Positions 1 through 64,000 of a DNA stretch of 64,000 nucleotides are shown here, piece by piece. Under the pieces are notes generated by a model. That model made no database searches and was not told where the DNA came from. It saw only the letters and a program-made list of their open reading frames with translations. The stretch lies in NCBI RefSeq assembly GCF_022808915.1, contig NZ_JAKZFS010000001.1:946644-1010643 (forward strand), written 5' to 3'. This DNA is from Fundidesulfovibrio terrae. Lineage in GTDB: Bacteria > Desulfobacterota > Desulfovibrionia > Desulfovibrionales > Desulfovibrionaceae. The translations under genes and the position numbers were made by a program. The first letter of the stretch is position 1, and each line of letters opens with the position of its first letter.

Positions 1-534
1 CAGCACCTGGAAAACAAGATCAAGGACCGCACCTTCCGCGAGGACCTCTTCTACCGGCTGAACGTGCTCACCATCCACACTCCGGCCCTGCGCGAGCGCC
101 GCGACGACGTGCCCCTTCTGGCGGTCCACTTCCTGCGCCGCACCTGCAAGGAGATGAACCTGCCCGAACGCGAGCTCACCCCGGACGCCCTGGGCTATCT
201 GGCCGGGCGCGAATGGCCGGGCAACGTGCGCGAACTGCTCAACTTCATGCGCCGGCTGGTGGTCTTTTCCCCTGGCGAGGTCATCGACGCCCGCTCGGCC
301 CGGCTGGTGGACAACGGCGCGGGCATGACCGAACCGCCCGCCTGCGTGCTGGGCAGCTACCAGGAGGCCAAGAACCAGGCCCTGGAAGCCTTCACCCGCA
401 CCTACGTGGACCAGCTGCTGGGACGCACCAAGGGCAACATTTCCGAGGCCGCCCGGGTGAGCGGGCTGGAGCGGGCGAGTTTACAGAAAATTCTGAAACG
501 GTTAGGGATCGAGGCCCAGGATTTCAAGTCCTGA
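1..534 (+). CDS. Sigma-54-dependent transcriptional activator, C-terminal part (5' cut by window edge)
   Basis: This is the end of an enhancer-binding protein that activates sigma-54 RNA polymerase. The reading frame is open from base 1, so the start lies outside the window. The visible part begins inside the AAA+ ATPase domain, with the family signature FREDLFYRLNV at codons 13-23, followed by RRDDVPLLA and the sensor II segment WPGNVREL. It ends with a Fis-type helix-turn-helix (GNISEAARVSGLERASLQKIL). Any N-terminal sensory or receiver domain is not visible, so the signal is unknown. Nothing downstream has an obvious sigma-54 promoter, so the target is not identified here. Confidence 0.93.
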   Translation, partial: QHLENKIKDRTFREDLFYRLNVLTIHTPALRERRDDVPLLAVHFLRRTCKEMNLPERELTPDALGYLAGREWPGNVRELLNFMRRLVVFSPGEVIDARSARLVDNGAGMTEPPACVLGSYQEAKNQALEAFTRTYVDQLLGRTKGNISEAARVSGLERASLQKILKRLGIEAQDFKS

Positions 535-691
535 CGGCGGGCGTGGGCGCGTTTCGCACGATCATCCATCCCTAGGCCGCGTGAAGGGATCGCCCCGGGC
601 TTCCGGCCCCGGGCCGGCGGGAGCTTTTGCCCCCGCGTCTGTCGATGCGCCCCCCCGGCCAGCCTCCCCGGGGAGGCTTCAGGAGACCTCG

Positions 692-2077
692 ATGGCATTT
701 CGTTTCGTTCGCTGTCTGACCCTGGCCGTCCTGGCGCTGGCGGCGCAGTCCTTCCCGTCCCGTGCCCAGGCTCCCGACATACGCTCCCCCGAGGTGGTGG
801 TCCCGGCCTCCATGAACATCCCCGCGCCCGAAGGGCTCAAGGCCCAGTTTCCCCAGGGGTTCACCCCTGGCCTGGGCTTCGGCCTGAACTGCGCCCAGGC
901 CCAGCCCGACGGGGCCATGGTGCTGCACACGCTCACCGGGCGCGGCCCCACCTTGGCCGGACCCATGGTGGCCGTGCCCGGAGGGCTCGTCCCCTCGTCG
1001 GTGTTCGTGCTGCCCGGATTCGCCCCGGCCATCGCCACCATGCGCCTCTTTGGCAACAAGGCCGAGGTGGTGGGCATGCTGCCCCTCAAGGACGAGGACG
1101 GCACGCCGCTTACGGGGCTGCCTCCCGCCCCGGTGATAACCGGCGGGCAGGCCGAGGCCCCGCTCGACCTGGCGCTCAATCGGCTTGCGAACAACCCCCA
1201 CGGCATCGACCCCCAGGGCGTGGCCTACGATTTCAAGCGCGGCGTGTTCTGGCTGGTCGACGGATACCGCCCGGCCCTGGCCCGGGTCTCCCCGCGCGAC
1301 GGGCGCGTCTCCTCCATGCTGGTCCCGGGCGACGGCCTGGAGGACTACCTGGCCACCTGCCGCGCCGGATGGGGCTTCTCGGGCGTGAGCATAAGCCCCA
1401 CCGGAAAGATCTACACCATCATGCGCGGCGTTCTGTCCGTTGGGGGCAAGCCCGCCATCTTCAGCCGCATCGTGGAGTTCGATCCCGACACCGAGCGTGT
1501 GCGCCAGCTTCCGTATCCCATCGACGAGGAGGCGTTCGCCGATCCGTCCCAGGTGTCCACGGGCGAGGTGGTGGCCGTCGCGGACAAGCGCCTGCTGGTG
1601 CTGGAGCAGGGGCCGGGCAAGGACGGCAGGCCGCGCAGCCTGATCTACGCCGTGGACCTCACCCAGACCAGCAACATCAACCGCGTCTTCAACGACGCGG
1701 GCCAGCCCATCGAGGTGCTCACGGACAGGGCCCAGTGGAGCAAGATGAAGCTCAACCTGGCCCGCAAAACCCTGGTGGTGGACCTGCACGCCGCCGGATT
1801 CAAGGACCGTTACGCCGAGAGCATGACCCTTCTCTCCGACGGGCTCACCCTGGCGGTGATGAGCGGCCACGGCTTCGGGCTGGAGGCCCAGATCGCGGGC
1901 TACGCCTCGGACGAATCGGGCAGGCCCGTGCTCGACGCCCCTCGTTACCAGCTGGGGCAGGGGGGCGTGCTGACCTACGCGGGCCAGCCCACCAAGGCGG
2001 TCATCAGCTTCAAGCCCAGCCGGGAGACCCCCAGGCTCTGGGTGGCCACCTTGCCCAAAAAGGTTTCCGATTACTAA
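692..2077 (+). CDS. Exported phytase-like beta-propeller (esterase-like activity of phytase) protein
   Basis: The product is a secreted protein of about 461 residues that resembles the 'esterase-like activity of phytase' family, predicted beta-propeller proteins whose substrate is mostly unknown. I start at ATG 692 because AGGAG lies 7 bases upstream and the protein then opens with a clean signal peptide (MAFRFVRCLTLAVLALAAQS, cut near SRAQA). The frame is open further upstream, but that stretch is proline- and arginine-rich and reads like untranslated DNA. Repeated short blocks such as PHGIDPQGVAYD and the FWLVDGYRPALA segment fit propeller blades. An exported protein gene follows 50 bases downstream and may be cotranscribed. 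The family call is from motif memory and is moderate; the export call is firm. Confidence 0.7.
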   Translation: MAFRFVRCLTLAVLALAAQSFPSRAQAPDIRSPEVVVPASMNIPAPEGLKAQFPQGFTPGLGFGLNCAQAQPDGAMVLHTLTGRGPTLAGPMVAVPGGLVPSSVFVLPGFAPAIATMRLFGNKAEVVGMLPLKDEDGTPLTGLPPAPVITGGQAEAPLDLALNRLANNPHGIDPQGVAYDFKRGVFWLVDGYRPALARVSPRDGRVSSMLVPGDGLEDYLATCRAGWGFSGVSISPTGKIYTIMRGVLSVGGKPAIFSRIVEFDPDTERVRQLPYPIDEEAFADPSQVSTGEVVAVADKRLLVLEQGPGKDGRPRSLIYAVDLTQTSNINRVFNDAGQPIEVLTDRAQWSKMKLNLARKTLVVDLHAAGFKDRYAESMTLLSDGLTLAVMSGHGFGLEAQIAGYASDESGRPVLDAPRYQLGQGGVLTYAGQPTKAVISFKPSRETPRLWVATLPKKVSDY

Positions 2078-2127
2078 CGGCATTGCCCGGACCGGACAGC
2101 CCGGCCGGCACGGCGGAGTTTTGCGAG

Positions 2128-2763
2128 ATGAAAAACGTTTCTCTGTCAGCGGTTTTTCTGGTGCTCCTCGCCGGATTACTTGGGGCCGGTTTCGCCCGCG
2201 CCGGGGAGGACCTCCCGGCCGGATTCGGGGGCCTGCGCCTTGGCGACCCTATTCCCGCCCGCATGGAGAAGGATTTCCGGGCGCTGTGCGCCGCCAACAC
2301 GGCTCACCGGCCGACCGATCTCTCCAATGCGGTGAAAATCGTGGCCTATTCCCGCTCCGACAGGGAGTTTCGCGGCACGGCGTTTACCATGAAGGAGAGC
2401 GATTTCGACGACTTCACCATGCGTGAGTCCGACCTGGGCCGGATGTTCGGCAAGGATGTCTCGCAGGTGGCGTATTATTTCGAGAACGACCGGCTCTCCA
2501 GGGTGCGCATCCTGCTGACTGTGACGGACCAGTTCGAGAAGCAGGCCCTGGCCAAGGTGATTCGTGAGACGCACGGAAAGGCGAGCGTCGTCTGCGAGGA
2601 CAACTCCTCGGGCCGGGCGCTCTATCTGTGGAGGAGGGGCGAGCAGGTGTTCTCAGCACGTTACGATGCGGACAACTTTCCGGTGAACATCTACTCCCTG
2701 GAGTACCTGTCGAACACGCCTTACTATCAGATCATGGCGCAGAATTGCGACGATCCGTTGTAG
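2128..2763 (+). CDS. Exported protein of unknown function
   Basis: I do not recognise a family. The 211-residue product starts with a typical signal peptide (MKNVSLSAVFLVLLAGLLGA, likely cleaved after ARAG), so it should be periplasmic or outer-membrane associated. The mature part is of mixed composition with many aromatic and charged residues (for example FGGLRLGDPIPARM and QVAYYFENDRLSRVRI), like small periplasmic folds that recognise a ligand or partner, and has two cysteines that could pair. The ribosome-binding site is weak (GCGAG a few bases upstream). It sits 50 bases after the phytase-like gene on the same strand and is followed by a dispersed repeat, which probably marks the end of the transcript. 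Confidence 0.75.
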   Translation: MKNVSLSAVFLVLLAGLLGAGFARAGEDLPAGFGGLRLGDPIPARMEKDFRALCAANTAHRPTDLSNAVKIVAYSRSDREFRGTAFTMKESDFDDFTMRESDLGRMFGKDVSQVAYYFENDRLSRVRILLTVTDQFEKQALAKVIRETHGKASVVCEDNSSGRALYLWRRGEQVFSARYDADNFPVNIYSLEYLSNTPYYQIMAQNCDDPL

Positions 2764-2783
2764 ATAGAGTAAGAGAAGAGGGT

Positions 2784-2903
2784 GCCTCCGGCGGCCAAAG
2801 GGAGTTGACTCTGGCCATCCTGGCCCTCACTCTTCGGGCGCTGCTGCGCAACGCCCGACTCCGCTTCCTGCGGAATTGCCATCCCTTTGGAATCCCGCTT
2901 CGC
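2784..2903 (+). repeat. Dispersed palindromic intergenic repeat, copy 1 (split by 78 bases)
   Basis: The left half (GCCTCCGGCGGCCAAAGGGA, 2784-2803) and the right half (TCCCTTTGGAATCCC, from 2882, followed by CTTCGC) match the two arms of the repeat seen intact at 22156-22208. In the intact copies only a few bases separate the arms. Here they are 78 bases apart, and the intervening DNA has its own GGGCG/CGCCC hairpin. It follows the stop of an exported-protein gene directly. Confidence 0.75.
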
Positions 2904-2937
2904 TTCGCGCCGATCGATGTGAAGACGTTCGGGCATG

Positions 2938-2976
2938 AAAAAAGGCAGGAAGCGCGAAAAACCGCACTTCCTGCCT
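2938..2976 (-). terminator. Rho-independent terminator of the rfbB-rfbD transcript
   Basis: AGGCAGGAAG and CTTCCTGCCT form a perfect 10-bp stem. On the minus strand the stem is followed by a run of six T residues. It lies 25 bases beyond the rfbD stop codon. Confidence 0.85.
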
Positions 2977-3000
2977 TGATTTGTTCAAGAGGGTGTGCGG

Positions 3001-3873
3001 CTACTCGGCTTCTTCCGCCGCCATTTCCGCGAACACGTATTCCCGCAGGGCCTTGAGCCAGGGGCGAGGGGAGATTCCGGTGGTCTTGGCGAACTTGGAC
3101 GTATCAAGCACCGAGTACGCCGGGCGCACGGCCTTGAGCGGATATTCGGCGCTGGTGATGGGCAGCACCTTGCACTCGTAGCCGGCGGCCTGGACGGCCT
3201 CGCTGGCCAGTTCGCACCAGCTGGCCCGGCCTGCGTTGGCCAGGTGGAAGATTCCTTCGGCCTTGGCCTTCACCAGGGCCACGGCGTATTCGGCCAGGTC
3301 CAGGGTGTAGGAGGGCGAGCCGATCTGGTCGTGGACCACCTTGAGCTCGGAGCGCTGCCGGGCCAGGTTCAGGATGGTGCGCACGAAGTTCTTCTTCTGC
3401 GGTCCGAACAGCCAGGCCACGCGGGCGATGAGGAGCCTTGGCATCTTGAGGGCCAGGAGGGCCTTTTCGCCGTCGAGCTTGCTCTGGCCGTAGACGCTCA
3501 TGGGGCCGGTAGGGTCGTCCTCGACGTAAGGGGTGTTCTTCTTACCGTCGAAGACGAAATCCGTGCTGAAGTGCAAGAGGCCGATGCCCCGGTCGGCGCA
3601 GAGGCGCCCCAGGGTGGCGGGCAGGGTCTTGTTCAGGCGCGCGGCTTCCTTGGGTTCGTCCTCGGCCAAGTCCACGGCGGTGTAGGCCACGGCGTTGACC
3701 AGCCAGTCGGGCCGGTACTCGTCCAGGAATTCGCCCATGCGGGCCGGGTCGCAGATGTCGAAGTCGGCCCGCCCCAGGGGCTCGGTCTCGAATCCGCCCG
3801 CCTCGAAGGACTGGGCCAGGGGAACCCCCAGGAGCCCGGTCCGCCCGCCCAGCACCGCCACGCGGCCGTTCAC
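3001..3873 (-). CDS. rfbD: dTDP-4-dehydrorhamnose reductase
   Basis: This NADPH-dependent reductase makes dTDP-L-rhamnose, the last step of the pathway that feeds rhamnose into surface polysaccharide. The 290-residue protein has an N-terminal nucleotide-binding loop (GGRTGLLG), a core STDFVFDG segment and the YGQSKLDGE stretch holding the catalytic Tyr-x-x-x-Lys pair. I choose the GTG start because it overlaps the rfbB stop in a GTGA junction and has GGAG 8 bases upstream; an in-frame ATG 87 bases earlier would lie inside rfbB. The overlap implies translational coupling with rfbB. rfbA and rfbC are not in the window. Confidence 0.92.
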   Translation of the reverse strand: MNGRVAVLGGRTGLLGVPLAQSFEAGGFETEPLGRADFDICDPARMGEFLDEYRPDWLVNAVAYTAVDLAEDEPKEAARLNKTLPATLGRLCADRGIGLLHFSTDFVFDGKKNTPYVEDDPTGPMSVYGQSKLDGEKALLALKMPRLLIARVAWLFGPQKKNFVRTILNLARQRSELKVVHDQIGSPSYTLDLAEYAVALVKAKAEGIFHLANAGRASWCELASEAVQAAGYECKVLPITSAEYPLKAVRPAYSVLDTSKFAKTTGISPRPWLKALREYVFAEMAAEEAE

Positions 3874-4892
3874 TGGCGTTCTCCGTACCATTTGTCCATG
3901 AAGGTGCGGTAGGAGCCGCTCTGCACCTGTTCCATCCAGGCGGCGTTGGCCTTGTACCATTCGAGGGTCTCGGCGATGCCGCGCTCGAAGGTGTATTCGG
4001 GTTCGAAGCCCAGTTCGCGCGCGGCCAGGGAGTAGTCCATGGCGTAGCGGCGGTCGTGGCCGGGGCGGTCCTTGACGTAATTGATGAGCGTCTCGGGCTG
4101 GCCCAGGGCCTTGAGGATGGTCTTGACCACCTCGATGTTGGGCTTTTCCGCGTTGCCGCCGAAATTGTAGGCATGGCCGGGCTGGCCCTTGAACAGGGTG
4201 AGTTCGACGCCGCGGCAGTGGTCGGTGACGAAGATCCAGTCGCGCACGTTCATGCCGTCGCCGTACACGGGCAGGGACTCGCCGCGCGCGGCCTTCATGA
4301 TCATGAGCGGGATGAGCTTCTCCGGGAACTGGAAGGGCCCGTAGTTGTTGGAGCAGCGGGTGATGGTCACGGGGAAGCCGTAGGTCTCGAAGAAGGCGCG
4401 GCAGAGCATGTCGGCCGAGGCCTTGGACGCCGAGTAGGGGCTGTTGGGCGCAAGGGGCGTCTCTTCGGTGAACTTGCCGGTGGGGCCGAGCGTGCCGTAG
4501 ACCTCGTCGGTGGAGACGTGCACGAACTTGGGGAGCCCCAGGCGGCGGGCGGTGTCCAGGAGGACCTGCGTGCCCAGCACGTTGGTGAGGATGAAGGGGT
4601 TGCAGTCCGCGATGGAGCGGTCCACATGGGATTCGGCGGCGAAGTTGACCACGGCGTCGATCTTGTGGTCGGTGATGATGTGGGCCACCAGTTCGGCGTT
4701 GGCGATGTCGCCGTGGACGAAGTGGTAGCGCTTGCCGCCGAACTCCTGCTCGATGGGGAGCAGGTTGAAGCGGTTTCCGGCGTAGGTCAGCTTGTCCAGG
4801 TTGACGATGACCATATCCGGATGCTTCCTAAGCATCATGTACACGAAGTTGGTGCCGATGAATCCGCACCCGCCGGTGACGAGAAGTCGCAT
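3870..4892 (-). CDS. rfbB: dTDP-glucose 4,6-dehydratase
   Basis: This cytoplasmic extended short-chain dehydrogenase converts dTDP-glucose to dTDP-4-keto-6-deoxyglucose, the first committed step towards dTDP-rhamnose. The 340-residue length is typical. Visible motifs are GGCGFIGTN (NAD binding), the HVSTDEVYG active-site segment and YSASKA with the catalytic Tyr and Lys. The ATG is preceded by AGAAGG at 8 bases. It is the first gene of a two-gene minus-strand operon with rfbD. The promoter should lie in the roughly 130 bases before the divergent tRNA gene, but I see no strong match on the minus strand. Confidence 0.95.
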   Translation of the reverse strand: MRLLVTGGCGFIGTNFVYMMLRKHPDMVIVNLDKLTYAGNRFNLLPIEQEFGGKRYHFVHGDIANAELVAHIITDHKIDAVVNFAAESHVDRSIADCNPFILTNVLGTQVLLDTARRLGLPKFVHVSTDEVYGTLGPTGKFTEETPLAPNSPYSASKASADMLCRAFFETYGFPVTITRCSNNYGPFQFPEKLIPLMIMKAARGESLPVYGDGMNVRDWIFVTDHCRGVELTLFKGQPGHAYNFGGNAEKPNIEVVKTILKALGQPETLINYVKDRPGHDRRYAMDYSLAARELGFEPEYTFERGIAETLEWYKANAAWMEQVQSGSYRTFMDKWYGERQ

Positions 4893-4986
4893 GGATAGAC
4901 CTTCTTGGAACGGGATATGGGGAGGCTTCCCCCGGGGGTCTTCCTGCCTCAAACCGGTTGCGGAAGCAAGAGCGTAAAAAAAGTGC

Positions 4987-5015
4987 TTGCCAAGCCCGGG
5001 GGATTTCCCTAATTA
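4987..5015 (+). promoter_or_regulatory. Sigma-70 promoter of tRNA-Val
   Basis: TTGCCA and TAATTA are separated by 17 bases. The -10 box ends 10 bases before the first base of the mature tRNA. Confidence 0.7.
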
Positions 5016-5025
5016 GCTCCTCCTC

Positions 5026-5101
<76 letters not shown>

Positions 5102-5112
5102 CCGGAACCCCG

Positions 5113-5138
5113 AAAGCCCCGCGACAGCGGGGCTTTTT
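5113..5138 (+). terminator. Rho-independent terminator after tRNA-Val
   Basis: AGCCCCGC and GCGGGGCT form an 8-bp stem around a GACA loop, followed by TTTT. It ends only 7 bases before the trmL start codon. Confidence 0.85.
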
Positions 5139-5145
5139 CGTACCC

Positions 5146-5613
5146 ATGATACAACTCGTCCTCAACGCTCCCGAGATTCCCCAGAACACCGGCTCCATCG
5201 CCAGGCTCTGCGCGGCCACCGACACTCCCCTGCACCTGGTGGAGCCCCTGGGCTTCAAGCTCACCGACCGCTACCTCAAGCGCGCGGGGCTCGACTACTG
5301 GCCCCACGTGAAGCTTTCGGTCTGGCCCGACTGGCAGGCGTTTCTGGAAGGGGCGGCCCCGGGCAGGCTGGTGTTCACCTCCTCGGGCAACCGGGGCATC
5401 ATGGGCACGCCCTACCACCAGTTCGCCTACGGCGAGGGCGACGCCATCGTCTTCGGCTCCGAGAGCACCGGGCTGCCGGACGGACTCCTGGAGGGACAGC
5501 CTCATCTGGTGCGCATCCCCATCTGGGGGTGCGTGCGCTCGCTCAACATCGCCAACGCCGCTTCCGTCCTGCTCTACGAGGCCCTCCGCGCCACCGGCGC
5601 CCTGCCCGCCTGA
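5146..5613 (+). CDS. trmL: tRNA (cytidine(34)-2'-O)-methyltransferase
   Basis: This SPOUT-class methyltransferase methylates the 2'-O of the wobble base of leucine tRNAs with S-adenosylmethionine. The 155-residue length is typical. Motifs are APEIPQNTGSIARLC near the N-terminus, FGSESTGLP in the middle and RSLNIANAASVLLYE near the C-terminus, where the SAM-binding knot forms. The ATG is set by homology. No Shine-Dalgarno sequence precedes it, because the upstream DNA is the tRNA-Val terminator hairpin. It is therefore either made from read-through of the tRNA unit or from a start site inside the hairpin. An in-frame extension upstream would run through the tRNA gene and is rejected. Confidence 0.92.
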   Translation: MIQLVLNAPEIPQNTGSIARLCAATDTPLHLVEPLGFKLTDRYLKRAGLDYWPHVKLSVWPDWQAFLEGAAPGRLVFTSSGNRGIMGTPYHQFAYGEGDAIVFGSESTGLPDGLLEGQPHLVRIPIWGCVRSLNIANAASVLLYEALRATGALPA

Positions 5614-5839
5614 TCCCCTCGCAAGACCCCGCCCCTTCCGGGGATGAATGCCTGCCAGGGCAACCGGTGGGCATGGGCAACCGTCCGGTTCAACGAAACG
5701 ACGTTTCGGGACAGAAAACTGCGGATCCGTTGTTTTCCCGTTTTCTCCCCTCGCCATCTTGTGTATTTTTATCCACAGTCGTCCGGCGAGAAAGCGTCCC
5801 GCTGGATGGAAAACCATATTTCAGAAGAGGGGTTCCTTC

Positions 5840-7411
5840 ATGACTCCATCCCTGTCCGTCGTCTCCCGCGCGCTGGCGGCGTGCATCCTCATCACACTGG
5901 TCGTCCTGGCCGCCCACGCCCTGGCCGCACAGGTTTTCGGACTGTCCGGAACATGGTCCTACCTCCTGGGCGGGGCTGTCGGCGTCTCCACGGGCACGGG
6001 ACTCGCAGCCCTCCTGTTCGGGCGGGTCTCCGGCGACCTTGACCGCCTGAACAATTCCGCATCCAGACTCGCCGGCGGCGATTTCAAGGCGGAGATTCCG
6101 TCCTGCTGTTCAGCGGGGCTCGATTCCCTGAGTGCTTCCCTTACGACCGTGGTCGGCCAGCTCAAGCTCACCCTGGGCAACTGGCGCGGGCTCACGGAAG
6201 CCATCCTCATCCCCTACGCCATCGTGGACCGCAAGGGACACCTCACCTTCACCAACCAGATGGCCCTGGACATGCTGGAGCGCGGCGGCACGCCCCAGGG
6301 CTGCGTGGGCATGTTCTTCTCCGAGTTCTTCTACGGCGACCGCTCCCGCAAGGCATTGATCGTGGACGTGATGGACCAGAACAAGGGGGTGGTTCGCGAG
6401 GTGGAGTTCAAGAACATCAAGGGCAACACCCGCTTCATCCAGGCGGCGCTCTCGCCCCTGCACGACCTGGACGGCAATGTCAGCGGCGGGCTGTGCATGT
6501 ACCTCGACTACACCGAGATTCGCCGCAAGGAGGACCAGATCGTCAGCCAGGGCGAGCGCATGGTTTCGGCGGTACGCCAGATCGAGGAGATATCCGGCGG
6601 GCTCGCCCAGACCAGCCGGGCGCTCTCGACCCAGGTGGAGGGCGCCAGCCGGGGGGCACAGTTGCAGAACACGCGCACCGAGGAGACCTCTGCGGCCATG
6701 GGCCAGATGAACGAAACGGTGAGCGAGGTGGCCAAGAGCGCTTCGGCCGCCGCCGAGCGCGCCGGAGAAGCCCAGGCCAAGGCCCGGGAAGGCGCGGCGG
6801 TGGTTGAGAAGGCCGTCGAGGCAATTCGTCAGGTGGAGACGGTCACGGGGGTTCTCATGCACAGCATGGACGGTCTCTCGGGGCAGGCCGAGGCCATCGG
6901 GCGCATCATGGGAGTCATCTCCGACATCGCGGACCAGACCAACCTGCTGGCCCTCAACGCGGCCATCGAGGCGGCCCGGGCGGGCGACGCGGGACGGGGG
7001 TTCGCCGTGGTGGCCGACGAGGTGCGCAAGCTCGCCGAGAAGACCATGACCGCCACCAAGGAAGTGGGTCAGACCGTGGGCGAGATCCAGAACGGCGTGC
7101 GCGCGAGCATCGACGGAGCGGACCAGGCTTCCCAGGCGGTGGGCAGGGCCACCGAACTGGCCGGTGAGTCCGGGCGGGCCCTCGCACGGATAGTGGAGCT
7201 GGTGGTGGACACTTCCGACCAGGTCCGCGCCATCGCGGCGGCGGCCGAGGAACAGTCCTCCGCGAGCGACGAGATATCCAAGGCGGTCGAGGACGTGCGC
7301 CGGGTGTCCGAGGAGACAGCCCGGGACATGGGCAGCGCCGCCCAGAGCGTGGACGCCCTCTCCCGGCTGGCCGACCAGCTCGACGGCACGGTGCACTCGC
7401 TCTCGGTGTAA
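5840..7411 (+). CDS. Methyl-accepting chemotaxis protein with PAS domain
   Basis: This membrane signal transducer of 523 residues has two hydrophobic helices close together near the N-terminus (about residues 12-32 and 38-58), so almost no periplasmic loop; sensing is probably cytoplasmic or intramembrane. A HAMP-like segment ([11 protein letters not shown]) follows, then a PAS domain (about 120-235, with [15 protein letters not shown]), then the long coiled-coil signalling domain. The hairpin tip that binds CheA and CheW is clear ([18 protein letters not shown]). The ATG has AGAGGGG about 8 bases upstream. It is a single gene; no flagellar or chemotaxis genes lie nearby. The ligand cannot be told from the sequence. 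Confidence 0.93.
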
Positions 7412-7435
7412 CGCAAATCCTGCCAGATCATCCCC

Positions 7436-7472
7436 CGCCGCGCGGGCGCAGCTTGACTGCCCCCGCGCGGCG
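7436..7472 (+). terminator. Stable hairpin after the chemotaxis receptor gene
   Basis: CGCCGCGCGGG pairs with CCCGCGCGGCG (11 bp), with an inner GCAG/CTGC stem. There is no T run, so it may be a factor-dependent terminator or a transcript-stabilising structure. Confidence 0.4.
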
Positions 7473-7492
7473 AGGGCATCCTCCGCGCCCGT

Positions 7493-8503
7493 ATGGACTC
7501 CACTCTTTTTCTCCCGGCGGCGGCCTTCGCCCTGGACATGGCCCTGGGCGATCCGCACCACTGGCCGCATCCTGTGCGCCTCATCGGCCGGGCGCTCGAG
7601 CGCCTGGAACGCCTCGTGCAACCCTCGCCCCCGGATCGGGACAAGGGCGTCCCGGGTTCCCCGGATGCTCCTGGGCGGAAGTCCGGCGCGACACCTGCCG
7701 CCAAGCGCGTCTTCGGCGCCCTGGTTGCGGCGCTCCTGGGACTCGGCGTTTACGCCCTGGTGGCCTGGCTTGGGCGCATTTCCTCCGTGGGCTGGATATT
7801 CTCACTGTATCTCGCTTACGCAGGCCTGGCCCTGGGGCAGCTGACGCGCGAAACCCGCGCCGTGGCCGCGCTCATCGGGTCCGGTCGTCTGGATGAGGCA
7901 AGGGCCGCGCTGGCTTTCCTGGTCAGCCGCGACACTTCGGTCCTGGACGAAGCGGGGCTGTGGCGCACCCTGGCCGAGACGGCCAGCGAGAATTTCTGCG
8001 ACGCCTTCGTTGCGCCCATGTTCTTTCTCTGCCTGGGCGGACCGCCTCTCTTGTGGCTCTATAAAACCGTCAGCACCATGGATTCCATGTGGGGGTACAA
8101 GACGCCGCGCTTCGCCGACCTGGGCTGGGCCGGGGCGCGCGCCGACGACGTGCTGGCGTATATCCCGGCCCGGTTGTCCGCGTGTCTGCTGATCGCGGCG
8201 GGATTCCTCATGGGGCTGCCCGCCGGGAAGGCCTGGGCCTCATTCAGACCCGACGCCCGGAAAATGGCCAGTCCCAACGCGGGCTGGCCCATGGCCGCGG
8301 CCGCCTGGCTGTGCGGCGCCTCCATGGGCGGGACGGCGGTCTACTTCGGACGGACTGTTGAAAAGCCGAAGCTTGGCCCTCAATATGTCTCGTGGGACAT
8401 ATTGCTATTCAGAACTCTTACGCGGCTTATCTTTATCTCCGGTTTTGGTATGGTTTTACTGTCTGAATTACTGTTAGTGGCCCTCTGTACCGTCTTTTCG
8501 TGA
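7493..8503 (+). CDS. cbiB: Adenosylcobinamide-phosphate synthase
   Basis: This integral membrane enzyme attaches the aminopropanol linker (as its phosphate) to adenosylcobyric acid in cobalamin synthesis. The 336-residue protein has several hydrophobic helices and the family segments LDMALGDPHHWPHPVRLIG near the N-terminus, ETASENFCDAFVAPMF and GAPKTPRF-like MWGYKTPRFADLGW in the middle, and SPNAGWPMAAAAWL near the C-terminus. No other cobalamin gene is nearby and no cobalamin riboswitch is seen upstream. The last 150 bases are clearly richer in A and T than the rest of the gene and contain a perfect inverted repeat, yet the encoded tail is still hydrophobic and family-like. Confidence 0.9.
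   Translation: MDSTLFLPAAAFALDMALGDPHHWPHPVRLIGRALERLERLVQPSPPDRDKGVPGSPDAPGRKSGATPAAKRVFGALVAALLGLGVYALVAWLGRISSVGWIFSLYLAYAGLALGQLTRETRAVAALIGSGRLDEARAALAFLVSRDTSVLDEAGLWRTLAETASENFCDAFVAPMFFLCLGGPPLLWLYKTVSTMDSMWGYKTPRFADLGWAGARADDVLAYIPARLSACLLIAAGFLMGLPAGKAWASFRPDARKMASPNAGWPMAAAAWLCGASMGGTAVYFGRTVEKPKLGPQYVSWDILLFRTLTRLIFISGFGMVLLSELLLVALCTVFS
8381..8404. repeat. Perfect 9-bp inverted repeat inside the AT-rich 3' end of cbiB
   Basis: CAATATGTC, six bases, then GACATATTG. It lies in coding sequence about 180 bases before the cold-shock gene start, in a stretch of unusually low GC. It could be an operator or an RNA hairpin; nothing in the sequence decides. Confidence 0.45.
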
Positions 8504-8585
8504 AACCCTACCCGCTTGCGCTTGACGTTTTTCTTGAGAACCCTGAAGTGTAAGGTCAGAAGAATCACCAAGGAGGGCGTGGGTC

Positions 8586-8792
8586 ATGTCACTGGAAGGT
8601 ACTGTCAAATGGTTCAGTGATAAGAAGGGCTACGGGTTCATCACCCGTGATGGCGAAGAAGACATCTTCGTTCACTATTCATCCATTCAAGGCGAGGGTT
8701 TCCGTACGCTTCGCGAAGGCGAGAAGGTCGTCTTCGAGGTCGTCACCGGCGAGCGTGGCATGAAGGCCACCAACGTCGTGAAATCCGCCTAA
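8586..8792 (+). CDS. Cold-shock domain protein (CspA family)
   Basis: This 68-residue single-domain RNA- and single-stranded-DNA-binding protein has both nucleic-acid motifs: KGYGFI (RNP1) and DIFVHYSSI (RNP2), and opens with the family's [11 protein letters not shown]. It acts as an RNA chaperone in the cytoplasm. The Shine-Dalgarno sequence is strong (AAGGAGG, about 9 bases before the ATG), as expected for an abundant protein. The untranslated leader is at most about 80 bases. A strong terminator follows. Whether it is cold-induced cannot be told. Confidence 0.96.
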
Positions 8793-8817
8793 CACCCGAA
8801 CCGTTCATCGGATCGAA

Positions 8818-8853
8818 GCCCCACTGGACGCCTGTCCGGTGGGGCTCTCTCTT
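8818..8853 (+). terminator. Rho-independent terminator after the cold-shock gene
   Basis: GCCCCAC/GTGGGGC extends through a T-G pair into GGAC/GTCC, giving a 12-bp stem with a four-base loop, then TCTCTCTTT. It abuts the stop codon of the convergent lysR-type gene and may serve both. Confidence 0.85.
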
Positions 8854-9749
8854 TACCGCCGCGCTTCCGGCGGGCTGTTCCCAGCGGCAATGGCCGCCAG
8901 GAGCGCGGCCGCCGGGTGCGCCGCGAGGGGGAGCACCGCCGCCAGTTCCACCACCGGCAGCCCGCCCGTCGTCGCAACGAAGCGCACCCCCTGCCGTTGC
9001 CAGGCCGCTGCCGACTCCGGCACCAGCGCGACGCCCAGGCCCGCCGCCGTAAGCGACAGCGCCGTGTGCTTGGAGACCGCCTCCTGCACGATGCGCGGGC
9101 TCGCCCCGGCACCGGCCAAGGCCGCGATCATGGCGTCGTGGAGCCGGGGCTGCAAGGCGCGCGGAAACAGGATGAGCTCCACCCCGTCCAGGCGCGCCAG
9201 GGGAACGCGCCTGCGCCGCGCCAGGGCGTGGTCCTCGGGAACGGCCAGCACGTATCGTTCCCGACGCACGAGGATGGTTTCAAGCCCGTCGAAATCAAGC
9301 CAGCCGTGCCGCACGAAGCCGCAGTGGATCGTCCCGGCCCGGACGGCGGCCAACTGGGCGCTGCTGGCCATCTCTCTGAGAGCGAGCTCCACGCCCGGTC
9401 GCTGCCGCCGGAACTCGCGCACGGCCCTAGCCAGGAAGCCGTCCATGGCCGGATTCACGAAGCCCACCGCAAGCGTCCCGCTCTCTCCTGCCTGGGCGCG
9501 CCGGGCTGCCTCGGCGGCTCGCCGGGCGCCCTCGAGAACCTTGCGGGCCTCGGGAAGAAACGCCAAGCCGCCGGGAGTCAGGCTCACGGAGCGCGTGCCG
9601 CGCTCGAAGAGGCGCACGCCAAGCTCGTCCTCAAGGGCGCGTATCTGCTGGCTCAAAGGCGGTTGGGACATGTTCAGGCGCATGGCAGCGCGGCCGAAGT
9701 GCAGTTCTTCGGCCACGGCGACGAAGCATTCGAAGCGTTTGAGGTTCAT
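8853..9749 (-). CDS. LysR-family transcriptional regulator
   Basis: This 298-residue regulator has the standard LysR N-terminal winged helix (FVAVAEELHFGRAAMRLNMSQ, LSQQIRALEDELGVRLFER) and a C-terminal ligand-binding domain. It is divergent from a carboxymuconolactone-decarboxylase-family gene, the usual arrangement for a LysR regulator and its target. A perfect 11-bp inverted repeat in the shared intergenic region overlaps its own start codon, which suggests that it represses itself while controlling the neighbour. The co-inducer is unknown. Confidence 0.93.
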   Translation of the reverse strand: MNLKRFECFVAVAEELHFGRAAMRLNMSQPPLSQQIRALEDELGVRLFERGTRSVSLTPGGLAFLPEARKVLEGARRAAEAARRAQAGESGTLAVGFVNPAMDGFLARAVREFRRQRPGVELALREMASSAQLAAVRAGTIHCGFVRHGWLDFDGLETILVRRERYVLAVPEDHALARRRRVPLARLDGVELILFPRALQPRLHDAMIAALAGAGASPRIVQEAVSKHTALSLTAAGLGVALVPESAAAWQRQGVRFVATTGGLPVVELAAVLPLAAHPAAALLAAIAAGNSPPEARR

Positions 9750-9804
9750 GACGATATGATATATGTATTAATGATGCCATAAAAGAGTATTTTTCATATC
9801 GTCA
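9749..9804. promoter_or_regulatory. Likely LysR-regulator operator between the divergent genes
   Basis: TGACGATATGA and TCATATCGTCA are perfect 11-bp inverted arms separated by 34 AT-rich bases. The left arm touches the lysR start codon. The wide spacing fits a LysR tetramer that contacts two sites. The AT-rich centre probably holds both promoters. Confidence 0.6.
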
Positions 9805-9864
9805 CGGCCGGGCGTAAGGTTCCCGCATGGCCGAGGCCGGACGGCCCGGCAGGAGGAAATAAAC

Positions 9865-10638
9865 ATGGATACCGACGTGTTCGAAAGAGGCTGGAAGCTG
9901 CTGGACTCCATGGCCCCGGGCCAGCCCGCCGCCCTGAACGAGGCGCTCGCCGGGCTTGCGCCGGACGTGGCCCAGTACGTCATCGCCTTCGGCTACGGCG
10001 AGGTGCTCTCCCGGCCGGGGCTGGACCTGAAGTCGCGCCAGACCGCCACCGTGGCCGCCCTGGCATCCATGGGCACGGCCCCGGAGCAGCTGGGCTTCCA
10101 CATCGGGGCGGCCCTCAACGTGGGCGTTACGCCCCGTGAGATCGTGGAGGTGCTCTCTCTGGTGGCCGTGTTCGCGGGCTTTCCGGCCGCGCTGAACGCC
10201 CTGGGCGCAGCCCGGAAGGTCTTCGACGGCCGCGGGATCACCCTGGAGCCCGTGAAGGCGTATCCCGAGGGCCAGGACCGGCGCGAACGCGGCCTTGCCG
10301 CGCTGGAGTCAACCAGCCGGGGAGCGGGAAGGGCGGTGCTGGAGTCGCTTGCGGACATCGCGCCGGACATGGCCGGGTTCATCCTGGATTTCAGCTACGG
10401 CGACGTGATCGCCAGGGACATCCTGACGCCGAAGGCCAAGGAGATCGTGATGATCGCTTCGGCGACCGCGCGGGGGACCATGCGCCCGCAGCTCAAGGTG
10501 CATGTGGCCGCCGGTCTCCAGGTGGGGCTGACGCGGGAAGAGATCGTGGAGATTCTCATTCAGATGGCCGTGTACGCGGGTTTTCCGGCCGCGCTGAACG
10601 GACTCTTCGCCGCGCGCGAGGTGTTCGAGGAGCGCTGA
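9865..10638 (+). CDS. Tandem carboxymuconolactone-decarboxylase-family protein
   Basis: The 257-residue protein holds two copies of the CMD fold: residues about 25-115 and 150-250 both show the helix pattern with FHIGAALNVGVT-REIVEVL and VHVAAGLQVGLT-REEIVEIL, each ending FPAALN. There is no cysteine anywhere, so it cannot act like the AhpD peroxidase members, which need a CxxC pair. It is closer to gamma-carboxymuconolactone decarboxylase-type enzymes, but the substrate is not known. AGGAGG precedes the ATG at 9 bases. It is divergent from a lysR-type gene that probably controls it. Confidence 0.85.
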   Translation: MDTDVFERGWKLLDSMAPGQPAALNEALAGLAPDVAQYVIAFGYGEVLSRPGLDLKSRQTATVAALASMGTAPEQLGFHIGAALNVGVTPREIVEVLSLVAVFAGFPAALNALGAARKVFDGRGITLEPVKAYPEGQDRRERGLAALESTSRGAGRAVLESLADIAPDMAGFILDFSYGDVIARDILTPKAKEIVMIASATARGTMRPQLKVHVAAGLQVGLTREEIVEILIQMAVYAGFPAALNGLFAAREVFEER

Positions 10639-10721
10639 GCGCACATTCGGGGGCGAAGCGGGTACGGACTTGCAGGCGCGGCAAGCCGGTGGCCTGGCTG
10701 GCGATTGCGACGGGCAGGAAA

Positions 10722-10754
10722 AGAAAAAGGGGCCGGTCCCCGCGGACCGGCCCC
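10722..10754 (-). terminator. Rho-independent terminator of the ndk-proC transcript
   Basis: On the minus strand GGGGCCGGTCC and GGACCGGCCCC form an 11-bp stem followed by a T-rich run. It lies 22 bases beyond the proC stop. Confidence 0.85.
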
Positions 10755-10776
10755 CGTGCGTTTGTATCCGGCGGGT

Positions 10777-11577
10777 TCAGTTGCCCAGTTCCTCGCTGCG
10801 CTTCTTGGCGGCGAGCACCGCGTCGATGATCGATGCCCGCACGGCCTGGCGGTCCATGTGGGTCAGGGCGGCGATGGTGGTCCCGGCGGGGGAGGTCACC
10901 ATTTCGCGCAGCAGGCTCACGTGGGTCAGGCTCTGCTTGGCCAGGGCGAGAGACCCCTCGAAGAGGTCCTCCACGATCTTGGTGGCCTGGGGCCTGGGGA
11001 GCCCGGCGTGCACGGCGGCCTCGATCACGGCTTCCATGAAGTAGAAGACGTAGGCCGGGCCGCTGCCCGCCACGGCGGTGAAGGCGTCGAAACCCTTTTC
11101 CTCGAGCACGTGGACGCTGCCGATGCTCGAGAAGATGTCCTGGACCATGCCCTTCTGCTCCTGGCTCAGGTGCGGGTCGTCCAGGCACACGGCCGAGACG
11201 CCCTTGGCCACCAGGGCCGGGGTGTTGGGCATGACCCGGACCACCGGGCAGACGTGGCCGGTCCATTCGGCCAGCTGGGCCTGCGAGACCCCGGCCGCGA
11301 TGGATATCAGGCACTTGCCCGGCGCGAGCGCCGGATGGACATCGGCGAGCACCGCCTTCATCTGCTGGGGCTTGACGCACATGACCACGTAGTCGGCCAT
11401 GGCCACGGCCTCGTGGATGGACGAAACGGCCGTGAGCGAGCACTCAACGCACAAGACGTTGAGCTTGTCGCGGTCCAGGTCGAATCCGGCCAGTTTCACG
11501 CCGTCCATGCGGGCGAGCCCTTTGATCAGGGCCGCGCCCATGTTGCCCGTGCCGATGAAGGAGATGGTCGCGCCCAT
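10777..11577 (-). CDS. proC: Pyrroline-5-carboxylate reductase
   Basis: This cytoplasmic enzyme reduces pyrroline-5-carboxylate with NADPH in the last step of proline synthesis. The 266-residue length is typical. Motifs are FIGTGNMGAALIKGL (dinucleotide binding), VMPNTPALVAKGVSAV in the centre and VAGSGPAYVFYFMEA with the substrate-binding C-terminal helical domain that forms the dimer. The ATG follows the ndk stop after four bases, with TAGGA upstream, so the two genes are cotranscribed. A terminator follows. Confidence 0.97.
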   Translation of the reverse strand: MGATISFIGTGNMGAALIKGLARMDGVKLAGFDLDRDKLNVLCVECSLTAVSSIHEAVAMADYVVMCVKPQQMKAVLADVHPALAPGKCLISIAAGVSQAQLAEWTGHVCPVVRVMPNTPALVAKGVSAVCLDDPHLSQEQKGMVQDIFSSIGSVHVLEEKGFDAFTAVAGSGPAYVFYFMEAVIEAAVHAGLPRPQATKIVEDLFEGSLALAKQSLTHVSLLREMVTSPAGTTIAALTHMDRQAVRASIIDAVLAAKKRSEELGN

Positions 11578-11581
11578 GGTG

Positions 11582-11998
11582 TTATCCTACCAGTTCGGTG
11601 GCGTTGAAGAAGTAGGAGATCTCGAAGGCGGCGGTTTCGGGGGCGTCGGAACCGTGCACGGAGTTCTCCTGCTTGGAGACGGCGTACACCTTGCGGATGG
11701 TGCCGTCGGCGGCCTGGGCGGGGTCGGTGGCGCCCATGAGCTCGCGGTAGCGCTTGATGGCGTTGTCGCCGGCAAGCACGATGGCCACGATGGGGCCGGA
11801 GGCCATGTATTCGGTCAGCTCGCCGAAGAAGGGGCGTTCCTTGTGGACGTGGTAGAAGCCTTCGGCAAGGCGCTGGTCAAGCTTGAGCATCTTCATGGCC
11901 ACGGGCGTGAGGCCCGCCTTCTCGATCATGAAGAGGATGCCGCCGACAAGGTTGCGTTTCACGGCATCGGGCTTGATAAGGCAGAGGGTGAGTTCCAT
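11582..11998 (-). CDS. ndk: Nucleoside diphosphate kinase
   Basis: This enzyme passes the terminal phosphate of ATP to nucleoside diphosphates through a phosphohistidine. The 138-residue length is standard. [12 protein letters not shown] opens the protein and the catalytic histidine is in SVHGSD, with the [11 protein letters not shown] segment between them. It is the first gene of a minus-strand pair with proC. The roughly 150 bases upstream contain no gene and no promoter that I would call. Confidence 0.97.
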
Positions 11999-12151
11999 CG
12001 GGGACCTTCCTAGGTTGGAGGTTCGTTAGTCCAAACGCTCCTGGCTCGGAAGCTCCCCGCGCCCATCGCGGGAGGCTTTCCCGGTTCCCCACCGGCACCG
12101 GTTGAAGCGCGCACAAGGGGCACACCCCATGCCCAAAGGCGCGCGGACGGC

Positions 12152-12946
12152 TTACACCAGGAGCATCTTATCCGAGGAAAACGCTTCGCCCTTGAGGGTG
12201 AAGAAGCGCTCCAGCAAATCCTCCACGTTGAACCGGCTTTTCTTCTCGCCGTCGATGTCCAGGATCACGCGGCCCTGGTGCATCATGATCAGGCGGTTGC
12301 CCAGCTTGAGGGCGTGGTTCATGTTGTGCGTGACCATGAGCGTGGTCAGCTTCTCCGATTCCACCAGCTTGTCGGTGAGCTCCAGCACGTGCCCGGCCGT
12401 TTTGGGGTCCAGGGCGGCGGTGTGCTCGTCCAGAAGAAGAATTTCGGGGCGCACCATGGTGGCCATGATCATGGTCAGGGACTGGCGCTGCCCGCCCGAG
12501 AGGAGCCCCACCTTGTCCTTGAGGCGGTTCTCAAGGCCCAGGCCGATGCGCGAGAGCAGCTCGCGGTAGCGCTCGCGGTCTTTCGCCTTCACCCCGGCGG
12601 AGAGCCCGCGCACCTTGCCCCGGCGGTCGGCCAGGGCCATGTTCTCCTCGATGGAGAGCGAGGCGGCCGAGCCCATGAGCGGGTCCTGGAAGACGCGGCC
12701 GATGAAGCGGGCGCGCTTGTATTCGGGCCAGGTGGTGATGGTCTCGCTGTTTAGGGTGATGGAGCCCTTGTCCGGCATGAAGCAGCCCGCGATGCAGTTG
12801 AGCGTCGTGGACTTGCCCGCGCCGTTGGAGCCGATCACGGTGATGAAGTCGCCCTTGCGGATGTCCAGGTCGACTCCGTCCAGGGCCAGGACCTCGTTGA
12901 TGCTGCCCTTGTGGAAGCGCTTGGTGATTCCGGAGAGAGTGAGCAT
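12152..12946 (-). CDS. ABC transporter ATP-binding protein (TrpZ-like)
   Basis: This 264-residue ATPase powers the importer encoded with the next two genes. Walker A is GSNGAGKST, the signature is LLSGGQRQ, Walker B is EILLLDEHTAALD and the switch histidine is in VTHNMNHAL. It resembles the ATPases of aromatic amino-acid (TrpXYZ-type) importers. I start at ATG 12946, whose A is shared with the permease stop (TGATG) and which has AAGGTGG upstream. A much longer open frame extends upstream through the permease but is a shadow. A glutamate follows Walker B, so it should be active. Confidence 0.92.
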   Translation of the reverse strand: MLTLSGITKRFHKGSINEVLALDGVDLDIRKGDFITVIGSNGAGKSTTLNCIAGCFMPDKGSITLNSETITTWPEYKRARFIGRVFQDPLMGSAASLSIEENMALADRRGKVRGLSAGVKAKDRERYRELLSRIGLGLENRLKDKVGLLSGGQRQSLTMIMATMVRPEILLLDEHTAALDPKTAGHVLELTDKLVESEKLTTLMVTHNMNHALKLGNRLIMMHQGRVILDIDGEKKSRFNVEDLLERFFTLKGEAFSSDKMLLV

Positions 12947-13830
12947 CAGCCTGCCACCTTCCGCTTGAGCTTGGGCGCGGTGAGCGCGGCCACCACCACC
13001 ACAGCGGTGATGAGGTTCAAATCGCTCGGGGCGAAGGAGAAGCTGCCCACCTTGAGCGACAGGGCCAGGGCGATGGCCAGGCGGTAGGCCACCGAGCCCA
13101 GCACAGCGGCCAGGATCATCTTGGCGATGCGCCCCTGGCCGAGGAGCGTTTCCCCGATGATGACCGAGGCGAGCCCGGCCACGATGGTGCCCACGCCCAT
13201 GTTCACGTCGGCCGATCCCTGGTTCTGGGCCACCAGCGCGCCGCACAGGGCCACCAGGGCGTTGGAGAGCCCCACGCCGAGGACGATCATGTTGCCGGTG
13301 TTGACGCCGAGCGCCGTGATCATGCGCGGGTTGTCGCCGGTGGCCAGCATGGCCTGGCCGAGCTCCGTGCGGGTGAACCAGATGAGGCCCACGGCGGCGA
13401 GGACGGTCACGCAGGCGAACAGCGCCGGGGCGGCCATCCAGGAAGGCATGCCCAGCGCGGCAAGCGGATCCAGCACGGTGGACTTGCCGAGCAGGGTGAA
13501 GTTGGGGCGTCCCATGATGCGGATGTTGATGGAGTAGAGCGCGATCATGGTCAGGATCGAGGAGAGCAGGTGCAGGATCTTGAGGCGCGTGTTGAGAAGC
13601 CCGGTCACGGCCCCGGCGCAGAATCCGGCCAGGGTCGCGGGGATGAGCGACAGGTAGGGGTCCATTCCGGCGCCGATGCACACGGAGGACACGGCGGCGC
13701 CCAGGGGGAGCGAACCGTCCACCGTGAGGTCGGGGAAGTCCAGGATGCGGAAGGTGAGATACACCCCCAGCACCATGAGGCCGAAGACGAAGCCCTGCTC
13801 GAGCGCGCCTATGAAAGCGTAGAACGACAT
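12946..13830 (-). CDS. ABC transporter permease (TrpY-like)
   Basis: The product is a 294-residue polytopic membrane protein related to branched-chain/tryptophan-type permeases, with about eight to nine hydrophobic helices and the conserved ILDFPDLTVDGSLPLGAA segment near the N-terminus. The start at 13830 (MSFYAFIGALEQG) gives a protein beginning with the first helix; an upstream extension in the same frame has no membrane character. The gene lies between the binding-protein gene and the ATPase gene, and the last base of its stop overlaps the ATPase start. A dispersed repeat separates it from the binding-protein gene, so their relative levels may differ. Confidence 0.9.
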   Translation of the reverse strand: MSFYAFIGALEQGFVFGLMVLGVYLTFRILDFPDLTVDGSLPLGAAVSSVCIGAGMDPYLSLIPATLAGFCAGAVTGLLNTRLKILHLLSSILTMIALYSINIRIMGRPNFTLLGKSTVLDPLAALGMPSWMAAPALFACVTVLAAVGLIWFTRTELGQAMLATGDNPRMITALGVNTGNMIVLGVGLSNALVALCGALVAQNQGSADVNMGVGTIVAGLASVIIGETLLGQGRIAKMILAAVLGSVAYRLAIALALSLKVGSFSFAPSDLNLITAVVVVAALTAPKLKRKVAG

Positions 13831-13950
13831 GTTGGTGGTGGCTCCAGGATTTGCTGAAAAACGGGCCGCGAAACCCCGGACGTGTGCCCTGAAATCGCCT
13901 GTTTGTAAAGCCAACGAAAATCGCGCCCCCGACAGTTATTGAGCCGGGGG

Positions 13951-14001
13951 CGCGAAGCTATACGGGTGTCCAGAGGGCGAAGCCCTTTGGCCGCCGGAGG
14001 C
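13951..14001 (-). repeat. Dispersed palindromic intergenic repeat, copy 2
   Basis: Read on the minus strand it is GCCTCCGGCGGCCAAAGGG, a short turn, CCCTCTGGACACCC, then TATAGCTTCGCG. The right arm is degenerate. It sits inside the ABC importer operon between the binding-protein and permease genes. Confidence 0.75.
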
Positions 14002-14010
14002 TTTACACGA

Positions 14011-14958
14011 CTATTCGTACTTCTTCTTGGCGGACGCAATCACGTCGGCGGGCACGGTGACGCCCTGGGCCTTGGCGGCCTTGAGGTTCAGGTGCACGTC
14101 CAGGTTCTTGAGGGCCTCGACGGGCGTGGTGGCGGGCTTGGCGCCGTCCAGGATCTTCTTGGCCATTCCGGCGGTCTGCTTGCCCATGGCGTAGTAGTCC
14201 ACGGCCAGGGCGGCGATGGCGCCCTTTTCCACGGACTCGTTGTCGGAGCTGAACAGGGGCAGCTTGTTCTCCTCACAGACCTTCACCAGGGACTCGAAGG
14301 CCGAGACCACGGTGTTGTCCAGAGGGATGTACACGGCGTCGCACTTGCCCACGAGGCTCTTGGCGGCCTGGAACACGCCGCCGGAGTTGGCCACGGTGGC
14401 TTCGACCACGGTGAGGCCCATCTTGGCGGCGGCGGCCTTGACGGCGTTCACCTGGCTGACGGAGTTGGCCTCGCCGGCGTTGTAGACCACGCCAAGCTTG
14501 GCGGCCTTGGGCAGGATCTTCTTGATGAGCTCGAGCTGCTTGTCCACGGGGGGCATGTCGGTCATGCCGGTCAGGTTGCCGCCGGGGGCGTCCATGGTCT
14601 TGACCAGGCCCGCGCCGACGGGGTCGGACACGGCGGTGAACAGGACGGGGATGTCCTTGATCTTCTGGGCGCAGACCTGGGCGCCGGGGGTGGCGATGGC
14701 CAGGACCAGGTTGGGCTTCTCGTCGAGCATCTGGCCGGCGATCTGCACGTTGGTGGCGGCGTTGCCCTGGGCGATGTGCACGTTGAACTTGGCGTCAACG
14801 CCCGCTTCCTTGAGGCCGTCCATGAAGCCCTTGCGGGCGTTGTCCAGGGCGGGGTGCTCCACGATCTGGGTGATGGAGACGACCTTCTGCTGGGCCATGG
14901 CCACGGTGGCCGAGAGGGCCAGGACGGCTGCTGCCGCCAGCGTGAGAATCCGTTTCAT
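14011..14958 (-). CDS. ABC transporter substrate-binding protein (TrpX-like)
   Basis: This 315-residue periplasmic binding protein belongs to the family of tryptophan/tyrosine-type binding proteins (ABC substrate-binding family PF04392). It has a signal peptide (MKRILTLAAAAVLALSATVA, cleaved after AMA). Typical segments are ITQIVEHPALDNARKGF, IATPGAQVC, IPVLFTAVSDPVGAGLV and LPLFSSDNESVEKGAIA. AAGGAG precedes the ATG. It leads the importer operon. The exact ligand, an aromatic amino acid or a related compound, is inference from the family. The leader contains two alternative short stems that could be regulatory. Confidence 0.9.
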   Translation of the reverse strand: MKRILTLAAAAVLALSATVAMAQQKVVSITQIVEHPALDNARKGFMDGLKEAGVDAKFNVHIAQGNAATNVQIAGQMLDEKPNLVLAIATPGAQVCAQKIKDIPVLFTAVSDPVGAGLVKTMDAPGGNLTGMTDMPPVDKQLELIKKILPKAAKLGVVYNAGEANSVSQVNAVKAAAAKMGLTVVEATVANSGGVFQAAKSLVGKCDAVYIPLDNTVVSAFESLVKVCEENKLPLFSSDNESVEKGAIAALAVDYYAMGKQTAGMAKKILDGAKPATTPVEALKNLDVHLNLKAAKAQGVTVPADVIASAKKKYE

Positions 14959-14979
14959 GCCTGCTCCTTGTTCTGCGAT

Positions 14980-15011
14980 GTTTCGACGAGAGTAAAAAAA
15001 CCGAAACTCTC
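14980..15011 (-). promoter_or_regulatory. Leader with two mutually exclusive short stems
   Basis: In the minus-strand transcript, GAGAGT can pair with ACTCTC (6 bp) and GTTTCG can pair with CGAAAC (6 bp), but the 5' arms overlap by two bases, so only one stem can form. A run of seven T residues lies between the arms. It ends 22 bases before the binding-protein ATG. Confidence 0.3.
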
Positions 15012-15071
15012 CTAACATCATGCGCCAAACGCCGCAATTGTGACGTTTTTGTAACGCCGTTCCGCCCCGGA

Positions 15072-15124
15072 CGCGAAGCTATAAAGGATTCCAAAGGAAC
15101 GAAGTTCCTTTGGCCGCCGGAGGC
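15072..15124 (-). repeat. Dispersed palindromic intergenic repeat, copy 3
   Basis: On the minus strand it reads GCCTCCGGCGGCCAAAGGAA, a short loop, TTCCTTTGGAATCC, then TATAGCTTCGCG. The arms are complete. It lies between the yibQ-like gene and the importer operon, upstream of the latter. Confidence 0.85.
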
Positions 15125-15151
15125 ATCTTCACTCCTCTCTCTTTCTTCGCC

Positions 15152-16216
15152 TTACTCTTTGATAATCTTCGACAAGCTCACCAACTGCACGCCCTTGTCG
15201 CGGCGCAGGCTCCACACGGCCAGCGCCCCGATGGTCTCGGGGTAGGGGTGGCCTATGGCCACGGCGCGGCCCTTGGTCCGGGCGTCCTTCTCGGCCTGGG
15301 CCAGCATGAGAAGCGAGGCCTGCTGGCCGCGCTCGTTGTCCAGGAACACGGTCCGGGGCAGGGCGGGCACGGAGGCGCGGGCGGCCTCCTTGAGGCCCAC
15401 GCTTTTGGGCGAGGTCATGGAGTCCAGGAAGAACAGGTTGCGGCTTTTGAGCTCGCCCATGACGGCGGCCATGAGCACGGGGTCTTCCGTGGCCTTGGAG
15501 CCGGTGTGGTTGCTCACGCCGACGGCGTGCGGCAGCTGGGCGAGATGTGCGGCCAGGATGCGCGAAACCTCGGGCACGTTCATGCCGGATCGCAGGGTGC
15601 CGGGGGATTCGGGCGCGTTGCCGTGGGCCTCCATGGGCTGGTGCAGGATGACCTCCATGCCCGCCTTGGCGGCCATGGCGTCCACGTCCTTGGAGTGGGT
15701 GAGGCCGGGGATGATGGAGAATGTGACGGGCAGCCCCAGGTCCAGAATGTCCCTGGCCTGGTCGAGGGAGCCGCCCAGGTCGTCGATGACCACGGCCAGG
15801 CGCGGATTGCCGGGCTTTGCTTCCGGGGCTGTGGGGGCTGGCGGGGCCTGAACCGCGGGCGTCGACGGTACGGCGGGCGCTTGCGCCTGGGATGGCGTCT
15901 GGTCGGGGGCGTGTCCCCCTGGCTGAGCCTGGCCCTGGCCCGACGGCGGGCTTTGCCCGGCCGCAGGAGCCTGGGCTTGTGGGGCCTGAACGGGCGGCGC
16001 CGGAGCTTGCGCCTGGGGCTTGGGCTGGGTCTGGGTTGCCGGGGGCGCCTTGGGACCCTGCTTTTCTGGCAGGTAGTAGAAGGCGTAGCCGAAGAACAGG
16101 AGGATGGCGGCCACGGCCACGCCCGCGAAAAAAACGAGCGCGGCCGGAGTGGGTGCCCGGCCGCGCTGTTGTTTCGGAGAGCGCCGCCGGGGCTTGCCGG
16201 GGCGTTTCTGTGCCAT
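15152..16216 (-). CDS. Divergent polysaccharide deacetylase family protein (YibQ-like)
   Basis: The 354-residue protein has a basic cytoplasmic head, one transmembrane helix (about residues 25-47), a long Pro/Ala/Gln-rich linker (about 50-135) and a C-terminal divergent deacetylase domain. The domain begins LAVVIDDLGGSLDQA and includes the metal-type LHQPMEAHG segment. It should be anchored in the inner membrane with the domain in the periplasm. The gene starts one base after the stop of the CtpA-like protease gene and follows an EnvC-like gene, the usual order in many proteobacteria, which points to work on the cell wall. The reaction is unproven for this family. Confidence 0.88.
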   Translation of the reverse strand: MAQKRPGKPRRRSPKQQRGRAPTPAALVFFAGVAVAAILLFFGYAFYYLPEKQGPKAPPATQTQPKPQAQAPAPPVQAPQAQAPAAGQSPPSGQGQAQPGGHAPDQTPSQAQAPAVPSTPAVQAPPAPTAPEAKPGNPRLAVVIDDLGGSLDQARDILDLGLPVTFSIIPGLTHSKDVDAMAAKAGMEVILHQPMEAHGNAPESPGTLRSGMNVPEVSRILAAHLAQLPHAVGVSNHTGSKATEDPVLMAAVMGELKSRNLFFLDSMTSPKSVGLKEAARASVPALPRTVFLDNERGQQASLLMLAQAEKDARTKGRAVAIGHPYPETIGALAVWSLRRDKGVQLVSLSKIIKE

Positions 16217-16217
16217 G

Positions 16218-17504
16218 CTACTGGGCCGATGCGCTCACAGGGGCGTATTTGAGCAGTTCCAGGGCCAGCTTCAGCTGGTTGTCGTGCTCCATGAGTTCCT
16301 TGATCTTCTGCTTGGGATCGGTGCCGTCGGCCTTCTTCTTGCGGCTGACGTTGTCCAGGTGGCGGTTCAGGTCGCGTTCGCGCACCTGGTGTCCCTGGGC
16401 GAAGAGGTCCTTTTCCTTGTCGGTGTCCTGCTGCAGGGGCACCTTGAAGTCGGGCTCGATGCCCTCGGCCTGGATGGAGCGGCCGCTGGGGGTGTAGTAG
16501 AGGGCGGTGGTGAGCTTGATGCCCGAGCCGTCGTTCAAGGGGATCACGGTCTGCACCGAGCCCTTGCCGAAGCTCTTGTCGCCCACCAGCAGGGCGCGCT
16601 TGTTGTCCTGCAGCGCTCCGGCCACGATCTCGGAGGCCGAGGCGCTTCCGGCGTTGATGACCACGGTGACGGGCACGGAGGGCTCGAAGCCGTCCTTCTT
16701 GGAGTCGAAGTCCTTGCGCTGTTCGTCCTTGCGGCCCTTGATGGTGACGATGCGGCCCTTGGTCAGGAAGAAGTCGGAGACGCTCACGGCCTGGTCGAGC
16801 AGTCCGCCGGGGTTGTTGCGCAGGTCGAGGATGATGCCCTTGAGCGCCGTTCCACCCTTGGTGTAGGCGGCGACCGAGTCTTTGAGTTCGGCGGTGGTGT
16901 TCTCGTTGAAGCGGGTGACGCGCACCAGCAGGTAGCCGGGCTCGACCTCGGAGCTCTTCACGGAGACGATGGGGATGGATTCGCGCACGATGCGCAGCTT
17001 TTCGGGCTTGTTGCTGCCCTTGTGCACGATGGTGAGCGCCACGGGCTTGCCCTTGGGGCCACGGATGCGCTGCACGGCGTCCATGAGGGACATGTCCTGG
17101 GTGGACTGGCCCTCGATCTCCACGATGACATCGCCGGCCTTGAGTCCAGCCTTGTCGGCCGGGGTGTCGTCGATGGGGGAGATGACGGTGATGCGTCCGT
17201 TCTCCACGGAGATTTCAATGCCGATGCCGCTGAACTCGCCCGAGGTGCTTACCTGCATCTCCTTGAAGTCTTCCTTGGAGAGGAAGCTGGAGTGCGGGTC
17301 GAGCTGCTGGAGCATGCCCACGATGGCCCCGTCGATGAGCTCCTGGCGGGTCACGTTCTTGACGTAGTTGTTCTCCACCAGGTCGAGCACCTGGCTGAAG
17401 CGTTTGAGGGGACCGAACCGGTCCTCCTGAGCCAGGGCCAATCCGGCGGTGAGGATCAGGGCGGCAACGATCACGGCCACCCCGGTCTTGGAAATGCGGG
17501 ACAT
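16218..17504 (-). CDS. C-terminal processing serine protease (CtpA/Prc, peptidase S41)
   Basis: This exported protease of 428 residues cuts proteins near the C-terminus and often acts on cell-wall enzymes. It has a signal peptide or anchor (ISKTGVAVIVAALILTAGLA), a PDZ domain (about residues 95-170, with GIGIEISVENGRI and KAGLKAGDVIVEIEG) and the S41 catalytic core. The nucleophile is in GSASASEI and the lysine of the dyad is in KSFGKGSVQT. The ATG has GGAGG at 7 bases. It lies between an EnvC-like gene and a YibQ-like gene on the same strand. Confidence 0.94.
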   Translation of the reverse strand: MSRISKTGVAVIVAALILTAGLALAQEDRFGPLKRFSQVLDLVENNYVKNVTRQELIDGAIVGMLQQLDPHSSFLSKEDFKEMQVSTSGEFSGIGIEISVENGRITVISPIDDTPADKAGLKAGDVIVEIEGQSTQDMSLMDAVQRIRGPKGKPVALTIVHKGSNKPEKLRIVRESIPIVSVKSSEVEPGYLLVRVTRFNENTTAELKDSVAAYTKGGTALKGIILDLRNNPGGLLDQAVSVSDFFLTKGRIVTIKGRKDEQRKDFDSKKDGFEPSVPVTVVINAGSASASEIVAGALQDNKRALLVGDKSFGKGSVQTVIPLNDGSGIKLTTALYYTPSGRSIQAEGIEPDFKVPLQQDTDKEKDLFAQGHQVRERDLNRHLDNVSRKKKADGTDPKQKIKELMEHDNQLKLALELLKYAPVSASAQ

Positions 17505-17575
17505 AGAATCGCCTCCAGCGAGAGACCGGCCGCAGGGGCCGGATGCGTCAGCAAGCCTTGAGCCCTGCCGGCGTT

Positions 17576-18631
17576 TTAACCGACAATAAGCCATCGGCTG
17601 GGGTTAATTGGTTTCAAGCCAAAACGCAATTCAAAAGACATGCCGGAAGCACCGCCCGGCGAGAGTTCCCCCGCCGCGCCCAGGATGGCGCCGCGCGCGA
17701 CCTCCTGGCCGGGCGAAACGGACACGGAAGAGAGGCGGGAATAGACCGTCAGCGCGCCTCCCCCGTGGGCCAGCACCACCACGTGGCCCAGGCCCTTCAC
17801 TTCGCCCGCGAAAGCCACCCTCCCCCAGTGCACCGCCGTCACCTTGGCTCCGGGGGCAGTGGCGATGGAGACGCCGTTTACGGCGGGCGAAGTCTGGGGG
17901 GCGAATCCTTGGGCGGAAGTTCCCTTGGCGGGCCAGGGCAGCACCCCGCGCGCGGCCTCGAAGGGCTTGTCCGCGACCCCGAGAGGGGAGAAGTCCGCCA
18001 GGGACGCCTGCTCCAGGATGCGTTCCAGCTGTTCCGGAGGGGCGGGCCGCTCGCGGCGCAGCGCGGTGAGCTCCTTCAGGAGCTTCAGACGCTCGGCCAA
18101 AAGCGCGTCCCGGGAGGATTCCGTCTGGGAGCCCTGGGCGTCGGCCTCGGGCTTGAGCCCGGCCTCCTTCTCCATATTGGCGGCCAGCTCGTTGTTCTTG
18201 ATGCGCAGCCGGTTCAGATCCTCGCGGGCCTGGGCGTACACCGAGCCCAGCCAGGCGAGGCCCCGGTCGGTCTCGTCCCAGGGAGCCACGGAGGCGTCCA
18301 TGACGCCCTTCAGGCGCACGTCCATCTCCCAGAGGGCGGGCAACATGGTTTTAAGCCTGCCGGTGAGCTGTGCGATTTCGTCCTCGAGGCCCTGGCGCTC
18401 CCGCGAGAGCCTGCCTGCCTCGCCGGAAAGGGCCGCGAAACGCGTGGCCTGCTGCCTGAGGCGCGCCTCCAGGACGCGGATGTTGGACTGGATCTTTTCC
18501 AGTTCCGGGCGCGCGGCCAGTTCGGCCGGGGTGGCCGTCAGCGGGTAGGGCGTCGCCGCCAGAACGGGGACCCCGGACAGGGCCAGGACCAGGATCAGGA
18601 AAGAAAGGGTCCCAGGGGGCATTCTTCGCAC
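17576..18631 (-). CDS. EnvC-like murein hydrolase activator with degenerate LytM domain
   Basis: The 351-residue protein has a signal peptide, a long coiled coil (about residues 40-210) and a C-terminal LytM/M23 domain. The domain keeps the fold pattern (VHWGRVAFAGEVKGLGHVV, LAHGGGALTVYSRL) but the usual zinc-binding histidines are missing: the normal YxHL position reads YSRL and the first histidine motif is lost. Like E. coli EnvC it should therefore activate an amidase rather than cut murein. I prefer the GTG start with AGGA upstream; ATG nine bases later is possible. It overlaps the end of the endonuclease gene by 37 bases, so it is translationally coupled. Confidence 0.85.
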   Translation of the reverse strand: MRRMPPGTLSFLILVLALSGVPVLAATPYPLTATPAELAARPELEKIQSNIRVLEARLRQQATRFAALSGEAGRLSRERQGLEDEIAQLTGRLKTMLPALWEMDVRLKGVMDASVAPWDETDRGLAWLGSVYAQAREDLNRLRIKNNELAANMEKEAGLKPEADAQGSQTESSRDALLAERLKLLKELTALRRERPAPPEQLERILEQASLADFSPLGVADKPFEAARGVLPWPAKGTSAQGFAPQTSPAVNGVSIATAPGAKVTAVHWGRVAFAGEVKGLGHVVVLAHGGGALTVYSRLSSVSVSPGQEVARGAILGAAGELSPGGASGMSFELRFGLKPINPSRWLIVG

Positions 18632-19245
18632 AGCGGTTTCCTGGTCTTGCAGAACCGGTTGCCCACGCGCACCAGTTGGGCGTGGAAATCATTGAAGAGG
18701 GCCGGATCGGGGTCCAGCACGTCCATGAAATAGTCTCGCAGCTCGTCGTAGTGGGCGTCCTCGGGAACCAGGCCGTGCCGGGAGAGGATGCGCCGGGTGT
18801 AGGCGTCCACCACGAAGCTCGGCATGCCGAGCGCGTAGCACAGGATGGAGTCCGCGGTCTCGGGGCCCACGCCGCGCACCCCGAGAAGCTCCTCGCGCAC
18901 CTGGCCCATGTCGCGCCGGGAAAGCTCCGGCAGGTCGAAGCCGCAGCTCCGTTCCAGATAGTCCAAAAGGCCGGACAGGCGCTCGGCCTTGAGCCGGAAA
19001 TATCCGGCCGGGCGGATCAGCTCCTCAAGCTCAGGCCTCGGCAGGCCGCGCAGGGTTTCGGGGGTAAGCGCCCCCGCCCCTTCCAGGTTGGCGATGGCCT
19101 TTTCCACTCCGGTCCAGGCGGTGTTCTGGGTGAGGATGGCCCCCACGCACACCTCGAAGGGCGTCTTTGCGGGCCACCAGTTCCTGTGACCCAGCGAGCC
19201 CAGCATGGACCGGTAATACTCCATGAGCCGTTCACGTCGTGACAT
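18595..19245 (-). CDS. Endonuclease III-like DNA glycosylase (HhH-GPD), lacking the fourth cluster cysteine
   Basis: This 216-residue base-excision repair protein has the helix-hairpin-helix segment LLGVRGVGPETADSIL and the catalytic aspartate in VVDAYTRRIL. The lysine of bifunctional endonuclease III is replaced by Glu in the hairpin, as in the COG2231 group. The C-terminus carries three cysteines in the 4Fe-4S pattern (FCKTRKPLCEECPLGPFLS) but the protein stops where the fourth would be expected. Its 3' end overlaps the EnvC-like start by 37 bases. Whether it still binds a cluster is open. The first ATG gives the family's usual N-terminus. Confidence 0.88.
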   Translation of the reverse strand: MSRRERLMEYYRSMLGSLGHRNWWPAKTPFEVCVGAILTQNTAWTGVEKAIANLEGAGALTPETLRGLPRPELEELIRPAGYFRLKAERLSGLLDYLERSCGFDLPELSRRDMGQVREELLGVRGVGPETADSILCYALGMPSFVVDAYTRRILSRHGLVPEDAHYDELRDYFMDVLDPDPALFNDFHAQLVRVGNRFCKTRKPLCEECPLGPFLS

Positions 19246-19291
19246 ACGATCATCCTAGCCACGCCCGGGGGCAGGGGCAAGCCTCGGCGCG

Positions 19292-19319
19292 TTGCAAAAT
19301 CGGCAAACTTGTGTATTCA
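19292..19319 (+). promoter_or_regulatory. Sigma-70 promoter of the cytochrome gene
   Basis: TTGCAA and TATTCA are spaced 16 bases apart, ending 34 bases before the cytochrome ATG. Confidence 0.6.
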
Positions 19320-19353
19320 GGGTCAAACTTGCCCTTTTCAAGGAGTCCGACCT

Positions 19354-19644
19354 ATGACACGTACCCGTCTGGCCATGGTGCTGTGCCTGGCCCTCGGCGT
19401 CTGCCTCCCCGCTTTCGCCCGGGCCCAGGACAAGGACCCAGCGCAGACCGTCATAAGCGTGTGCACCAGGTGCCACACCCCCGCGCGCATCTGCAAAAAC
19501 CTGGGAGTCAAGGACCAGGACGCCTGGGACGCCACGGTGTCGCACATGATAAGAAACGGCGCGAAGCTCGATGCCGCCGACAAGCCCGGCCTGGTTTCCT
19601 GGCTGGCCTCCCGCAAGCCCGGCGACAAGCCGGTCTGCAACTAG
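19354..19644 (+). CDS. Small periplasmic c-type cytochrome-like protein (single CXXCH)
   Basis: The 96-residue protein has a signal peptide (MTRTRLAMVLCLALGVCLPA, cut near ARAQ) and one haem-binding motif, CTRCH, about 13 residues into the mature chain. The mature part is about 70 residues. A late methionine in VSHMIRNGAKLD is a candidate axial ligand, as in class I monohaem cytochromes. Two further cysteines (ICKN and the C-terminal VCN) could form a disulfide. It should carry electrons in the periplasm; its partner is not evident from neighbours. AAGGAG precedes the ATG and a promoter is visible upstream. The cutA start follows its stop after one base. Confidence 0.85.
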   Translation: MTRTRLAMVLCLALGVCLPAFARAQDKDPAQTVISVCTRCHTPARICKNLGVKDQDAWDATVSHMIRNGAKLDAADKPGLVSWLASRKPGDKPVCN

Positions 19645-19645
19645 C

Positions 19646-19969
19646 ATGGCGGCCGTGTTCGTCTACGTCACCGCCCGGGACCGTGCCGAGGCCCTGGCCA
19701 TCGGCCGGACCCTGGTCCAGGAGCGCCTGGTGGCCTGCGCCAACGTCCTGGACGGCGTCCGATCCCTGTATTGGTGGGACGGCGCGGTCCAGGAGGAGGA
19801 CGAGGCCCTGTTCGTGGCCAAGACCCGCTCCGAACTGGTGGATGCGGTGGTGGCGCGGGTGAAGGAGCTCCATTCCTACGAGGTCCCCTGCGTGGTGGCC
19901 CTGCCGGTGGCGGCCGGCAACCCCGATTTCCTGGACTGGATTTCCGCCGAAACCGGTCCGCAATCGTAA
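19646..19969 (+). CDS. cutA: Divalent-cation tolerance protein CutA
   Basis: This small trimeric cytoplasmic protein of 107 residues has the CutA sequence pattern: VYVTARDRAEALAIGRTLVQERLVACANV, then YWWDGAVQEEDEALFVAKT and a C-terminal LHSYEVPCVVALPV. CutA is linked to copper tolerance in E. coli, though its true role is unclear. The ATG begins one base after the stop of the cytochrome gene, so it is probably cotranscribed with it. A PfkB-family kinase follows nine bases after its stop. Confidence 0.94.
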   Translation: MAAVFVYVTARDRAEALAIGRTLVQERLVACANVLDGVRSLYWWDGAVQEEDEALFVAKTRSELVDAVVARVKELHSYEVPCVVALPVAAGNPDFLDWISAETGPQS

Positions 19970-19978
19970 GGAGCCTCG

Positions 19979-20914
19979 ATGCGCATCCTCGTCTTCGGGT
20001 CCATGGCCTACGACCGGATCATGACCTTCCCCGGCAAGTTCGCCGACCACATCCTGCCCGACAAGCTGCACATCCTCTCGGTGTGCTTCGTGCTTCAGGA
20101 CCTGCAGGAGAAGTTCGGCGGAACGGCCGGCAACATCGCCTATTCGCTGAGCCTTTTGGGCGACAGCCCCACCATCATCGCCACCGTGGGCAAGGACTTC
20201 GAGCCCTATGCGGCCTGGCTGGCCCAGCACGGGCTCACCATGCAGGGCATCCGCAACGTGCCCGAGGAATTCACCGCCGGGGCCTACATCACCACCGACC
20301 AGACCGACAACCAGATCACCGCCTTCAACCCCGGGGCCATGAAGGTCCAGGCCGGGTTCTCCCTGGACGGCTTCGACCCGGCCTCCACGCTCGGCATCGT
20401 GGCCCCCGGCTGCCTGGCGGACATGAAGTTCTACAGCGCCAAGTTCAAGGAGTTGAACATCCCCTTCTTCTACGATCCCGGCCAGAACATCACCGCCTTC
20501 TCCGGCGAGGAGCTGGCCGAGATGCTCACCGGCGCCAGCTACCTCATCACCAACGACTACGAGCTCCAACTCATCATGAACGCCACCGGCCTCACCAAGG
20601 AGTCCATCCTGCACCGGGTGGGCATCCTCATCACCACCCTGGGCGAGGAAGGCTCGGTCATCAATGAAAAGGGCGTGGAGACCCGCGTGCCCGCCGCCTG
20701 CATCTCGGGCGTCAAGGACCCCACCGGCGCGGGCGACTCCTTCCGGGCGGGCCTCCTGCGCGGCCTGGCACAGGGCAAGCCCCTGCCCGTGGCCGCCCGC
20801 ATGGGCGCGGTGTGCGCCGCCTACTGCGTGGAGCAGCACGGCACCCAGGAACACGCCTTCACCGAGGCCGAATTCTGGGCGCGCTACGAGGAGAACTTCG
20901 GCAAGGCCGACTAG
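19979..20914 (+). CDS. PfkB-family carbohydrate/nucleoside kinase
   Basis: The 311-residue ribokinase-family enzyme phosphorylates a sugar or nucleoside with ATP. It opens with LVFGSMAYDRIMTFPG, has the GGTAGNIAYSLSLLG glycine-rich segment near residue 50 and the second PfkB signature DPTGAGDSFRAGLL near residue 250, with the catalytic aspartate in GAGD. The N-terminal half looks most like archaeal and deltaproteobacterial adenosine/nucleoside kinases, but the substrate cannot be fixed from sequence alone. AAGGAG precedes the ATG. Downstream are an APH-like kinase and an APS-kinase-like gene on the same strand. Confidence 0.88.
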   Translation: MRILVFGSMAYDRIMTFPGKFADHILPDKLHILSVCFVLQDLQEKFGGTAGNIAYSLSLLGDSPTIIATVGKDFEPYAAWLAQHGLTMQGIRNVPEEFTAGAYITTDQTDNQITAFNPGAMKVQAGFSLDGFDPASTLGIVAPGCLADMKFYSAKFKELNIPFFYDPGQNITAFSGEELAEMLTGASYLITNDYELQLIMNATGLTKESILHRVGILITTLGEEGSVINEKGVETRVPAACISGVKDPTGAGDSFRAGLLRGLAQGKPLPVAARMGAVCAAYCVEQHGTQEHAFTEAEFWARYEENFGKAD

Positions 20915-20927
20915 GGGGACGGTTTCA

Positions 20928-20971
20928 GCAGGCGGGGGGCCGGGCTTTCGAGTGCCGGTCCGGCCGCCTGC
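20928..20971 (+). terminator. GC-rich hairpin after the PfkB kinase gene
   Basis: GCAGGCGG pairs with CCGCCTGC, and an inner GGCCGG/CCGGTCC stem is possible. There is no T run, so a terminator role is uncertain. Confidence 0.35.
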
Positions 20972-21014
20972 ATGATCGGATCGTGAGGGCGCCGCACCGC
21001 GCCCGGGAGGCGTC

Positions 21015-22139
21015 ATGCGCAAGGGAACCGAGGAAAAGACCCCCCTGGTCATAGGCCCGGAAAAAATCCAGGCCTATCTGCGCCAGGTGTTCGGCGATAC
21101 CGCGAAACTCACCTGGCTCGGCGAGATCGGCCAGGTCGGAACCCAGGGCATGAAGGAGTTCGGCTACGGCAAGCCCCTGCGCCTGGAGTTCTCAGTGGAG
21201 GGCCGCCTCAAGTCCGCCGTGCTCTCCATCATGCGCGGCGATAAGTACGGCCACCAGTTCTACTGGGACCGCGCCGCCATCCTCATGTTCCAGCACGAGA
21301 CCTCGGGACGCCTGCCCCGCCATGCCAAGCCCATGGGCCTGGGCTACTTCGACGTGCACGACAAGATGGCCGCAGTGGTGGACCCCAAGGAATTCTTCAT
21401 CCTCACCGAGCTGGTGGACGGCGACGGCTACCACGAGACGCTCGAACGCATCGTCCGCGAGGGAGCCACACCCGCGGATATCGCCCTGGCCCGGGACTTC
21501 GCGGGCTGGCTGGCCGAAATCCACGCGGACAAGAGCGACGACCCGGACCTCTACCTGCGCCGCGTGCGCAACCTCATCGGGGCCTCCGAGTGCATCTTCG
21601 GGTTGGTGGACGCCTACCCCCATCCCTACGACAAGTTCCCGCCCGAGCGCTTTCAGGCCCTGGAGAAACGCGTGGTGGACTGGCGCTGGAAGCTCAGAAG
21701 CTACAACCACCGCCTGAGCGTGGTGCACGGCGACTTCCACCCCTGGAATACCCTGGTGCGCGAGGACGGCGGGCGGTTCGACTTCTCGGTGCTGGACCGC
21801 AGCAGGGGCGAATTCGGAGAACCAGCCGACGACGTCTCCACCATGAGCCTCAACTTCGTGCTCTTCGGCCTCTACGGCCAGACCGGCACGCCAAGGCTTC
21901 AGGGCGACTTCGAGAAGCTCTATACGGCCTTCTGGGAAGAGTACCTGGAACGGACGGGGGACGAGGAGATACTGGAAGTCATTGCGCCTTTTTATGTGTT
22001 CCGCGGGCTGGTCATCGCCTCGCCCCAGTGGTACCCCCACCACCCCGAGCCGGTGCGCGAGGGGTTGCTGCGCTTCCTGGAGCGGGTGCTGGAAGAGGAG
22101 CGGTTCGACTGGCGGGGGATCAATAAGTATTTGGAGTAA
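21015..22139 (+). CDS. APH-like small-molecule phosphotransferase
   Basis: This 374-residue protein has the aminoglycoside-phosphotransferase/choline-kinase fold: Brenner's motif VVHGDFHPWNTLV holds the catalytic Asp and Asn (about residues 237-249), followed by VLDRSRGEFGEPADD with the metal-binding Asp. The N-terminal lobe is long and lacks an obvious canonical P-loop. It is unlikely to be a resistance gene here; COG2187-type APH proteins often pair with a P-loop kinase, and an APS-kinase-like gene does lie next door. The ATG has GGGAGG at 5 bases. The substrate is unknown. Confidence 0.85.
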   Translation: MRKGTEEKTPLVIGPEKIQAYLRQVFGDTAKLTWLGEIGQVGTQGMKEFGYGKPLRLEFSVEGRLKSAVLSIMRGDKYGHQFYWDRAAILMFQHETSGRLPRHAKPMGLGYFDVHDKMAAVVDPKEFFILTELVDGDGYHETLERIVREGATPADIALARDFAGWLAEIHADKSDDPDLYLRRVRNLIGASECIFGLVDAYPHPYDKFPPERFQALEKRVVDWRWKLRSYNHRLSVVHGDFHPWNTLVREDGGRFDFSVLDRSRGEFGEPADDVSTMSLNFVLFGLYGQTGTPRLQGDFEKLYTAFWEEYLERTGDEEILEVIAPFYVFRGLVIASPQWYPHHPEPVREGLLRFLERVLEEERFDWRGINKYLE

Positions 22140-22155
22140 GAGCAGGAGGGAAGAT

Positions 22156-22208
22156 GCCTCCGGCGGCCAAAGGGACGGGGTCCCTTTGGAATCCCCGATA
22201 GCTCCGCG
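22156..22208 (+). repeat. Dispersed palindromic intergenic repeat, copy 4 (most intact)
   Basis: GCCTCCGGCGGCCAAAGGGA, a short turn, GTCCCTTTGGAATCC, then GATAGCTCCGCG. The CCAAAGGGAC/GTCCCTTTGG arms form a perfect 10-bp stem. It lies between the APH-like and APS-kinase-like genes. Confidence 0.9.
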
Positions 22209-22234
22209 GGATCAAACGGTATCACGGTAGGAAT

Positions 22235-22867
22235 ATGCAAACTGACGGAAACGCCGCCCTGGACGACACGGAAGGACCAGAGGCCGACAAGACCGGGGCC
22301 GCCCTGTGGTTCACCGGGCTGCCCGGATCGGGCAAGTCCACCCTGGCCAGGGCCGTGCTGGATGTGTTGAAGAAGCGGGGGCTGGACGCGGTGCTCCTCC
22401 AGATGGACGCCCGGCGCGCCCACTACACGCCGCGCCCCCTCTACACCGTCAAGGAGCGCGCCGAGGCCTACAGGATGTTCGCCGAGGAGGCCGCCGGCCT
22501 GGCCGGGGAGGGCAGGATCGTGCTCATGGACGGTTCCGGCCCGCAGGTGGCCATGCGTGAGCGCGCCCGCGAGCTGATCGAACGCTTCGCGGAGGTGCAT
22601 CTGCGCTGCGGCGTGACCACGGCCATGAAGCGGGAATCCGCCAGGCCCGAGGGCACGGTCATGGCCGGGCTCTACGCCAAGGCCATGAAGCGCAAAGCCA
22701 CGGGCCAGAAGTTCGAGGGCCTGGGGCAGGTCATCGGCGTGGACGTCCCCTTCGAGGAGGATCCCCGGGCCGAACTGGTGCTGGACGCGGCCGCCTCGAG
22801 CACGGACGAGATGCTGGCCAAGGTGCTGGAGCGCTTTTCCGCCTGGCTTGGGCACGGGCGGGAGTGA
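22235..22867 (+). CDS. APS-kinase-like P-loop kinase
   Basis: The 210-residue protein resembles adenylyl-sulfate kinase (CysC): Walker A is GLPGSGKST, and the later segment with GLYAKAMKRKATGQKFEGLG and VDVPFEEDP matches the CysC layout. However, the DGDNxR motif that binds APS in true CysC reads QMDARRAHYTP, so the substrate may differ. In a dissimilatory sulfate reducer an APS kinase would compete with respiration, which also argues for another role. A weak AGGA precedes the ATG. It follows an APH-like gene across a dispersed repeat. A P-loop kinase plus an APH-like kinase is a known pairing. Confidence 0.8.
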   Translation: MQTDGNAALDDTEGPEADKTGAALWFTGLPGSGKSTLARAVLDVLKKRGLDAVLLQMDARRAHYTPRPLYTVKERAEAYRMFAEEAAGLAGEGRIVLMDGSGPQVAMRERARELIERFAEVHLRCGVTTAMKRESARPEGTVMAGLYAKAMKRKATGQKFEGLGQVIGVDVPFEEDPRAELVLDAAASSTDEMLAKVLERFSAWLGHGRE

Positions 22868-22932
22868 CGCCCGCGCGCGGGAGCGTTTTCCCGCCCTTTG
22901 ACCGCGGCCAATCCATGCATTATGATGCGAGG

Positions 22933-24264
22933 ATGAAGTTTCACGTCCTCACGTTCGGCTGCCAGATGAACGCGGCCGACTCCGGCTGGCTCGGCCGCAG
23001 CCTTGAGGGCCTCGGCTGGGAACAGGTCCCCGCCGGAGAGGCCCAGGTCTATGTGGTCAACACCTGCTCCGTGCGCGACAAGCCCGAGCAGAAGGTCTAC
23101 AGCCTGCTTGGCAGGCTCTCCGAACACCTCGAACGCGATCCCTCCATATTCTGCGCCGTGGGCGGCTGCGTGGCCCAGCAGGTGGGCACCAAGCTCTGGA
23201 ACCGCTTTCCCTTCGTGCGCCTGGTCTTCGGCACGGACGGCGTGTCCCAGGCCCCGGCCGCCCTGGCCCGCCTGGCCCGCGAACCCAAGCTTCGCCTGTC
23301 GCTTCTGGATTTCACCGAAGACTACCTGGAGCGCGACCCGGCCCTGCCCGGAAAGGCCGCCTCGCCCACGGCCTTCGTCAACATCATGCAGGGCTGCGAC
23401 AACTTCTGCGCCTACTGCATCGTGCCCCACGTGCGCGGCCGCCAGAAGTCCCGGGCCAGCGCCGCGGTGCTTCAGGAGTGCTTCGCGCTGGCGGGTTCGG
23501 GCGTCAGGGAGGTCACGCTCCTGGGGCAGAACGTGAACAGCTACGGCCTGGACGCGGGCGGCGACGGAGTGCTCTTCCCGCAGCTTCTGCGCGCCGTGGC
23601 CGCCATTCCCGGCATCGAGCGCATCCGCTTCACCACCTCGCACCCCAAGGACCTGGCCGAGGAGGTCATCGAGGCTTTCGGCGACCTGCCCAACCTCTGC
23701 CCCAGCCTGCACCTGCCGGTGCAGTCCGGGTCGGACGCGGTGCTGAGACGCATGGGGCGCAAGTACACGGTCGATCAATATTTGAAGAAGGTCGAAGGAC
23801 TGCGCAGGGCGCGCCCGGACATTTCGCTTTCCACGGATTTCATCGTGGGGTTTCCCGGCGAAACCGAGGCGGATTTCAAGGCCACGCTCGACCTCATGCG
23901 CCAGGTGCGCTTCGAGGGCTCCTTCTCCTTCCTCTACAGCGACCGCCCCGGCGTGGCCTCGGTGAAGATGGAGCCCAAGGTGCCGGACGAGATCAAATCC
24001 TGGCGGCTGGCCGAGCTTCAGGCCTTGCAAAATGCCCAGCAGGAGGCCATGCTGGAAAGCCTGGCCGGAACCACGGCCAAGGTGCTGGTTGAAGGCCCAG
24101 GCTTTCGCAGGGGAAGTGAGGAGCCGGCCTGGCGCGGCCGGGACGAGGCCGGGCGGGTGGTGAACTTCGCGGGTCCGGCCGAGCCGGACCTCACGGGGCG
24201 TATCGTTTCGGTGCGTATCACCCAGGCCAAGAAGCATTCACTCTGGGGGGAGGGGGCGTCATGA
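22933..24264 (+). CDS. miaB: tRNA-2-methylthio-N6-dimethylallyladenosine synthase
   Basis: This radical-SAM enzyme adds the 2-methylthio group to i6A37 in tRNAs that read codons starting with U. The 443-residue protein has the N-terminal methylthiotransferase domain with three cluster cysteines (TFGCQMN, NTCSVRD, GGCVAQ), the radical-SAM motif CDNFCAYC and a C-terminal TRAM domain. I choose ATG 22933 by homology (MKFHVLTFGCQMN); ATG 22915 upstream is possible since neither has a good Shine-Dalgarno site. Its stop overlaps the next start in an ATGA junction. Confidence 0.94.
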   Translation: MKFHVLTFGCQMNAADSGWLGRSLEGLGWEQVPAGEAQVYVVNTCSVRDKPEQKVYSLLGRLSEHLERDPSIFCAVGGCVAQQVGTKLWNRFPFVRLVFGTDGVSQAPAALARLAREPKLRLSLLDFTEDYLERDPALPGKAASPTAFVNIMQGCDNFCAYCIVPHVRGRQKSRASAAVLQECFALAGSGVREVTLLGQNVNSYGLDAGGDGVLFPQLLRAVAAIPGIERIRFTTSHPKDLAEEVIEAFGDLPNLCPSLHLPVQSGSDAVLRRMGRKYTVDQYLKKVEGLRRARPDISLSTDFIVGFPGETEADFKATLDLMRQVRFEGSFSFLYSDRPGVASVKMEPKVPDEIKSWRLAELQALQNAQQEAMLESLAGTTAKVLVEGPGFRRGSEEPAWRGRDEAGRVVNFAGPAEPDLTGRIVSVRITQAKKHSLWGEGAS

Positions 24265-24746
24265 TAGAGATGAAGGTTTTCGGGCTGGCCCTGGACGAGG
24301 ACACCCAGGCCCCGGTGCTCATCCTCAAGGACGTCGAGGACACGATCACCCTGCCCATCTGGATCGGCGCCATGGAAGCCATGGCCATATCGCTCACGCT
24401 CAACGAGGTGAAGCTGCCCCGGCCCATGACCCACGACCTGCTGCTCACCGCGCTCGGGCTCCTGGGCGGCACGGTGCGCGCCGTGTCGGTCACGGAACTC
24501 AAGGAAGGCACCTTCTTCGCGGTGATCTCCGTGGACCAGGGGGGCAAGCTGATCGAGATCGACGCGCGTCCTTCGGACGCCGTGGCCCTGGCCCTGCGCG
24601 CCGGGGCGTCCATCCTGGTGGACCCCAAGGTGATCGCGTCCCTGTCCGAGGCCAAGCCCAAGCCCGGAGCGAGCGCCGAGGGCGAGGACAAGTGGGCCGA
24701 CATCCTGGAAAGCTACAACCCCGACGACACCAAATACAAGATGTAG
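24261..24746 (+). CDS. Bifunctional nuclease family protein (DUF151)
   Basis: The 161-residue protein matches the DUF151 family, small proteins described as bifunctional DNase/RNase in plants and found widely in bacteria. The pattern is typical: LKDVEDTITLPIWIGAMEAMAI, RPMTHDLLLTALGLLGG and ARPSDAVALALRAGASI. The start overlaps the miaB stop (ATGA) and has GGGGGAGGGGG upstream, so it is translated with miaB. A PHP-domain phosphatase gene follows eight bases after its stop. The role in bacteria is not settled; the operon suggests a link to RNA metabolism. Confidence 0.9.
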   Translation: MIEMKVFGLALDEDTQAPVLILKDVEDTITLPIWIGAMEAMAISLTLNEVKLPRPMTHDLLLTALGLLGGTVRAVSVTELKEGTFFAVISVDQGGKLIEIDARPSDAVALALRAGASILVDPKVIASLSEAKPKPGASAEGEDKWADILESYNPDDTKYKM

Positions 24747-24754
24747 ATGAAGCC

Positions 24755-25414
24755 ATGATCGACCTGCACACCCACACCACGTTCTCCGACGGCGAACTCA
24801 TCCCCGCCGAACTCGTGCGCCGCGCCGCCAAGGCCGGGTACAAGGGGCTGGCCATCACCGACCACGCCGACCCCTCCAACATGTACCACATCATCGAGAA
24901 CCTGCGCCGTTTCGCCGATGAGACCGGCCCATACTTGGACTGCAACCTGGCCGTGGGCGTGGAGCTGACCCACTGTCCGCCCGCGCTGATCCCCGGGCTT
25001 ATCGTGGAGGCCCGGCGCGCCGGGGCCATGCTGGTGGTGGTGCACGGCGAGACCATCGTGGAGCCCGTGGCCAGGGGGACCAACCTTGCGGCCATCGAGG
25101 GCGGCGCGGACGTGCTGGCCCATCCTGGGCTCATCACCGAGCAGGAGGTGGCCCTGGCCGCCGAGAAAGGCGTGTGCCTGGAGATCACCACCCGCAAGGG
25201 CCATAGCCTGACCAACGGGCACGTGGCCATGATGGCCCGCAAGTTGAAAGCCAAGCTGGTCATCGACAACGACGCCCACGCGCCCGGCGACCTGGTGTCC
25301 CAGGAGATGCGGCGCATGATCGCCCTGGGCTGCGGCCTCACCGCCGACGAACTCCAGAAGGCCGAGAAGAACGCCGAGGCCATCTTCCAGAAGCTCCTGC
25401 ACAAGAAGGTGTAG
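24755..25414 (+). CDS. PHP-domain histidinol-phosphatase-like protein
   Basis: The 219-residue protein is a metal-dependent PHP phosphoesterase. It opens with the metal-binding DLHTHTTFSDGEL motif, followed by ITDHAD, LAVGVELTH, VVVHGET, VLAHPG and a C-terminal IDNDAHAPGD, so the metal ligands are all present. It belongs to the histidinol-phosphatase-like subgroup of PHP proteins; whether it serves histidine synthesis here is unknown because no other his genes are near. It begins eight bases after the DUF151 gene stop and probably ends the miaB operon. The 129-base gap that follows holds no gene. Confidence 0.9.
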   Translation: MIDLHTHTTFSDGELIPAELVRRAAKAGYKGLAITDHADPSNMYHIIENLRRFADETGPYLDCNLAVGVELTHCPPALIPGLIVEARRAGAMLVVVHGETIVEPVARGTNLAAIEGGADVLAHPGLITEQEVALAAEKGVCLEITTRKGHSLTNGHVAMMARKLKAKLVIDNDAHAPGDLVSQEMRRMIALGCGLTADELQKAEKNAEAIFQKLLHKKV

Positions 25415-25543
25415 GGGACCTGTTCGCACCCGGCGCAGGCTCGAGCAGCGCCGGGCACGGCGTCTGCCGCAAGGGTAGCCGGAGACCGGGCGGCGGGCCT
25501 CCGCACGGAATCGGTTTGACGCCGGCCCGCCCGGCGTGACACT

Positions 25544-26320
25544 GTGCGCCTCGTGAAAAAGATCATCCTTCCCCTGCTCGTTCTTTCGATCCTGATTGCC
25601 TCCTCCGCCTTCGCGGACAAGACCTCCGACTTGGAACTCATGCGCCGCTTCTACCCCGAGGCGGTGAAATCCATCGACGCGGGCGGGCTCACGCTGAGCG
25701 ACGGCGTGCGCCTGGTCTACGACGACGGCAGGGTGAAGACTCCCGAGCAGGCCCTGGACGACCCCGACATCGAGGACATGCTGGCCCAGCCCTATCCCCT
25801 GGGGCCGGTCACGTCGGAGCCGGAGCCTAACTTCCATCCCGGACGCAGGCGCATTACCGCCTTTTTCAAGGCCGTCTACGGCCACGACCCGGCCGAAGTG
25901 AAGGCCAACCTGGTGCCGGTGCCCTTCCTGAACACCACCGTCATGTTCAATTCCCGCAACGGCGCGGCCAAGGCCTTGGAGGCCGTGGGGCGGGAGCTTG
26001 AATCCCTGGCCGCCAGGCCGGACATCCGGGCGCGTCTTATGCCAATAAGCGGCACCTTCGCCTGGCGGGCCATCGCGGGCACGGAGCGCCTGTCCATGCA
26101 CAGCTTCGGCGCGGCCATCGATCTGAACGCCAAGCGCAACACCTACTGGCAGTGGTACAAGGGCAACGATCCCCTGGGGCTGCGCAAAGCATTCCCCCCC
26201 GAGGTGACGGAGGTCTTCGAGCGCCACGGCTTCATCTGGGGCGGCAAGTGGGCCGAGTTCGACATCATGCACTTCGAGTACCGTCCGGAACTCATCGCCA
26301 AGGCCAGGGCCGGGAAATGA
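25544..26320 (+). CDS. Exported M15-family peptidase (D-Ala-D-Ala carboxypeptidase-like)
   Basis: The 258-residue protein has a signal peptide (VKKIILPLLVLSILIASSAFA) and a C-terminal M15 zinc peptidase domain. The zinc and catalytic residues are visible: SMHSFGAAIDLN (His and Asp) and DIMHFEY (second His). It should trim peptidoglycan peptides in the periplasm. I start at GTG 25544, but GTG 25553 is equally possible, as neither has a clear ribosome-binding site. The stop overlaps the gluQ start in an ATGA junction, which is an unexpected partner. Confidence 0.85.
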   Translation: MRLVKKIILPLLVLSILIASSAFADKTSDLELMRRFYPEAVKSIDAGGLTLSDGVRLVYDDGRVKTPEQALDDPDIEDMLAQPYPLGPVTSEPEPNFHPGRRRITAFFKAVYGHDPAEVKANLVPVPFLNTTVMFNSRNGAAKALEAVGRELESLAARPDIRARLMPISGTFAWRAIAGTERLSMHSFGAAIDLNAKRNTYWQWYKGNDPLGLRKAFPPEVTEVFERHGFIWGGKWAEFDIMHFEYRPELIAKARAGK

Positions 26321-27357
26321 CGACCCGGGGCCGCTTCGCCCCGAGCCCGTCCGGGCGCATGCACCTGGGCAACGCCTGGACCGCGCTCATGGCCTGGCTG
26401 TCGGCGCGCTCCCAGGGCGGGGCGGTGGTGCTGCGCATGGAAGACCTGGACCCGGAACGCTCCAAGGAGCATTTCGCCCGGGCAATCCTCCAGGACCTTG
26501 CCTGGCTCGGCCTGGACTGGGATGAAGGCCCGGACAAGGGCGGCCCGTACGGCCCCTACCGCCAGGACGAACGCCGTGAGTACTACCAGCGCTGCCTGGA
26601 ACTGCTGGAGGCGCGGGGGCTCGTCTACCCGTGCTGGTGCACCCGGGCCGAACTGCGCGACGCCGCGCTGGCGGCCAAGGCCGGGAGCGCCCCCGGCACG
26701 GGCCACGAGTGCGGAACACCCTGCGTCGCCCACGCGGACGTGGTGCGCGCCCCCCACGCGGGTGAGGCCGAGCCGGTCTACGCCGGAACCTGCCTGAACC
26801 TCTCCGTTTCCGAGCGCGAGGCCCGGCAGGCCCAGGGCAGAAGGCCCTCGCTGCGGCTTGCCGTGCCCGCCCTGCATATCGAATTCACGGATCTGGCGCT
26901 GGGGCCGCAGACGCAGGACTTGGCCGCGCACTGCGGCGATTTCGTGCTGCGCCGCGCAGACGGAACGCACGCCTACCAACTGGCGGTCGTCGCCGATGAC
27001 GCGGCGCAAGCCATAACCGAGGTGGTGCGCGGGGCGGACCTGCTCGATTCCACGGCCCGGCAGATTCATCTCTTCCGCGCCTTCGGCTGGCCCGAACCAG
27101 CCTTCGCCCATGTGCCCCTGCTGCTGGACCCTGACGGCAGGCGGCTCTCCAAACGGCGCGGCGACGTGGACCTCGGGCTGCTGCGCGAGTCGGGAGTCTC
27201 TGCGCAGGCGATCACCGGATACCTGGCCTGGAAGGCCGGGCTCCTGGACGCTCCGCGCCTGGTTTCCCCCCATGAACTGATCGACGGATTCAGCTTCGCG
27301 CCCATGCCCCGGGGGCCGGTGGTGGTCGGGCCGGGCTGGATGGAGGAGGTTGCATGA
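26317..27357 (+). CDS. gluQ: Glutamyl-Q tRNA(Asp) synthetase
   Basis: This truncated glutamyl-tRNA synthetase paralogue attaches glutamate to the queuosine base of tRNA-Asp. The 346-residue protein lacks the C-terminal anticodon-binding domain. FAPSPSGRMHLGNAWTAL holds the class I HIGH-like motif and RRLSKRRGD the KMSKS-like one. Cysteines in YPCWCTRAEL and GHECGTPC fit the zinc site of this family. The presence of queuosine genes queC, queE and queF 3-5 kb downstream supports the call. It overlaps both neighbours by four bases. Confidence 0.93.
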   Translation: MTTRGRFAPSPSGRMHLGNAWTALMAWLSARSQGGAVVLRMEDLDPERSKEHFARAILQDLAWLGLDWDEGPDKGGPYGPYRQDERREYYQRCLELLEARGLVYPCWCTRAELRDAALAAKAGSAPGTGHECGTPCVAHADVVRAPHAGEAEPVYAGTCLNLSVSEREARQAQGRRPSLRLAVPALHIEFTDLALGPQTQDLAAHCGDFVLRRADGTHAYQLAVVADDAAQAITEVVRGADLLDSTARQIHLFRAFGWPEPAFAHVPLLLDPDGRRLSKRRGDVDLGLLRESGVSAQAITGYLAWKAGLLDAPRLVSPHELIDGFSFAPMPRGPVVVGPGWMEEVA

Positions 27358-27956
27358 AGCGTGCTCTGGTCGCGTTGGTGTCGGCGAGGAGGATAGCCTG
27401 GGTCCTGGCGGTGGTCCTCGGACTTGTGCTGGCGGGGCAGGGCGCTCCGGCCCTGGCCGCCAAGAAGGGCAAGAAGAAGGTCCAGGATACGGGCGATCCC
27501 ATCGACGTAAGCGGCGGCAAGCACCCGTGCTACAACCTGAGCCACGGGCGGCTCTTCCACCGCTGCGAGCCGCAGAGCCTGCCCTACGGGCGTTGCCGCA
27601 CGGGCAATTCCTGCTGCCGGGGCAACTACGAACTCTCGCCCATCAGCTGGTACAAGTGCGAGGACCAGAACGGACACGTGACCGGCAAGCCCACCGCGGT
27701 TTCGATATTGATCCTGGGCGACAATTCCAATCACCGCATGAGCACCGGGCACGTGTTCGTGGTGGAGAAGGTGAAGGATCTGGGGGGCGGGCAGTGGGAA
27801 CTGGCGCTCTCGCACACCAATTACGACCGCAGGTGCTCCATCGAGACCAACGTGCACGCCCGTTATGACGAGCACCGCCGGCTGCTGACCATGGAGACGG
27901 GACACTGGAGCGGCTGGGGCAGGAACCTCAAGGCCCTGGGGTTTATTCTCAAGTAG
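27354..27956 (+). CDS. Exported CHAP-like protein
   Basis: I do not recognise a firm family. The 200-residue protein has a signal peptide (about residues 1-35, ending in PALAAKKGKKK) and a cysteine-rich mature part with CYNLSHG, RCEPQS, GRCRTGNSCC and WYKCED. The later STGHVFVVEKV and LSHTNYD segments look like the His-containing half of CHAP-type amidase/peptidase domains, and a cysteine could serve as nucleophile, but this is inference. It is translationally coupled to gluQ (ATGA overlap), and an M15 peptidase gene lies on the other side, so a cell-wall role is likely. Confidence 0.6.
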   Translation: MKRALVALVSARRIAWVLAVVLGLVLAGQGAPALAAKKGKKKVQDTGDPIDVSGGKHPCYNLSHGRLFHRCEPQSLPYGRCRTGNSCCRGNYELSPISWYKCEDQNGHVTGKPTAVSILILGDNSNHRMSTGHVFVVEKVKDLGGGQWELALSHTNYDRRCSIETNVHARYDEHRRLLTMETGHWSGWGRNLKALGFILK

Positions 27957-27980
27957 AAGCACAACGAGGGAGCACGGACC

Positions 27981-29078
27981 ATGACCTCCGCCTCCGACGA
28001 CAGACGCGCCGCATTCGCCGGGAAGATGACCGCCGTCCTGAACGCATCCGCCGTGAACACCGCCTTGTGCCTGGGCTACCGGACGGGCCTCCTGGAGGCC
28101 ATGGACCGCCTGGGCGGCGCGGCCACCAGCGACGGGATCGCCCGCGAGGCCGGCCTTGACGGGCGCTACGTGCGCGAGTGGCTGTGCGTCATGGTCTGCG
28201 GCGGCATCGTCGACCTGGCCGTCTCCCCCTCCGGCGAGGACCTGTTCACGCTTCCGCGCGAGCACGCGGACCTGCTCACCCGCCGGGCCGGAAGCGGCAA
28301 CATCGGGGTCTACACCCAGGAGTTGCCGATCCTGACCCGGTGCGTCCTGGACGACGTGCAGCGCGCATTCCGCACGGGCGAGGGCGTGCCCTACGACCGC
28401 TATCCGCCGTTCCACGACTGGATGGCCCAGGTGGCCGAGGCCAAGCACAGGAAGATGCTGGTGGACGTGTTCCTGCCGTCCGTGGCCGGGGGCGCGGTGG
28501 TCGCGCGTCTCAAGCGGGGCATCCGGGTGCTGGACGTGGGATGCTCCGAGGGAGTGGCGGTGCTGCTCATGGCCGCAGCCTTCCCGGAGAGCAGCTTCAC
28601 CGGCATCGACATCTCGGAGGAGGCGCTCGCGGTGGCGCGCGCCGAGGCCGGACGCCTGGGGATTTCCAACACCCGGTTCGAGCTGCGCGACGCGGCCGGA
28701 CTCAAAGACGATCCGGTCCTGGCCGGGAGCTTCGACTACGTGACCGCCTTCGACGCCGTGCACGACCAGACCCGGCCCCTGGATGTGCTCAAGGGGATAC
28801 GGGCCGTGCTGGCCGATGGCGGGCTCTTCTCCATGGTGGACATCAAGGCCGAGACCGAGCTTTCGGGCAATGTGGACCATCCGCTGGGTGCGTTTCTCTA
28901 TACGGTGAGCCTGATGCACTGCATGCCGGTGGGGCTCGTGGACGGCGGGGCGGGCCTGGGCACCATGTGGGGGCGCGGCAGGGCGCTCGAAATGCTCCGC
29001 GAGGCCGGATTCGCCACGGTGGAGGTGTGCGAGATCCCCACGGACCCGTTCAACGCGCACTACCTGTGCGGCGGATGA
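27981..29078 (+). CDS. SAM-dependent methyltransferase with N-terminal winged helix
   Basis: The 365-residue protein resembles the Rv2258c type: an N-terminal winged-helix-like domain (about residues 20-100, with LNASAVNTALCLGYRTGLLEA and LDGRYVREWL), then a Rossmann-fold methyltransferase domain with motif I VLDVGCSEGVAVLLMA, the acidic GIDISEEALAVARAEA and motif FDYVTAFDAVHDQ. The substrate is unknown. GAGGGAGC precedes the ATG by about 9 bases. It follows the CHAP-like gene after 24 bases and overlaps or abuts a YdcF-family gene. Confidence 0.9.
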   Translation: MTSASDDRRAAFAGKMTAVLNASAVNTALCLGYRTGLLEAMDRLGGAATSDGIAREAGLDGRYVREWLCVMVCGGIVDLAVSPSGEDLFTLPREHADLLTRRAGSGNIGVYTQELPILTRCVLDDVQRAFRTGEGVPYDRYPPFHDWMAQVAEAKHRKMLVDVFLPSVAGGAVVARLKRGIRVLDVGCSEGVAVLLMAAAFPESSFTGIDISEEALAVARAEAGRLGISNTRFELRDAAGLKDDPVLAGSFDYVTAFDAVHDQTRPLDVLKGIRAVLADGGLFSMVDIKAETELSGNVDHPLGAFLYTVSLMHCMPVGLVDGGAGLGTMWGRGRALEMLREAGFATVEVCEIPTDPFNAHYLCGG

Positions 29079-29089
29079 CAGGGAGTCCC

Positions 29090-29854
29090 ATGCTGCTCAA
29101 GAAGATACTGTCCTTCTTTCTGTTTCCCTTTTCGCTGATGGTCCTGGCGCTCGCGCTCGGCGTGGCCATGTCGTTTGTTCCCAGGAGGGCCAGGGCGGGG
29201 CGCATGCTCTGCCTGGCCGGGCTGGTCCTGCTGCTGGCGCAGTCCATGCCGGTATTCTCCAACGAAATCCTCAGGCGGCTGGAATACGAATACAAGCCCA
29301 TCCTCACCCAGGCGGACATCCCCCAGGGCGTGAAGTGGGTGGTGGTGCTCAGCAGCTACGCCGCCAGCGACGACCGCACGCCTCTGACCAGCCAGAACTA
29401 CGACGCCACCATGCACAGGCTGGTGGAGGGGGTCCTGCTGCTCAAGAGGATACCCGGGGCGAAGCTGCTCATCTCCGGAGGCGTGCTGGACGGGCAGGTG
29501 GCCGCGGCGGAGATCATGGCCAAGCTGGCGCGCGAGCTGGGGGTTCCCGAAGGGGAGATCGTGCTGGAAACGAAGTCGCTGGATACCGAAGACCAGGCCG
29601 TCGCCGTGGCCAAGATGGTGAACGGCGAGAAGATGCTCCTGGTGACGTCGGCGGTGCACATGCCCAGGTCCATGCTGCTCTTCCGCAAATACGGCATGGA
29701 CCCGGTGGCGGCCCCGACGCACTTCACATCGTCAGGGGCGCCGTTTAGTTTCACGATGTTCCTCCCCACCCCCTACGGGATGGAAAAATCCTACGAATGC
29801 GCCCACGAGCTGTTGGGGATCGCCTGGGTATATCTGAAGGGGCTCGGACGGTGA
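29090..29854 (+). CDS. YdcF/SanA family membrane protein (DUF218)
   Basis: The 254-residue protein has two N-terminal transmembrane helices (about residues 4-24 and 34-54) followed by a DUF218 domain with WVVVLSSYAA, KLLISGGVLDG, LETKSLDTEDQAVAVA and LLVTSAVHMPRSMLLFRKYG. Related proteins (ElyC, SanA) act in envelope-polysaccharide or peptidoglycan processes, so a similar role is inferred. I choose ATG 29090 for its GGGAG; ATG 29075 overlaps the methyltransferase stop and is an alternative that adds five residues. Confidence 0.85.
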   Translation: MLLKKILSFFLFPFSLMVLALALGVAMSFVPRRARAGRMLCLAGLVLLLAQSMPVFSNEILRRLEYEYKPILTQADIPQGVKWVVVLSSYAASDDRTPLTSQNYDATMHRLVEGVLLLKRIPGAKLLISGGVLDGQVAAAEIMAKLARELGVPEGEIVLETKSLDTEDQAVAVAKMVNGEKMLLVTSAVHMPRSMLLFRKYGMDPVAAPTHFTSSGAPFSFTMFLPTPYGMEKSYECAHELLGIAWVYLKGLGR

Positions 29855-29874
29855 GGTGAGGGGCCTTGGGGCAA

Positions 29875-29905
29875 TTGACATCTGCCGGGATGGTAACTAT
29901 GTTAC
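29875..29905 (+). promoter_or_regulatory. Promoter and palindromic operator of the toxin-antitoxin pair
   Basis: TTGACA and TATGTT are 17 bases apart, a near-consensus sigma-70 promoter. The -10 box lies within GTAAC-TAT-GTTAC (29893-29905), a perfect 5-bp palindrome. Binding there would block RNA polymerase, as in autorepressed toxin-antitoxin operons. Confidence 0.7.
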
Positions 29906-29928
29906 GTTTTGCCGGAGGACGCAAAGAT

Positions 29929-30153
29929 ATGCAAACGCATTCCCCTCTCAGCCCCAGCCAGAAGATGAAGCAGTACAGGGTGCGCATGAAGCAGGCTGGC
30001 CTTCGGCCTGTTCAGATATGGGTGCCGGATACCCGCTCCCCGGCCATCGCCGGAGAATTGCGGCGGCAATCCATGCTGGCCAGCCAAGGGCCCGACGAAC
30101 AGGACGTGCTGGCTTTTCTTGAGGACGCAAGCGCCTGGGACGACGCCGGATGA
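29929..30153 (+). CDS. Antitoxin, MazE-like (DUF3018)
   Basis: The 74-residue protein matches the DUF3018 family found upstream of MazF/PemK toxins: SPSQKMKQYRVRMKQAGLRPVQIWVPDTRSP and ELRRQSMLASQG. It should neutralise the toxin and, through its N-terminal part, bind the operon's promoter. GGAGG sits 10 bases before the ATG. Its stop overlaps the toxin start in an ATGA junction, so the two are translated in coupled fashion, as expected for this kind of pair. An in-frame upstream extension would include the promoter and is rejected. Confidence 0.85.
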   Translation: MQTHSPLSPSQKMKQYRVRMKQAGLRPVQIWVPDTRSPAIAGELRRQSMLASQGPDEQDVLAFLEDASAWDDAG

Positions 30154-30473
30154 AACGAGGCGACATCGTCATCGTGGCCATGTCCGGCGACTACGGCAAG
30201 ACGCGCCCCGCGCTGGTGGTGCAGCACGACCAAGCCAACGAGACCCATGCGAGCGTGGTGGTCTGCCCACTGTCGTCACACCTCATCGACGCCCCCCTGT
30301 TCCGGATTCCGGTGGAACCATCTTCCGCCAACGGACTCCAGGCTCCCTCGCAGATCATGGTGGACAAAGTGTCGGCCGTGAAACGCGAGCGGGTGCGGCA
30401 AGTGGCCGGACGCGTGAGCGACGAGGTCATGGTGCAGGTGAACCGGACCCTGGCCCTCTGGCTCGGCCTGTAG
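30150..30473 (+). CDS. PemK/MazF-family toxin (mRNA interferase)
   Basis: The 107-residue protein opens MKRGDIVIVAMSGDYGKTRPALVVQHD, the standard MazF/PemK start with the conserved GD and KxRP residues, and continues with VVVCPLSSHL and a LQAPSQIMVDKVSAVKRERV segment holding the Asp-Lys typical of the active site. It probably cuts mRNA at specific short sites when free. The DUF3018-type antitoxin gene precedes it with a four-base overlap. It converges with queC, whose stop codon lies one base beyond its own stop, so there is no room for a terminator between them. Confidence 0.93.
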   Translation: MKRGDIVIVAMSGDYGKTRPALVVQHDQANETHASVVVCPLSSHLIDAPLFRIPVEPSSANGLQAPSQIMVDKVSAVKRERVRQVAGRVSDEVMVQVNRTLALWLGL

Positions 30474-30474
30474 G

Positions 30475-31170
30475 TCAGCTCGCGTCCAAGGCATACCCCG
30501 TCGGATCGTCCACCCCCGCCTCGGCGAACCCCTTCTTCCTGAGCAGACACGAATCGCATCTGCCACACGCAAGCCCCTCGGGGCTGGGGTCGTAGCAGCT
30601 GTGCGTGAGCCCGTATTTCACCCCGAGCTTCATGCCCTCCTGGATGATCCTGGCCTTGTCCCAGTGCATGAGGGGGGCGTGGATCTTCATCTTCAAGCGC
30701 CCTTCCACGGCCTCTTTTATGGCTAAGTTCGCCATGTTCTCGAAGGCGGCCACGAATTCGGGGCGGCAGTCCGGGTAGCCCGAGTAGTCCAGGGCATTGA
30801 CCCCGATGAAGATGTCCGCCGCGGGCAGCACCTCGGCCCAGGCCAGGGCCAGGGACAAAAAGACGGTGTTGCGGGCCGGGACGTAGGTCACGGGGATTTC
30901 CTCCTCCATCACGGCCACGTCGCGGTCCTTGGGCACGTCGATGTCGGCGGTCAGGGCCGACCCCCCGATGCACCCGAGCGGCACGTCCAGGATCAGGTGC
31001 CCGGCCGCGCCCAGGTGCTTGGCCACCCGTTTTGCGGCCTCAAGCTCCACGGTGTGGCGCTGCCCGTAGCGGAAGCTCAAGGCGTAGGCGTTGAATCCCT
31101 GGGACTTGGCGATGGCCAGACAGGTGGAGGAGTCGAGTCCTCCGGAAAAGAGAACCACGGCGTTCTTCAC
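30475..31170 (-). CDS. queC: 7-cyano-7-deazaguanine synthase
   Basis: This enzyme makes preQ0 from 7-carboxy-7-deazaguanine, ammonia and ATP in queuosine synthesis. The 231-residue length is typical. The PP-loop is [11 protein letters not shown], the [18 protein letters not shown] segment follows, and zinc cysteines are in [15 protein letters not shown] near the C-terminus. It is downstream of queE on the minus strand with an 78-base gap that contains a GACCCC/GGGGTC hairpin. Confidence 0.96.
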
Positions 31171-31248
31171 GATGAACCTCGGTATGAATTCAGACCCCCC
31201 GCATATGGGGTCCGGTGTCTTGTGCGTAATCCGTCCGCGATGACGCCC

Positions 31249-31887
31249 TCAGACCCCGCGCGCCTCGGGGTCCCAGATGATCTTGTGCAGCTGCAGGCTC
31301 AGGCGGATGGGCAGGCGCTCTTCCAGTATCCAGGCGGCCAGCTCCGCCGGGGCCAGCCGCGACAGCACCGGCGAGAAGTGGATGTGGCGCTCCTGGGGCA
31401 GGATCCGGCGCACCACCCGCGTGGCGTATTCGTAGTCCAGGCGGTCGGCGATGACGAATTTCAGCTCGTCACGGGCGCGCAGGCGCTCCAGGTTGCTCCA
31501 GTCGGTGCAGGTGTGCATGCCGCTGGAGGGGCACTTGATGTCCACGATGGCCGTGACGCGCTCGTCCAGCACGTCCACGGGGTAGGAGCCGTTGGTCTCC
31601 ACCAGCACCTCGTAGCCGTGTTCCAGCAGAAGCGCGGCCAGGCGCGGCGTCTCGCGCTGGGCCAGGGGCTCGCCGCCGGTGATCTCCACCAGGCGGCAGC
31701 GGTGTCCGGCCACGGCCCAGAGCACGTCCCTGCGGCTCATGGCCTGGCCTTCCTCCCAGGAGTAGCGCGTGTCGCACCACTCGCAGCGCAGGTTGCAGCC
31801 CGAAAGGCGCACGAAGGTGCACGGCCGTCCGGCGTGCGAGGACTCCCCTTGGATGGAGTGGAATATCTCCGTGACCATGACCGACAT
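31249..31887 (-). CDS. queE: 7-carboxy-7-deazaguanine synthase
   Basis: This radical-SAM enzyme contracts the ring of 6-carboxytetrahydropterin to give 7-carboxy-7-deazaguanine. The 212-residue protein opens with TEIFHSIQGESSHAGRPCTFVRL and the cluster motif CNLRCEWC, then VEITGGEPL. The conserved start region holds several ATG codons; I take the one with GGTGGGA about 5 bases upstream (31887), though 31878 is possible. It is divergent from queF and upstream of queC. queD is not in the window. Confidence 0.94.
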   Translation of the reverse strand: MSVMVTEIFHSIQGESSHAGRPCTFVRLSGCNLRCEWCDTRYSWEEGQAMSRRDVLWAVAGHRCRLVEITGGEPLAQRETPRLAALLLEHGYEVLVETNGSYPVDVLDERVTAIVDIKCPSSGMHTCTDWSNLERLRARDELKFVIADRLDYEYATRVVRRILPQERHIHFSPVLSRLAPAELAAWILEERLPIRLSLQLHKIIWDPEARGV

Positions 31888-31972
31888 CATTCCCACCATT
31901 TGACGCGAATATCCCGAAAGTCTAATCCAGATGCGGCCCGGCGTCAAAATATGCCGGCAGAAGGAGCATCCC

Positions 31973-32410
31973 ATGAGCATGAAAGACGACGTTTCCTCCC
32001 TGACCCACCTGGGCCAGGCGGGCACCAAATATCCCGAGCGCGTGGACCCCGGCCTCATCGAGACCTTCCCCAACCGCTTCCCCGGCCGCGAGTACCAGAT
32101 CACCTTCGAGACTGAGGAATTCACCAGCCTCTGCCCCATGACCGGCCAGCCGGACTTCGGCACCATCGCCATCACCTACGTGCCCGGCGAGCGCTGCATC
32201 GAGTCCAAGTCGCTCAAGCTCTACCTGTTCAGCTACCGGGGCGAGCCCTCCTTCATGGAGACCCTCACCAACCGCATCATGGATGACCTGGTGGCCGCCT
32301 GCAAACCACGCCGCATGATGGTCACGGGCGACTTCCGTCCGCGCGGCGGCATCGCCATCGTGGTGGAAGCCTCCTACGAGGCCGGGGCCGACGGCTACGA
32401 CGAGGATTAA
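31973..32410 (+). CDS. queF: NADPH-dependent 7-cyano-7-deazaguanine reductase (short form)
   Basis: This enzyme reduces the nitrile preQ0 to the amine preQ1, the base inserted into tRNA. The 145-residue protein is the short, single-domain type. The catalytic cysteine is in FTSLCPMTGQPDFG and the family motif ESKSLKLYLFSYR follows. AAGGAG precedes the ATG by 6 bases. It is divergent from queE-queC, so all three could respond to one control region of about 85 bases. No preQ1 riboswitch pattern was recognised there. Confidence 0.95.
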   Translation: MSMKDDVSSLTHLGQAGTKYPERVDPGLIETFPNRFPGREYQITFETEEFTSLCPMTGQPDFGTIAITYVPGERCIESKSLKLYLFSYRGEPSFMETLTNRIMDDLVAACKPRRMMVTGDFRPRGGIAIVVEASYEAGADGYDED

Positions 32411-32434
32411 CCGGCCGCGCCTGCGGAACAATTT

Positions 32435-32462
32435 CCCCCGGGGCACTTCCATAAACCGGGGG
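32435..32462 (+). terminator. Hairpin between queF and nifU, probable terminator
   Basis: CCCCCGG and CCGGGGG form a 7-bp stem with a 14-base loop; ATTTTT follows 10 bases later. It probably separates queF from the nifU operon. Confidence 0.45.
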
Positions 32463-32518
32463 GAGGTGTTATTTTTCGTCTTCATAGCACTGCCTCGTTT
32501 CAAACCAGGAGAATTCTT

Positions 32519-33361
32519 ATGTGGGAATATACCGACAAGGTGCGTGAGCACTTCATCAACCCCAAGAACGTGGGCGAGATAGCGGACGCCAACGCGGTAG
32601 GCGAGGTCGGCTCGCTGGCCTGCGGCGACGCACTCAAGCTCTTCCTCAAGGTGGACGAGAACGACCGCATCGTGGACGCCAAGTTCCAGACCTTCGGCTG
32701 CGCCAGCGCCATCGCGTCCTCCTCGGCTCTCACCGAGATGATCAAGGGCAAGACCGTGGATGAGGCCCTGGCCGTGTCCAACCAGGACATCGCCGAGTTT
32801 TTGGGCGGGCTGCCCAAGGAGAAGATGCACTGCTCGGTCATGGGCAAGGAGGCCCTGGAGGCCGCCGTGGCCAACCTGCGCGGCCAGCCCGTCGCCCCCC
32901 ACCAGGAGGGCGAGGTCGTCTGCGAATGCTTCGGCGTCACCGACGAGACCATCCGCCGGGCCATCGCCGAGAACAACCTCTCCTCCGTGGAGGAGATCAC
33001 CGACTACACCAAGGCCGGCGGCGGCTGCGGCAAGTGCCTGGACAAGCTGGCCGACCTCCTGGCCGAGGCCAAGGGGCAGAAGAAGGTCCTGAAGCCGCTG
33101 GAGATCGTCAAGCCCGCCGGGCTCACCAACCTGCAGCGCATGAAGCTCGTCTCCAAGATCATCGATGAGGAGATCAGCCCCAGCCTCCAGCAGGACGGCG
33201 GCAACATCGAGCTGGTGGACGTGGAAGGCAAGCGCGTGCTGGTGCAGCTGCGCGGGGCGTGCTCCTCGTGCAAGTCCAGCCAGCTCACGCTTAAGCAGTT
33301 CGTGGAAAAGCGCCTGCGCGACGCCGTTGAACCCGACCTGATCGTGGAGGAGGTGCGCTGA
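32519..33361 (+). CDS. nifU: Fe-S cluster assembly scaffold NifU
   Basis: The 280-residue protein has the full three-domain NifU layout. The N-terminal IscU-like scaffold (about 1-125) has cysteines in LACGDAL, FGCASAI and MHCSVMG. The central BFD-like [2Fe-2S] domain (about 130-190) has VCECFGV and GGCGKC. The C-terminal Nfu domain (about 205-280) has GACSSCKSS. It takes sulfur from NifS and builds clusters. GGAG lies upstream. Its stop shares one base with the nifS start (TGATG). No nitrogenase genes are near, so it is probably the general Fe-S system. Confidence 0.96.
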   Translation: MWEYTDKVREHFINPKNVGEIADANAVGEVGSLACGDALKLFLKVDENDRIVDAKFQTFGCASAIASSSALTEMIKGKTVDEALAVSNQDIAEFLGGLPKEKMHCSVMGKEALEAAVANLRGQPVAPHQEGEVVCECFGVTDETIRRAIAENNLSSVEEITDYTKAGGGCGKCLDKLADLLAEAKGQKKVLKPLEIVKPAGLTNLQRMKLVSKIIDEEISPSLQQDGGNIELVDVEGKRVLVQLRGACSSCKSSQLTLKQFVEKRLRDAVEPDLIVEEVR

Positions 33362-34548
33362 TGGCCGCCGTCTATATGGACAACAACGCCACCACCAAGG
33401 TGGACCCGGCCGTCCTTGACGAGATGCTGCCGTACTTTTCGGAGCTCTACGGCAACCCCTCGAGCATGCACACCTTCGGCGGGCAGGTGGGCCGCAAGAT
33501 AAGCGAGGCCCGCGAACGCGTGGCCGCCGCCTTCGGCTGCACCCCCGGCGAGGTGCTCTTCAACGCCTGCGGCACCGAGGGCGACAACACCGCCATCCGC
33601 TCGGCCCTGGCCTCCCAGCCCGAGAAGCGCCACCTCATCACCACCCGTGTCGAGCACCCCGCCGTGCTCAACGTGGTCAAGCACCTGGAGAAGAAGGGCG
33701 GCTACGAGGCCACCTACCTGGGGGTGGACGTTGAGGGCCGCCTGGACTTGGACGAGCTGCGCGACGCCATCCGCCCCGACACGGCGCTCGTCTCCGTCAT
33801 GTTCGCCAACAACGAGACCGGCGTGGTCTTCCCCATCCAGGAGGTCGCCGAAATCGCCAAGGAGCGCGGCGTGCTCGTGCACACCGACGCCGTGCAGGTG
33901 CTCGGCAAGGTGCCCTTCGACCTGAAGACCTTGCCCGTGGACTTCCTGGCCGTGTCCGGACACAAGGTGCACGCCCCCAAGGGCGTGGGAGCGCTCTTCG
34001 TGCGCAAGGGCACCCAGTTCAGGCCCTTCATGATGGGCGGCCACCAGGAGCACGGACGCCGCGCCGGCACCGAGAACACCACCGGCATCATCGGCCTGGG
34101 CAAAGCCTGCGAGATCGCCATGGGCAACATCGGCCACGAGAACTCCGTGGTGCGGGCCATGCGCGACCGGCTGGAAAAGGGCCTGCTGGCCGCCGTGCCC
34201 GACGCGCGCGTCAACGGCACCACGGAGTCGCGCCTGCCCAACACCACCAACATCTCCTTCCAATACGTGGAGGGCGAGGCGATCCTGCTCATGATGGACG
34301 CCTTCGGCATCTGCGCAAGCTCCGGATCGGCCTGCACGTCCGGGTCGCTTGAGCCGTCCCACGTGCTACGGGCGCTTGGCGTGCCGTTCACCTACGCCCA
34401 TGGCTCCATCCGTTTCAGCCTGTCGCGCTTCAACACCGAGGCCGACGTGGACCTGGTGCTTAACGAGCTGCCCAAGATCATCTCCAGGCTGCGGGAGATT
34501 TCGCCGTTCAAGCGGACCGAGGGCGAAGCTCCGGCCTGTACTTGTTAA
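33361..34548 (+). CDS. nifS: Cysteine desulfurase NifS
   Basis: This PLP enzyme of 395 residues takes sulfur from cysteine and hands it to NifU. It opens YMDNNATTKVDPAVLDEM, has TRVEHPAVLN and HTDAVQVLGKV, the PLP lysine in VSGHKVHAPKG, the AGTENTTGIIG motif and the active-site cysteine loop SSGSACTSGSLEPSHVL. It ends in a CTC tail. It is translationally coupled to nifU. A block of five hairpins follows its stop and may limit read-through into the DUF1847-cysK genes. Confidence 0.97.
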   Translation: MAAVYMDNNATTKVDPAVLDEMLPYFSELYGNPSSMHTFGGQVGRKISEARERVAAAFGCTPGEVLFNACGTEGDNTAIRSALASQPEKRHLITTRVEHPAVLNVVKHLEKKGGYEATYLGVDVEGRLDLDELRDAIRPDTALVSVMFANNETGVVFPIQEVAEIAKERGVLVHTDAVQVLGKVPFDLKTLPVDFLAVSGHKVHAPKGVGALFVRKGTQFRPFMMGGHQEHGRRAGTENTTGIIGLGKACEIAMGNIGHENSVVRAMRDRLEKGLLAAVPDARVNGTTESRLPNTTNISFQYVEGEAILLMMDAFGICASSGSACTSGSLEPSHVLRALGVPFTYAHGSIRFSLSRFNTEADVDLVLNELPKIISRLREISPFKRTEGEAPACTC

Positions 34549-34550
34549 GA

Positions 34551-34739
34551 GCCTTCGGCGGCCAGAGAGAACTTTTTGAAAAAAGTTCTCTCTGGACTCT
34601 CTCAAAAAACTTATAGCGGGCTTCGCGGCCGTGAGCGTTAACGCTCGCGGACGCGAAGCGGTAAGAGGGTCCAGGGAGACGGATGTCTCCCTGGCGGGTG
34701 CAGGGCAGAGCCCTGCTGGGGTCCGGGGCGAAGCCCCGG
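34551..34739 (+). repeat. Five-hairpin repeat block (variant copy 7 of the dispersed repeat plus further stems)
   Basis: Five stems follow each other. The first pairs CCAGAGAGAACTTTT with its perfect complement (34562-34595, 15 bp, loop TGAA). The second has GCTTCGCG/CGCGAAGC arms (34620-34659) around a palindrome. The third pairs CCAGGGAGAC with GTCTCCCTGG (34671-34694). The fourth is GCAGGGC-AGA-GCCCTGC (34700-34716). The fifth is CCGGGGC-GAA-GCCCCGG (34723-34739). The start, GCCTTCGGCGGCC, and the TATAGCGGGCTTCGCG segment match the dispersed repeat family. Confidence 0.9.
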
Positions 34740-34765
34740 CAAGCACGTATTTCCCCGGAGCATCC

Positions 34766-35461
34766 ATGCCTGCCGCTTTCGACCATCCCACCTGCGCCTT
34801 GTGCCCCTACGACTGGTCCGTGCGCTTCTGCCGCAACGCCAAGGGGAAGGCTCCGGCCAACTGCCCGTCCCTGCGCATGTCCGAGGAGTCCGGGAAGGCC
34901 CTCTCGGCGACAATCTCTCCGCAGAACCTGGAATTCGCGTACAACGCCTCCGCGCAGGAGTCCGAGTGCTACGGCGGGCGCGACGGCGGCTACGCGTCCG
35001 TCAGGCCGGTGAAGCCCCGCATCGTCGAGATCGTGGAATTCGCCCGCCGCATGGGGTATCGTCGCCTCGGGCTGGCGTTCTGCATCGGACTCCGCAAGGA
35101 AGGGGCCGTGGTGCACGAGATTTTTACGACCAACGGCTTCGAGACGGTGTCCGTGTCCTGCAAGGCTGGGGCCGTGTCCAAGTCGGAGATCGGCATCAAG
35201 CCCTGCGAACAGGTGGACCCCGGCGCGGTCCACGAGAGCATGTGCAACCCGGTGTTCCAGGCCGAGGCGCTGAACGCCTCGCGGACCGATTTCAACGTGC
35301 TGCTGGGGCTGTGCGTGGGGCACGATTCGCTTTTCATCAAGTACGCCGAAGCCCCCTGCACGGTGCTCGCCGTGAAGGACCGCCTGCTTGGGCACAACCC
35401 GCTTGCGGCGGTGCAGCAGTACGACGGCTACTACCGCTACCTGAAGCGGCCTCTGGAATAG
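34766..35461 (+). CDS. DUF1847 cysteine-rich protein
   Basis: The 231-residue protein matches the DUF1847 family, predicted metal-binding proteins of unknown function. Cysteine clusters are in CALCPYDW, RFCRN and ANCPSLR near the N-terminus, and more cysteines follow (AFCIGLR, SCKAGA, KPCEQ, SMCNP, GLCVGHDS, APCTVL), about eleven in all, which would fit metal or cluster binding. CGGAG precedes the ATG. A DUF1835 gene follows nine bases after its stop and then cysK, so a role in sulfur or metal handling is inferred, not shown. Confidence 0.85.
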   Translation: MPAAFDHPTCALCPYDWSVRFCRNAKGKAPANCPSLRMSEESGKALSATISPQNLEFAYNASAQESECYGGRDGGYASVRPVKPRIVEIVEFARRMGYRRLGLAFCIGLRKEGAVVHEIFTTNGFETVSVSCKAGAVSKSEIGIKPCEQVDPGAVHESMCNPVFQAEALNASRTDFNVLLGLCVGHDSLFIKYAEAPCTVLAVKDRLLGHNPLAAVQQYDGYYRYLKRPLE

Positions 35462-35469
35462 GTGGGCAT

Positions 35470-36411
35470 ATGCTGCACATAACCTGCGGCGACTTCGCGG
35501 CCGAAGAGCTCAGGCGCGCGGGAATGGCGGACGAGGTGCTCCCCTGGCGGGACGTGCTGCACGAAGGCCCCGTGCCCTCGGACGTGACCGGGCGCGAACT
35601 GCGGGAGATACGGGCGGATTTCATCGCCTCCTGCGGCTGGGGGGACTACGAGGAGGTCCTGGGCTCTTTGGATGAGCGCGACCGCCTGGTGGAACGATCG
35701 GCCGCGGACGGCGCGGTGCTGTGGTTCGAGGCGGACCTGTTCGACCAGCTCCAGATGCTGGAGGTGGTGTCGCTGCTTCGCGGGCTCGGGGTCGCGCCCG
35801 GGAGCATCCTCGCGTTTCGCGGCGCGGGGTTCTCGGGCCTGGACAGCGAGGGGCTGCTCAAGGCGCTTGAGCCCCTGGACGCCGCAACCATGCGCGCGGC
35901 GGACGAGGCCTGGCGGGCTTTCACGTCCCCCGATCCGTCCGGGCTGGAGAGGTTCGTTGCCGAGGGCGTCGAGGGGCTGCCGTATGTCGCCGAGGCCGTG
36001 GGCAGGCTCCTGGAGGAATACCCCGGCGTCGGAGACGGGCTTTCGCGCCTGGAGCGGGTGATGCTTGAGGCGGCCTCGTCCGGGCCTGTCAGCGGAGCGG
36101 CGCTTTTCAAGGCGGTCTCGCGCCAGGAGGAGCGCCCTTTTTTCGGGGACTGGTCCTGCTGGCTGATGGCGTCCCGGCTCATGTCCGGGCCCGCGCCCTT
36201 GCTGGCCGGTGACGAAGGGAATTTTCCGGACCGGATGGTCCGGCTGACCAAGGCCGGGGAGCGGACCCTCTCCGGCGGATCGGACTGGATGCGAACGGGC
36301 GGCCGGGGGCGCTGGATAGGCGGCGTCCGCCTGGACCAAGCCCAGGACTGGCGCTACGACCGCAATGCTGCAACCTTGGCCCGCCTTGACGGGCGTGGAG
36401 CGCGACAATGA
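35470..36411 (+). CDS. DUF1835-domain protein
   Basis: The 313-residue cytoplasmic protein opens [36 protein letters not shown], which matches the DUF1835 family of unknown function. Residues 60-110 keep the family's acidic pattern ([16 protein letters not shown]). The C-terminal half has no recognisable motif and ends in an Arg-rich tail. GGTGGG lies before the ATG. Its stop overlaps the cysK start (ATGA), so it is coupled to cysteine synthesis genes. What it does there is not known. Confidence 0.8.
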
Positions 36412-37340
36412 ACATCGCCTCGAACATGATCGAACTGGTGGGCAACACGCCCCTGGTGCGCCTGAACCGTATCGGCCGGGGCCTGGACGTGCAGCTGGTG
36501 GCCAAGCTGGAATCGGCCAACCCCTGCTTTTCCGTGAAGGACCGCATCGGCGCCAACATGATCCTGGACGCCGAGAAGCGCGGCCTGGTGGACAAGGACA
36601 CGGTGATCGTGGAGCCCACCAGCGGCAACACCGGCATCGGCCTGGCCTTCATGTGCGCGGTGCGCGGCTACAAGCTCATGCTGACCATGCCCGAATCCAT
36701 GAGCGTGGAGCGGCGCACGCTGCTCAAGGGCTTCGGCGCCAAGCTGGTGCTGACCGACGCGAAAAAGGGCATGAAGGGGGCCATCGAGAAAGCTCACGAG
36801 CTGGTTTCGGAGCTGCCCAAGGCTTTCATGCCCATGCAGTTCGCCAACCCGGCCAACCCGGAGATCCACCGCCTGACCACGGCCGAGGAGATCTGGCGCG
36901 ACACGGACGGCGCAGTGGACGTGTTCGTGGCGGGAGTGGGCACCGGGGGCACGCTTACCGGCGTGGCCCAGGTGCTCAAGCAGCGCAAGGCCGGGCTCAG
37001 GGCCGTGGCGGTTGAGCCCGACGCCTCGCCCGTGCTCTCCGGCGGCGAGCCCGGGCCGCACATGATCCAGGGCATCGGGGCCGGGTTCGTGCCCGAGGTG
37101 CTGGACCGCTCGCTCATCGACGAGGTGGTGCGCGTCACCAATGACGAGGCCCTGGCCATGGGCCGGCGGATGCTCCGCGAAGAGGGCATCCTGTGCGGCA
37201 TCTCGTCGGGTGCCAACTGCCACGCGGCGCTCGAGCTGGCCAAGCGGCCCCAGAACAAGGGAAAAATGATCGTTTTCATGGTCTGCGACACGGGCGAGCG
37301 TTACCTGAGCACGCCCCTGTTCACCGAGATGGAGGAATAA
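36408..37340 (+). CDS. cysK: Cysteine synthase A (O-acetylserine sulfhydrylase)
   Basis: This PLP enzyme makes cysteine from O-acetylserine and sulfide. The 310-residue length is typical. Motifs are [13 protein letters not shown], the PLP lysine in [18 protein letters not shown], and the phosphate-binding [20 protein letters not shown] lies near the C-terminus. It overlaps the DUF1835 stop and is followed after three bases by the serine acetyltransferase gene, so both steps are made together and may form the cysteine synthase complex. Confidence 0.97.
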
Positions 37341-37343
37341 GTC

Positions 37344-38270
37344 GTGAAGCACGAGCGTCATGCGCTGGCGGCCCTGACCCCGGAAAAAGACGTGATCGAC
37401 GACGTGGTGGGCAAGCTCTGCGCGCCGTCGTCGTACCAGGCGTTCGCCTGCCGCAAGCTCACCGATTCGCCCATGCCGTCCCTGGAGATCCTCTCCGAGG
37501 TGGTGGACCGCTTGAAGGCGGTGCTGTTCCCGGGGTACTACGGCGATTCCGAGGTCACTCCGGACACGTTGGCCTACCACACCGGCTGTAACCTGGACGT
37601 GGTGTTTCGCAAGCTGGCCGACCAGATCAAGCGCGGCTACTGCTTCGTGTGCGTGGGGCAGAACAAGGCCTGCACCGGCTGCGAGGACCAGGCCATGGAA
37701 AAGGCCACGGCGTTCTTGCGCTCCGTGCCGGACATCCGCGAGAAGCTGGTGCTGGACGTGCAGGCCGCCTATGAGGGCGACCCGGCCGCCAAGAGCCCGG
37801 GCGAAACCATCTTCTGCTATCCGAGCATCACCGCGCTCATCCACCAGCGCATCGCCCATGAGCTCCACGAGCTTGGCGTGGACATCATCCCGCGCATCAT
37901 CACGGAGATGGCCCACTCCGAGACGGGCATCGACATCCACCCCGGCGCGCGAATCGGCAAGGGGTTCTTCATCGACCATGGCACGGGCGTGGTCATCGGC
38001 GAGACCTGCATCATCGGCGACAACGTCCGGGTTTACCAGGGCGTGACCCTGGGGGCCAAGAGCTTCCCCAAGGACGAGAACGGCAATCCGGTCAAGGGCC
38101 TGGCGCGCCACCCCATCGTGGAGGACGACGTGACCATCTATTCCGGGGCCACGGTTCTCGGGCGCATCACGGTGGGCAAGGGCTCGGTGATCGGGGCCAA
38201 CGTGTGGGTCACGTCGGACGTTGCGCCGGGCTCCAGGGTGATGAAGGCCAAAGTCGTGGACAAAGGATGA
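37344..38270 (+). CDS. cysE: Serine O-acetyltransferase
   Basis: This enzyme makes O-acetylserine, the substrate of CysK. The 308-residue protein has a helical N-terminal domain (about 1-190) that is longer than that of E. coli CysE, followed by left-handed beta-helix repeats with HIPGAR-like DIHPGARIGKGFFIDHGTGVVIGE and VTLGAKSF. The helical part contains CFVCVGQNKACTGCEDQA, an unusual cluster of four cysteines. The GTG start has GGAGG at 8 bases. It follows cysK by three bases and precedes the PFKFB-like gene by four. Confidence 0.95.
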   Translation: MKHERHALAALTPEKDVIDDVVGKLCAPSSYQAFACRKLTDSPMPSLEILSEVVDRLKAVLFPGYYGDSEVTPDTLAYHTGCNLDVVFRKLADQIKRGYCFVCVGQNKACTGCEDQAMEKATAFLRSVPDIREKLVLDVQAAYEGDPAAKSPGETIFCYPSITALIHQRIAHELHELGVDIIPRIITEMAHSETGIDIHPGARIGKGFFIDHGTGVVIGETCIIGDNVRVYQGVTLGAKSFPKDENGNPVKGLARHPIVEDDVTIYSGATVLGRITVGKGSVIGANVWVTSDVAPGSRVMKAKVVDKG

Positions 38271-38274
38271 CCCC

Positions 38275-39495
38275 ATGGGAGCGACGAAGCTGGTCATAGC
38301 CATGGTCGGGCTGCCCGCCTCGGGCAAGTCCACAGTGGCTTCCAAGATCAGGCAGTGCCTGAGCGAGGAGGGCATAGAGGTCGCCGTCTTCAACAACGGC
38401 GACGTGCGGCGGGAGCTCTGCGGGGCCAGCGAGACCGCCTGCTCGGATTTCTACTCTCCGGACTACGCCGAGGGTGTGGCCCTGCGCGAAAAGATCGCTC
38501 GCATCAACATGGAGCGGGCCGCCGATTTCCTGCACGGCAAGGGAGAGGTGGCCGTGCTGGACGCCACCAACGTCTCCAGGCAGCGCCGCCAGGTCATCAA
38601 GAGCTTCTTCGTCGGCTATCCGATCTTCTTCGTTGAGTGCGTCAACGACGACCCTGAACTGGTCTCGGCCAGCATATCCCGCAAGATCGCCATGCCGGAT
38701 TTCGCCCATTTGACGCCGGAACAGGCCGAGGAGGGCTTCCGGGAGCGCATCCGCTACTACCGGGGCCTTTACGACCCTTTGGCGGACGAAGAGAACTTCG
38801 TGGTGCTGGACTCCCTGCACAAGCGCATCGAACGCGAGCGCGTGCAGGCCGTGCTGCCCCACTACCGCATCGTGCGCGACCTGCTGGTGTCCGACTGGGT
38901 GCAGAACCTCTACCTGGCGCGGCACGGAGAGACCGTCTTCAACCTGGAGATGCGCATCGGCGGAGACCCGGACCTGACCGCGCGGGGGCTCGTGCAGGCG
39001 CAGTCCTTGGCCTGGCACTTCAAGGAGACGCCGCTGCCCTACGTCTTCATCAGCACCAAAAAGCGCGCCCGGCAGATGGCCCAGCGCCTGTGCGACGGCC
39101 GCCAGGACTGCCGGGTGATCCCCCTGCACGAGTTCGACGAGATCGACGCGGGCGTGTGCGAGAACATGACCTACGACCAGATCGCCCGGGACATGCCCCA
39201 GGTTCACTCCGCGCGCACCCGCGACAAGTACAACTACATCTACCCCGGCGGCGAGGGCTACGCGACCCTCAAGGAGCGCGTGGAGCGCGGGGTCAAGAAG
39301 GCCCTGTACCTCTCGGGCAACGCCAAGCACATCATGATCATCGGCCACCAAGCCGTGAACCGGATGATCCTGTCCCACTTCCTCTACCGGCGCACCGAGG
39401 ATGTGCCCTACATCTACATCCCGCAGGACCGCTATTTCCACATCGTGGCCACCCAGTGGCGCAAGGTCTTCGAGCTGGTGAAATTCATGGGTTGA
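38275..39495 (+). CDS. Bifunctional 6-phosphofructo-2-kinase/fructose-2,6-bisphosphatase-like protein
   Basis: The 406-residue protein joins two domains in the order seen in eukaryotic PFKFB enzymes. The kinase half (about 1-210) has Walker A MVGLPASGKST, FNNGDVRREL, LDATNVSRQRR and VECVNDDPELV. The phosphatase half (about 215-406) has YLARHGETVFNLEMRIGGD, then NYIYPGGEGY and IIGHQAVNRMILSHFL, with the catalytic His in RHGE and the second His in GHQAV. In animals and plants this controls fructose-2,6-bisphosphate and so glycolysis. In bacteria the product is not established. The gene is four bases after cysE and a small membrane protein gene follows. Confidence 0.85.
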   Translation: MGATKLVIAMVGLPASGKSTVASKIRQCLSEEGIEVAVFNNGDVRRELCGASETACSDFYSPDYAEGVALREKIARINMERAADFLHGKGEVAVLDATNVSRQRRQVIKSFFVGYPIFFVECVNDDPELVSASISRKIAMPDFAHLTPEQAEEGFRERIRYYRGLYDPLADEENFVVLDSLHKRIERERVQAVLPHYRIVRDLLVSDWVQNLYLARHGETVFNLEMRIGGDPDLTARGLVQAQSLAWHFKETPLPYVFISTKKRARQMAQRLCDGRQDCRVIPLHEFDEIDAGVCENMTYDQIARDMPQVHSARTRDKYNYIYPGGEGYATLKERVERGVKKALYLSGNAKHIMIIGHQAVNRMILSHFLYRRTEDVPYIYIPQDRYFHIVATQWRKVFELVKFMG

Positions 39496-39555
39496 TCAAC
39501 CGGGCCCGGCATGCCATATGAATTGCAGGGGGCCGTTTCATCATCGGAGGACGAT

Positions 39556-39951
39556 ATGCTCGGATTGGAAAAGAGGGTTGATGCGATCAGGCAGATGCAA
39601 GGTGACGAGGGCGTTGAGCCCGAGGGGCCGGCACGGGCTTCGGCCAACATGGGCATCATGCTCGCGCTGGTGGCCATGCTGGTGGCGGTGGGCGTCTATT
39701 TCATGGTGGAGGGCAAGTACTCCGCCAAGATGAGCGCCTACGAGTCCCGCATTTCAGCCGTGGAAGCCAAGGCCGCCGAGGCCATGAACGCTCCCAAGGA
39801 GATGGCCCGCAAGGTCATCGTGGCCAACACCCTGGGCGAGGTTTCCCAAAAGGTGGACATGCTCAAGGGGCAGCTGGACGCCTCCTACCAGGAGCGCCTG
39901 GCCAGGATCGAACAGGACATCAAGTCCATGCAGCAGGATCTCGCCAAGTAG
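39556..39951 (+). CDS. Small membrane protein with C-terminal coiled coil
   Basis: I do not recognise a family. The 131-residue protein has a charged N-terminus (about 1-30), one transmembrane helix (MGIMLALVAMLVAVGVYFMV, about residues 32-51) and an alpha-helical, Ala/Lys/Glu-rich C-terminal half that should form a coiled coil (SRISAVEAKAAEAMN, EVSQKVDMLKGQLD, RLARIEQDIKSMQQDL). It is probably a bitopic membrane protein. The ATG has GGAGGA at 5 bases; a longer in-frame form has no such site. It ends the block that begins with DUF1847 and is followed by a strong terminator. Confidence 0.75.
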   Translation: MLGLEKRVDAIRQMQGDEGVEPEGPARASANMGIMLALVAMLVAVGVYFMVEGKYSAKMSAYESRISAVEAKAAEAMNAPKEMARKVIVANTLGEVSQKVDMLKGQLDASYQERLARIEQDIKSMQQDLAK

Positions 39952-39976
39952 GCGCCAGCCAAGTTCGCGACAAACG

Positions 39977-40013
39977 AAAGCCGGGGAGCCTACGCTCCCC
40001 GGCTTTCTCTTTC
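39977..40013 (+). terminator. Rho-independent terminator closing the cysK-cysE-PFKFB block
   Basis: AAAGCCGGGGAGC and GCTCCCCGGCTTT form a perfect 13-bp stem with a CTAC loop, followed by CTCTTT. Confidence 0.92.
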
Positions 40014-40066
40014 GCGTTTTACAATCCCGCGCAGGACCCGACGCTCGCGATTGCCACCGGGGGCAA

Positions 40067-40112
40067 TTATACGGGATTCCAAAGGGACGAAGTCCCTTTG
40101 GCCGCCGGAGGC
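40067..40112 (-). repeat. Dispersed palindromic intergenic repeat, copy 5
   Basis: On the minus strand it reads GCCTCCGGCGGCCAAAGGGA, a short turn, GTCCCTTTGGAATCC, then CGTATAAT. The 10-bp stem is perfect. It lies between the terminator and the stop codon of the polyferredoxin gene. Confidence 0.88.
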
Positions 40113-40167
40113 ACCCCTTGCCTGCACGTCCTCGTCTCCTCGGGATATTTCGGAAGCCGCCGCGCCG

Positions 40168-41028
40168 CTACGACGGTTTTCTCCCAAAGCCGATGGCTCC
40201 CTGCGGGCAGCTGTCCAGGCAGTCGCCGCAGTTGGTGCAGGCTGTCTCCTCGGGGCGCGTGCCCATTTCGCAGACCTTCAGGCATTTGTCGCAGCCGTTG
40301 CATGCCTCGGTCTTGTAGACCTTGAAGAGCGAAAACCGCTTCACGATCTCAAACGCGCCTCCCGTTGGACAGGCGAAGCGGCACCAGAAATTCGCCACGC
40401 CCAGTCCCAGCGCCACAAGCGTCAGGACGATGCCGGTCCTGACCAGCCAGAGGAGCCCTGCGTGCTCGAAGGTCAGGCTGACGGCTCCGAAGAATTCGCC
40501 GGTGCGGATGGGGATGTTGCCGCGGGGCTGGCCCATGGCGAACCAGACGTACAGGCATCCGATGAGGGCCAGATACGCCCCCAGGGGGGCAATCCTGGTG
40601 AAGGCGTTGCGGACTCTCGCCTTCACTGGGGCCAGCTTGCCGAGCATCTGGCTCACAAGCCCCCCGGGGCAGGCCCAGCCGCAATAAGCGCGTCCCACCA
40701 GGAGGGCGCTCACGGGCAGGAGCAGCCACGCACCCCAGAACAAGGACAGTATCCGGCCGTGGCAGGTGAGCACGGGGCAGTTCTGGCAACTGACGTAGGG
40801 CACGATGAAGGGGCAGCGGAAGATGCCGTAGAAGGACCACTGGCCAAGCCCGGCCAGCATGGCCAACTGCGAGAGCCTGCGCAGGAGGGGGAGCCTTCCG
40901 GCGCGGGCAACGGCCGAGGCTTCTCTGCCGCCGCAGGCGCGGCCCACGGAGCCGGAAACGGCCAGCCCGGTCGCGGAAACGGCCTTGGCGGGGCTCGAGT
41001 CGCAGGATGTGCAGGCGCGATCAGGCAT
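40168..41028 (-). CDS. Membrane polyferredoxin (NapH/MauN-like)
   Basis: The 286-residue protein resembles NapH/NosR-type membrane ferredoxins. It has about four transmembrane helices (about residues 55-75, 92-112, 150-170, 185-205), with CGWACPGGLVSQ and CRFACPTGG facing the helices, and two ferredoxin motifs at the C-terminus (CNGCDKCLKVC and CTNCGDCLDSCP). It should move electrons across or along the membrane. The start overlaps the binding-protein stop by eight bases, so the two are made together. The electron partners are not in the window. Confidence 0.88.
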   Translation of the reverse strand: MPDRACTSCDSSPAKAVSATGLAVSGSVGRACGGREASAVARAGRLPLLRRLSQLAMLAGLGQWSFYGIFRCPFIVPYVSCQNCPVLTCHGRILSLFWGAWLLLPVSALLVGRAYCGWACPGGLVSQMLGKLAPVKARVRNAFTRIAPLGAYLALIGCLYVWFAMGQPRGNIPIRTGEFFGAVSLTFEHAGLLWLVRTGIVLTLVALGLGVANFWCRFACPTGGAFEIVKRFSLFKVYKTEACNGCDKCLKVCEMGTRPEETACTNCGDCLDSCPQGAIGFGRKPS

Positions 41029-41893
41029 CCTTCACCCCCAGCTTTTCCACCAGGGTGCGGCCCTTGTCGGAGCTGGCGGGTATGAAGCCGCGCTGCTCCA
41101 GCAGGGCCTGGGCCTCGGGAGAGGTCATGAAGGTCACGTAGTCGTCAGCCAGGGCGCGGTCCTTGGCGTCCTTCATGACGCCAATGGTGAAGGTCAGCGG
41201 CGGGGGCGGGAAGAGCGCTTCAGGAATCTCCACCACGTCCATTTTTCCCTCGAATTGCGGGATGCGGGTGACGCGCAGTTCCACGATGGACACGTCGCCG
41301 TGGCCCGAGATGATGTCGTCCATGGTGCGCTGCACGCAGCTTCCCTGGGTGACGCAGTTCTTCATGACTGCGTCCTGAATGCCGGCCTTTTTGAGCACCG
41401 CCAGTGCGGCAGCCCCCCCCGGCGGGGACGCCTCGGGCGCAAGCACCACCTTGATCCCGGGCTTGGCCATGTCTTCGATGGAGGCGATCTTGGCCGGATT
41501 CCCCCTGGGCGTGACCATGACGTAGCTGGTGAAGCACAGGGGCTTGAAGTAGAGCATCTTGCCGGAGTGGCGCAGCTTCCTGGCCAGGTCCAGCACGCGG
41601 CCCGCGAAGACCTCTGTGGTCGAGCCGCCCAGGAGTGATTTGCCCAGCGCCGCAGCGAAGGCTCCAGTATAGCTCACACGCGCCCCTGAGCGCTGTTCGT
41701 AGATTTCGTTGGCGGGATTCATGGCTTCGGCCAGCCCGCCGCAGGACCAGACCTGCAGGAGCTTGCCCGGGAAGGCTCCCGGCTGCGCATGCGCGGTCAT
41801 GGTGGCCAAGCCGCCTGCCATGGTCACGGCAGCCGTCCCTGCCAGTTTTTTCAGAAAGTGCCGGCGGCCGTGGCCGTGGTGCGCGTCGTCCAT
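41021..41893 (-). CDS. Tat-exported ModA-like substrate-binding protein
   Basis: The 290-residue protein has a twin-arginine signal (GRRHFLKKLAGTAAVTMAGG, cut near AHA) after an unusual His-rich start, and a mature part like class II periplasmic binding proteins of the molybdate/tungstate type (VWSCGGLAEAMNPANEIYEQRSG, YFKPLCFTSYVMVTPRGNP, FTIGVMKDAKDR). No permease or ATPase gene is adjacent; instead the next gene is a membrane polyferredoxin. A redox sensor or an electron-linked transport role is possible, but the ligand is unknown. GGGAGGAGG precedes the ATG. Confidence 0.82.
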   Translation of the reverse strand: MDDAHHGHGRRHFLKKLAGTAAVTMAGGLATMTAHAQPGAFPGKLLQVWSCGGLAEAMNPANEIYEQRSGARVSYTGAFAAALGKSLLGGSTTEVFAGRVLDLARKLRHSGKMLYFKPLCFTSYVMVTPRGNPAKIASIEDMAKPGIKVVLAPEASPPGGAAALAVLKKAGIQDAVMKNCVTQGSCVQRTMDDIISGHGDVSIVELRVTRIPQFEGKMDVVEIPEALFPPPPLTFTIGVMKDAKDRALADDYVTFMTSPEAQALLEQRGFIPASSDKGRTLVEKLGVKDA

Positions 41894-41973
41894 GCCTCCT
41901 CCCCTAAGTGGTGCGCCGATCGTCGCGCCTCCGGGTTTCCGGGCAGGCATATGAACGGAGCGTATGGCGAAGA

Positions 41974-42001
41974 CATATATTGGCCGGACAAATGCGTACA
42001 A
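41974..42001 (-). promoter_or_regulatory. Candidate promoter of the binding-protein/polyferredoxin operon
   Basis: On the minus strand TTGTAC and TATATG are 16 bases apart, about 80 bases before the binding-protein ATG. Confidence 0.4.
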
Positions 42002-42111
42002 TAGGAATATGCAATATCTGGAGGGAACTGCCATCGGCGCGTTTGCACAGCGTGGCGAAGCGAGAAGGGCCGGTGGGAAAAAGGGCGGGACCGGGCAAAG
42101 CCCCGCAGGCA

Positions 42112-42143
42112 TAAAAAAACGGCCGGGACTTTCGTCCCGGCCG
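42112..42143 (-). terminator. Rho-independent terminator of the porin gene
   Basis: CGGCCGGGAC and GTCCCGGCCG form a perfect 10-bp stem. On the minus strand it is followed by seven T residues. It lies 25 bases past the porin stop. Confidence 0.93.
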
Positions 42144-42167
42144 CATGGCGTGTCCGGCTAAACCCTT

Positions 42168-43619
42168 TTAGAACTGATACTTCAGGCCGAAGGCGACCTT
42201 CCAGGCGTCGCCGTTCTGGGCCTGATTGACCATACGGCGGCCCCAAACGGACTTCTCGAACTGACCGTGAGCCCAGCCGGTCTCGACGATGGCGGCCAGG
42301 TTCTCGTAGATGTTGTACTGGTTATCGAAGTTGATACCCATCACATACTCGTTGGTGGTCAGGTCGCGGCCCATTTCAACGTACTGGCCCACGCCCCACA
42401 GGAGGTTGGCCTGGCGCAGGGCACGGCCGGAGTTGGTGCCGTGAGCGTAGGTGAAGGTCAGGCGGTGGGTCAGGTCCTGAATGAAGGAGATCTTGTTCAG
42501 GGAGACCGCGAAGCCCCAGTTACCCACGTTGTTCAGACCCATGTGGCCGCCGGCGAACTGCTGGCTGCAGTCGAACAGGAAGGAGGTCGAGGGACCCCAG
42601 GACTGGACGACGGAGGGCATACGCTCGGAACCGTTGCGCATGGAGCCGTCCTCACCGGTGGAGTACCAGAAGGTCACCTGGGGGGTCAGCATGTCGAAGC
42701 CGGTGTACTCGGCGGCGACGTCGAAGAACAGGCCAGCGCGCTTGCGGCTGCCCTGGTTGGCGGCGCCCTCGCCGTACATCACGTCGGCGTAGAACTTGAA
42801 GGGATCAAGCGCGGTGACGGCGAAGGAAGCGCCGGCCCACCAGTACACGGTCTGAGACTGCTTGAAGCCCACGGGGGACAGCAAGTAGGCAGCCGAGGCC
42901 AGGTTGGTGGCCAGGGACTGGTTGGTGAAGCGGGGGGAGGAGCCGACGGCGGTGGTGTAACCAGCGTCCTTACCGGCAACAGCGATCATGCCCCAGGGAG
43001 TGGCCTTGAAGCCGTCCAGGGTGATGGGCAGAACCAGGAAGTAGCCGTCGAACTCGTCGGCGACCTGCTTGGTGGTGGGGTCGAAGTCCTTGTTGGTGTC
43101 GAGCAGGCGAGCGAAGCCGGCCACGATCTTGAACTGGTCGACGACGGGGATGGCCACCACGGCAGCGGCGGCACGGGAGCCACCGAACACCGGGTTGGAG
43201 TTCAGCATGCCGGGAGCGGAAATGGGCAGATCCATGTCCTGGAGGCCGATGGTGAACTCAATGTCGGTGCTGGGCCACTTGAACTGCAGGAAAGCCTGGT
43301 ACACGTCGATGGAGACGGCCGGGTTGTCCACGGTGAAGGTGTCGTTACCCCAAGCCTTGTTGTTCACGCGGATGCCGAAGCGGAACTTCAGGCCTTCGTT
43401 GGCGATGAAGTCGGAACGCAGGCGGAAACGCTCCCAGATGGTCAGGGAGTCACCGGTGTTGGTGCCGCGGGGGTTCCAGCCGGTGTAGTTGATGTTGTTC
43501 CAGAAGTTGGCGTGGATACGGGCGTCGCCGGTCATCTTGACCTCGGTGGCGGCGGAGGCGAAAGCCACGCAGCCGAACACCATGGCGACGAGCAGGGCCA
43601 GGGTCGTAAAGCGCTTCAT
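42168..43619 (-). CDS. Outer-membrane porin (Desulfovibrio homotrimeric-porin type)
   Basis: The 483-residue protein has a signal peptide (MKRFTTLALLVAMVFGCVAF, cleaved after ASA) and a beta-barrel mature part with alternating strands, rich in Asn and aromatic residues, such as VKMTGDARIHANFWNNINYTG. The last residue is Phe (GLKYQF), the mark of outer-membrane barrels. Codon use is strongly biased, and a strong promoter, AAGGAG and terminator are present, all signs of high expression. It resembles the homotrimeric porins annotated in Desulfovibrio. It is monocistronic. The ATG is chosen because the upstream in-frame stretch is leader DNA. Confidence 0.9.
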   Translation of the reverse strand: MKRFTTLALLVAMVFGCVAFASAATEVKMTGDARIHANFWNNINYTGWNPRGTNTGDSLTIWERFRLRSDFIANEGLKFRFGIRVNNKAWGNDTFTVDNPAVSIDVYQAFLQFKWPSTDIEFTIGLQDMDLPISAPGMLNSNPVFGGSRAAAAVVAIPVVDQFKIVAGFARLLDTNKDFDPTTKQVADEFDGYFLVLPITLDGFKATPWGMIAVAGKDAGYTTAVGSSPRFTNQSLATNLASAAYLLSPVGFKQSQTVYWWAGASFAVTALDPFKFYADVMYGEGAANQGSRKRAGLFFDVAAEYTGFDMLTPQVTFWYSTGEDGSMRNGSERMPSVVQSWGPSTSFLFDCSQQFAGGHMGLNNVGNWGFAVSLNKISFIQDLTHRLTFTYAHGTNSGRALRQANLLWGVGQYVEMGRDLTTNEYVMGINFDNQYNIYENLAAIVETGWAHGQFEKSVWGRRMVNQAQNGDAWKVAFGLKYQF

Positions 43620-43712
43620 GTTCCTTACTCCTTTTGTCTTGAAGGGTTGCCGGACGATCTTCGGTTGGGGCCCACGTACCAGGGAGGCCCTTTCCCGATT
43701 AGCCATGGCTTC

Positions 43713-43741
43713 CTTCTAGCCCCCTGCAAGACCGGGTGCAA
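43713..43741 (-). promoter_or_regulatory. Porin promoter
   Basis: On the minus strand TTGCAC and TAGAAG are 17 bases apart, about 94 bases before the porin ATG. The region just upstream of -35 is very AT-rich and may act as an UP element. Confidence 0.6.
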
Positions 43742-43979
43742 CAAAAAAGTGGTGTTTTTTTGACTAAAGTAAAATTTTTTTTACGGTCCAAAAAATTGAA
43801 TCCGAGGTGTGGGATTCTTGGCGCTGCCAAGCGACGGCGAAGCCAAGTGCTCTCAATGTTACGCCGATTGAGCGCGTAAGCACGGCGGGGACGCCTTGAT
43901 GGAAGGTCGGGGATGTCGATGATGGGCCGGGCGAGCCCGGACGGCGGCGCGAGGATACGGGCCAAGCCGCGAGTGACGG
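43742..43979. other. Non-coding region between porin promoter and carbonic anhydrase terminator
   Basis: No gene is supported here. The part next to the porin promoter (43742-43800) is made of A and T runs, sharply unlike the surrounding GC-rich DNA. The rest (43801-43979) has ordinary composition and I see no motif in it. Confidence 0.6.
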
Positions 43980-44013
43980 AAAACGGCCCGGCGGGAGTCA
44001 TTCCCGCCGGGCC
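43980..44013 (-). terminator. Rho-independent terminator of the carbonic anhydrase gene
   Basis: GGCCCGGCGGGA and TCCCGCCGGGCC form a 12-bp stem, followed on the minus strand by GTTTTC. Confidence 0.85.
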
Positions 44014-44035
44014 TTCAATTAATAATAGGATGAAG

Positions 44036-44758
44036 CTAGTGCGGGCCGCCGGTGAGCTCGAGCAGCTCGGCCTGCCTGGGGTGCTCGCCCAGCCAGTTCA
44101 CCTTGCCGCTCTCCACGTCGTAGATGGCCGCCACGACCTTGGCTTGCTGGGCCTTGACCATGTCGCGCATGATGGGGCTCGACTTGAAGAGGTCCTCGAT
44201 GGCCTGGTAGGTGTTGGCTTCGATGGCCTTGTTGAGCAGGTCGGCTCCTGCCAGGCCGGGGTTGTCCGCCTTGACCTTGGTGACGGGCGGAACGATGTTG
44301 GCCACCAGGGCCGGGATGTTCCCGTGGGCCTCTTCGCCGTTGACCACGGCCGTGACCGCGCCGCACTTGGTGTGTCCCAGCACCACCACAAGGTTGGAGC
44401 CCAGGTGGTCGGCGCCGTATTCGATGGTGCCCGCCTGGTCGAAATAGGTGACGTTTCCGGCCACGCGCACCACGAAGAGGTCGCCCACGCCCGCGTCGAA
44501 CACCAGTTCCAGCGGCACGCGGCTGTCAGCGCAGCCGAGGATGGTGGCGAAGGGCTTCTGGCCCTCCTTGGCGGTCACGCTGCGGCGGAAAGCGTCCTGG
44601 TTGGGATGGATGGGTTTGGCCGCCAAGAAGCGTTCGTTGCCGCGCTGCAGGCGCTCCAGCGCCTGGTCGGGGGTGAGCGTGGGCTTGGGCGCGGAAGCCC
44701 AGACCATGGCCGCGCACAGGACCACAACCATGAGGGACAGGGACAGAATGCGTTTCAT
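44036..44758 (-). CDS. Periplasmic beta-class carbonic anhydrase
   Basis: This zinc enzyme interconverts carbon dioxide and bicarbonate. The 240-residue protein has a signal peptide (MKRILSLSLMVVVLCAAMVW, cut after ASA), which puts it in the periplasm. The zinc ligands are in GCADSRVP (Cys and Asp) and GHTKCGAV (His and Cys), as in beta carbonic anhydrases. It could supply bicarbonate or buffer carbon dioxide made by periplasmic formate oxidation, but this is inference. A terminator follows. The start has AAGGAG at 9 bases. Confidence 0.95.
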   Translation of the reverse strand: MKRILSLSLMVVVLCAAMVWASAPKPTLTPDQALERLQRGNERFLAAKPIHPNQDAFRRSVTAKEGQKPFATILGCADSRVPLELVFDAGVGDLFVVRVAGNVTYFDQAGTIEYGADHLGSNLVVVLGHTKCGAVTAVVNGEEAHGNIPALVANIVPPVTKVKADNPGLAGADLLNKAIEANTYQAIEDLFKSSPIMRDMVKAQQAKVVAAIYDVESGKVNWLGEHPRQAELLELTGGPH

Positions 44759-44807
44759 CGGGTCACTCCTTGTTCAGTTCTGAATGCCGGGCACTTCGTG
44801 TTCGTTC

Positions 44808-44817
44808 TCCATATGGA
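44808..44817. promoter_or_regulatory. Short palindrome between divergent genes
   Basis: TCCATATGGA is a perfect 10-bp palindrome in the control region between the carbonic anhydrase and HIRAN-like genes. Confidence 0.25.
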
Positions 44818-44946
44818 ATTGACTCACAGCCGTCCGCGCTGGGATGCTCCTCGAGCCGGGAGAGGCTGCGGATCCCCTGATGGCGCACAATACACGGTTT
44901 GTCCCGGAACGAAAACAAAAAGCGGGAAACGCGCACGGGGGAAACT

Positions 44947-45276
44947 ATGGCGTTCTGGGAAAATTTGACCGGCCTGTTCGGGAAGGGGAAACCCGCGCCG
45001 GGGCACCGCGGCGAGGTTGCGCTGGCGGTGTGCGGCCTCGAAGGCTGCGATGCGGCGTCTCTTCGCGGGCTTCGTCCTGGCGTGGAACTTGCTTTGACCA
45101 TGTCGCGTGGACGGGTGGCCGTCATGCTCAAGGGACGGCCGGCAGGCTATCTGCCGGAGGGCGATGCCGGACGCGTCGCCGCCCTCCTGGAGCAGGGAAC
45201 GGAACTCGGTTGCCGGATGGTGTCCGCCGGGGATGAAAACAACCCCGCGCGGGTTAGAATATCCATCCTGATGTAG
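44947..45276 (+). CDS. Small HIRAN-like protein
   Basis: The 109-residue protein has no signal peptide. From about residue 25 it reads like a HIRAN domain: VALAVCGLEGCDAASLRGLRPGVELAL, then VAVMLKGRPAGYLPEGDAGRVAALLEQG, with the glycine-tyrosine-leucine-proline turn typical of that fold. HIRAN domains bind DNA ends or act in DNA repair proteins, but stand-alone copies in bacteria have no known role. GGGGGAA precedes the ATG. Divergent from carbonic anhydrase, it is monocistronic as far as I can see. The family call is moderate. Confidence 0.6.
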   Translation: MAFWENLTGLFGKGKPAPGHRGEVALAVCGLEGCDAASLRGLRPGVELALTMSRGRVAVMLKGRPAGYLPEGDAGRVAALLEQGTELGCRMVSAGDENNPARVRISILM

Positions 45277-45367
45277 GGCCTGATACAGGCTTGCAACTGT
45301 CCCCGACCGGAGGTAAAGGGGAATCGGTACGGCACGCCTCACCCCACGACACGACTCACAAAACGGT

Positions 45368-45538
45368 ATGATGCACATGGAAAAGAAATCTGAACACGAT
45401 TGCCTTTTCAGGCGGCAGTATGCATCGGTCTGCTCCTCGCACCCCGAGTGGCCCGAGGAGAAGAAGCAATGGGTCGCCAGGCGCAGGGTCTACTGGACCA
45501 GGCAGGTTTTGGGGATGGATAGGGAGGAGTCTCAATAG
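45368..45538 (+). CDS. Possible small basic protein (56 residues)
   Basis: This short frame encodes a Trp-rich, charged peptide (CLFRRQYASVCSSHPEWPEE and KKQWVARRRVYWTRQVLG). The composition looks like a real protein rather than random GC-rich DNA. There is no clear ribosome-binding site, and any of three nearby ATG codons could be the start. I know no family for it. It lies in a 397-base gap between convergent genes. Confidence 0.35.
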   Translation: MMHMEKKSEHDCLFRRQYASVCSSHPEWPEEKKQWVARRRVYWTRQVLGMDREESQ

Positions 45539-45581
45539 GTTCATTCCCCGTCGGCCGGTCTTATCCGTAAGCCCTCGTTCC

Positions 45582-45615
45582 GCCCGCCCGGCAACACGGA
45601 AAGTGTGCCGGGTGG
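45582..45615. terminator. Long hairpin beyond the RND operon
   Basis: CCCGCCCGGCAACAC and GTGTGCCGGGTGGG can pair with one bulge and one mismatch around a GGAAA loop. No T run follows, so its role as the end of the RND transcript is uncertain. Confidence 0.4.
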
Positions 45616-45673
45616 GAGAACCTATAATTACGCCTTTCGCATTCCCGCCCGTGGCCGTCATCGCCGTGACGCC

Positions 45674-48600
45674 CTAGGCGCCCTCTCCCGAGGAGCCCTC
45701 CTTGGGCGGCCATAGCTTCTCGATGACTCCTTGCACCACCACATAGAACACCGGCACCACCAGAACGGCCAGCACCGTGGAGGCGATCATGCCGCCGAAC
45801 ACCGCCGTGCCCACGGCCCGCTGGCTGGCCCCGCCCGCGCCCGACGAGGTCAAAAGCGGCACCACGCCCAGGATGAAGGCGAAGCTGGTCATGAGGATGG
45901 GCCTGAAACGAAGCCTGGCGGATTCGATGGCCGCCTCGTGGACGCCGCGCCCCTTCTCCCTGAGTTCCCGGGCGAACTCCACGATGAGGATGGCGTTCTT
46001 GGAGGCCAGCGCGATCAGGAGCACCACGCCGATCTGGGTGTAGACGTTGTTGTCCATGCCGCGCACCGTGACGGCCACGGCCGTGCCCAGAAGCGCCAGC
46101 GGCACCACCAGGATCACCGACGCGGGCAAAAACCAGCTTTCGTACTGGGCGGCCAGCACCAGATAGACCAACAGGATGGCCAGGGCGAAGATGAAGTAGG
46201 CTTCCGAGCCCACGCGCTTCTCCTGGTAGCTCATGCCCGTCCACTCGAAGCCCATGGAGGAGGGCAGCTTGTCTTTGGCCAGCTGCTCCATGAGCCCCAG
46301 GGCCTCGCCCGAGCTGAACCCCGTCGCGGCCGAGCCGTAGAGCGATGCCGCCGTGTACAGGTTGTAGCGGGTGAGCACCGGGGGGCCGACGATGTCGCGG
46401 ATGGACATCACTGCGCCAAGCGGCACCATCTTGCCCTGGAGGTTGGGCACCTCCAGCCGTCGGATGTCGCTCGCGCGCAGCCGGAACATGGAGTCCGCCT
46501 GGACCCTCACCTGGTAGACGCGCCCGAACTTGTTGAAGTCGTTGACGTAGGCCGATCCCAGATAGGTCTGGAGGGTGCTGAACAGGTTGGGGATGGGCAC
46601 GCCGTAGGTCAGGGCCTGGGTGCGGTCCACGTCGGCCCAGAGCTGCGGCGTGGAGGCGTTGAACAGGGCGTTGACCGCCTCCAGGCCGGACTGGCTCCTG
46701 GCCGCGCCCATCATGGTGCGCAGGGTCTGCTCCAGTGATTTCGGCCCCAGGTTGCCCTTGTCCTGCACCACCATTTCGAAGCCGCCCGCCTGTCCCAGGC
46801 CCTGGATGGCAGGGGGGATCATGGCGAAGGCCATGGCGTCCTGGAGCTGGTGCAGGGCCATCTGGATGTGGCCCACGATGGCCTCCTGGGTCTCGCCCTT
46901 GCCGCGTTCGCTCCAGTCCTTGTAGACGGGGAAGATGGCGATGCAGTTCGGCTGGTTCACGCCGTCCATGATGGACAGGCCGCCGAAGGTGACCCAGTTG
47001 GCGATGCCCGGCGTAGTGCGCAGGATCTCGTTGAGCTTCTCGTTCACCGCGTCGCTTCGGGCCAGGGACGCGCCCGGAGGCAACTGGGCGCTGATGATGC
47101 AGTAGCCCTGGTCCTCCTCGGGCAGGAAGCCCGTGGGCAGGCGGGTGAAAATGACTCCGGTCAGCACCACCAGGCCGCAGTAGATGATCATGGCCAGCTT
47201 GGAGTGGCCCACCATGAAGGTCACGGCCCGGGTGTAGATGTCCTCGAACTTCTGGTAAACGACGTTGAAGCCCCGGAAGAAGAAGTTCTTCTCGCCGACG
47301 TGGGGTTTGAGCCACAGGGCGCACTGGGTGGGCTTGAGGGTGGCGGCGTTGATGGCCGAAATGAGCGCCGTGGAGGCGATGACCAGGGCGAACTGCCGGT
47401 AGAGCTGGCCGGTGATGCCCGGCAGGAAGGCCGCGGGCATGAACACCGAGGTCAGGACCAGGGTGATGCCGATGATGGGGCCGAAGAGTTCGGACATGGC
47501 CTGGATGGCCGCATCATGGGAGTTCTTGCCGTGCTCCATGTGGTGCATGGCGCCTTCCACCACGATGATGGCGTCGTCCACCACGATGCCGATGGACAGG
47601 ATGATGCCGAAAAGCGTGATCAGGTTCACCGAGAAGCCCAGGCCCGCCATGGCCACGAACGCGCCCAGGATGGTCACGGGCACGGTGGTGGCCGGGACCA
47701 GCATGGCCCGCCAGTTCTGCAGGAAGACCATGATCACGATGAGCACCAGCACCGCGGCCTCGACCAAGGTATGGTAGACGTCCTCGATGGCCCGGTTGAC
47801 GAAGATGGTGGTGTCGAAGGGTACAGAATATTCCAGGCCGGGAGGGAAATCCTTGGAGAGCTCCTTCATCTTGGCCTTGATCTTCGCGGCCACGTCCAGG
47901 GCGTTGGCCCCGGGCAGCAGGTAGGTGGCGATGCAGGTGGCGGGCTGGCCGTCCTTCTGGCCGAACACGCTGTAGGTCTTGGCCCCGAGTTCAACCCGGG
48001 CCACGTCCTTGACGCGCACCACCTTCCCGGTCTGGTTGAAGTCGGCCTTGATGATGATGTTCTCGAACTGCTCCACGTCCGCAAGGCGGCCCTGGGTCTG
48101 AATGGTGAGCTGGAAGACCTGGTCCGGCGGGGTGGGGGCCTGGCCGATCTGGCCCGAGGCCACCTGCACGTTCTGGTTGGAGATGGCGTTGACCAGGTCC
48201 TGGGCGGACAGGTTCAGCGACTTGAGCTTGTTGGGGTCCACCCAGACGCGCATGCCGTATTCGTCGGCGCCGTAGATGTTCACTGCGCCGACGCCGTTGA
48301 TGCGCGATATCTCGTCCTTGATGCGCAGATAGGCGTAGTTGGAGAGGAACAGGTCGTCGAAGCGCTTGTCGGGCGATTCCAGCGTGATCACCAGCAGGAT
48401 GGCCGTGGACTGCTTGTTGACGGTGAGGCCCTGGCGCTGCACGTCCTGGGGCAGGCGGGGGATGGCCACGTTGGCCCGGTTCTGGACCAGCACCGTGGCG
48501 ATGTCCAGGTCCGTGCCCACCTCGAAGGTGATGTTCAGCTGGTAGGAGCCGTCCGAGGAGGACTTGGACGACATGTAGAGCATCTTCTCCACGCCGTTGA

Positions 48601-48808
48601 TCTGCTGCTCCAGGGGGGCGGCCACGGTCTCGGCGACCACTTCGGGGCTCGCGCCGGGGTAGGCCGTGGAGACCTGCACGTTGGGCGGGGTGATGTCGGG
48701 GTACTGGGCCACGGGCAGCTTGATGAGCGACACAGCGCCCAGAAGCATCATGACGATGGCCAGCACGTTGGCCAGGACGGGACGTTCTATGAAGAATTTC
48801 GAGAACAT
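45674..48808 (-). CDS. RND efflux pump inner-membrane transporter (AcrB/MexB type)
   Basis: The 1044-residue proton-driven pump exports hydrophobic or amphiphilic compounds, together with the two genes before it. It begins FSKFFIERPVLANVLAIVMM, the usual first helix of hydrophobe/amphiphile efflux-1 pumps. The proton-relay aspartates are in VDDAIIVVEGAMHHME in helix 4. Two large periplasmic loops and twelve helices fit the family layout. It is the last gene of a minus-strand operon in the order outer-membrane channel, adaptor, pump. Substrates cannot be told from sequence. Confidence 0.96.
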   Translation of the reverse strand: MFSKFFIERPVLANVLAIVMMLLGAVSLIKLPVAQYPDITPPNVQVSTAYPGASPEVVAETVAAPLEQQINGVEKMLYMSSKSSSDGSYQLNITFEVGTDLDIATVLVQNRANVAIPRLPQDVQRQGLTVNKQSTAILLVITLESPDKRFDDLFLSNYAYLRIKDEISRINGVGAVNIYGADEYGMRVWVDPNKLKSLNLSAQDLVNAISNQNVQVASGQIGQAPTPPDQVFQLTIQTQGRLADVEQFENIIIKADFNQTGKVVRVKDVARVELGAKTYSVFGQKDGQPATCIATYLLPGANALDVAAKIKAKMKELSKDFPPGLEYSVPFDTTIFVNRAIEDVYHTLVEAAVLVLIVIMVFLQNWRAMLVPATTVPVTILGAFVAMAGLGFSVNLITLFGIILSIGIVVDDAIIVVEGAMHHMEHGKNSHDAAIQAMSELFGPIIGITLVLTSVFMPAAFLPGITGQLYRQFALVIASTALISAINAATLKPTQCALWLKPHVGEKNFFFRGFNVVYQKFEDIYTRAVTFMVGHSKLAMIIYCGLVVLTGVIFTRLPTGFLPEEDQGYCIISAQLPPGASLARSDAVNEKLNEILRTTPGIANWVTFGGLSIMDGVNQPNCIAIFPVYKDWSERGKGETQEAIVGHIQMALHQLQDAMAFAMIPPAIQGLGQAGGFEMVVQDKGNLGPKSLEQTLRTMMGAARSQSGLEAVNALFNASTPQLWADVDRTQALTYGVPIPNLFSTLQTYLGSAYVNDFNKFGRVYQVRVQADSMFRLRASDIRRLEVPNLQGKMVPLGAVMSIRDIVGPPVLTRYNLYTAASLYGSAATGFSSGEALGLMEQLAKDKLPSSMGFEWTGMSYQEKRVGSEAYFIFALAILLVYLVLAAQYESWFLPASVILVVPLALLGTAVAVTVRGMDNNVYTQIGVVLLIALASKNAILIVEFARELREKGRGVHEAAIESARLRFRPILMTSFAFILGVVPLLTSSGAGGASQRAVGTAVFGGMIASTVLAVLVVPVFYVVVQGVIEKLWPPKEGSSGEGA

Positions 48809-48817
48809 GGGCGGCCG

Positions 48818-49945
48818 CTACTTTTTGGATTCCTGGGGAGTGACCGGGGTGCCGGGGCGGGCCAGCTGGAGGCCGTTGACGATGACCGTCTCGTTGCCCT
48901 CCAGCCCCTTGTCGATCACCCGCAGCCCGTTGACCGCCTGTCCGGCGGTGACGGGGCGCTGCTCCACGATGTTCTTGTCGCCCACGACGAGCACGTAGTT
49001 GCCGATCTGGTCCACGCCCACCGCGCCCTCTGGGACGGTTAAGGCGTCGCGGGTCTCCAGGGGCGCGCGCAGCTTGGCGAAGAGGCCGGGAACGATGGTC
49101 CCCTTGGGATTGGGGAAGACTCCGCGCAGGAGCATGGTGCCGGTCTGCGGGTCCACGCCCAGGTCGTAGTAGTCCAGGACTCCCTGGACGGGGAAGTCCT
49201 GCTGGTTGGAGAAGCCCATATCCAGCTTGGCGCGGCCCTGCGGGTTCTTGTCCGCGTCGTGGTGCTTGGAGATGCGCAGCAGGTCGCGCTCCGAGAGGGT
49301 GAAGTAAGCGTAGATGGGGTCGTCCTTGATGATGGTGGCCAGGGTGGTGGCCTGTCCGCCAGAGCCCACCAAGTTGCCCAGGTCCACCTGGCGGCGGCTG
49401 ATGCGGCCGTCGAAGGGAGCGGCCACGCGGCAGTATCCGTAGTTGATATCTGCGATCTGGAGGCTGGCCTTGGCCGCTTCCAGGTCGGCGATGGCGGAGT
49501 CGCGCTCGCGCTGCCACTTGACCACTTCCGTGTCCGGCCCGGCGCGTTCGGCGAAGAGCTTTTTGGAGCGGGTCAGCTCCACCTCGGCCTGGGTGAGCCG
49601 GGCCTTCTGGGCGTCCACGTCGGCCTTGGCCTTGTTGACCTTGGCCAGGTAGGGGGCCGGTTCGATGATGAAAAGGGGCTGGCCCTGCTTCACGTCCTGG
49701 CCGTCCTTGAACTTGATCTCCTGAAGGAATCCCTCCACGCGGGCGGTCAGGTTCACGGTCTGCACGGCCTGGGTGTTGCCGGTGAACTCCAGGTAGTCCA
49801 CCACCGGCTGGCGCACGGGCTTGGCCACGGTGACGGATGGCGGCGGCGGCGGGACGTAGGCGTTGCGCTTGTCGCAGGCGGAGAGCCCGGCCGCCAGAGC
49901 CAGGGCCGCGAAGAGGAGCAGGCGTCGCGTCACGTGATGGCGCAT
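48818..49945 (-). CDS. RND efflux periplasmic adaptor lipoprotein (AcrA/MexA type)
   Basis: The 375-residue membrane-fusion protein links the pump to the outer-membrane channel. It has a lipoprotein signal (LLLFAALALAAGLSAC, lipid on Cys), then the biotinyl-lipoyl, alpha-hairpin and beta-barrel regions: VEGFLQEIKFKDGQDVKQGQPLF, a helical hairpin (about residues 95-150) and RVAAPFDGRISRRQVDLGNLV. I choose ATG 49945 because AAGGA is 7 bases upstream; ATG 49954 would place that site on the start. The pump gene begins nine bases after its stop. Confidence 0.95.
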   Translation of the reverse strand: MRHHVTRRLLLFAALALAAGLSACDKRNAYVPPPPPSVTVAKPVRQPVVDYLEFTGNTQAVQTVNLTARVEGFLQEIKFKDGQDVKQGQPLFIIEPAPYLAKVNKAKADVDAQKARLTQAEVELTRSKKLFAERAGPDTEVVKWQRERDSAIADLEAAKASLQIADINYGYCRVAAPFDGRISRRQVDLGNLVGSGGQATTLATIIKDDPIYAYFTLSERDLLRISKHHDADKNPQGRAKLDMGFSNQQDFPVQGVLDYYDLGVDPQTGTMLLRGVFPNPKGTIVPGLFAKLRAPLETRDALTVPEGAVGVDQIGNYVLVVGDKNIVEQRPVTAGQAVNGLRVIDKGLEGNETVIVNGLQLARPGTPVTPQESKK

Positions 49946-49974
49946 GTGGTTCATCCTTGTTTTTCAAGAAAACG

Positions 49975-51558
49975 CTAGAAATCAGGTACGTAGCGCCCAG
50001 GTCCGGCCTTGGCGGGGTCTTCCTGTTTTGCGGGGCTCTCCTTGATCATGGGCCCCCACCAGGTGCGCTTGGTCATCTCATCCCTGACCTCGGCGGGCAC
50101 CGGCTCAGGCCGTTCCTCCCAGCCGCCCCCCAGGGCCCGGTAAATTCCCACCATGCCCAGCACGATGTTGCCCTGGGCCACGGCCAGGGCGTCCTGCTGG
50201 TTGAGCTGGTCCTGCTGGGCCACGATGACCGTGGTGAAGTCGGTCTTGCCCTCGCGGTACTGCAGGAAGGCCAGCTCCGCCCCGCGCTTGGCGGAATCGG
50301 CGGCCTTGGCCAGCTGTTCCGCCTGGGCCCGGGACTGCTGGTAGTCCGAGAAGCCGTCCTCGGTCTCCTTGAGGGCCCTGAGCACCGTGTTGCGGTAGGA
50401 GAGCAGGGCCTCCTCGAACTTGGCGTCCTGCAGGCGGACGTTGTTCACGATGCGCCCGTAGTTGAAGAGGTTCCAGGAGAACGAGGGCGTAAACGACGCG
50501 GTGAAGCTTTTGGCGGTGAGAATGTCCGCAAGCGAGAAAGCCAGCACGTTGGAGGACAGCCAGCCCACGTTGCCGGTCAGGCTGAAGGACGGGAACAGGT
50601 CGGCCTTGGCCACGCCGATGCGGGCGCATTGGGCCATGGCTTGGTATTCGGCTTGGCGGATGTCCGGGCGGCGGCGCAGGAGCTCCGCCGGGACGCCCAC
50701 CCCGATCTGGGCCGGGCACTCAGGGATGCGCGATGCGTCGCCCAGGATGTCCTTGAGGTCCGAGGGGGGCATGCCGAGCAGCGCCGACAGGGCGTGGCGC
50801 GCCTTCTGGATGGAGTTGGTCAGCTGCGGGATGCGGGCCAGGGTGGAGTCCAGCAGGGTCTTGGCCTGCATGACGTCGCGTTCGCTGGTGGCCCCGAGCT
50901 TGAAGCGGATGTCGGCGATGTTTAAGGCCTCGGCCTCCAGGCGGGCGTTCTCCTGGGCGATGCGCAGACGGTCCTCGCTGACCCGCAGGAGCACGTAGGT
51001 GCTGGCCACGTCCGATTCAAGCGACACCAGGGCATTGTCGTAGTCGGCCACACTGGCCGAGAGCGTGGCCCCGGCGGATTCGATGGCCCGGCGGTATTTG
51101 CCCCAGAAGTCCAGCTCCCAGGCGGCGTTGAAGCCCACTGAGTTCTGCCAGTATCTGAACTGTACGCCGCTCTCCTGCCCCGGTTGGGGGGAACTGGGGG
51201 CGCGGCGGCTGGCCTCGGTGTAGGTGTAGTTCCCGGTGGCCTGCTGGGTCTGGGGGTAGATGTTGCCCACGCTGATGCCCAGCTGGGCCCGGGCCTGGAG
51301 GATGCGCACCCCGGCCATGTGCAGGGGGATGTTCTGGCTTCGGGACAGGGCCACCAGCTTGTCCAGCGCCGGATCGTTCAAGAGCTTCCACCAGTCCACA
51401 ACCGGAGGCATGTCGGGCCGGGCCTGGGAGAATTCGGCCTCCAGCCAGGAGTCCGGCTTGGCGGCGTCGGGTTTCTTGAAGTCCGGACCCACCTTCATAC
51501 AGCCGGAAAGGAGGAGGGCGGCCAAGCAGATGAACGCTGTGAAATGGCGCATGGGCAT
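49975..51558 (-). CDS. RND efflux outer-membrane channel lipoprotein (OprM/NodT type)
   Basis: The 527-residue protein is a TolC-like channel of the NodT family. It has a lipobox (LAALLLSGC) and the MKVGPDFKKP start typical of the family, with two repeats of outer-membrane factor helices: RILQARAQLGISVGNIYPQ and RQAEYQAMAQCARIGVAKADLFPSFSLTG. The C-terminal extension (about 60 residues, rich in Pro and Glu) is a little longer than usual. It is the first gene of the pump operon. The start has no strong Shine-Dalgarno site; ATG 51552 is the alternative. Confidence 0.93.
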   Translation of the reverse strand: MPMRHFTAFICLAALLLSGCMKVGPDFKKPDAAKPDSWLEAEFSQARPDMPPVVDWWKLLNDPALDKLVALSRSQNIPLHMAGVRILQARAQLGISVGNIYPQTQQATGNYTYTEASRRAPSSPQPGQESGVQFRYWQNSVGFNAAWELDFWGKYRRAIESAGATLSASVADYDNALVSLESDVASTYVLLRVSEDRLRIAQENARLEAEALNIADIRFKLGATSERDVMQAKTLLDSTLARIPQLTNSIQKARHALSALLGMPPSDLKDILGDASRIPECPAQIGVGVPAELLRRRPDIRQAEYQAMAQCARIGVAKADLFPSFSLTGNVGWLSSNVLAFSLADILTAKSFTASFTPSFSWNLFNYGRIVNNVRLQDAKFEEALLSYRNTVLRALKETEDGFSDYQQSRAQAEQLAKAADSAKRGAELAFLQYREGKTDFTTVIVAQQDQLNQQDALAVAQGNIVLGMVGIYRALGGGWEERPEPVPAEVRDEMTKRTWWGPMIKESPAKQEDPAKAGPGRYVPDF

Positions 51559-51570
51559 GGTCAGTCCAAT

Positions 51571-51593
51571 TTGGATTTCAAGACTTGGATTTC
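51571..51593. repeat. Direct repeat upstream of the efflux operon
   Basis: TTGGATTTC occurs twice with a 14-base period, 13 bases upstream of the channel gene start. It could be a regulator site. Confidence 0.35.
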
Positions 51594-51768
51594 CTTTAAC
51601 ATTACAATAGGTGGATTGTGCAACAGTTATTTCGGCCTCAGGTGGAAGGCCTGGATTGACCCATGAAACAGACGGTCGGGGGATGGAATCTTGCGCCTCC
51701 GGCCGTGATGGTCATATGGGTGAGGAAAACGCGGAAGGATGACCGGACGCTCGGGGAGGGCTCAGGAA

Positions 51769-52620
51769 ATGACCCGCAGATCGATCATCGCGTGTTTGGT
51801 GTCAGTCCTTCTGGGGTGGATGTCCCTTTCACCGGCGGGCGCGCAGACCATTCCCGGTCAGGACGCCATCCAGGCCCTGATGTTGTTGCCTCTTCAGGTT
51901 GAGTATCAGGCGGCCGTGGTCCAGGCGAAATCCAACCTGCTCCATCTGTCGTCCCCTCCGGCCAATCCCGACATCGTGGACATAAAATCCGATGAAAAAA
52001 GGCTCGTCTGGAGCGGCGAGCCGGGTTCCAGCCAGGTCCTGGTGACCACATTCACCAAGAGCGCCTACTATTCAAGCTACACTCCGGGGCAGACGTTCAG
52101 CGCCGGGGCGGACCTCTGGGTGGTGCCCGCCCCGGAGATGTATGCCGAGGTCAAGGCGTCAAACCCCGTGGGGGCCACCCTGACCCCGCGCCTGGCCACC
52201 GAGCAGTACCTGGGATTGCCCCCGGACAGCAAAACTCCCAACGACACCGTGGTGTCGCTCTGGGTGTCGCCGTCGAACCTAGTGCGCCCGGCCATCGAAC
52301 CCGGCGTCGATTCCCACGAGCTCATCACGTCCTTCCCCGTGACCCTGCAGAACGTCCCGATCACCCCCGCCCCCGTCGTGCCCAGGGATTCGCCCGGCCC
52401 GGGCCAGCCCTCCACCACGAACTACGCCGGCTGGTTCCTGGAGCGGGAAGCGTCGATCTACGACACCCCAGGGGGCTCGTACCCCTGGACCGGCCTCGGC
52501 TACACCTACAACTGGACTCCCGGGGGCGAGAGCGTGGTGGGAGGGAGCGAATACGTCATCCCTCACGGGAGCCCCGTCACCCTGAAGGAAGCCGCGCCCA
52601 TCTCGGCCTACTACAAATGA
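51769..52620 (+). CDS. Exported protein of unknown function
   Basis: I do not recognise a family. The 283-residue protein has a signal peptide (RRSIIACLVSVLLGWMSLSPA, cut near GAQ). The mature part is rich in Ser, Pro, Thr and aromatic residues, with TFTKSAYYSSYTPGQTF, ATEQYLGLPPDSK, SPGPGQPSTTNYAGWF and YNWTPGGESVVGG, and no cysteine, so it is probably a beta-rich periplasmic or surface protein. I choose the ATG that directly precedes the signal peptide (AGGAA just upstream). It is divergent from the efflux operon; a two-component pair follows 126 bases downstream. Confidence 0.75.
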   Translation: MTRRSIIACLVSVLLGWMSLSPAGAQTIPGQDAIQALMLLPLQVEYQAAVVQAKSNLLHLSSPPANPDIVDIKSDEKRLVWSGEPGSSQVLVTTFTKSAYYSSYTPGQTFSAGADLWVVPAPEMYAEVKASNPVGATLTPRLATEQYLGLPPDSKTPNDTVVSLWVSPSNLVRPAIEPGVDSHELITSFPVTLQNVPITPAPVVPRDSPGPGQPSTTNYAGWFLEREASIYDTPGGSYPWTGLGYTYNWTPGGESVVGGSEYVIPHGSPVTLKEAAPISAYYK

Positions 52621-52746
52621 GCTTTCAGGGCGTCTCCCGCGCCGCGACGGACCGGAAGGACGGGGTTCGGCGGCGGCCGGAATCGCTCCGGGGCGGGGCG
52701 CTTTACACGAAACCCGTTCAGGGGTAGCCCGGCCTCAGGAACGACC

Positions 52747-53526
52747 ATGACCATCCGCGCACTCATCGTCGACGACGAAGCCCCGGCCCGGGACGAACTG
52801 GCCTACCTGCTCCAGGCCCACCCCGACGTGGTGTCCGCCCAGGCGGCCACGGCCCGGGAAGCCCTGGAGGTCATCGGCCAGGGCCGTGTGGACCTGGTCT
52901 TCCAGGACATCCAGATGCCCGGCGAGGACGGCTTCCACGTCCTGGCCGGAGCCCAGTCCCTGGACCACCCGCCGCTCTTCGTCTTCGTCACCGCCTTCGA
53001 CCAGCACGCCATCCGCGCCTTCGAGGAAAACGCCGCCGACTACCTGCTCAAGCCCGTCTCGCCCGAGCGCCTGGCCAAAAGCCTGGAGCGCGTGCGCAGG
53101 CACATGGGCGAACCGGCCGCACCGCATCTGAGCGAGGCCATCGAGCGGCTTCTCTCCACGGCGGGGCATGCGGGACACAAGCCCCTGGCGAGGCTTGCCG
53201 TGGAGCATGGCGGACGCATCAGCCTCATCCCCACGGCCAAGGTCGTGCTCATCGAGGCCGAGGAGAAGCGCGTCATGGCCGTCACCGACACCGGCAGGCT
53301 CCCCTGCCATGGCATCTCCACCCTGGCCAAGGCCTGCGAGCGCCTGGCCGGGCTGCCCTTCTTCCAGGCCAATCGCGCCCAGGTCATCAATCTGGAGCGC
53401 ATCGCCGAGTTCGCCCCCTGGTTCGGTGGCAAGTATTCCGTGGTCATGGCCGACCCGGCCCGAACCGAAGTGACCGTGAGCCGCAACCGCGTGCGCGACT
53501 TCAAGGCCAGCCTGGGGATCGCATGA
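52747..53526 (+). CDS. LytTR-family response regulator
   Basis: The 259-residue regulator has an N-terminal receiver domain (IVDDEAPARDEL, phosphoacceptor Asp in FQDIQMPGEDGF, and Lys in YLLKPVSPE) and a C-terminal LytTR DNA-binding domain (about 155-259). The kinase gene follows with a four-base ATGA overlap, so the pair is made together. A CstA-type transporter gene comes next, an order close to the pyruvate-sensing BtsS-BtsR-BtsT and YpdAB systems. Its likely target is that transporter gene. Confidence 0.95.
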   Translation: MTIRALIVDDEAPARDELAYLLQAHPDVVSAQAATAREALEVIGQGRVDLVFQDIQMPGEDGFHVLAGAQSLDHPPLFVFVTAFDQHAIRAFEENAADYLLKPVSPERLAKSLERVRRHMGEPAAPHLSEAIERLLSTAGHAGHKPLARLAVEHGGRISLIPTAKVVLIEAEEKRVMAVTDTGRLPCHGISTLAKACERLAGLPFFQANRAQVINLERIAEFAPWFGGKYSVVMADPARTEVTVSRNRVRDFKASLGIA

Positions 53527-55238
53527 GCTTCATCCTGGGTCCCGACGTTCCCGAGCTGTTCCTGAACCTGTCCCAGCGGTTCGGGCTTCTGCTGGCGGGC
53601 GGCTTCGCCATCATGACCGTCACGTCGCTTGACAAGCTCGGCCCCCGCCGCGACCGTCCGCTCTGGGCCACCATTCTCTTGGTGGTGCTCTTCGGCCTGT
53701 TCGGGGTGCTGGGCACGTACACGGGCAACGCGGTGTTCAAGTCCTTCGCCAACCTGCGGGCCATGGTGGTGGTGACCGCCGGGCTCTTCGGCGGCCCCGG
53801 CGTGGGGTTCGGCGTGGGGTTCATCGCCGCGGCGCACCGCAACCTGATAGACATCGGCGGCTTCTCGGCCGTGCCCTGCGGGCTGGCCACGCTGCTCGAG
53901 GGCACCGTGGCCGGGCTGGTGGCCCGGCGCTACCAGGGCAACAGCCTGGACTGGCGCCTGGCCATGGGCCTGTGCCTGGCGGGCGAGACCGTGCACATGG
54001 GGCTGGTGCTGCTCTTTTCCCAGCCCTTCTACGAGGCCATCGCCCTGGTGCAGGTGATCGCCCTGCCCATGATCGTCTTCAACTCCCTGGGCGCGGCGCT
54101 CTTCGTCAAGGCTCTGGACCTCCAGACGCGCTTCAAGCAGGCCCAGGACCGCGACCTGGCCCGCCAGATCCTCTCCATCGCCAACCAGACCGTGGGCCAC
54201 CTGCGCGCCGGACTCACCGAGGCGTCGGCCAGGGCCACCGCGGCCATCATCATGAAGGAGGCCCAGGTGGCGGCCGTGGCCGTGACCTCCGGCCAGACCA
54301 TCCTGGCCCACGTTGGGGCGGCCGAGGACCACCACGTGGCCGGGGGCGAGGTGCTCACCCAGGCCACCCATCGGGTCTTCGAGACCGGCGTGCCGCTCTT
54401 CGTGCGAGGCAAGCAGAGCATCGCCTGCTCCGAAGCCGGGTGCCCGCTCTCCGAGGCCATCATCGTTCCCCTGCGCAAGGGCGCGGACATCCTGGGGTGC
54501 CTGAAGCTCTACGGAACCCGCCGCCTGCCCCTGGACGAGACCCTCTTCGAGCTGGCCAAGGGGCTGGCCGACCTCTTCTCCACGCAGCTGGAACTGGAAG
54601 ACATCGGCATCAAGAACCAGCTCCTGGCCCACGCCGAGATAAGAAGGCTCCAGGCCCAGATCAACCCGCACTTTTTGTTCAACTCGCTCAACACCATAGC
54701 CAGCTTCTGTCGCACCGCCCCGGCCCAGGCCCGCGAACTGCTCCTGGACCTGTCGCGCTACATGCGCCGCAACCTGGATTCCAGCCGTGGGCTCATCCGG
54801 CTCTCCGAGGAGATCGAGCAGACCCGCGCCTACCTGGCCATCGAGCAGGCCCGCTTCGGTAGCCGCATCAAGGCCGAGATCGACCTGGGACCCGGCGCCG
54901 AGGAGTGCCTGGCCCCGCCGCTCATCATCCAGCCGCTGGTGGAGAACGCCGTGCGCCACGGCATCCTGCCCAGGCCCGAAGGGGGGCTGGTGAAGCTCAC
55001 CGCCTGGCGCGAGAACGGCCACCTGCTGGTGGAGGTGCATGACGACGGCGCGGGCATGGCCGCCGATCAGGTCAAGGCCATCACCTCCGCCGTGGAGCTG
55101 GAATCGCTCACCGAAGGCATCGGCGCGCGCAACTCCAACCAGCGCCTGGTGCAGCTCTACGGCCCGGCCTACGGACTCATGGTGGAGAGCAGCCCCGGCG
55201 CGGGGACGAGCATCACGCTGAGAATCCCGCAGCAGTAA
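53523..55238 (+). CDS. LytS/BtsS-type sensor histidine kinase
   Basis: The 571-residue kinase has an N-terminal 5TM-LytS membrane domain (about residues 10-200, with MVVVTAGLFGGPGVGFGVGFIAAAHR), a GAF domain (about 215-350) and a His-kinase/HATPase module. The phosphoacceptor is in LQAQINPHFLFNSLNTIA and the ATP-binding site has QPLVENAVRHGI and DDGAGM. Its receiver partner is the overlapping upstream gene. In E. coli BtsS of the same build senses pyruvate, so a small carboxylic acid is the likely signal here, by inference. Confidence 0.94.
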   Translation: MSFILGPDVPELFLNLSQRFGLLLAGGFAIMTVTSLDKLGPRRDRPLWATILLVVLFGLFGVLGTYTGNAVFKSFANLRAMVVVTAGLFGGPGVGFGVGFIAAAHRNLIDIGGFSAVPCGLATLLEGTVAGLVARRYQGNSLDWRLAMGLCLAGETVHMGLVLLFSQPFYEAIALVQVIALPMIVFNSLGAALFVKALDLQTRFKQAQDRDLARQILSIANQTVGHLRAGLTEASARATAAIIMKEAQVAAVAVTSGQTILAHVGAAEDHHVAGGEVLTQATHRVFETGVPLFVRGKQSIACSEAGCPLSEAIIVPLRKGADILGCLKLYGTRRLPLDETLFELAKGLADLFSTQLELEDIGIKNQLLAHAEIRRLQAQINPHFLFNSLNTIASFCRTAPAQARELLLDLSRYMRRNLDSSRGLIRLSEEIEQTRAYLAIEQARFGSRIKAEIDLGPGAEECLAPPLIIQPLVENAVRHGILPRPEGGLVKLTAWRENGHLLVEVHDDGAGMAADQVKAITSAVELESLTEGIGARNSNQRLVQLYGPAYGLMVESSPGAGTSITLRIPQQ

Positions 55239-55250
55239 GAAGATTAGGGA

Positions 55251-55305
55251 GCGCCGCCGGCGGTCAAAGGGACGGAGTTCCTTTGGACTCCTGTATCGCT
55301 TCGCG
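55251..55305 (+). repeat. Dispersed palindromic intergenic repeat, copy 6
   Basis: GCGCCGCCGGCGGTCAAAGG, a short loop, AGTTCCTTTGGACTCC, then TGTATCGCTTCGCG. It has several changes from the best copy but the same order. It lies between the kinase and cstA genes. Confidence 0.75.
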
Positions 55306-55513
55306 TTTCATGCGGCCGCCCGGTGTTCTTTCGTTCCTCAACCATGCCGCCGAGGCCCCTCTTCCACCGGCCCACAAGCAGACATCTTCTCCCGGCGTTT
55401 CATTCCCCGGAACCGCCGCTTCACCCTCGAGATCATCCCTTTCGCGCCGCAACCATTGTCTGAAGGATAATGAAACTGTCAGAGGGGGCTCATCATCTCG
55501 GAGGAGGACTGCA

Positions 55514-57325
55514 ATGAACGCGTTGACCCTGGTGTTCGCATCCCTATGCGTCTTCGCCATCGCCTACCGCTTTTACGGCCTGTTCATAGCCCGTAAGGTG
55601 CTGGGCGTGAGCGAAGCCCGCCTGACCCCGGCCACGAAGATGGCCGACGGCGTCGATTACGTCTCGACCAACAAATATCTCCTGTTCGGCCACCACTTCG
55701 CGGCCATCGCCGCGGCCGGGCCGCTGCTCGGACCCGTGCTGGCCGCCCAGTTCGGCTACCTGCCCGGAGCCCTGTGGATTCTGGTGGGTTGCGTGCTGGC
55801 CGGAGCCGTGCACGACATGGTGGTGCTCTTCGCCTCGGTGCGCCACAAGGGCCAGAGCCTGGCCTACATCGCCACCCAGGAAGTGGACAAGTTCACCGGC
55901 GGCGTGGCCTCCTTCGCGGTGCTCTTCATCCTGATCCTGACCCTGGCCGGCCTGTCCATCGCCTGCGTCAACGCCATGCACGACAGCGCCTGGGCCACCT
56001 TCACCGTGTTCGCCACCATCCCCATCGCCATCTTCATGGGGCTGTATCTGCAGTTCATCCGCCCCGGCGACGTGCGCGGCGCCTCCATCATGGGCGTGGC
56101 CCTGCTGGCCATGGCGGTCATCGGCGGCCACTGGATCACCGAGATTCCCTCGCTGGCCGCCATCTTCACCCTGTCCCGGCCCGCCCTGTCCCTGGCCGTG
56201 CCCATCTACGGCGTGGCCGCGTCCATCCTGCCGGTGTGGCTGCTTTTGTGCCCGCGCGACTACCTGTCCACGTATCTGAAGATCGGCACCATCGCCATGC
56301 TGGCCATCGGCATCTTCTGGGTGCGCCCCGACCTGCAGATGCACGCCATCACCAAGTTCTTCTCCGGCGGCGGACCCGTCATCCCCGGACCGGTGTTCCC
56401 GTTCCTGTTCATCACCATCGCCTGCGGCGCGGTCTCGGGCTTCCACGCCATCATCGCCACCGGCACCACCCCCAAGATGCTCGACTCCGAACGCAACCTG
56501 CTGTTCGTGGGCTACGGCGCCATGCTCACCGAGGGCTTCGTGGCCATTATGGCCCTGATCGCGGCCTGCACCATGGTCCCGGCCGACTACTTCGCCATCA
56601 ATGCCGCCCCGGCCGTCTTCGAGAAGCTGGGCATGAGCACCGTCTACCTGAACGACATCGCCGTGGCCGTTGGCGAGAAGCTCCAGGGACGTCCCGGCGG
56701 CGCGGTGTCGCTGGCCGTGGGCATGGCCCAGATCTTCGGCTCCATCCCCATCATGCAGCACCTGGTGGCCTACTGGTACCACTTCGCCATCATGTTCGAG
56801 GCCGTGTTCATCCTTACCGCCATCGACGCCGGAACCCGCGTGGGCCGCTTCTTCCTGCAGGAGATGATCGGCGTGGTGGTTCCCAAGTTCAACGACAAGC
56901 GCTGGTGGCCGGGCGTGACCATCACCTCGGTGCTGTTCACCGCGTCCTGGGGCTACCTGCTCTACACCGGCGACATCTCCACCATCTGGCCGCTGTTCGG
57001 CATGTCCAACCAGCTGCTGGCCTCGGTGGGCCTCATCATCGGCACGGTGATGATCATCCGCCTGGGCAAGGCCAAGTACGCCTGGATCACCGGCGTGCCC
57101 GGACTGGGCCTGACCTGCGTGACCATGTGGGCCGGATACCTCTCCATCGTGAACAACTTCATGCCCAAGGGGCTGTACCTGCTCTCCACCCTGGCCGTGG
57201 TGGTCATGAGCCTCATGGCCGTGGTCATCCTGGGAGCGTTCAGGCGCTGCATGCAGCTTCTGAAGATCCAGAAGACCGTCCCCGACCAGTACGGCGAGCC
57301 CGTGCTGGAAGTGGTCCAGGAATAG
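55514..57325 (+). CDS. CstA-family transporter (pyruvate/peptide-type)
   Basis: The 603-residue polytopic membrane protein belongs to the carbon starvation CstA family. It opens MNALTLVFASLCVFAIAYRFYG and keeps family segments VDYVSTNKYLLFGHHFAAIAAAGP, GAVHDMVVLFAS and SGFHAIIATGTTPKML. E. coli members CstA and BtsT take up pyruvate (and peptides). The gene lies after a LytS/LytR pair of the kind that controls such transporters. GGAGGA precedes the ATG. A strong terminator follows, so it is monocistronic. Pyruvate as substrate is inference. Confidence 0.92.
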   Translation: MNALTLVFASLCVFAIAYRFYGLFIARKVLGVSEARLTPATKMADGVDYVSTNKYLLFGHHFAAIAAAGPLLGPVLAAQFGYLPGALWILVGCVLAGAVHDMVVLFASVRHKGQSLAYIATQEVDKFTGGVASFAVLFILILTLAGLSIACVNAMHDSAWATFTVFATIPIAIFMGLYLQFIRPGDVRGASIMGVALLAMAVIGGHWITEIPSLAAIFTLSRPALSLAVPIYGVAASILPVWLLLCPRDYLSTYLKIGTIAMLAIGIFWVRPDLQMHAITKFFSGGGPVIPGPVFPFLFITIACGAVSGFHAIIATGTTPKMLDSERNLLFVGYGAMLTEGFVAIMALIAACTMVPADYFAINAAPAVFEKLGMSTVYLNDIAVAVGEKLQGRPGGAVSLAVGMAQIFGSIPIMQHLVAYWYHFAIMFEAVFILTAIDAGTRVGRFFLQEMIGVVVPKFNDKRWWPGVTITSVLFTASWGYLLYTGDISTIWPLFGMSNQLLASVGLIIGTVMIIRLGKAKYAWITGVPGLGLTCVTMWAGYLSIVNNFMPKGLYLLSTLAVVVMSLMAVVILGAFRRCMQLLKIQKTVPDQYGEPVLEVVQE

Positions 57326-57363
57326 GCTTCCATCCCCATCCGCGAGGGGATCCTCCTAAATGA

Positions 57364-57400
57364 GGCCGCCGGACGTGAGTCCGGCGGCCTTCGCGGTTTT
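57364..57400 (+). terminator. Rho-independent terminator of cstA
   Basis: GGCCGCCGGAC and GTCCGGCGGCC form a perfect 11-bp stem with a GTGA loop, followed by a T-rich stretch. Confidence 0.85.
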
Positions 57401-57422
57401 CGGGGGAATGCTCAAGGGAAGA

Positions 57423-57923
57423 TCAGGTCATTGCGGCCCGCTTGCGGGTGTGATGCCAATATGATCGCGACACGTAGGTGGTGCAGACGGCCAGAAAAAA
57501 GGCCGTCGTGCAGAATACGGCTATGATGATCATTTCCTTGTCGAAGTCATTGGCTGTCGTAATCTCGAACAGCCTGTTTATCTGCTTGTCGACCTTGCTC
57601 AGGATGTACCCGCTTATGAAGCCGTACACTGCCTTTGATATGTTGGCGAACGAGGACTGCTCGTCGGTGCTGTACGGGGACAATGCGATGCCCGTGGCCC
57701 ATCCGACGACGCCCGCTGCAATTCCGAAAAGGATCAGGATGCGAAAGAGCGCCCCGTTGTCGTAGGTGTATGCGAACCAGAAGAGGCCCGAGCTGAAGAG
57801 CAGGCATACGATGTTCGCCGATATGACGTCGACTTTGTCGCCGATGGTAAAACTGAACTTCCGAAAAAAGGGGGCTGGTTGTTTTTCCTTTTGTGAGTCT
57901 TCGGGATGGGTATCCTCGTTCAT
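57423..57923 (-). CDS. Small membrane protein of unknown function, lower GC
   Basis: I do not recognise a family. The 166-residue protein has a hydrophilic N-terminus (about 1-35), two hydrophobic helices (about 38-58 and 64-84) and another near the C-terminus (about 132-152), then a basic tail. Its base composition is clearly less GC-rich than that of its neighbours and its codon use has more A and T endings, so recent transfer is possible. I choose the ATG with GGAGG five bases upstream. It stands alone between the cstA terminator and malate synthase and is convergent with cstA. Confidence 0.7.
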   Translation of the reverse strand: MNEDTHPEDSQKEKQPAPFFRKFSFTIGDKVDVISANIVCLLFSSGLFWFAYTYDNGALFRILILFGIAAGVVGWATGIALSPYSTDEQSSFANISKAVYGFISGYILSKVDKQINRLFEITTANDFDKEMIIIAVFCTTAFFLAVCTTYVSRSYWHHTRKRAAMT

Positions 57924-58020
57924 CATGACCTCCATGCCGTTCCCGGTCAAACGAACCGCTGGGTCAGACAATGGGATTTCGGCCCCCTGTAGCATGATTT
58001 GAAGCGAAGTGAACAGAGAA

Positions 58021-58046
58021 GGCCGCCGGGCTTTCGCCCGGCGGCC
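58021..58046 (-). terminator. Terminator hairpin of malate synthase
   Basis: GGCCGCCGGGC and GCCCGGCGGCC form an 11-bp stem with a TTTC loop, 31 bases past the stop. The minus-strand tail is TTCTCTG, so it is a moderate candidate. Confidence 0.7.
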
Positions 58047-58077
58047 TTGTTCATATCTTTTCTCTTTCCAACCAGCC

Positions 58078-60249
58078 CTACAACTGCCCCAGCTTCTTCT
58101 TTGCCTCTCTTCTCCTCGCGTGCAGGATGGGCTCGGTGTAGCCGCTGGGCTGCTCGCGGCCCTTGAACACCAGGTCGCAGGCGGCCTGGAAGGCCACGGA
58201 GTTCTCGAAATCCGGGGCCATGTTGTGGTAGGCTGGGTCGCCCGCGTTCTGGCGGTCCACCACGGCGGCCATGCGCTTGAGCGTCTCCAGCACCTGGGCC
58301 TCGGTGCAGACCCCGTGCCTCAACCAGTTGGCCAGGTACTGGCTCGATATACGAAGCGTGGCCCGGTCTTCCATCAGCCCCACGTCGTGGATGTCCGGCA
58401 CCTTGGAGCAGCCGATGCCCTGTTCCACCCAGCGCACCACGTAGCCCAGGATGCTCTGGGAGTTGTTGTCCAGCTCGCGCTGCACCTCCTCGGGCGTGAG
58501 CGCTCCCTTCTCCATGAGCGGGATGGTCAAGAGGTCGTCCACGCTGGCCCGGCGCTGGCCGATCATGGACTTCTGCACGGCCAGGGCGTCCACCAGATGG
58601 TAGTGCATGGCGTGCAGCGTGGCGGCAGTGGGGGAGGGCACCCAGGCGGTGTTGGCCCCGCTCTTGGGATGGCCGATCTTCACCTCGACCATTTCTGCCA
58701 TCATGTCCGGCTTGGCCCACATGCCCTTGCCGATCTGGGCCTTGCCGTGCATGCCGCAGGCAAGTCCGGTGTCCACGTTCCAGTCCTCGTAGGCGGTGAT
58801 CCAGCGGGCCTTGCGCATGGCCTCCTTGGAGACCATGGGGCCGGCCTCCATGCTGGTGTGGATCTCGTCGCCGGTGCGGTCCAGGAATCCGGTATTGATG
58901 AAGATGAGGCGGTCTTTCGCAGCCCGTATGCATTCCTTGAGGTTCACGGTGGTGCGCCGCTCCTCGTCCATGATGCCCACCTTCATGGTGTTGCGGGCGA
59001 GCCCCAGGGCGCTTTCAACCGCTGCGAACAGCTCGCAGGTGAAGGCGACTTCCTCGGGGCCGTGCATCTTGGGCTTGACGATGTACACGGAACCCGCGCG
59101 ACTGTTCTTGAGCGTCCCCTTGCCCTTCACGTCGTGGATGGCCAAAAGGCCCGTGACCATGGCGTCGAGCATGCCCTCGGGCACTTCCTTGCCGCCCATG
59201 GTCACGGCGTCGGTGGTCATGAGGTGGCCGACGTTGCGGATCAAGAGCAGGCTGCGCCCTGGCAGGCTGAAGGCCTTGCCGTCCGGGGCGAAGTAGGCCC
59301 GGTCGGGGTTTAAGCGGCGCGCCACGGACTTGCCGCCCTTATCGAAGCTGGCTTCGAGTTCGCCGGTGAACAGGCCCCAGATGTTGGCGTAGGCCTGGGC
59401 CTTGTCGTAGCCGTCCACGCAGGCCACGGAGTCCTCGCAGTCCAGGATTGTGGTCATGGCCGCCTCGATCACCACGTCCTTGACCCCGGCGGCGTGGTCC
59501 TTGCCGATGGGATGGGACCGGTCGATGCGGATTTCGCAGTGCAGGCCGTGGTTGCGGAGCAGGATGGCCGAGGTCTGCGCCCCGCCGGAGTGCCCGGCGA
59601 GCTGACGGGGCTTGGCGAGAGCCGTGGAGGAGCCGTCCGTGAGCTTCACGGCCAGCGCGCCGTTCTCCACTGCGTACTCGGCGGCGTCGGCGTGGGAGCC
59701 CTTGGCCAGGGGGAATATCTTGTCCAGGAAGGCGGCCGCGTAGGCCACCACGGCGGCTCCGCGCTTGGGGTTGTAGCCCAGGCCCTTTTCCGCGCCGGGC
59801 GTCTGGGGGAGCACGTCGGTGCCGTAGAGCGCGTCGTAGAGGCTCCCCCAGCGGGCGTTTGCAGCGTTCAGGGCGTAGCGGGCGTTGGTGACGGGCACCA
59901 CCAACTGCGGCCCGGCTATGGTGGAAATCTCCGGATCCACGCAGGTGGTTTCGATGGAGAAGTCCGGTCCTTCGGGGACCAGGTAGCCGATCTGGCCCAG
60001 GAACGCCTTGTAGGCCGCAGCGTCATGGGGTTTTCCGGCCCGTTCCCGGTGCCAGGCGTCTATCTTGGCCTGCAGGTCGTCGCGCTTGGCCAGCAGCTCG
60101 CGGTTTCTGGACGCGAAACCCTCGAGCACGCCCGCGAAGGCTTTCCAGAAGGCTTCCGGCGCGACGCCGGTTCCGGCGGACGCGCGGGTGATAAGCTCCG
60201 CCAGCGGTTTGGACACCTCGAGACCCGATACCTGTACGCGTTCGCTCAT
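58078..60249 (-). CDS. glcB: Malate synthase G
   Basis: This monomeric enzyme condenses glyoxylate and acetyl-CoA to malate. The 723-residue length is that of the G isoform. Motifs are [44 protein letters not shown], the glyoxylate site with HGPEEVAF and [12 protein letters not shown] near the C-terminus. No isocitrate lyase gene is in the window, so glyoxylate probably comes from glycolate or glycine rather than the glyoxylate shunt. The IclR-type regulator gene lies just upstream on the same strand and may control it. Confidence 0.96.
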
Positions 60250-60289
60250 GGATGTCTCCTTTTCTCCTCAGGGGTGGGAAGACCGGCGC

Positions 60290-61084
60290 TCAGGGAGCAC
60301 CGGGAATATTCGTCCGGGGGCGCCAGCCCAGTTCTGCGGAGATGGCCTCGGCCGCCCGGGCAAGCGTCAGGCCCAGTTCCGGCAGGCGCTCCGGGGTGAG
60401 CCGGGCGCTCGGCCCCGACAGGCTCATGGCCCCGGCCGGTTCGCCGCTGGCGCGCAGGATGAGCGCCGCCACGCAGCGCACGCCTTCCTCCATCTCCTCG
60501 TCGTCCACGGCGTAGCCATGGCGGCGGATTCGGGCCAGTTCGTCGAGCAGCGCCTCGGGTGCGACGATGGTGCGGGGGGTGTGGCGCACGGCTTCCACGC
60601 CCGCCAGATAGTCCAGCGCGGCCTCGTCGCTTCCGGCCGCGAGGAACGCCTTGCCCACGCCGGAGCAGTACAAGGCCACGCGCGCCCCTACGCGGGTGAA
60701 CATGCGCAGCATGGAGCGCGCCCCGCTCTCCTGCTCCACGTAGACCGCCTCCTGGTTGTCGAAGACCACCAGGTTGACCGTCTCGCGGGTGGACTCGGCC
60801 AGCTCGCGCATGAGCGGCCTGGCCGCAGCCGCGAGGTCGAGGCCGGTGCGGACCTTGGCGCCCAACTCCAGAAGCTTGAGCGAGAGATGGTATTGCCTGG
60901 AGTCGGGATCCTGTCGGACATAGCCGCTGCGGCCCAGCACCCCGAGCAGCCGGTGCACGGTGGGGGCGGGGATGGACGTCTCCTCGGACAGGGCCTTGAT
61001 CCCCGCGCGGCCGAGCCGCCCCAGGCCGTCGAGGAGGGCCAGGGCTTTGTCCAGCGAAGTGGGGGCGTGGGTGTCCGGTTGCAA
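60290..61084 (-). CDS. IclR-family transcriptional regulator
   Basis: The 264-residue protein has an N-terminal winged helix (LALLDGLGRLGRAGIKALSEETSIPAPTVHRLLGVL) and a C-terminal effector domain (GLDLAAAARPLMRELAESTRETVNL). Members of this family often control glyoxylate or aromatic-acid genes. It lies upstream of malate synthase on the same strand and divergent from a GltD-like oxidoreductase. Two inverted repeats of IclR type sit between the divergent genes. The effector is probably glyoxylate or a related acid, by inference from the neighbour. Confidence 0.92.
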   Translation of the reverse strand: MQPDTHAPTSLDKALALLDGLGRLGRAGIKALSEETSIPAPTVHRLLGVLGRSGYVRQDPDSRQYHLSLKLLELGAKVRTGLDLAAAARPLMRELAESTRETVNLVVFDNQEAVYVEQESGARSMLRMFTRVGARVALYCSGVGKAFLAAGSDEAALDYLAGVEAVRHTPRTIVAPEALLDELARIRRHGYAVDDEEMEEGVRCVAALILRASGEPAGAMSLSGPSARLTPERLPELGLTLARAAEAISAELGWRPRTNIPGAP

Positions 61085-61092
61085 ACGATTGA

Positions 61093-61130
61093 TTCCGTAT
61101 GTTGGAACTCTATTTTGCTGGTCGGAATAG
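61093..61130. promoter_or_regulatory. Candidate IclR-regulator operator
   Basis: TTCCGTATGTTGGAA (61093-61107) is a TTCC-N7-GGAA palindrome, and CTATT-N11-AATAG (61110-61130) is a second one beside it. They lie just upstream of the IclR-type start codon, in the control region shared with the divergent oxidoreductase. Confidence 0.4.
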
Positions 61131-61254
61131 TAGGACGCCAGGAACAGGGCGTCAAGGACTTCCGCCCAGGCCCGGGGGGAAAGCGCTTGCGCTCCGGGGC
61201 GGCTGTCCGTAGTTTTTGTCCAACCGGCCTGCCAGCCGCCCCGAGGAGCCTCCC

Positions 61255-62322
61255 GTGCATTCCATGAACTTCAATTTCCTCTGCCCCGGCCCGTCCGCGC
61301 CGGCCGCCCGCAGCGTGGGCATCATCGGTGCGGGCCCGTCCGGCCTGGCCGCCGCCGGGCATCTGTCGTGCCTGGGCTACCAGGTGGACGTCTACGACAA
61401 GCTGCCCAAGCCCGGCGGGCTCATGCTCTTCGGCATCCCCGGCCACCGCATCCCCCGGGAGCGCGTCGCCAGCGCCACCCGGCACATGGAGCGCGACTAC
61501 GGGGTCATCTTCCACACCCAGACCAAGATCTGCTGCTCCGCCCCCATGTTCGAGGAGGAGGGCGACCACTTCTGCAAGGAGATCCTGGGACTCAAGGACC
61601 TGGTGATGCGCCACGACGCCAGCATCATCTGCACGGGTTCCTGGAAGTCGCGCAAGATGGGCATCGAGGGGGAAAACCTGCCCGGGGTCTACTCGGGGCT
61701 TGAGTTCCTCTTTCCCATCCGGGCCGTGCGCTACGCCTCGGCCCGGGTCAAGGCCCCGGACGTGGCGGGCAAGGCCGTGGCCGTGATCGGGGCCGGACAC
61801 TCCGCCGTGGACGCGGCCCATGGCGCGGTGCACCTGGGCGCGGCCAGCGTGACGATGCTCTACCGGCGCACCGCCAAGGAGGCCCCCTGCGGCAGCTACG
61901 AGATCGAGCGCCTGAAGGACATGGGCGTGGCCTGGGTGGAGAAGGCCGCTCCCACCCGCGTGCTGGGTGAGGACCGGGTCACTGGCCTGGAGTACTCCCG
62001 CGGGGGGGGCTCGGTGACCCTGCCCGTGGACGCGGTGGTGGCGGCCATCGGCGAGATCGCCACGCCTCCCTTCGCTCGGGAGCTCGGGCTCGAGGAGGTG
62101 CGCAAGGGCGAGGTGCACTGGCTGCACATGACGGCCATCGAGAACGTGTTCGTGGCGGGCGACGCCCTCACCGGGCCGAGCAAGATCGGCAAGGCGGTGT
62201 ATTCCGGGCTTCGCGCCGCGCGCAGCCTGGCCAACTGGCTGGACCTCAAGGCCCAGGACCGCCTGAACGAGTACGCTTACGACGACCTGGTCTCCAAGGA
62301 CGAGCCGGTGATCCGGAAATGA
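61255..62322 (+). CDS. GltD-like NAD(P)/FAD-dependent oxidoreductase
   Basis: The 355-residue flavoprotein has two dinucleotide-binding folds: SVGIIGAGPSGLAAAGHLSCLGY binds FAD, and AVAVIGAGHSAVDAAHGAVHLG binds NAD(P)H. A segment with KPGGLMLFGIPGHRIPRE is typical of the small subunit of glutamate synthase and its paralogues. It lacks the N-terminal Fe-S domain of GltD; that role is probably filled by the next gene, a ferredoxin of four clusters, whose start overlaps its stop. The GTG start has GAGGAG at 7 bases. The electron partner is unknown. Confidence 0.88.
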   Translation: MHSMNFNFLCPGPSAPAARSVGIIGAGPSGLAAAGHLSCLGYQVDVYDKLPKPGGLMLFGIPGHRIPRERVASATRHMERDYGVIFHTQTKICCSAPMFEEEGDHFCKEILGLKDLVMRHDASIICTGSWKSRKMGIEGENLPGVYSGLEFLFPIRAVRYASARVKAPDVAGKAVAVIGAGHSAVDAAHGAVHLGAASVTMLYRRTAKEAPCGSYEIERLKDMGVAWVEKAAPTRVLGEDRVTGLEYSRGGGSVTLPVDAVVAAIGEIATPPFARELGLEEVRKGEVHWLHMTAIENVFVAGDALTGPSKIGKAVYSGLRAARSLANWLDLKAQDRLNEYAYDDLVSKDEPVIRK

Positions 62323-62822
62323 GCGCCATGAAGACACTCTACATCGACTATTCCAAGTGCATCGGCTGCGAGACCTGCGAGTTCGTGTGCCGCTTCGTGC
62401 ATGCAACCCCGCGCATCGTCATGACCCGCACCACCGACGGCATCATGATGCCCCTGTACTGCCGCCACTGCGAGGATCCCAACTGCGCCCGCGTCTGCAA
62501 GAAGGGGGCGATCACCCGCGACGCGGGCGGGGCCATGGTCCTGCAGCCGCTTCTCTGCCGCGGCTGCGAGGGGCGAAACTGCATGCTGGCCTGCCCGTAT
62601 GCGGCCATGTTCGAGACCGACAAGGGCGTGATGCTCACCAAGTGCGACCTGTGCGCCGAGCGCCGGGGGCGCGGCATGGGACCGGCCTGCGCGGACATGT
62701 GCCCGTGCGGGGCGATATTTTTCGTGGAGACGTCGGAGCTTGAGGCCCTGCGGACCCCCGAGGCGGTTGAGGCCGAGGCCCGGGTGCTGGCCCACATCAA
62801 GCCGCCCTCGAAGAAGGACTGA
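62319..62822 (+). CDS. Four-cluster ferredoxin (CooF/HycB-like)
   Basis: The 167-residue iron-sulfur protein has sixteen cysteines in four motifs: CIGCETCEFVC, CRHCEDPNCARVC, CRGCEGRNCMLAC and CDLCAERR...CADMC, the pattern of CooF and HycB-type proteins that carry four [4Fe-4S] clusters. No signal peptide is present, so it is cytoplasmic. It overlaps the GltD-like gene (ATGA). Such pairs transfer electrons between NAD(P)H and a redox enzyme (in CooF's case carbon monoxide dehydrogenase), but no such enzyme gene is in the window. Confidence 0.92.
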   Translation: MSAMKTLYIDYSKCIGCETCEFVCRFVHATPRIVMTRTTDGIMMPLYCRHCEDPNCARVCKKGAITRDAGGAMVLQPLLCRGCEGRNCMLACPYAAMFETDKGVMLTKCDLCAERRGRGMGPACADMCPCGAIFFVETSELEALRTPEAVEAEARVLAHIKPPSKKD

Positions 62823-62826
62823 GTCT

Positions 62827-63204
62827 TCAGTCCCGCCCCAGGAGCCGTTCGATGGCCTGGGCCATGAGCTGCGGATCCCCGCAGGGCTTGGGGAACACGT
62901 CCTGCGGGGTGATGCCGAACGCGGCCAGCTCCTGCGGGAGCTCATAGTTCCATGAGCCGGTGTACACCACGAAATGCAGGCTGGGCCACGCCTCGTGAGC
63001 CCGGACGATGAATTCGTTGCCGCTCATGCCCGGCAGGCGCATGTCCACCGTGCAGGCGTCCACCCGCTCGCGCGCAAGCGTCTCCAGGCCCTCTTCGCCG
63101 CTGCCCGCGGTGAGCACCCGGTAGCCCATGTCCTCGAAGGCGTCGCGCAGGCAGCTTCTGAGCTGGGGCTCGTCGTCCACGATGAGGATGATGGCTCCCG
63201 GCAC
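62827..63204 (-). CDS. Single-domain response regulator
   Basis: The 125-residue protein is a receiver domain alone. It has the acidic pocket IVDDEPQLRSCL, the phosphoacceptor Asp in TVDMRLPGMSGNEF and the Lys in FPKPCGDPQ. No output domain is present, so it must act by binding a partner. The GTG start has GGAGGG nine bases upstream and lies four bases after the stop of the upstream histidine kinase gene, with which it is cotranscribed. It converges with the ferredoxin gene. Confidence 0.9.
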   Translation of the reverse strand: MPGAIILIVDDEPQLRSCLRDAFEDMGYRVLTAGSGEEGLETLARERVDACTVDMRLPGMSGNEFIVRAHEAWPSLHFVVYTGSWNYELPQELAAFGITPQDVFPKPCGDPQLMAQAIERLLGRD

Positions 63205-63208
63205 GGCG

Positions 63209-64000
63209 TCAGACCCTCCCTCGGGGCAGGCGGATGGTGAAGGCCGTGCCCTCGCCCGGCCGGGAGCGCACATCCAGGGTGCCGCCGTAGGAGTTGGTCA
63301 CGATGAAGTAGGACACGGAGAGCCCGAGTCCCGTGCCCTCGCCCACCTGCTTGGTGGTGAAGAACGGCTCCAGGACGCGCTTGCGGGTCCGCTCGTCCAT
63401 TCCGGGGCCGTTGTCCTCGATGACCGCTTCCACGTGGTCTCCCGCCAGGCTGGTGGTCAGGCGGATGACCGGCGCCTCCCCGTCCCGGTAGGACTTGGCG
63501 GCCATGGCCTGGGCCGCGTTCTTGACGATGTTCAAAAACACCTGGACTATCTCGCTCTCCACGAAGAATCCCGACGGCCCGGTCGGATCGTACCGGCGCT
63601 CGAAGCGCACCTTCTTGATGTCGTAGTTGCGCTTGATGTCGTAGTCGCTCTGGGCCAGTTCCACGGCCTTGTCCATGAGCGTGTCCAGGCGCAGGGGAGA
63701 GCGTTCGCTCTGCCTGGGGCGGCTGAAGCTCAGCATGCTGCGCACGATGCGCGAGGCCCTGTGCCCGGCGTCCAGAACGTCCTGGATGTAGGTGAGGATG
63801 TGCCTGGCCTCCAGGTAGGCGGTCACCGCCTCCAGGCTTGTTCCCGCCTTTCGCGCGGCCTCGGCGTTGGCGGGCAGGTCCTTGGAGACGCGGCGCAGGG
63901 CGTTCTGGGCGCTGTGCACGATGATGCCCAGCGGATTGTTGATCTCGTGGGCCATGCCTGCCGCCAGGCCGCCGAGCGACATCATCTTCTCCGACTGGAC
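63209..64000 (-). CDS. Sensor histidine kinase, C-terminal part (5' cut by window edge)
   Basis: The frame is open to the last base, so the start and any sensor domain are outside. The visible part is a HisKA dimerisation domain with the phosphoacceptor in AAGMAHEINNPLGI, followed by an ATPase domain with VFLNIVKNAAQAM (N box), IEDNGPGMDE (G1) and TKQVGEGTGLGLSV (G2). The type (HAMAHEINNP and a separate receiver) is that of NtrB-like kinases. Its receiver partner is the gene that follows after four bases. Confidence 0.93.
   Translation of the reverse strand, partial: VQSEKMMSLGGLAAGMAHEINNPLGIIVHSAQNALRRVSKDLPANAEAARKAGTSLEAVTAYLEARHILTYIQDVLDAGHRASRIVRSMLSFSRPRQSERSPLRLDTLMDKAVELAQSDYDIKRNYDIKKVRFERRYDPTGPSGFFVESEIVQVFLNIVKNAAQAMAAKSYRDGEAPVIRLTTSLAGDHVEAVIEDNGPGMDERTRKRVLEPFFTTKQVGEGTGLGLSVSYFIVTNSYGGTLDVRSRPGEGTAFTIRLPRGRV

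What the first reader, a model, noticed from the sequence alone, without database searches (positions are those of the whole stretch)
38275..39495. Bacterial protein with the full eukaryotic PFKFB (phosphofructo-2-kinase/fructose-2,6-bisphosphatase) layout
A P-loop kinase half and a histidine-phosphatase half occur in one chain in the same order as in animal and plant PFKFB, with matching local motifs: GLPASGKST, LDATNVSRQRR, RHGETVFN, IGGD, YPGGEGY and GHQAV. Fructose-2,6-bisphosphate control is regarded as a eukaryotic feature. Here the gene sits four bases after cysE in a cysteine-synthesis operon, hinting at a link between sulfur assimilation and sugar metabolism, or at a different bisphosphate substrate.
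Basis: partly seen in the sequence, partly recalled or inferred. Interest (0 to 1): 0.72.

Follow-up and report, generated by a model that had tools for sequence, protein, structure and literature searches.

The report
Bacterial PFKFB-type sugar-switch enzyme gene
This gene from a sulfate-reducing bacterium encodes what looks like a complete relative of the enzyme that animals and plants use to make and destroy the sugar signal fructose-2,6-bisphosphate; a related bacterium has been named in print before, and what the signal would do in such bacteria remains to be tested.

Summary
Confirmed. ORF 38275-39495 (+, 406 aa) is a full-length PFKFB-type protein: Pfam 6PF2K 5e-40 plus His_Phos_1 1.9e-34, collinear with PFKFB2 over residues 6-396 (E 2.3e-60). 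Twenty residues that I recall as catalytic or substrate-reading are identical in 126 of 126 bacterial sequences and human PFKFB2; ten ordinary histidine phosphatases from these genomes lack Y323 and Y329, and nine lack K318. Best reading: a bifunctional PFK-2/FBPase-2; activity untested. It is widespread: 32 of 59 relatives, 137 of 288 family genomes, at most 63 of 395 phylum genomes; and a paper citing Rider 2004 already excepts Desulfovibrio desulfuricans. cysE is a neighbour in only two genera of the loci scanned; malQ in 7 genomes of 4 genera. Lead: two genera carry a second phosphofructokinase reading GGVG for GGDG; all 19 carriers found have PFKFB; the seven put in a tree form one clade, so this may be one event. 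It could be a signal receptor like the dead half of eukaryotic PFK. Known kind, untested physiology.

The parts
38275..39495 (+). PFKFB-type gene: predicted 6-phosphofructo-2-kinase/fructose-2,6-bisphosphatase, 406 aa
38281..38796 (+). kinase half (residues 3-174), Pfam 6PF2K
   Evidence: E 5e-40
38308..38331 (+). P-loop GLPASGKS (residues 12-19); G12, L13, P14, G17, K18 in 126 of 126 sequences
38557..38571 (+). LDATN (residues 95-99); D96 in 126 of 126 sequences
38908..39423 (+). phosphatase half (residues 212-383), Pfam His_Phos_1
   Evidence: E 1.9e-34
38920..38931 (+). RHGE (residues 216-219); H217 is the expected phospho-histidine
   Evidence: role recalled
39139..39153 (+). EIDAG (residues 289-293); E289 the expected acid catalyst, 126 of 126
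   Evidence: role recalled
39214..39261 (+). RTRDK...YPGGEGY (residues 314-329): R314, K318, Y323, Y329 in 126 of 126; 0 of 10 generic phosphatases have Y323 or Y329, 9 of 10 have R314
39343..39363 (+). GHQAVNR (residues 357-363); second catalytic His H358 and R363, both 126 of 126
37344..38270 (+). cysE, serine O-acetyltransferase (EpsC-type model over its cut-off, TIGR01172 below it), four bases upstream
36408..37340 (+). cysK, cysteine synthase A
   Evidence: TIGR01139 over cut-off
35470..36411 (+). DUF1835 protein, overlaps the cysK start by four bases
39511..39951 (+). 146-aa ORF without Pfam match, 15 bases downstream; among the 131 loci scanned it is beside PFKFB only in the window's genus

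Best explanation
[quoted passage not shown] The kinase half moves a phosphate from ATP to O2 of fructose-6-phosphate; the phosphatase half removes it through a phospho-histidine (H217) with E289 as acid. The balance sets the level of fructose-2,6-bisphosphate, which most likely restrains the class I fructose-1,6-bisphosphatase and may activate a phosphofructokinase, switching between storage-sugar breakdown and sugar synthesis. Shown here: family membership, domain order, conservation of the residues I recall as catalytic and substrate-reading, presence of both candidate targets in the genome. Inferred from what is known of eukaryotic PFKFB: the activities, the substrate, the targets and the physiology.
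For: Full-length collinear match to PFKFB structures and both Pfam domains over cut-off. In 126 non-redundant bacterial sequences (read from 141 loci plus the window) K18, R45, R46, R71, D96, R105, K137, R158, Y162, R216, H217, N223, R264, E289, R314, K318, Y323, Y329, H358 and R363 never vary and equal human PFKFB2. Ten generic histidine phosphatases of these genomes keep the catalytic shell but have V, P or L at 323 and F at 329 (10 of 10), M, L, I or F at 318 (9 of 10; the tenth, L240, is diverged and doubtfully aligned), and only 1 of 10 has N at 223. Own genome: two PFK, one class I FBPase. Of 32 PFKFB-positive relatives 31 have a class I FBPase match (30 over the cut-off) and 28 a PFK. 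malQ lies directly upstream on the same strand in 7 genomes of 4 genera; class I FBPase lies 1.6-4.4 kb upstream, same strand, in 9 of 131 loci.
Against: No activity was measured and no usable structure model was obtained (pLDDT 37 without an alignment; the job with an alignment had not finished). The human Arg at window position 322 (recalled as R360) is V, I, A or T in most of the bacteria, and Q359 is Arg in 60 of 126 (Gln in the window), so the phosphatase may differ in affinity. R314 and R363 are shared by 9 and 10 of the 10 generic phosphatases and so do not discriminate. FBPase and PFK are also common in PFKFB-negative relatives (23 of 27 and 26 of 27), so co-occurrence does not single out a target. 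The nine FBPase loci have opposite-strand genes in between, so no shared operon. Neighbours vary widely.
Confidence: 0.85

Rival explanations
1. A PFKFB-fold enzyme that acts on another sugar phosphate, for instance one tied to cysteine or another biosynthetic product, with fructose-2,6-bisphosphate not its true product.
For: cysK/cysE adjacency in two genera, on either side; window position 322 differs from human; only about 35% identity to human PFKFB2.
Against: The fructose-6-phosphate contacts that I recall are invariant across 126 sequences, most of them from loci with no cys neighbour found.
Confidence: 0.1
2. One half is the main activity in vivo: chiefly a kinase or chiefly a phosphatase, as in some eukaryotic isoforms (recalled). 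Not exclusive with the best explanation.
For: Variation beside the P-loop (S16 here, R in 97 of 126) and at 322 and 359.
Against: Both catalytic sets are complete in 126 of 126 sequences.
Confidence: 0.25
3. A chance fusion of an AAA-type kinase and a cobalamin-type phosphatase, or a recent acquisition from a eukaryote.
For: Weaker AAA_33, KTI12 and cobC matches.
Against: Full-length PFKFB match; codon composition close to the neighbours'; the bacterial tree groups largely by taxon; no plasmid or phage record covers 80% of the query in one place.
Confidence: 0.04

Closest known systems
Mammalian PFKFB (PDB 5htk, 3bif, 1k6m, 2axn; species recalled)
   Same: Same two domains in the same order in one collinear alignment; identical residues at the twenty positions examined.
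   Different: About 35% identity; query 6-396 of 406 against chain 39-429 of 505, so without the N-terminal stretch of some 30 residues and the long C-terminal tail; GHQ for SHQ or CHQ; position 322 not Arg.
Desulfovibrio desulfuricans case (Rider 2004, as cited by PMC9721465)
   Same: Same bacterial group; the sentence seen names this species as the bacterial exception for fructose-2,6-bisphosphate.
   Different: The original is not held, so I do not know whether it reports a sequence, the enzyme or the metabolite.
L065 protein of genome G416 (same phylum)
   Same: Same domain order and the same residues at 216, 217, 223, 264, 289, 314, 318, 323, 329, 358, 363.
   Different: Eukaryote-like motifs (GLPARGKSY, FNVGAYRRE, FRYPGGESYRDL); groups with the two mammals, on long branches.
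CobC-type alpha-ribazole phosphatases
   Same: Same histidine-phosphatase family and RHG...H core.
   Different: Score below the cobC cut-off (91 against 162.9 bits); ten generic phosphatases of these genomes (not shown to be CobC) lack Y323 and Y329.

Membership tests
PFKFB (6-phosphofructo-2-kinase/fructose-2,6-bisphosphatase) | 6PF2K kinase domain followed by a histidine phosphatase domain in one chain | tested here: met
   PF01591 3-174, PF00300 212-383; collinear 6-396
PFKFB (6-phosphofructo-2-kinase/fructose-2,6-bisphosphatase) | kinase residues: P-loop Lys, DATN Asp, Arg/Lys set of the fructose-6-phosphate pocket | tested here: met
   K18, R45, R46, R71, D96, R105, K137, R158, Y162 in 126 of 126 and in human (roles recalled)
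PFKFB (6-phosphofructo-2-kinase/fructose-2,6-bisphosphatase) | phosphatase residues: phospho-His, Glu acid, second His, and Arg/Lys/Tyr that hold the C6 phosphate | tested here: met
   H217, E289, H358, R314, K318, Y329, R363 (roles recalled); the human Arg at 322 is absent here
PFKFB (6-phosphofructo-2-kinase/fructose-2,6-bisphosphatase) | makes and hydrolyses fructose-2,6-bisphosphate | not testable with these tools
   needs purified protein
PFKFB (6-phosphofructo-2-kinase/fructose-2,6-bisphosphatase) | three-dimensional fold as in PFKFB structures | tested here: inconclusive
   pLDDT 37, not usable; alignment-based job unfinished; no fold search run
CobC alpha-ribazole phosphatase | NCBIfam TIGR03162 cut-off | tested here: not met
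   91 bits against 162.9
Stand-alone AAA_33-type kinase | best match to AAA_33 rather than 6PF2K | tested here: not met
   42.6 against 137.6 bits

The most novel reading that the evidence does not exclude
Some sulfate reducers run a complete fructose-2,6-bisphosphate circuit with a receptor of their own: a second phosphofructokinase whose GGDG motif reads GGVG, so that it should no longer handle Mg-ATP while sugar-phosphate motifs are kept, senses the signal inside a mixed PFK oligomer. That would be the eukaryotic solution (C-terminal PFK half with the ATP pocket lost and the sugar pocket turned into the fructose-2,6-bisphosphate site) reached independently, as a separate gene.
Probability: 0.15. 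Interest if true: 0.8.

Novelty: new member of a known kind. Interest (0 to 1): 0.45.

Why it matters
A 2026 preprint still calls fructose-2,6-bisphosphate control of PFK eukaryote-specific (passage). A gene with all twenty recalled active-site residues, in about half of the family's held genomes (137 of 288), makes that statement directly testable in sulfate reducers, and bears on where the eukaryotic enzyme came from. The GGVG phosphofructokinase gives a concrete receptor to test.

Tried and rejected
Cysteine-synthesis role as the general meaning: rejected as general, because cysE/cysK were found beside PFKFB in only 2 genera among the 131 loci scanned (some loci are short and some genomes appear twice); kept as a local fact.

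Shared operon with class I FBPase: the nine loci have opposite-strand genes between, so only loose linkage.

Glycogen coupling by co-occurrence: glycogen synthase family PF08323 is over cut-off in 354 of 395 phylum genomes and therefore uninformative; the sampled PFKFB-positive genomes of genus g42 have only weak PF08323 matches (E 5e-9 to 5e-19), which speaks against a strict tie to glycogen.

Co-occurrence with PFK or class I FBPase: both are near-universal, uninformative.

Plasmid or phage carriage: 33 plasmid and 5 phage records match, none over 80% of the query in one place; the 10 plasmid rows listed and the 5 phage rows cover the phosphatase half only.

Upstream-neighbour Pfam tally: 39 of the 58 same-strand upstream neighbours were scanned (near-duplicates and short ORFs left out; in L052 I replaced the called ORF by the malQ ORF), so its 6 of 39 for malQ is biased upwards; I rely on the tblastn count. 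Downstream tally: 24 of 43, no dominant family. The ORF clustering includes antisense shadow ORFs.

Generic-phosphatase control: 15 stretches fetched, 5 gave no readable protein by my motif rule and were dropped, 10 counted.

First scan of species genomes with the single protein found nothing; the second, with alignment A1, found 234 relatives.

Structure: a job without alignment gave an unusable model; the job with alignment A4 had not finished after repeated collection (last), so no fold search was run.

Literature: eight searches of the open library, listings seen, passages read in four papers. Rider 2004 and Michels & Rigden 2006 are not held. I saw no report of an assay of a bacterial PFKFB in these; subscription journals are mostly missing.

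Full report
Observation. The ORF at 38275-39495 (+) is open for 406 codons. Pfam gives 6PF2K at residues 3-174 (5e-40) and His_Phos_1 at 212-383 (1.9e-34), both over cut-off. phmmer against PDB chains gives full-length PFKFB chains as the twelve best distinct sequences, best E 2.3e-60, one collinear stretch; the best CobC chain has E 1.5e-12 over the phosphatase half only. No NCBIfam model passes its cut-off. Four bases separate it from cysE, and its codon-position G+C is close to that of cysE and cysK.

Organism. The window's assembly is unnamed. Genome G001 of the same genus holds a contig of 273,654 bases, the length of the Fundidesulfovibrio agrisoli contig of locus L095; so I infer genus Fundidesulfovibrio, a sulfate-reducing deltaproteobacterium (the physiology is recalled).

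Distribution. Full-length relatives (E below 1e-100) occur in 32 of 59 relatives. 6PF2K over the cut-off: 137 of 288 genomes of the family, one of them a partial match (G762), and 63 of 395 of the phylum, of which the five weakest (27-35 bits) are probably other kinases. Of 294 genomes of the phylum of a Scalindua locus two are over the cut-off, one of them strong: the Scalindua genome from which the search started. So carriage is broad but patchy in this phylum and rare in the one other phylum sampled; further phyla were not sampled.

Active sites. From 141 loci I kept 125 non-redundant sequences of at least 370 aa plus the window (L157, 363 aa, the window's own copy and duplicates dropped). 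Twenty residues that I recall as catalytic or substrate-reading never vary and equal human PFKFB2. The roles are recalled from PFKFB literature, not from a call. As a control I fetched 15 histidine-phosphatase stretches from the window's genome and its relatives; ten gave a readable protein. They share R216, H217, R264 and R363 (10 of 10) and E289, R314 and H358 (9 of 10 each), so these do not discriminate; but 1 of 10 has N223, at 318 nine have M, L, I or F, at 323 none has Tyr and at 329 all have Phe. The tenth at 318, L240, is diverged with a gap at 314. In that alignment the human row was cut before the RHG motif; one search shows it intact. Differences from the mammalian enzyme: the human Arg at window position 322 is V, I, A or T in most bacteria, and Q359 is Arg in 60 of 126.

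Tree. With 71 rows (75% identity cut) the bacterial sequences group largely by taxon: Desulfovibrio-type, Desulfobulbus-type, Syntrophaceae/Smithella, Desulfobacteraceae. The one Scalindua row falls inside an eight-row group (SH-aLRT 99) with family f39 of the window's phylum, so that case looks like a transfer. L065 (G416) groups with the two mammals (SH-aLRT 100) apart from the other 68, but these are long branches and the tree is a quick one. With two mammals only and no outgroup, the direction between bacteria and eukaryotes is open.

Neighbourhood. In the 7 held genomes of the window's genus the order is cysK-cysE-PFKFB-146-aa ORF (window, L035-L039, L094; L095 is the same genome as L037). 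In genus g19, G024 has PFKFB-cysK-cysE and G855 has PFKFB-cysE, on the other side; in G856 none was found, but its contig ends soon after the gene. malQ lies directly upstream on the same strand (27-311 bases between the matches) in 7 genomes of 4 genera (g21 three, g9 two, g11, g289; 9 of 131 loci, two genomes being represented twice, which I infer from equal contig lengths and places). One of these malQ proteins, L136, was checked against Pfam and NCBIfam. Class I FBPase lies 1.6-4.4 kb upstream on the same strand in 9 loci, with opposite-strand genes between (one of them, L124, checked against Pfam). A 4-alpha-glucanotransferase neighbour fits storage-sugar use better than cysteine synthesis, but several malQ carriers are close in the tree, so this may be one event.

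Possible targets. The genome has one class I FBPase and two PF00365 phosphofructokinases. PFK L032 reads GGDG, which PMC12203962 gives as the mark of ATP-dependent enzymes; its PKTIDND is compatible, as the same paper notes for the T. brucei enzyme (passages). The second, L033, reads GGVG. I read 71 of the 77 PFK match rows (three fragments and three sub-cut-off rows left out): GGVG occurs in seven, which form one clade (SH-aLRT 99, quick tree); the Asp is present in 57 of 57 of the close GGDG set (seven distant PFKs left out) and Val in 7 of 7; one further position differs (Gly in 55 of 57, Cys in 7 of 7). The sugar-side motifs PKTxDND and MGR are kept in 7 of 7 and AEGAGQ in 6 of 7; an IDPSY pattern was found in only 3 of 7, but it fails in many of the others too (29 of 64 close PFKs have the three motifs tested together). 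A DNA pattern for this GGVG motif, without mismatches, found 20 of 288 family genomes (the reversed control pattern 2 of 288); 19 matches are PFKs: 6 of 7 genomes of the window's genus (the seventh is 66% complete) and 13 of 14 of g25; the twentieth, G033, is another protein. All 19 carry PFKFB, as do all 7 and all 14 genomes of the two genera. Other dead variants would escape this pattern. As the 19 are two genera, and the seven tested one clade, this is probably one evolutionary event, not a statistical proof. In eukaryotic PFK the C-terminal half lost its ATP pocket and its sugar pocket became the fructose-2,6-bisphosphate site (PMC12203962, passages): the parallel is the basis of the novel case. 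Most PFKFB-positive relatives have no GGVG paralogue, so it cannot be the general receptor.

What is known. [quoted passage not shown] PMC12873801 (passages) says that the regulation appears to be eukaryote-specific, citing Michels & Rigden 2006. Neither original is held. So a bacterial case is in print; I saw no assay of such a protein in the eight library searches made.

Verdict. A real PFKFB family member, most likely bifunctional, in a group of bacteria where one case was already noted. The unexpected parts are its spread and invariance, and the GGVG phosphofructokinase that may be its partner in two genera.

Noticed in passing
L033 (own genome G000:C2:618664-619581); L278-L283; L287-L305: Second phosphofructokinase with GGVG for GGDG in two genera, all 19 carriers found being PFKFB-positive.
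   Followed up: partly
L285:8525-9721 (genome G416), same gene as L065: A eukaryote-like PFKFB in a bacterial contig, with codon-position G+C like most ORFs around it; groups with mammals on long branches.
   Followed up: partly
window 34631-36411: A DUF1847 and a DUF1835 gene of unknown role sit between nifU-nifS and cysK-cysE on the same strand.
   Followed up: no
L142, L143, L144, L146, L149-L152 (Smithella and kin): PFKFB is followed on the same strand, within about 3.3 kb, by three conserved genes in 8 loci; in L152 they match AIRS (SelD-like), DHH and no Pfam family.
   Followed up: partly
L103, L107, L109, L113: Scalindua and Brocadiaceae (anammox) genomes carry the gene; the one Scalindua row in the tree is nested among deltaproteobacterial sequences.
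   Followed up: partly
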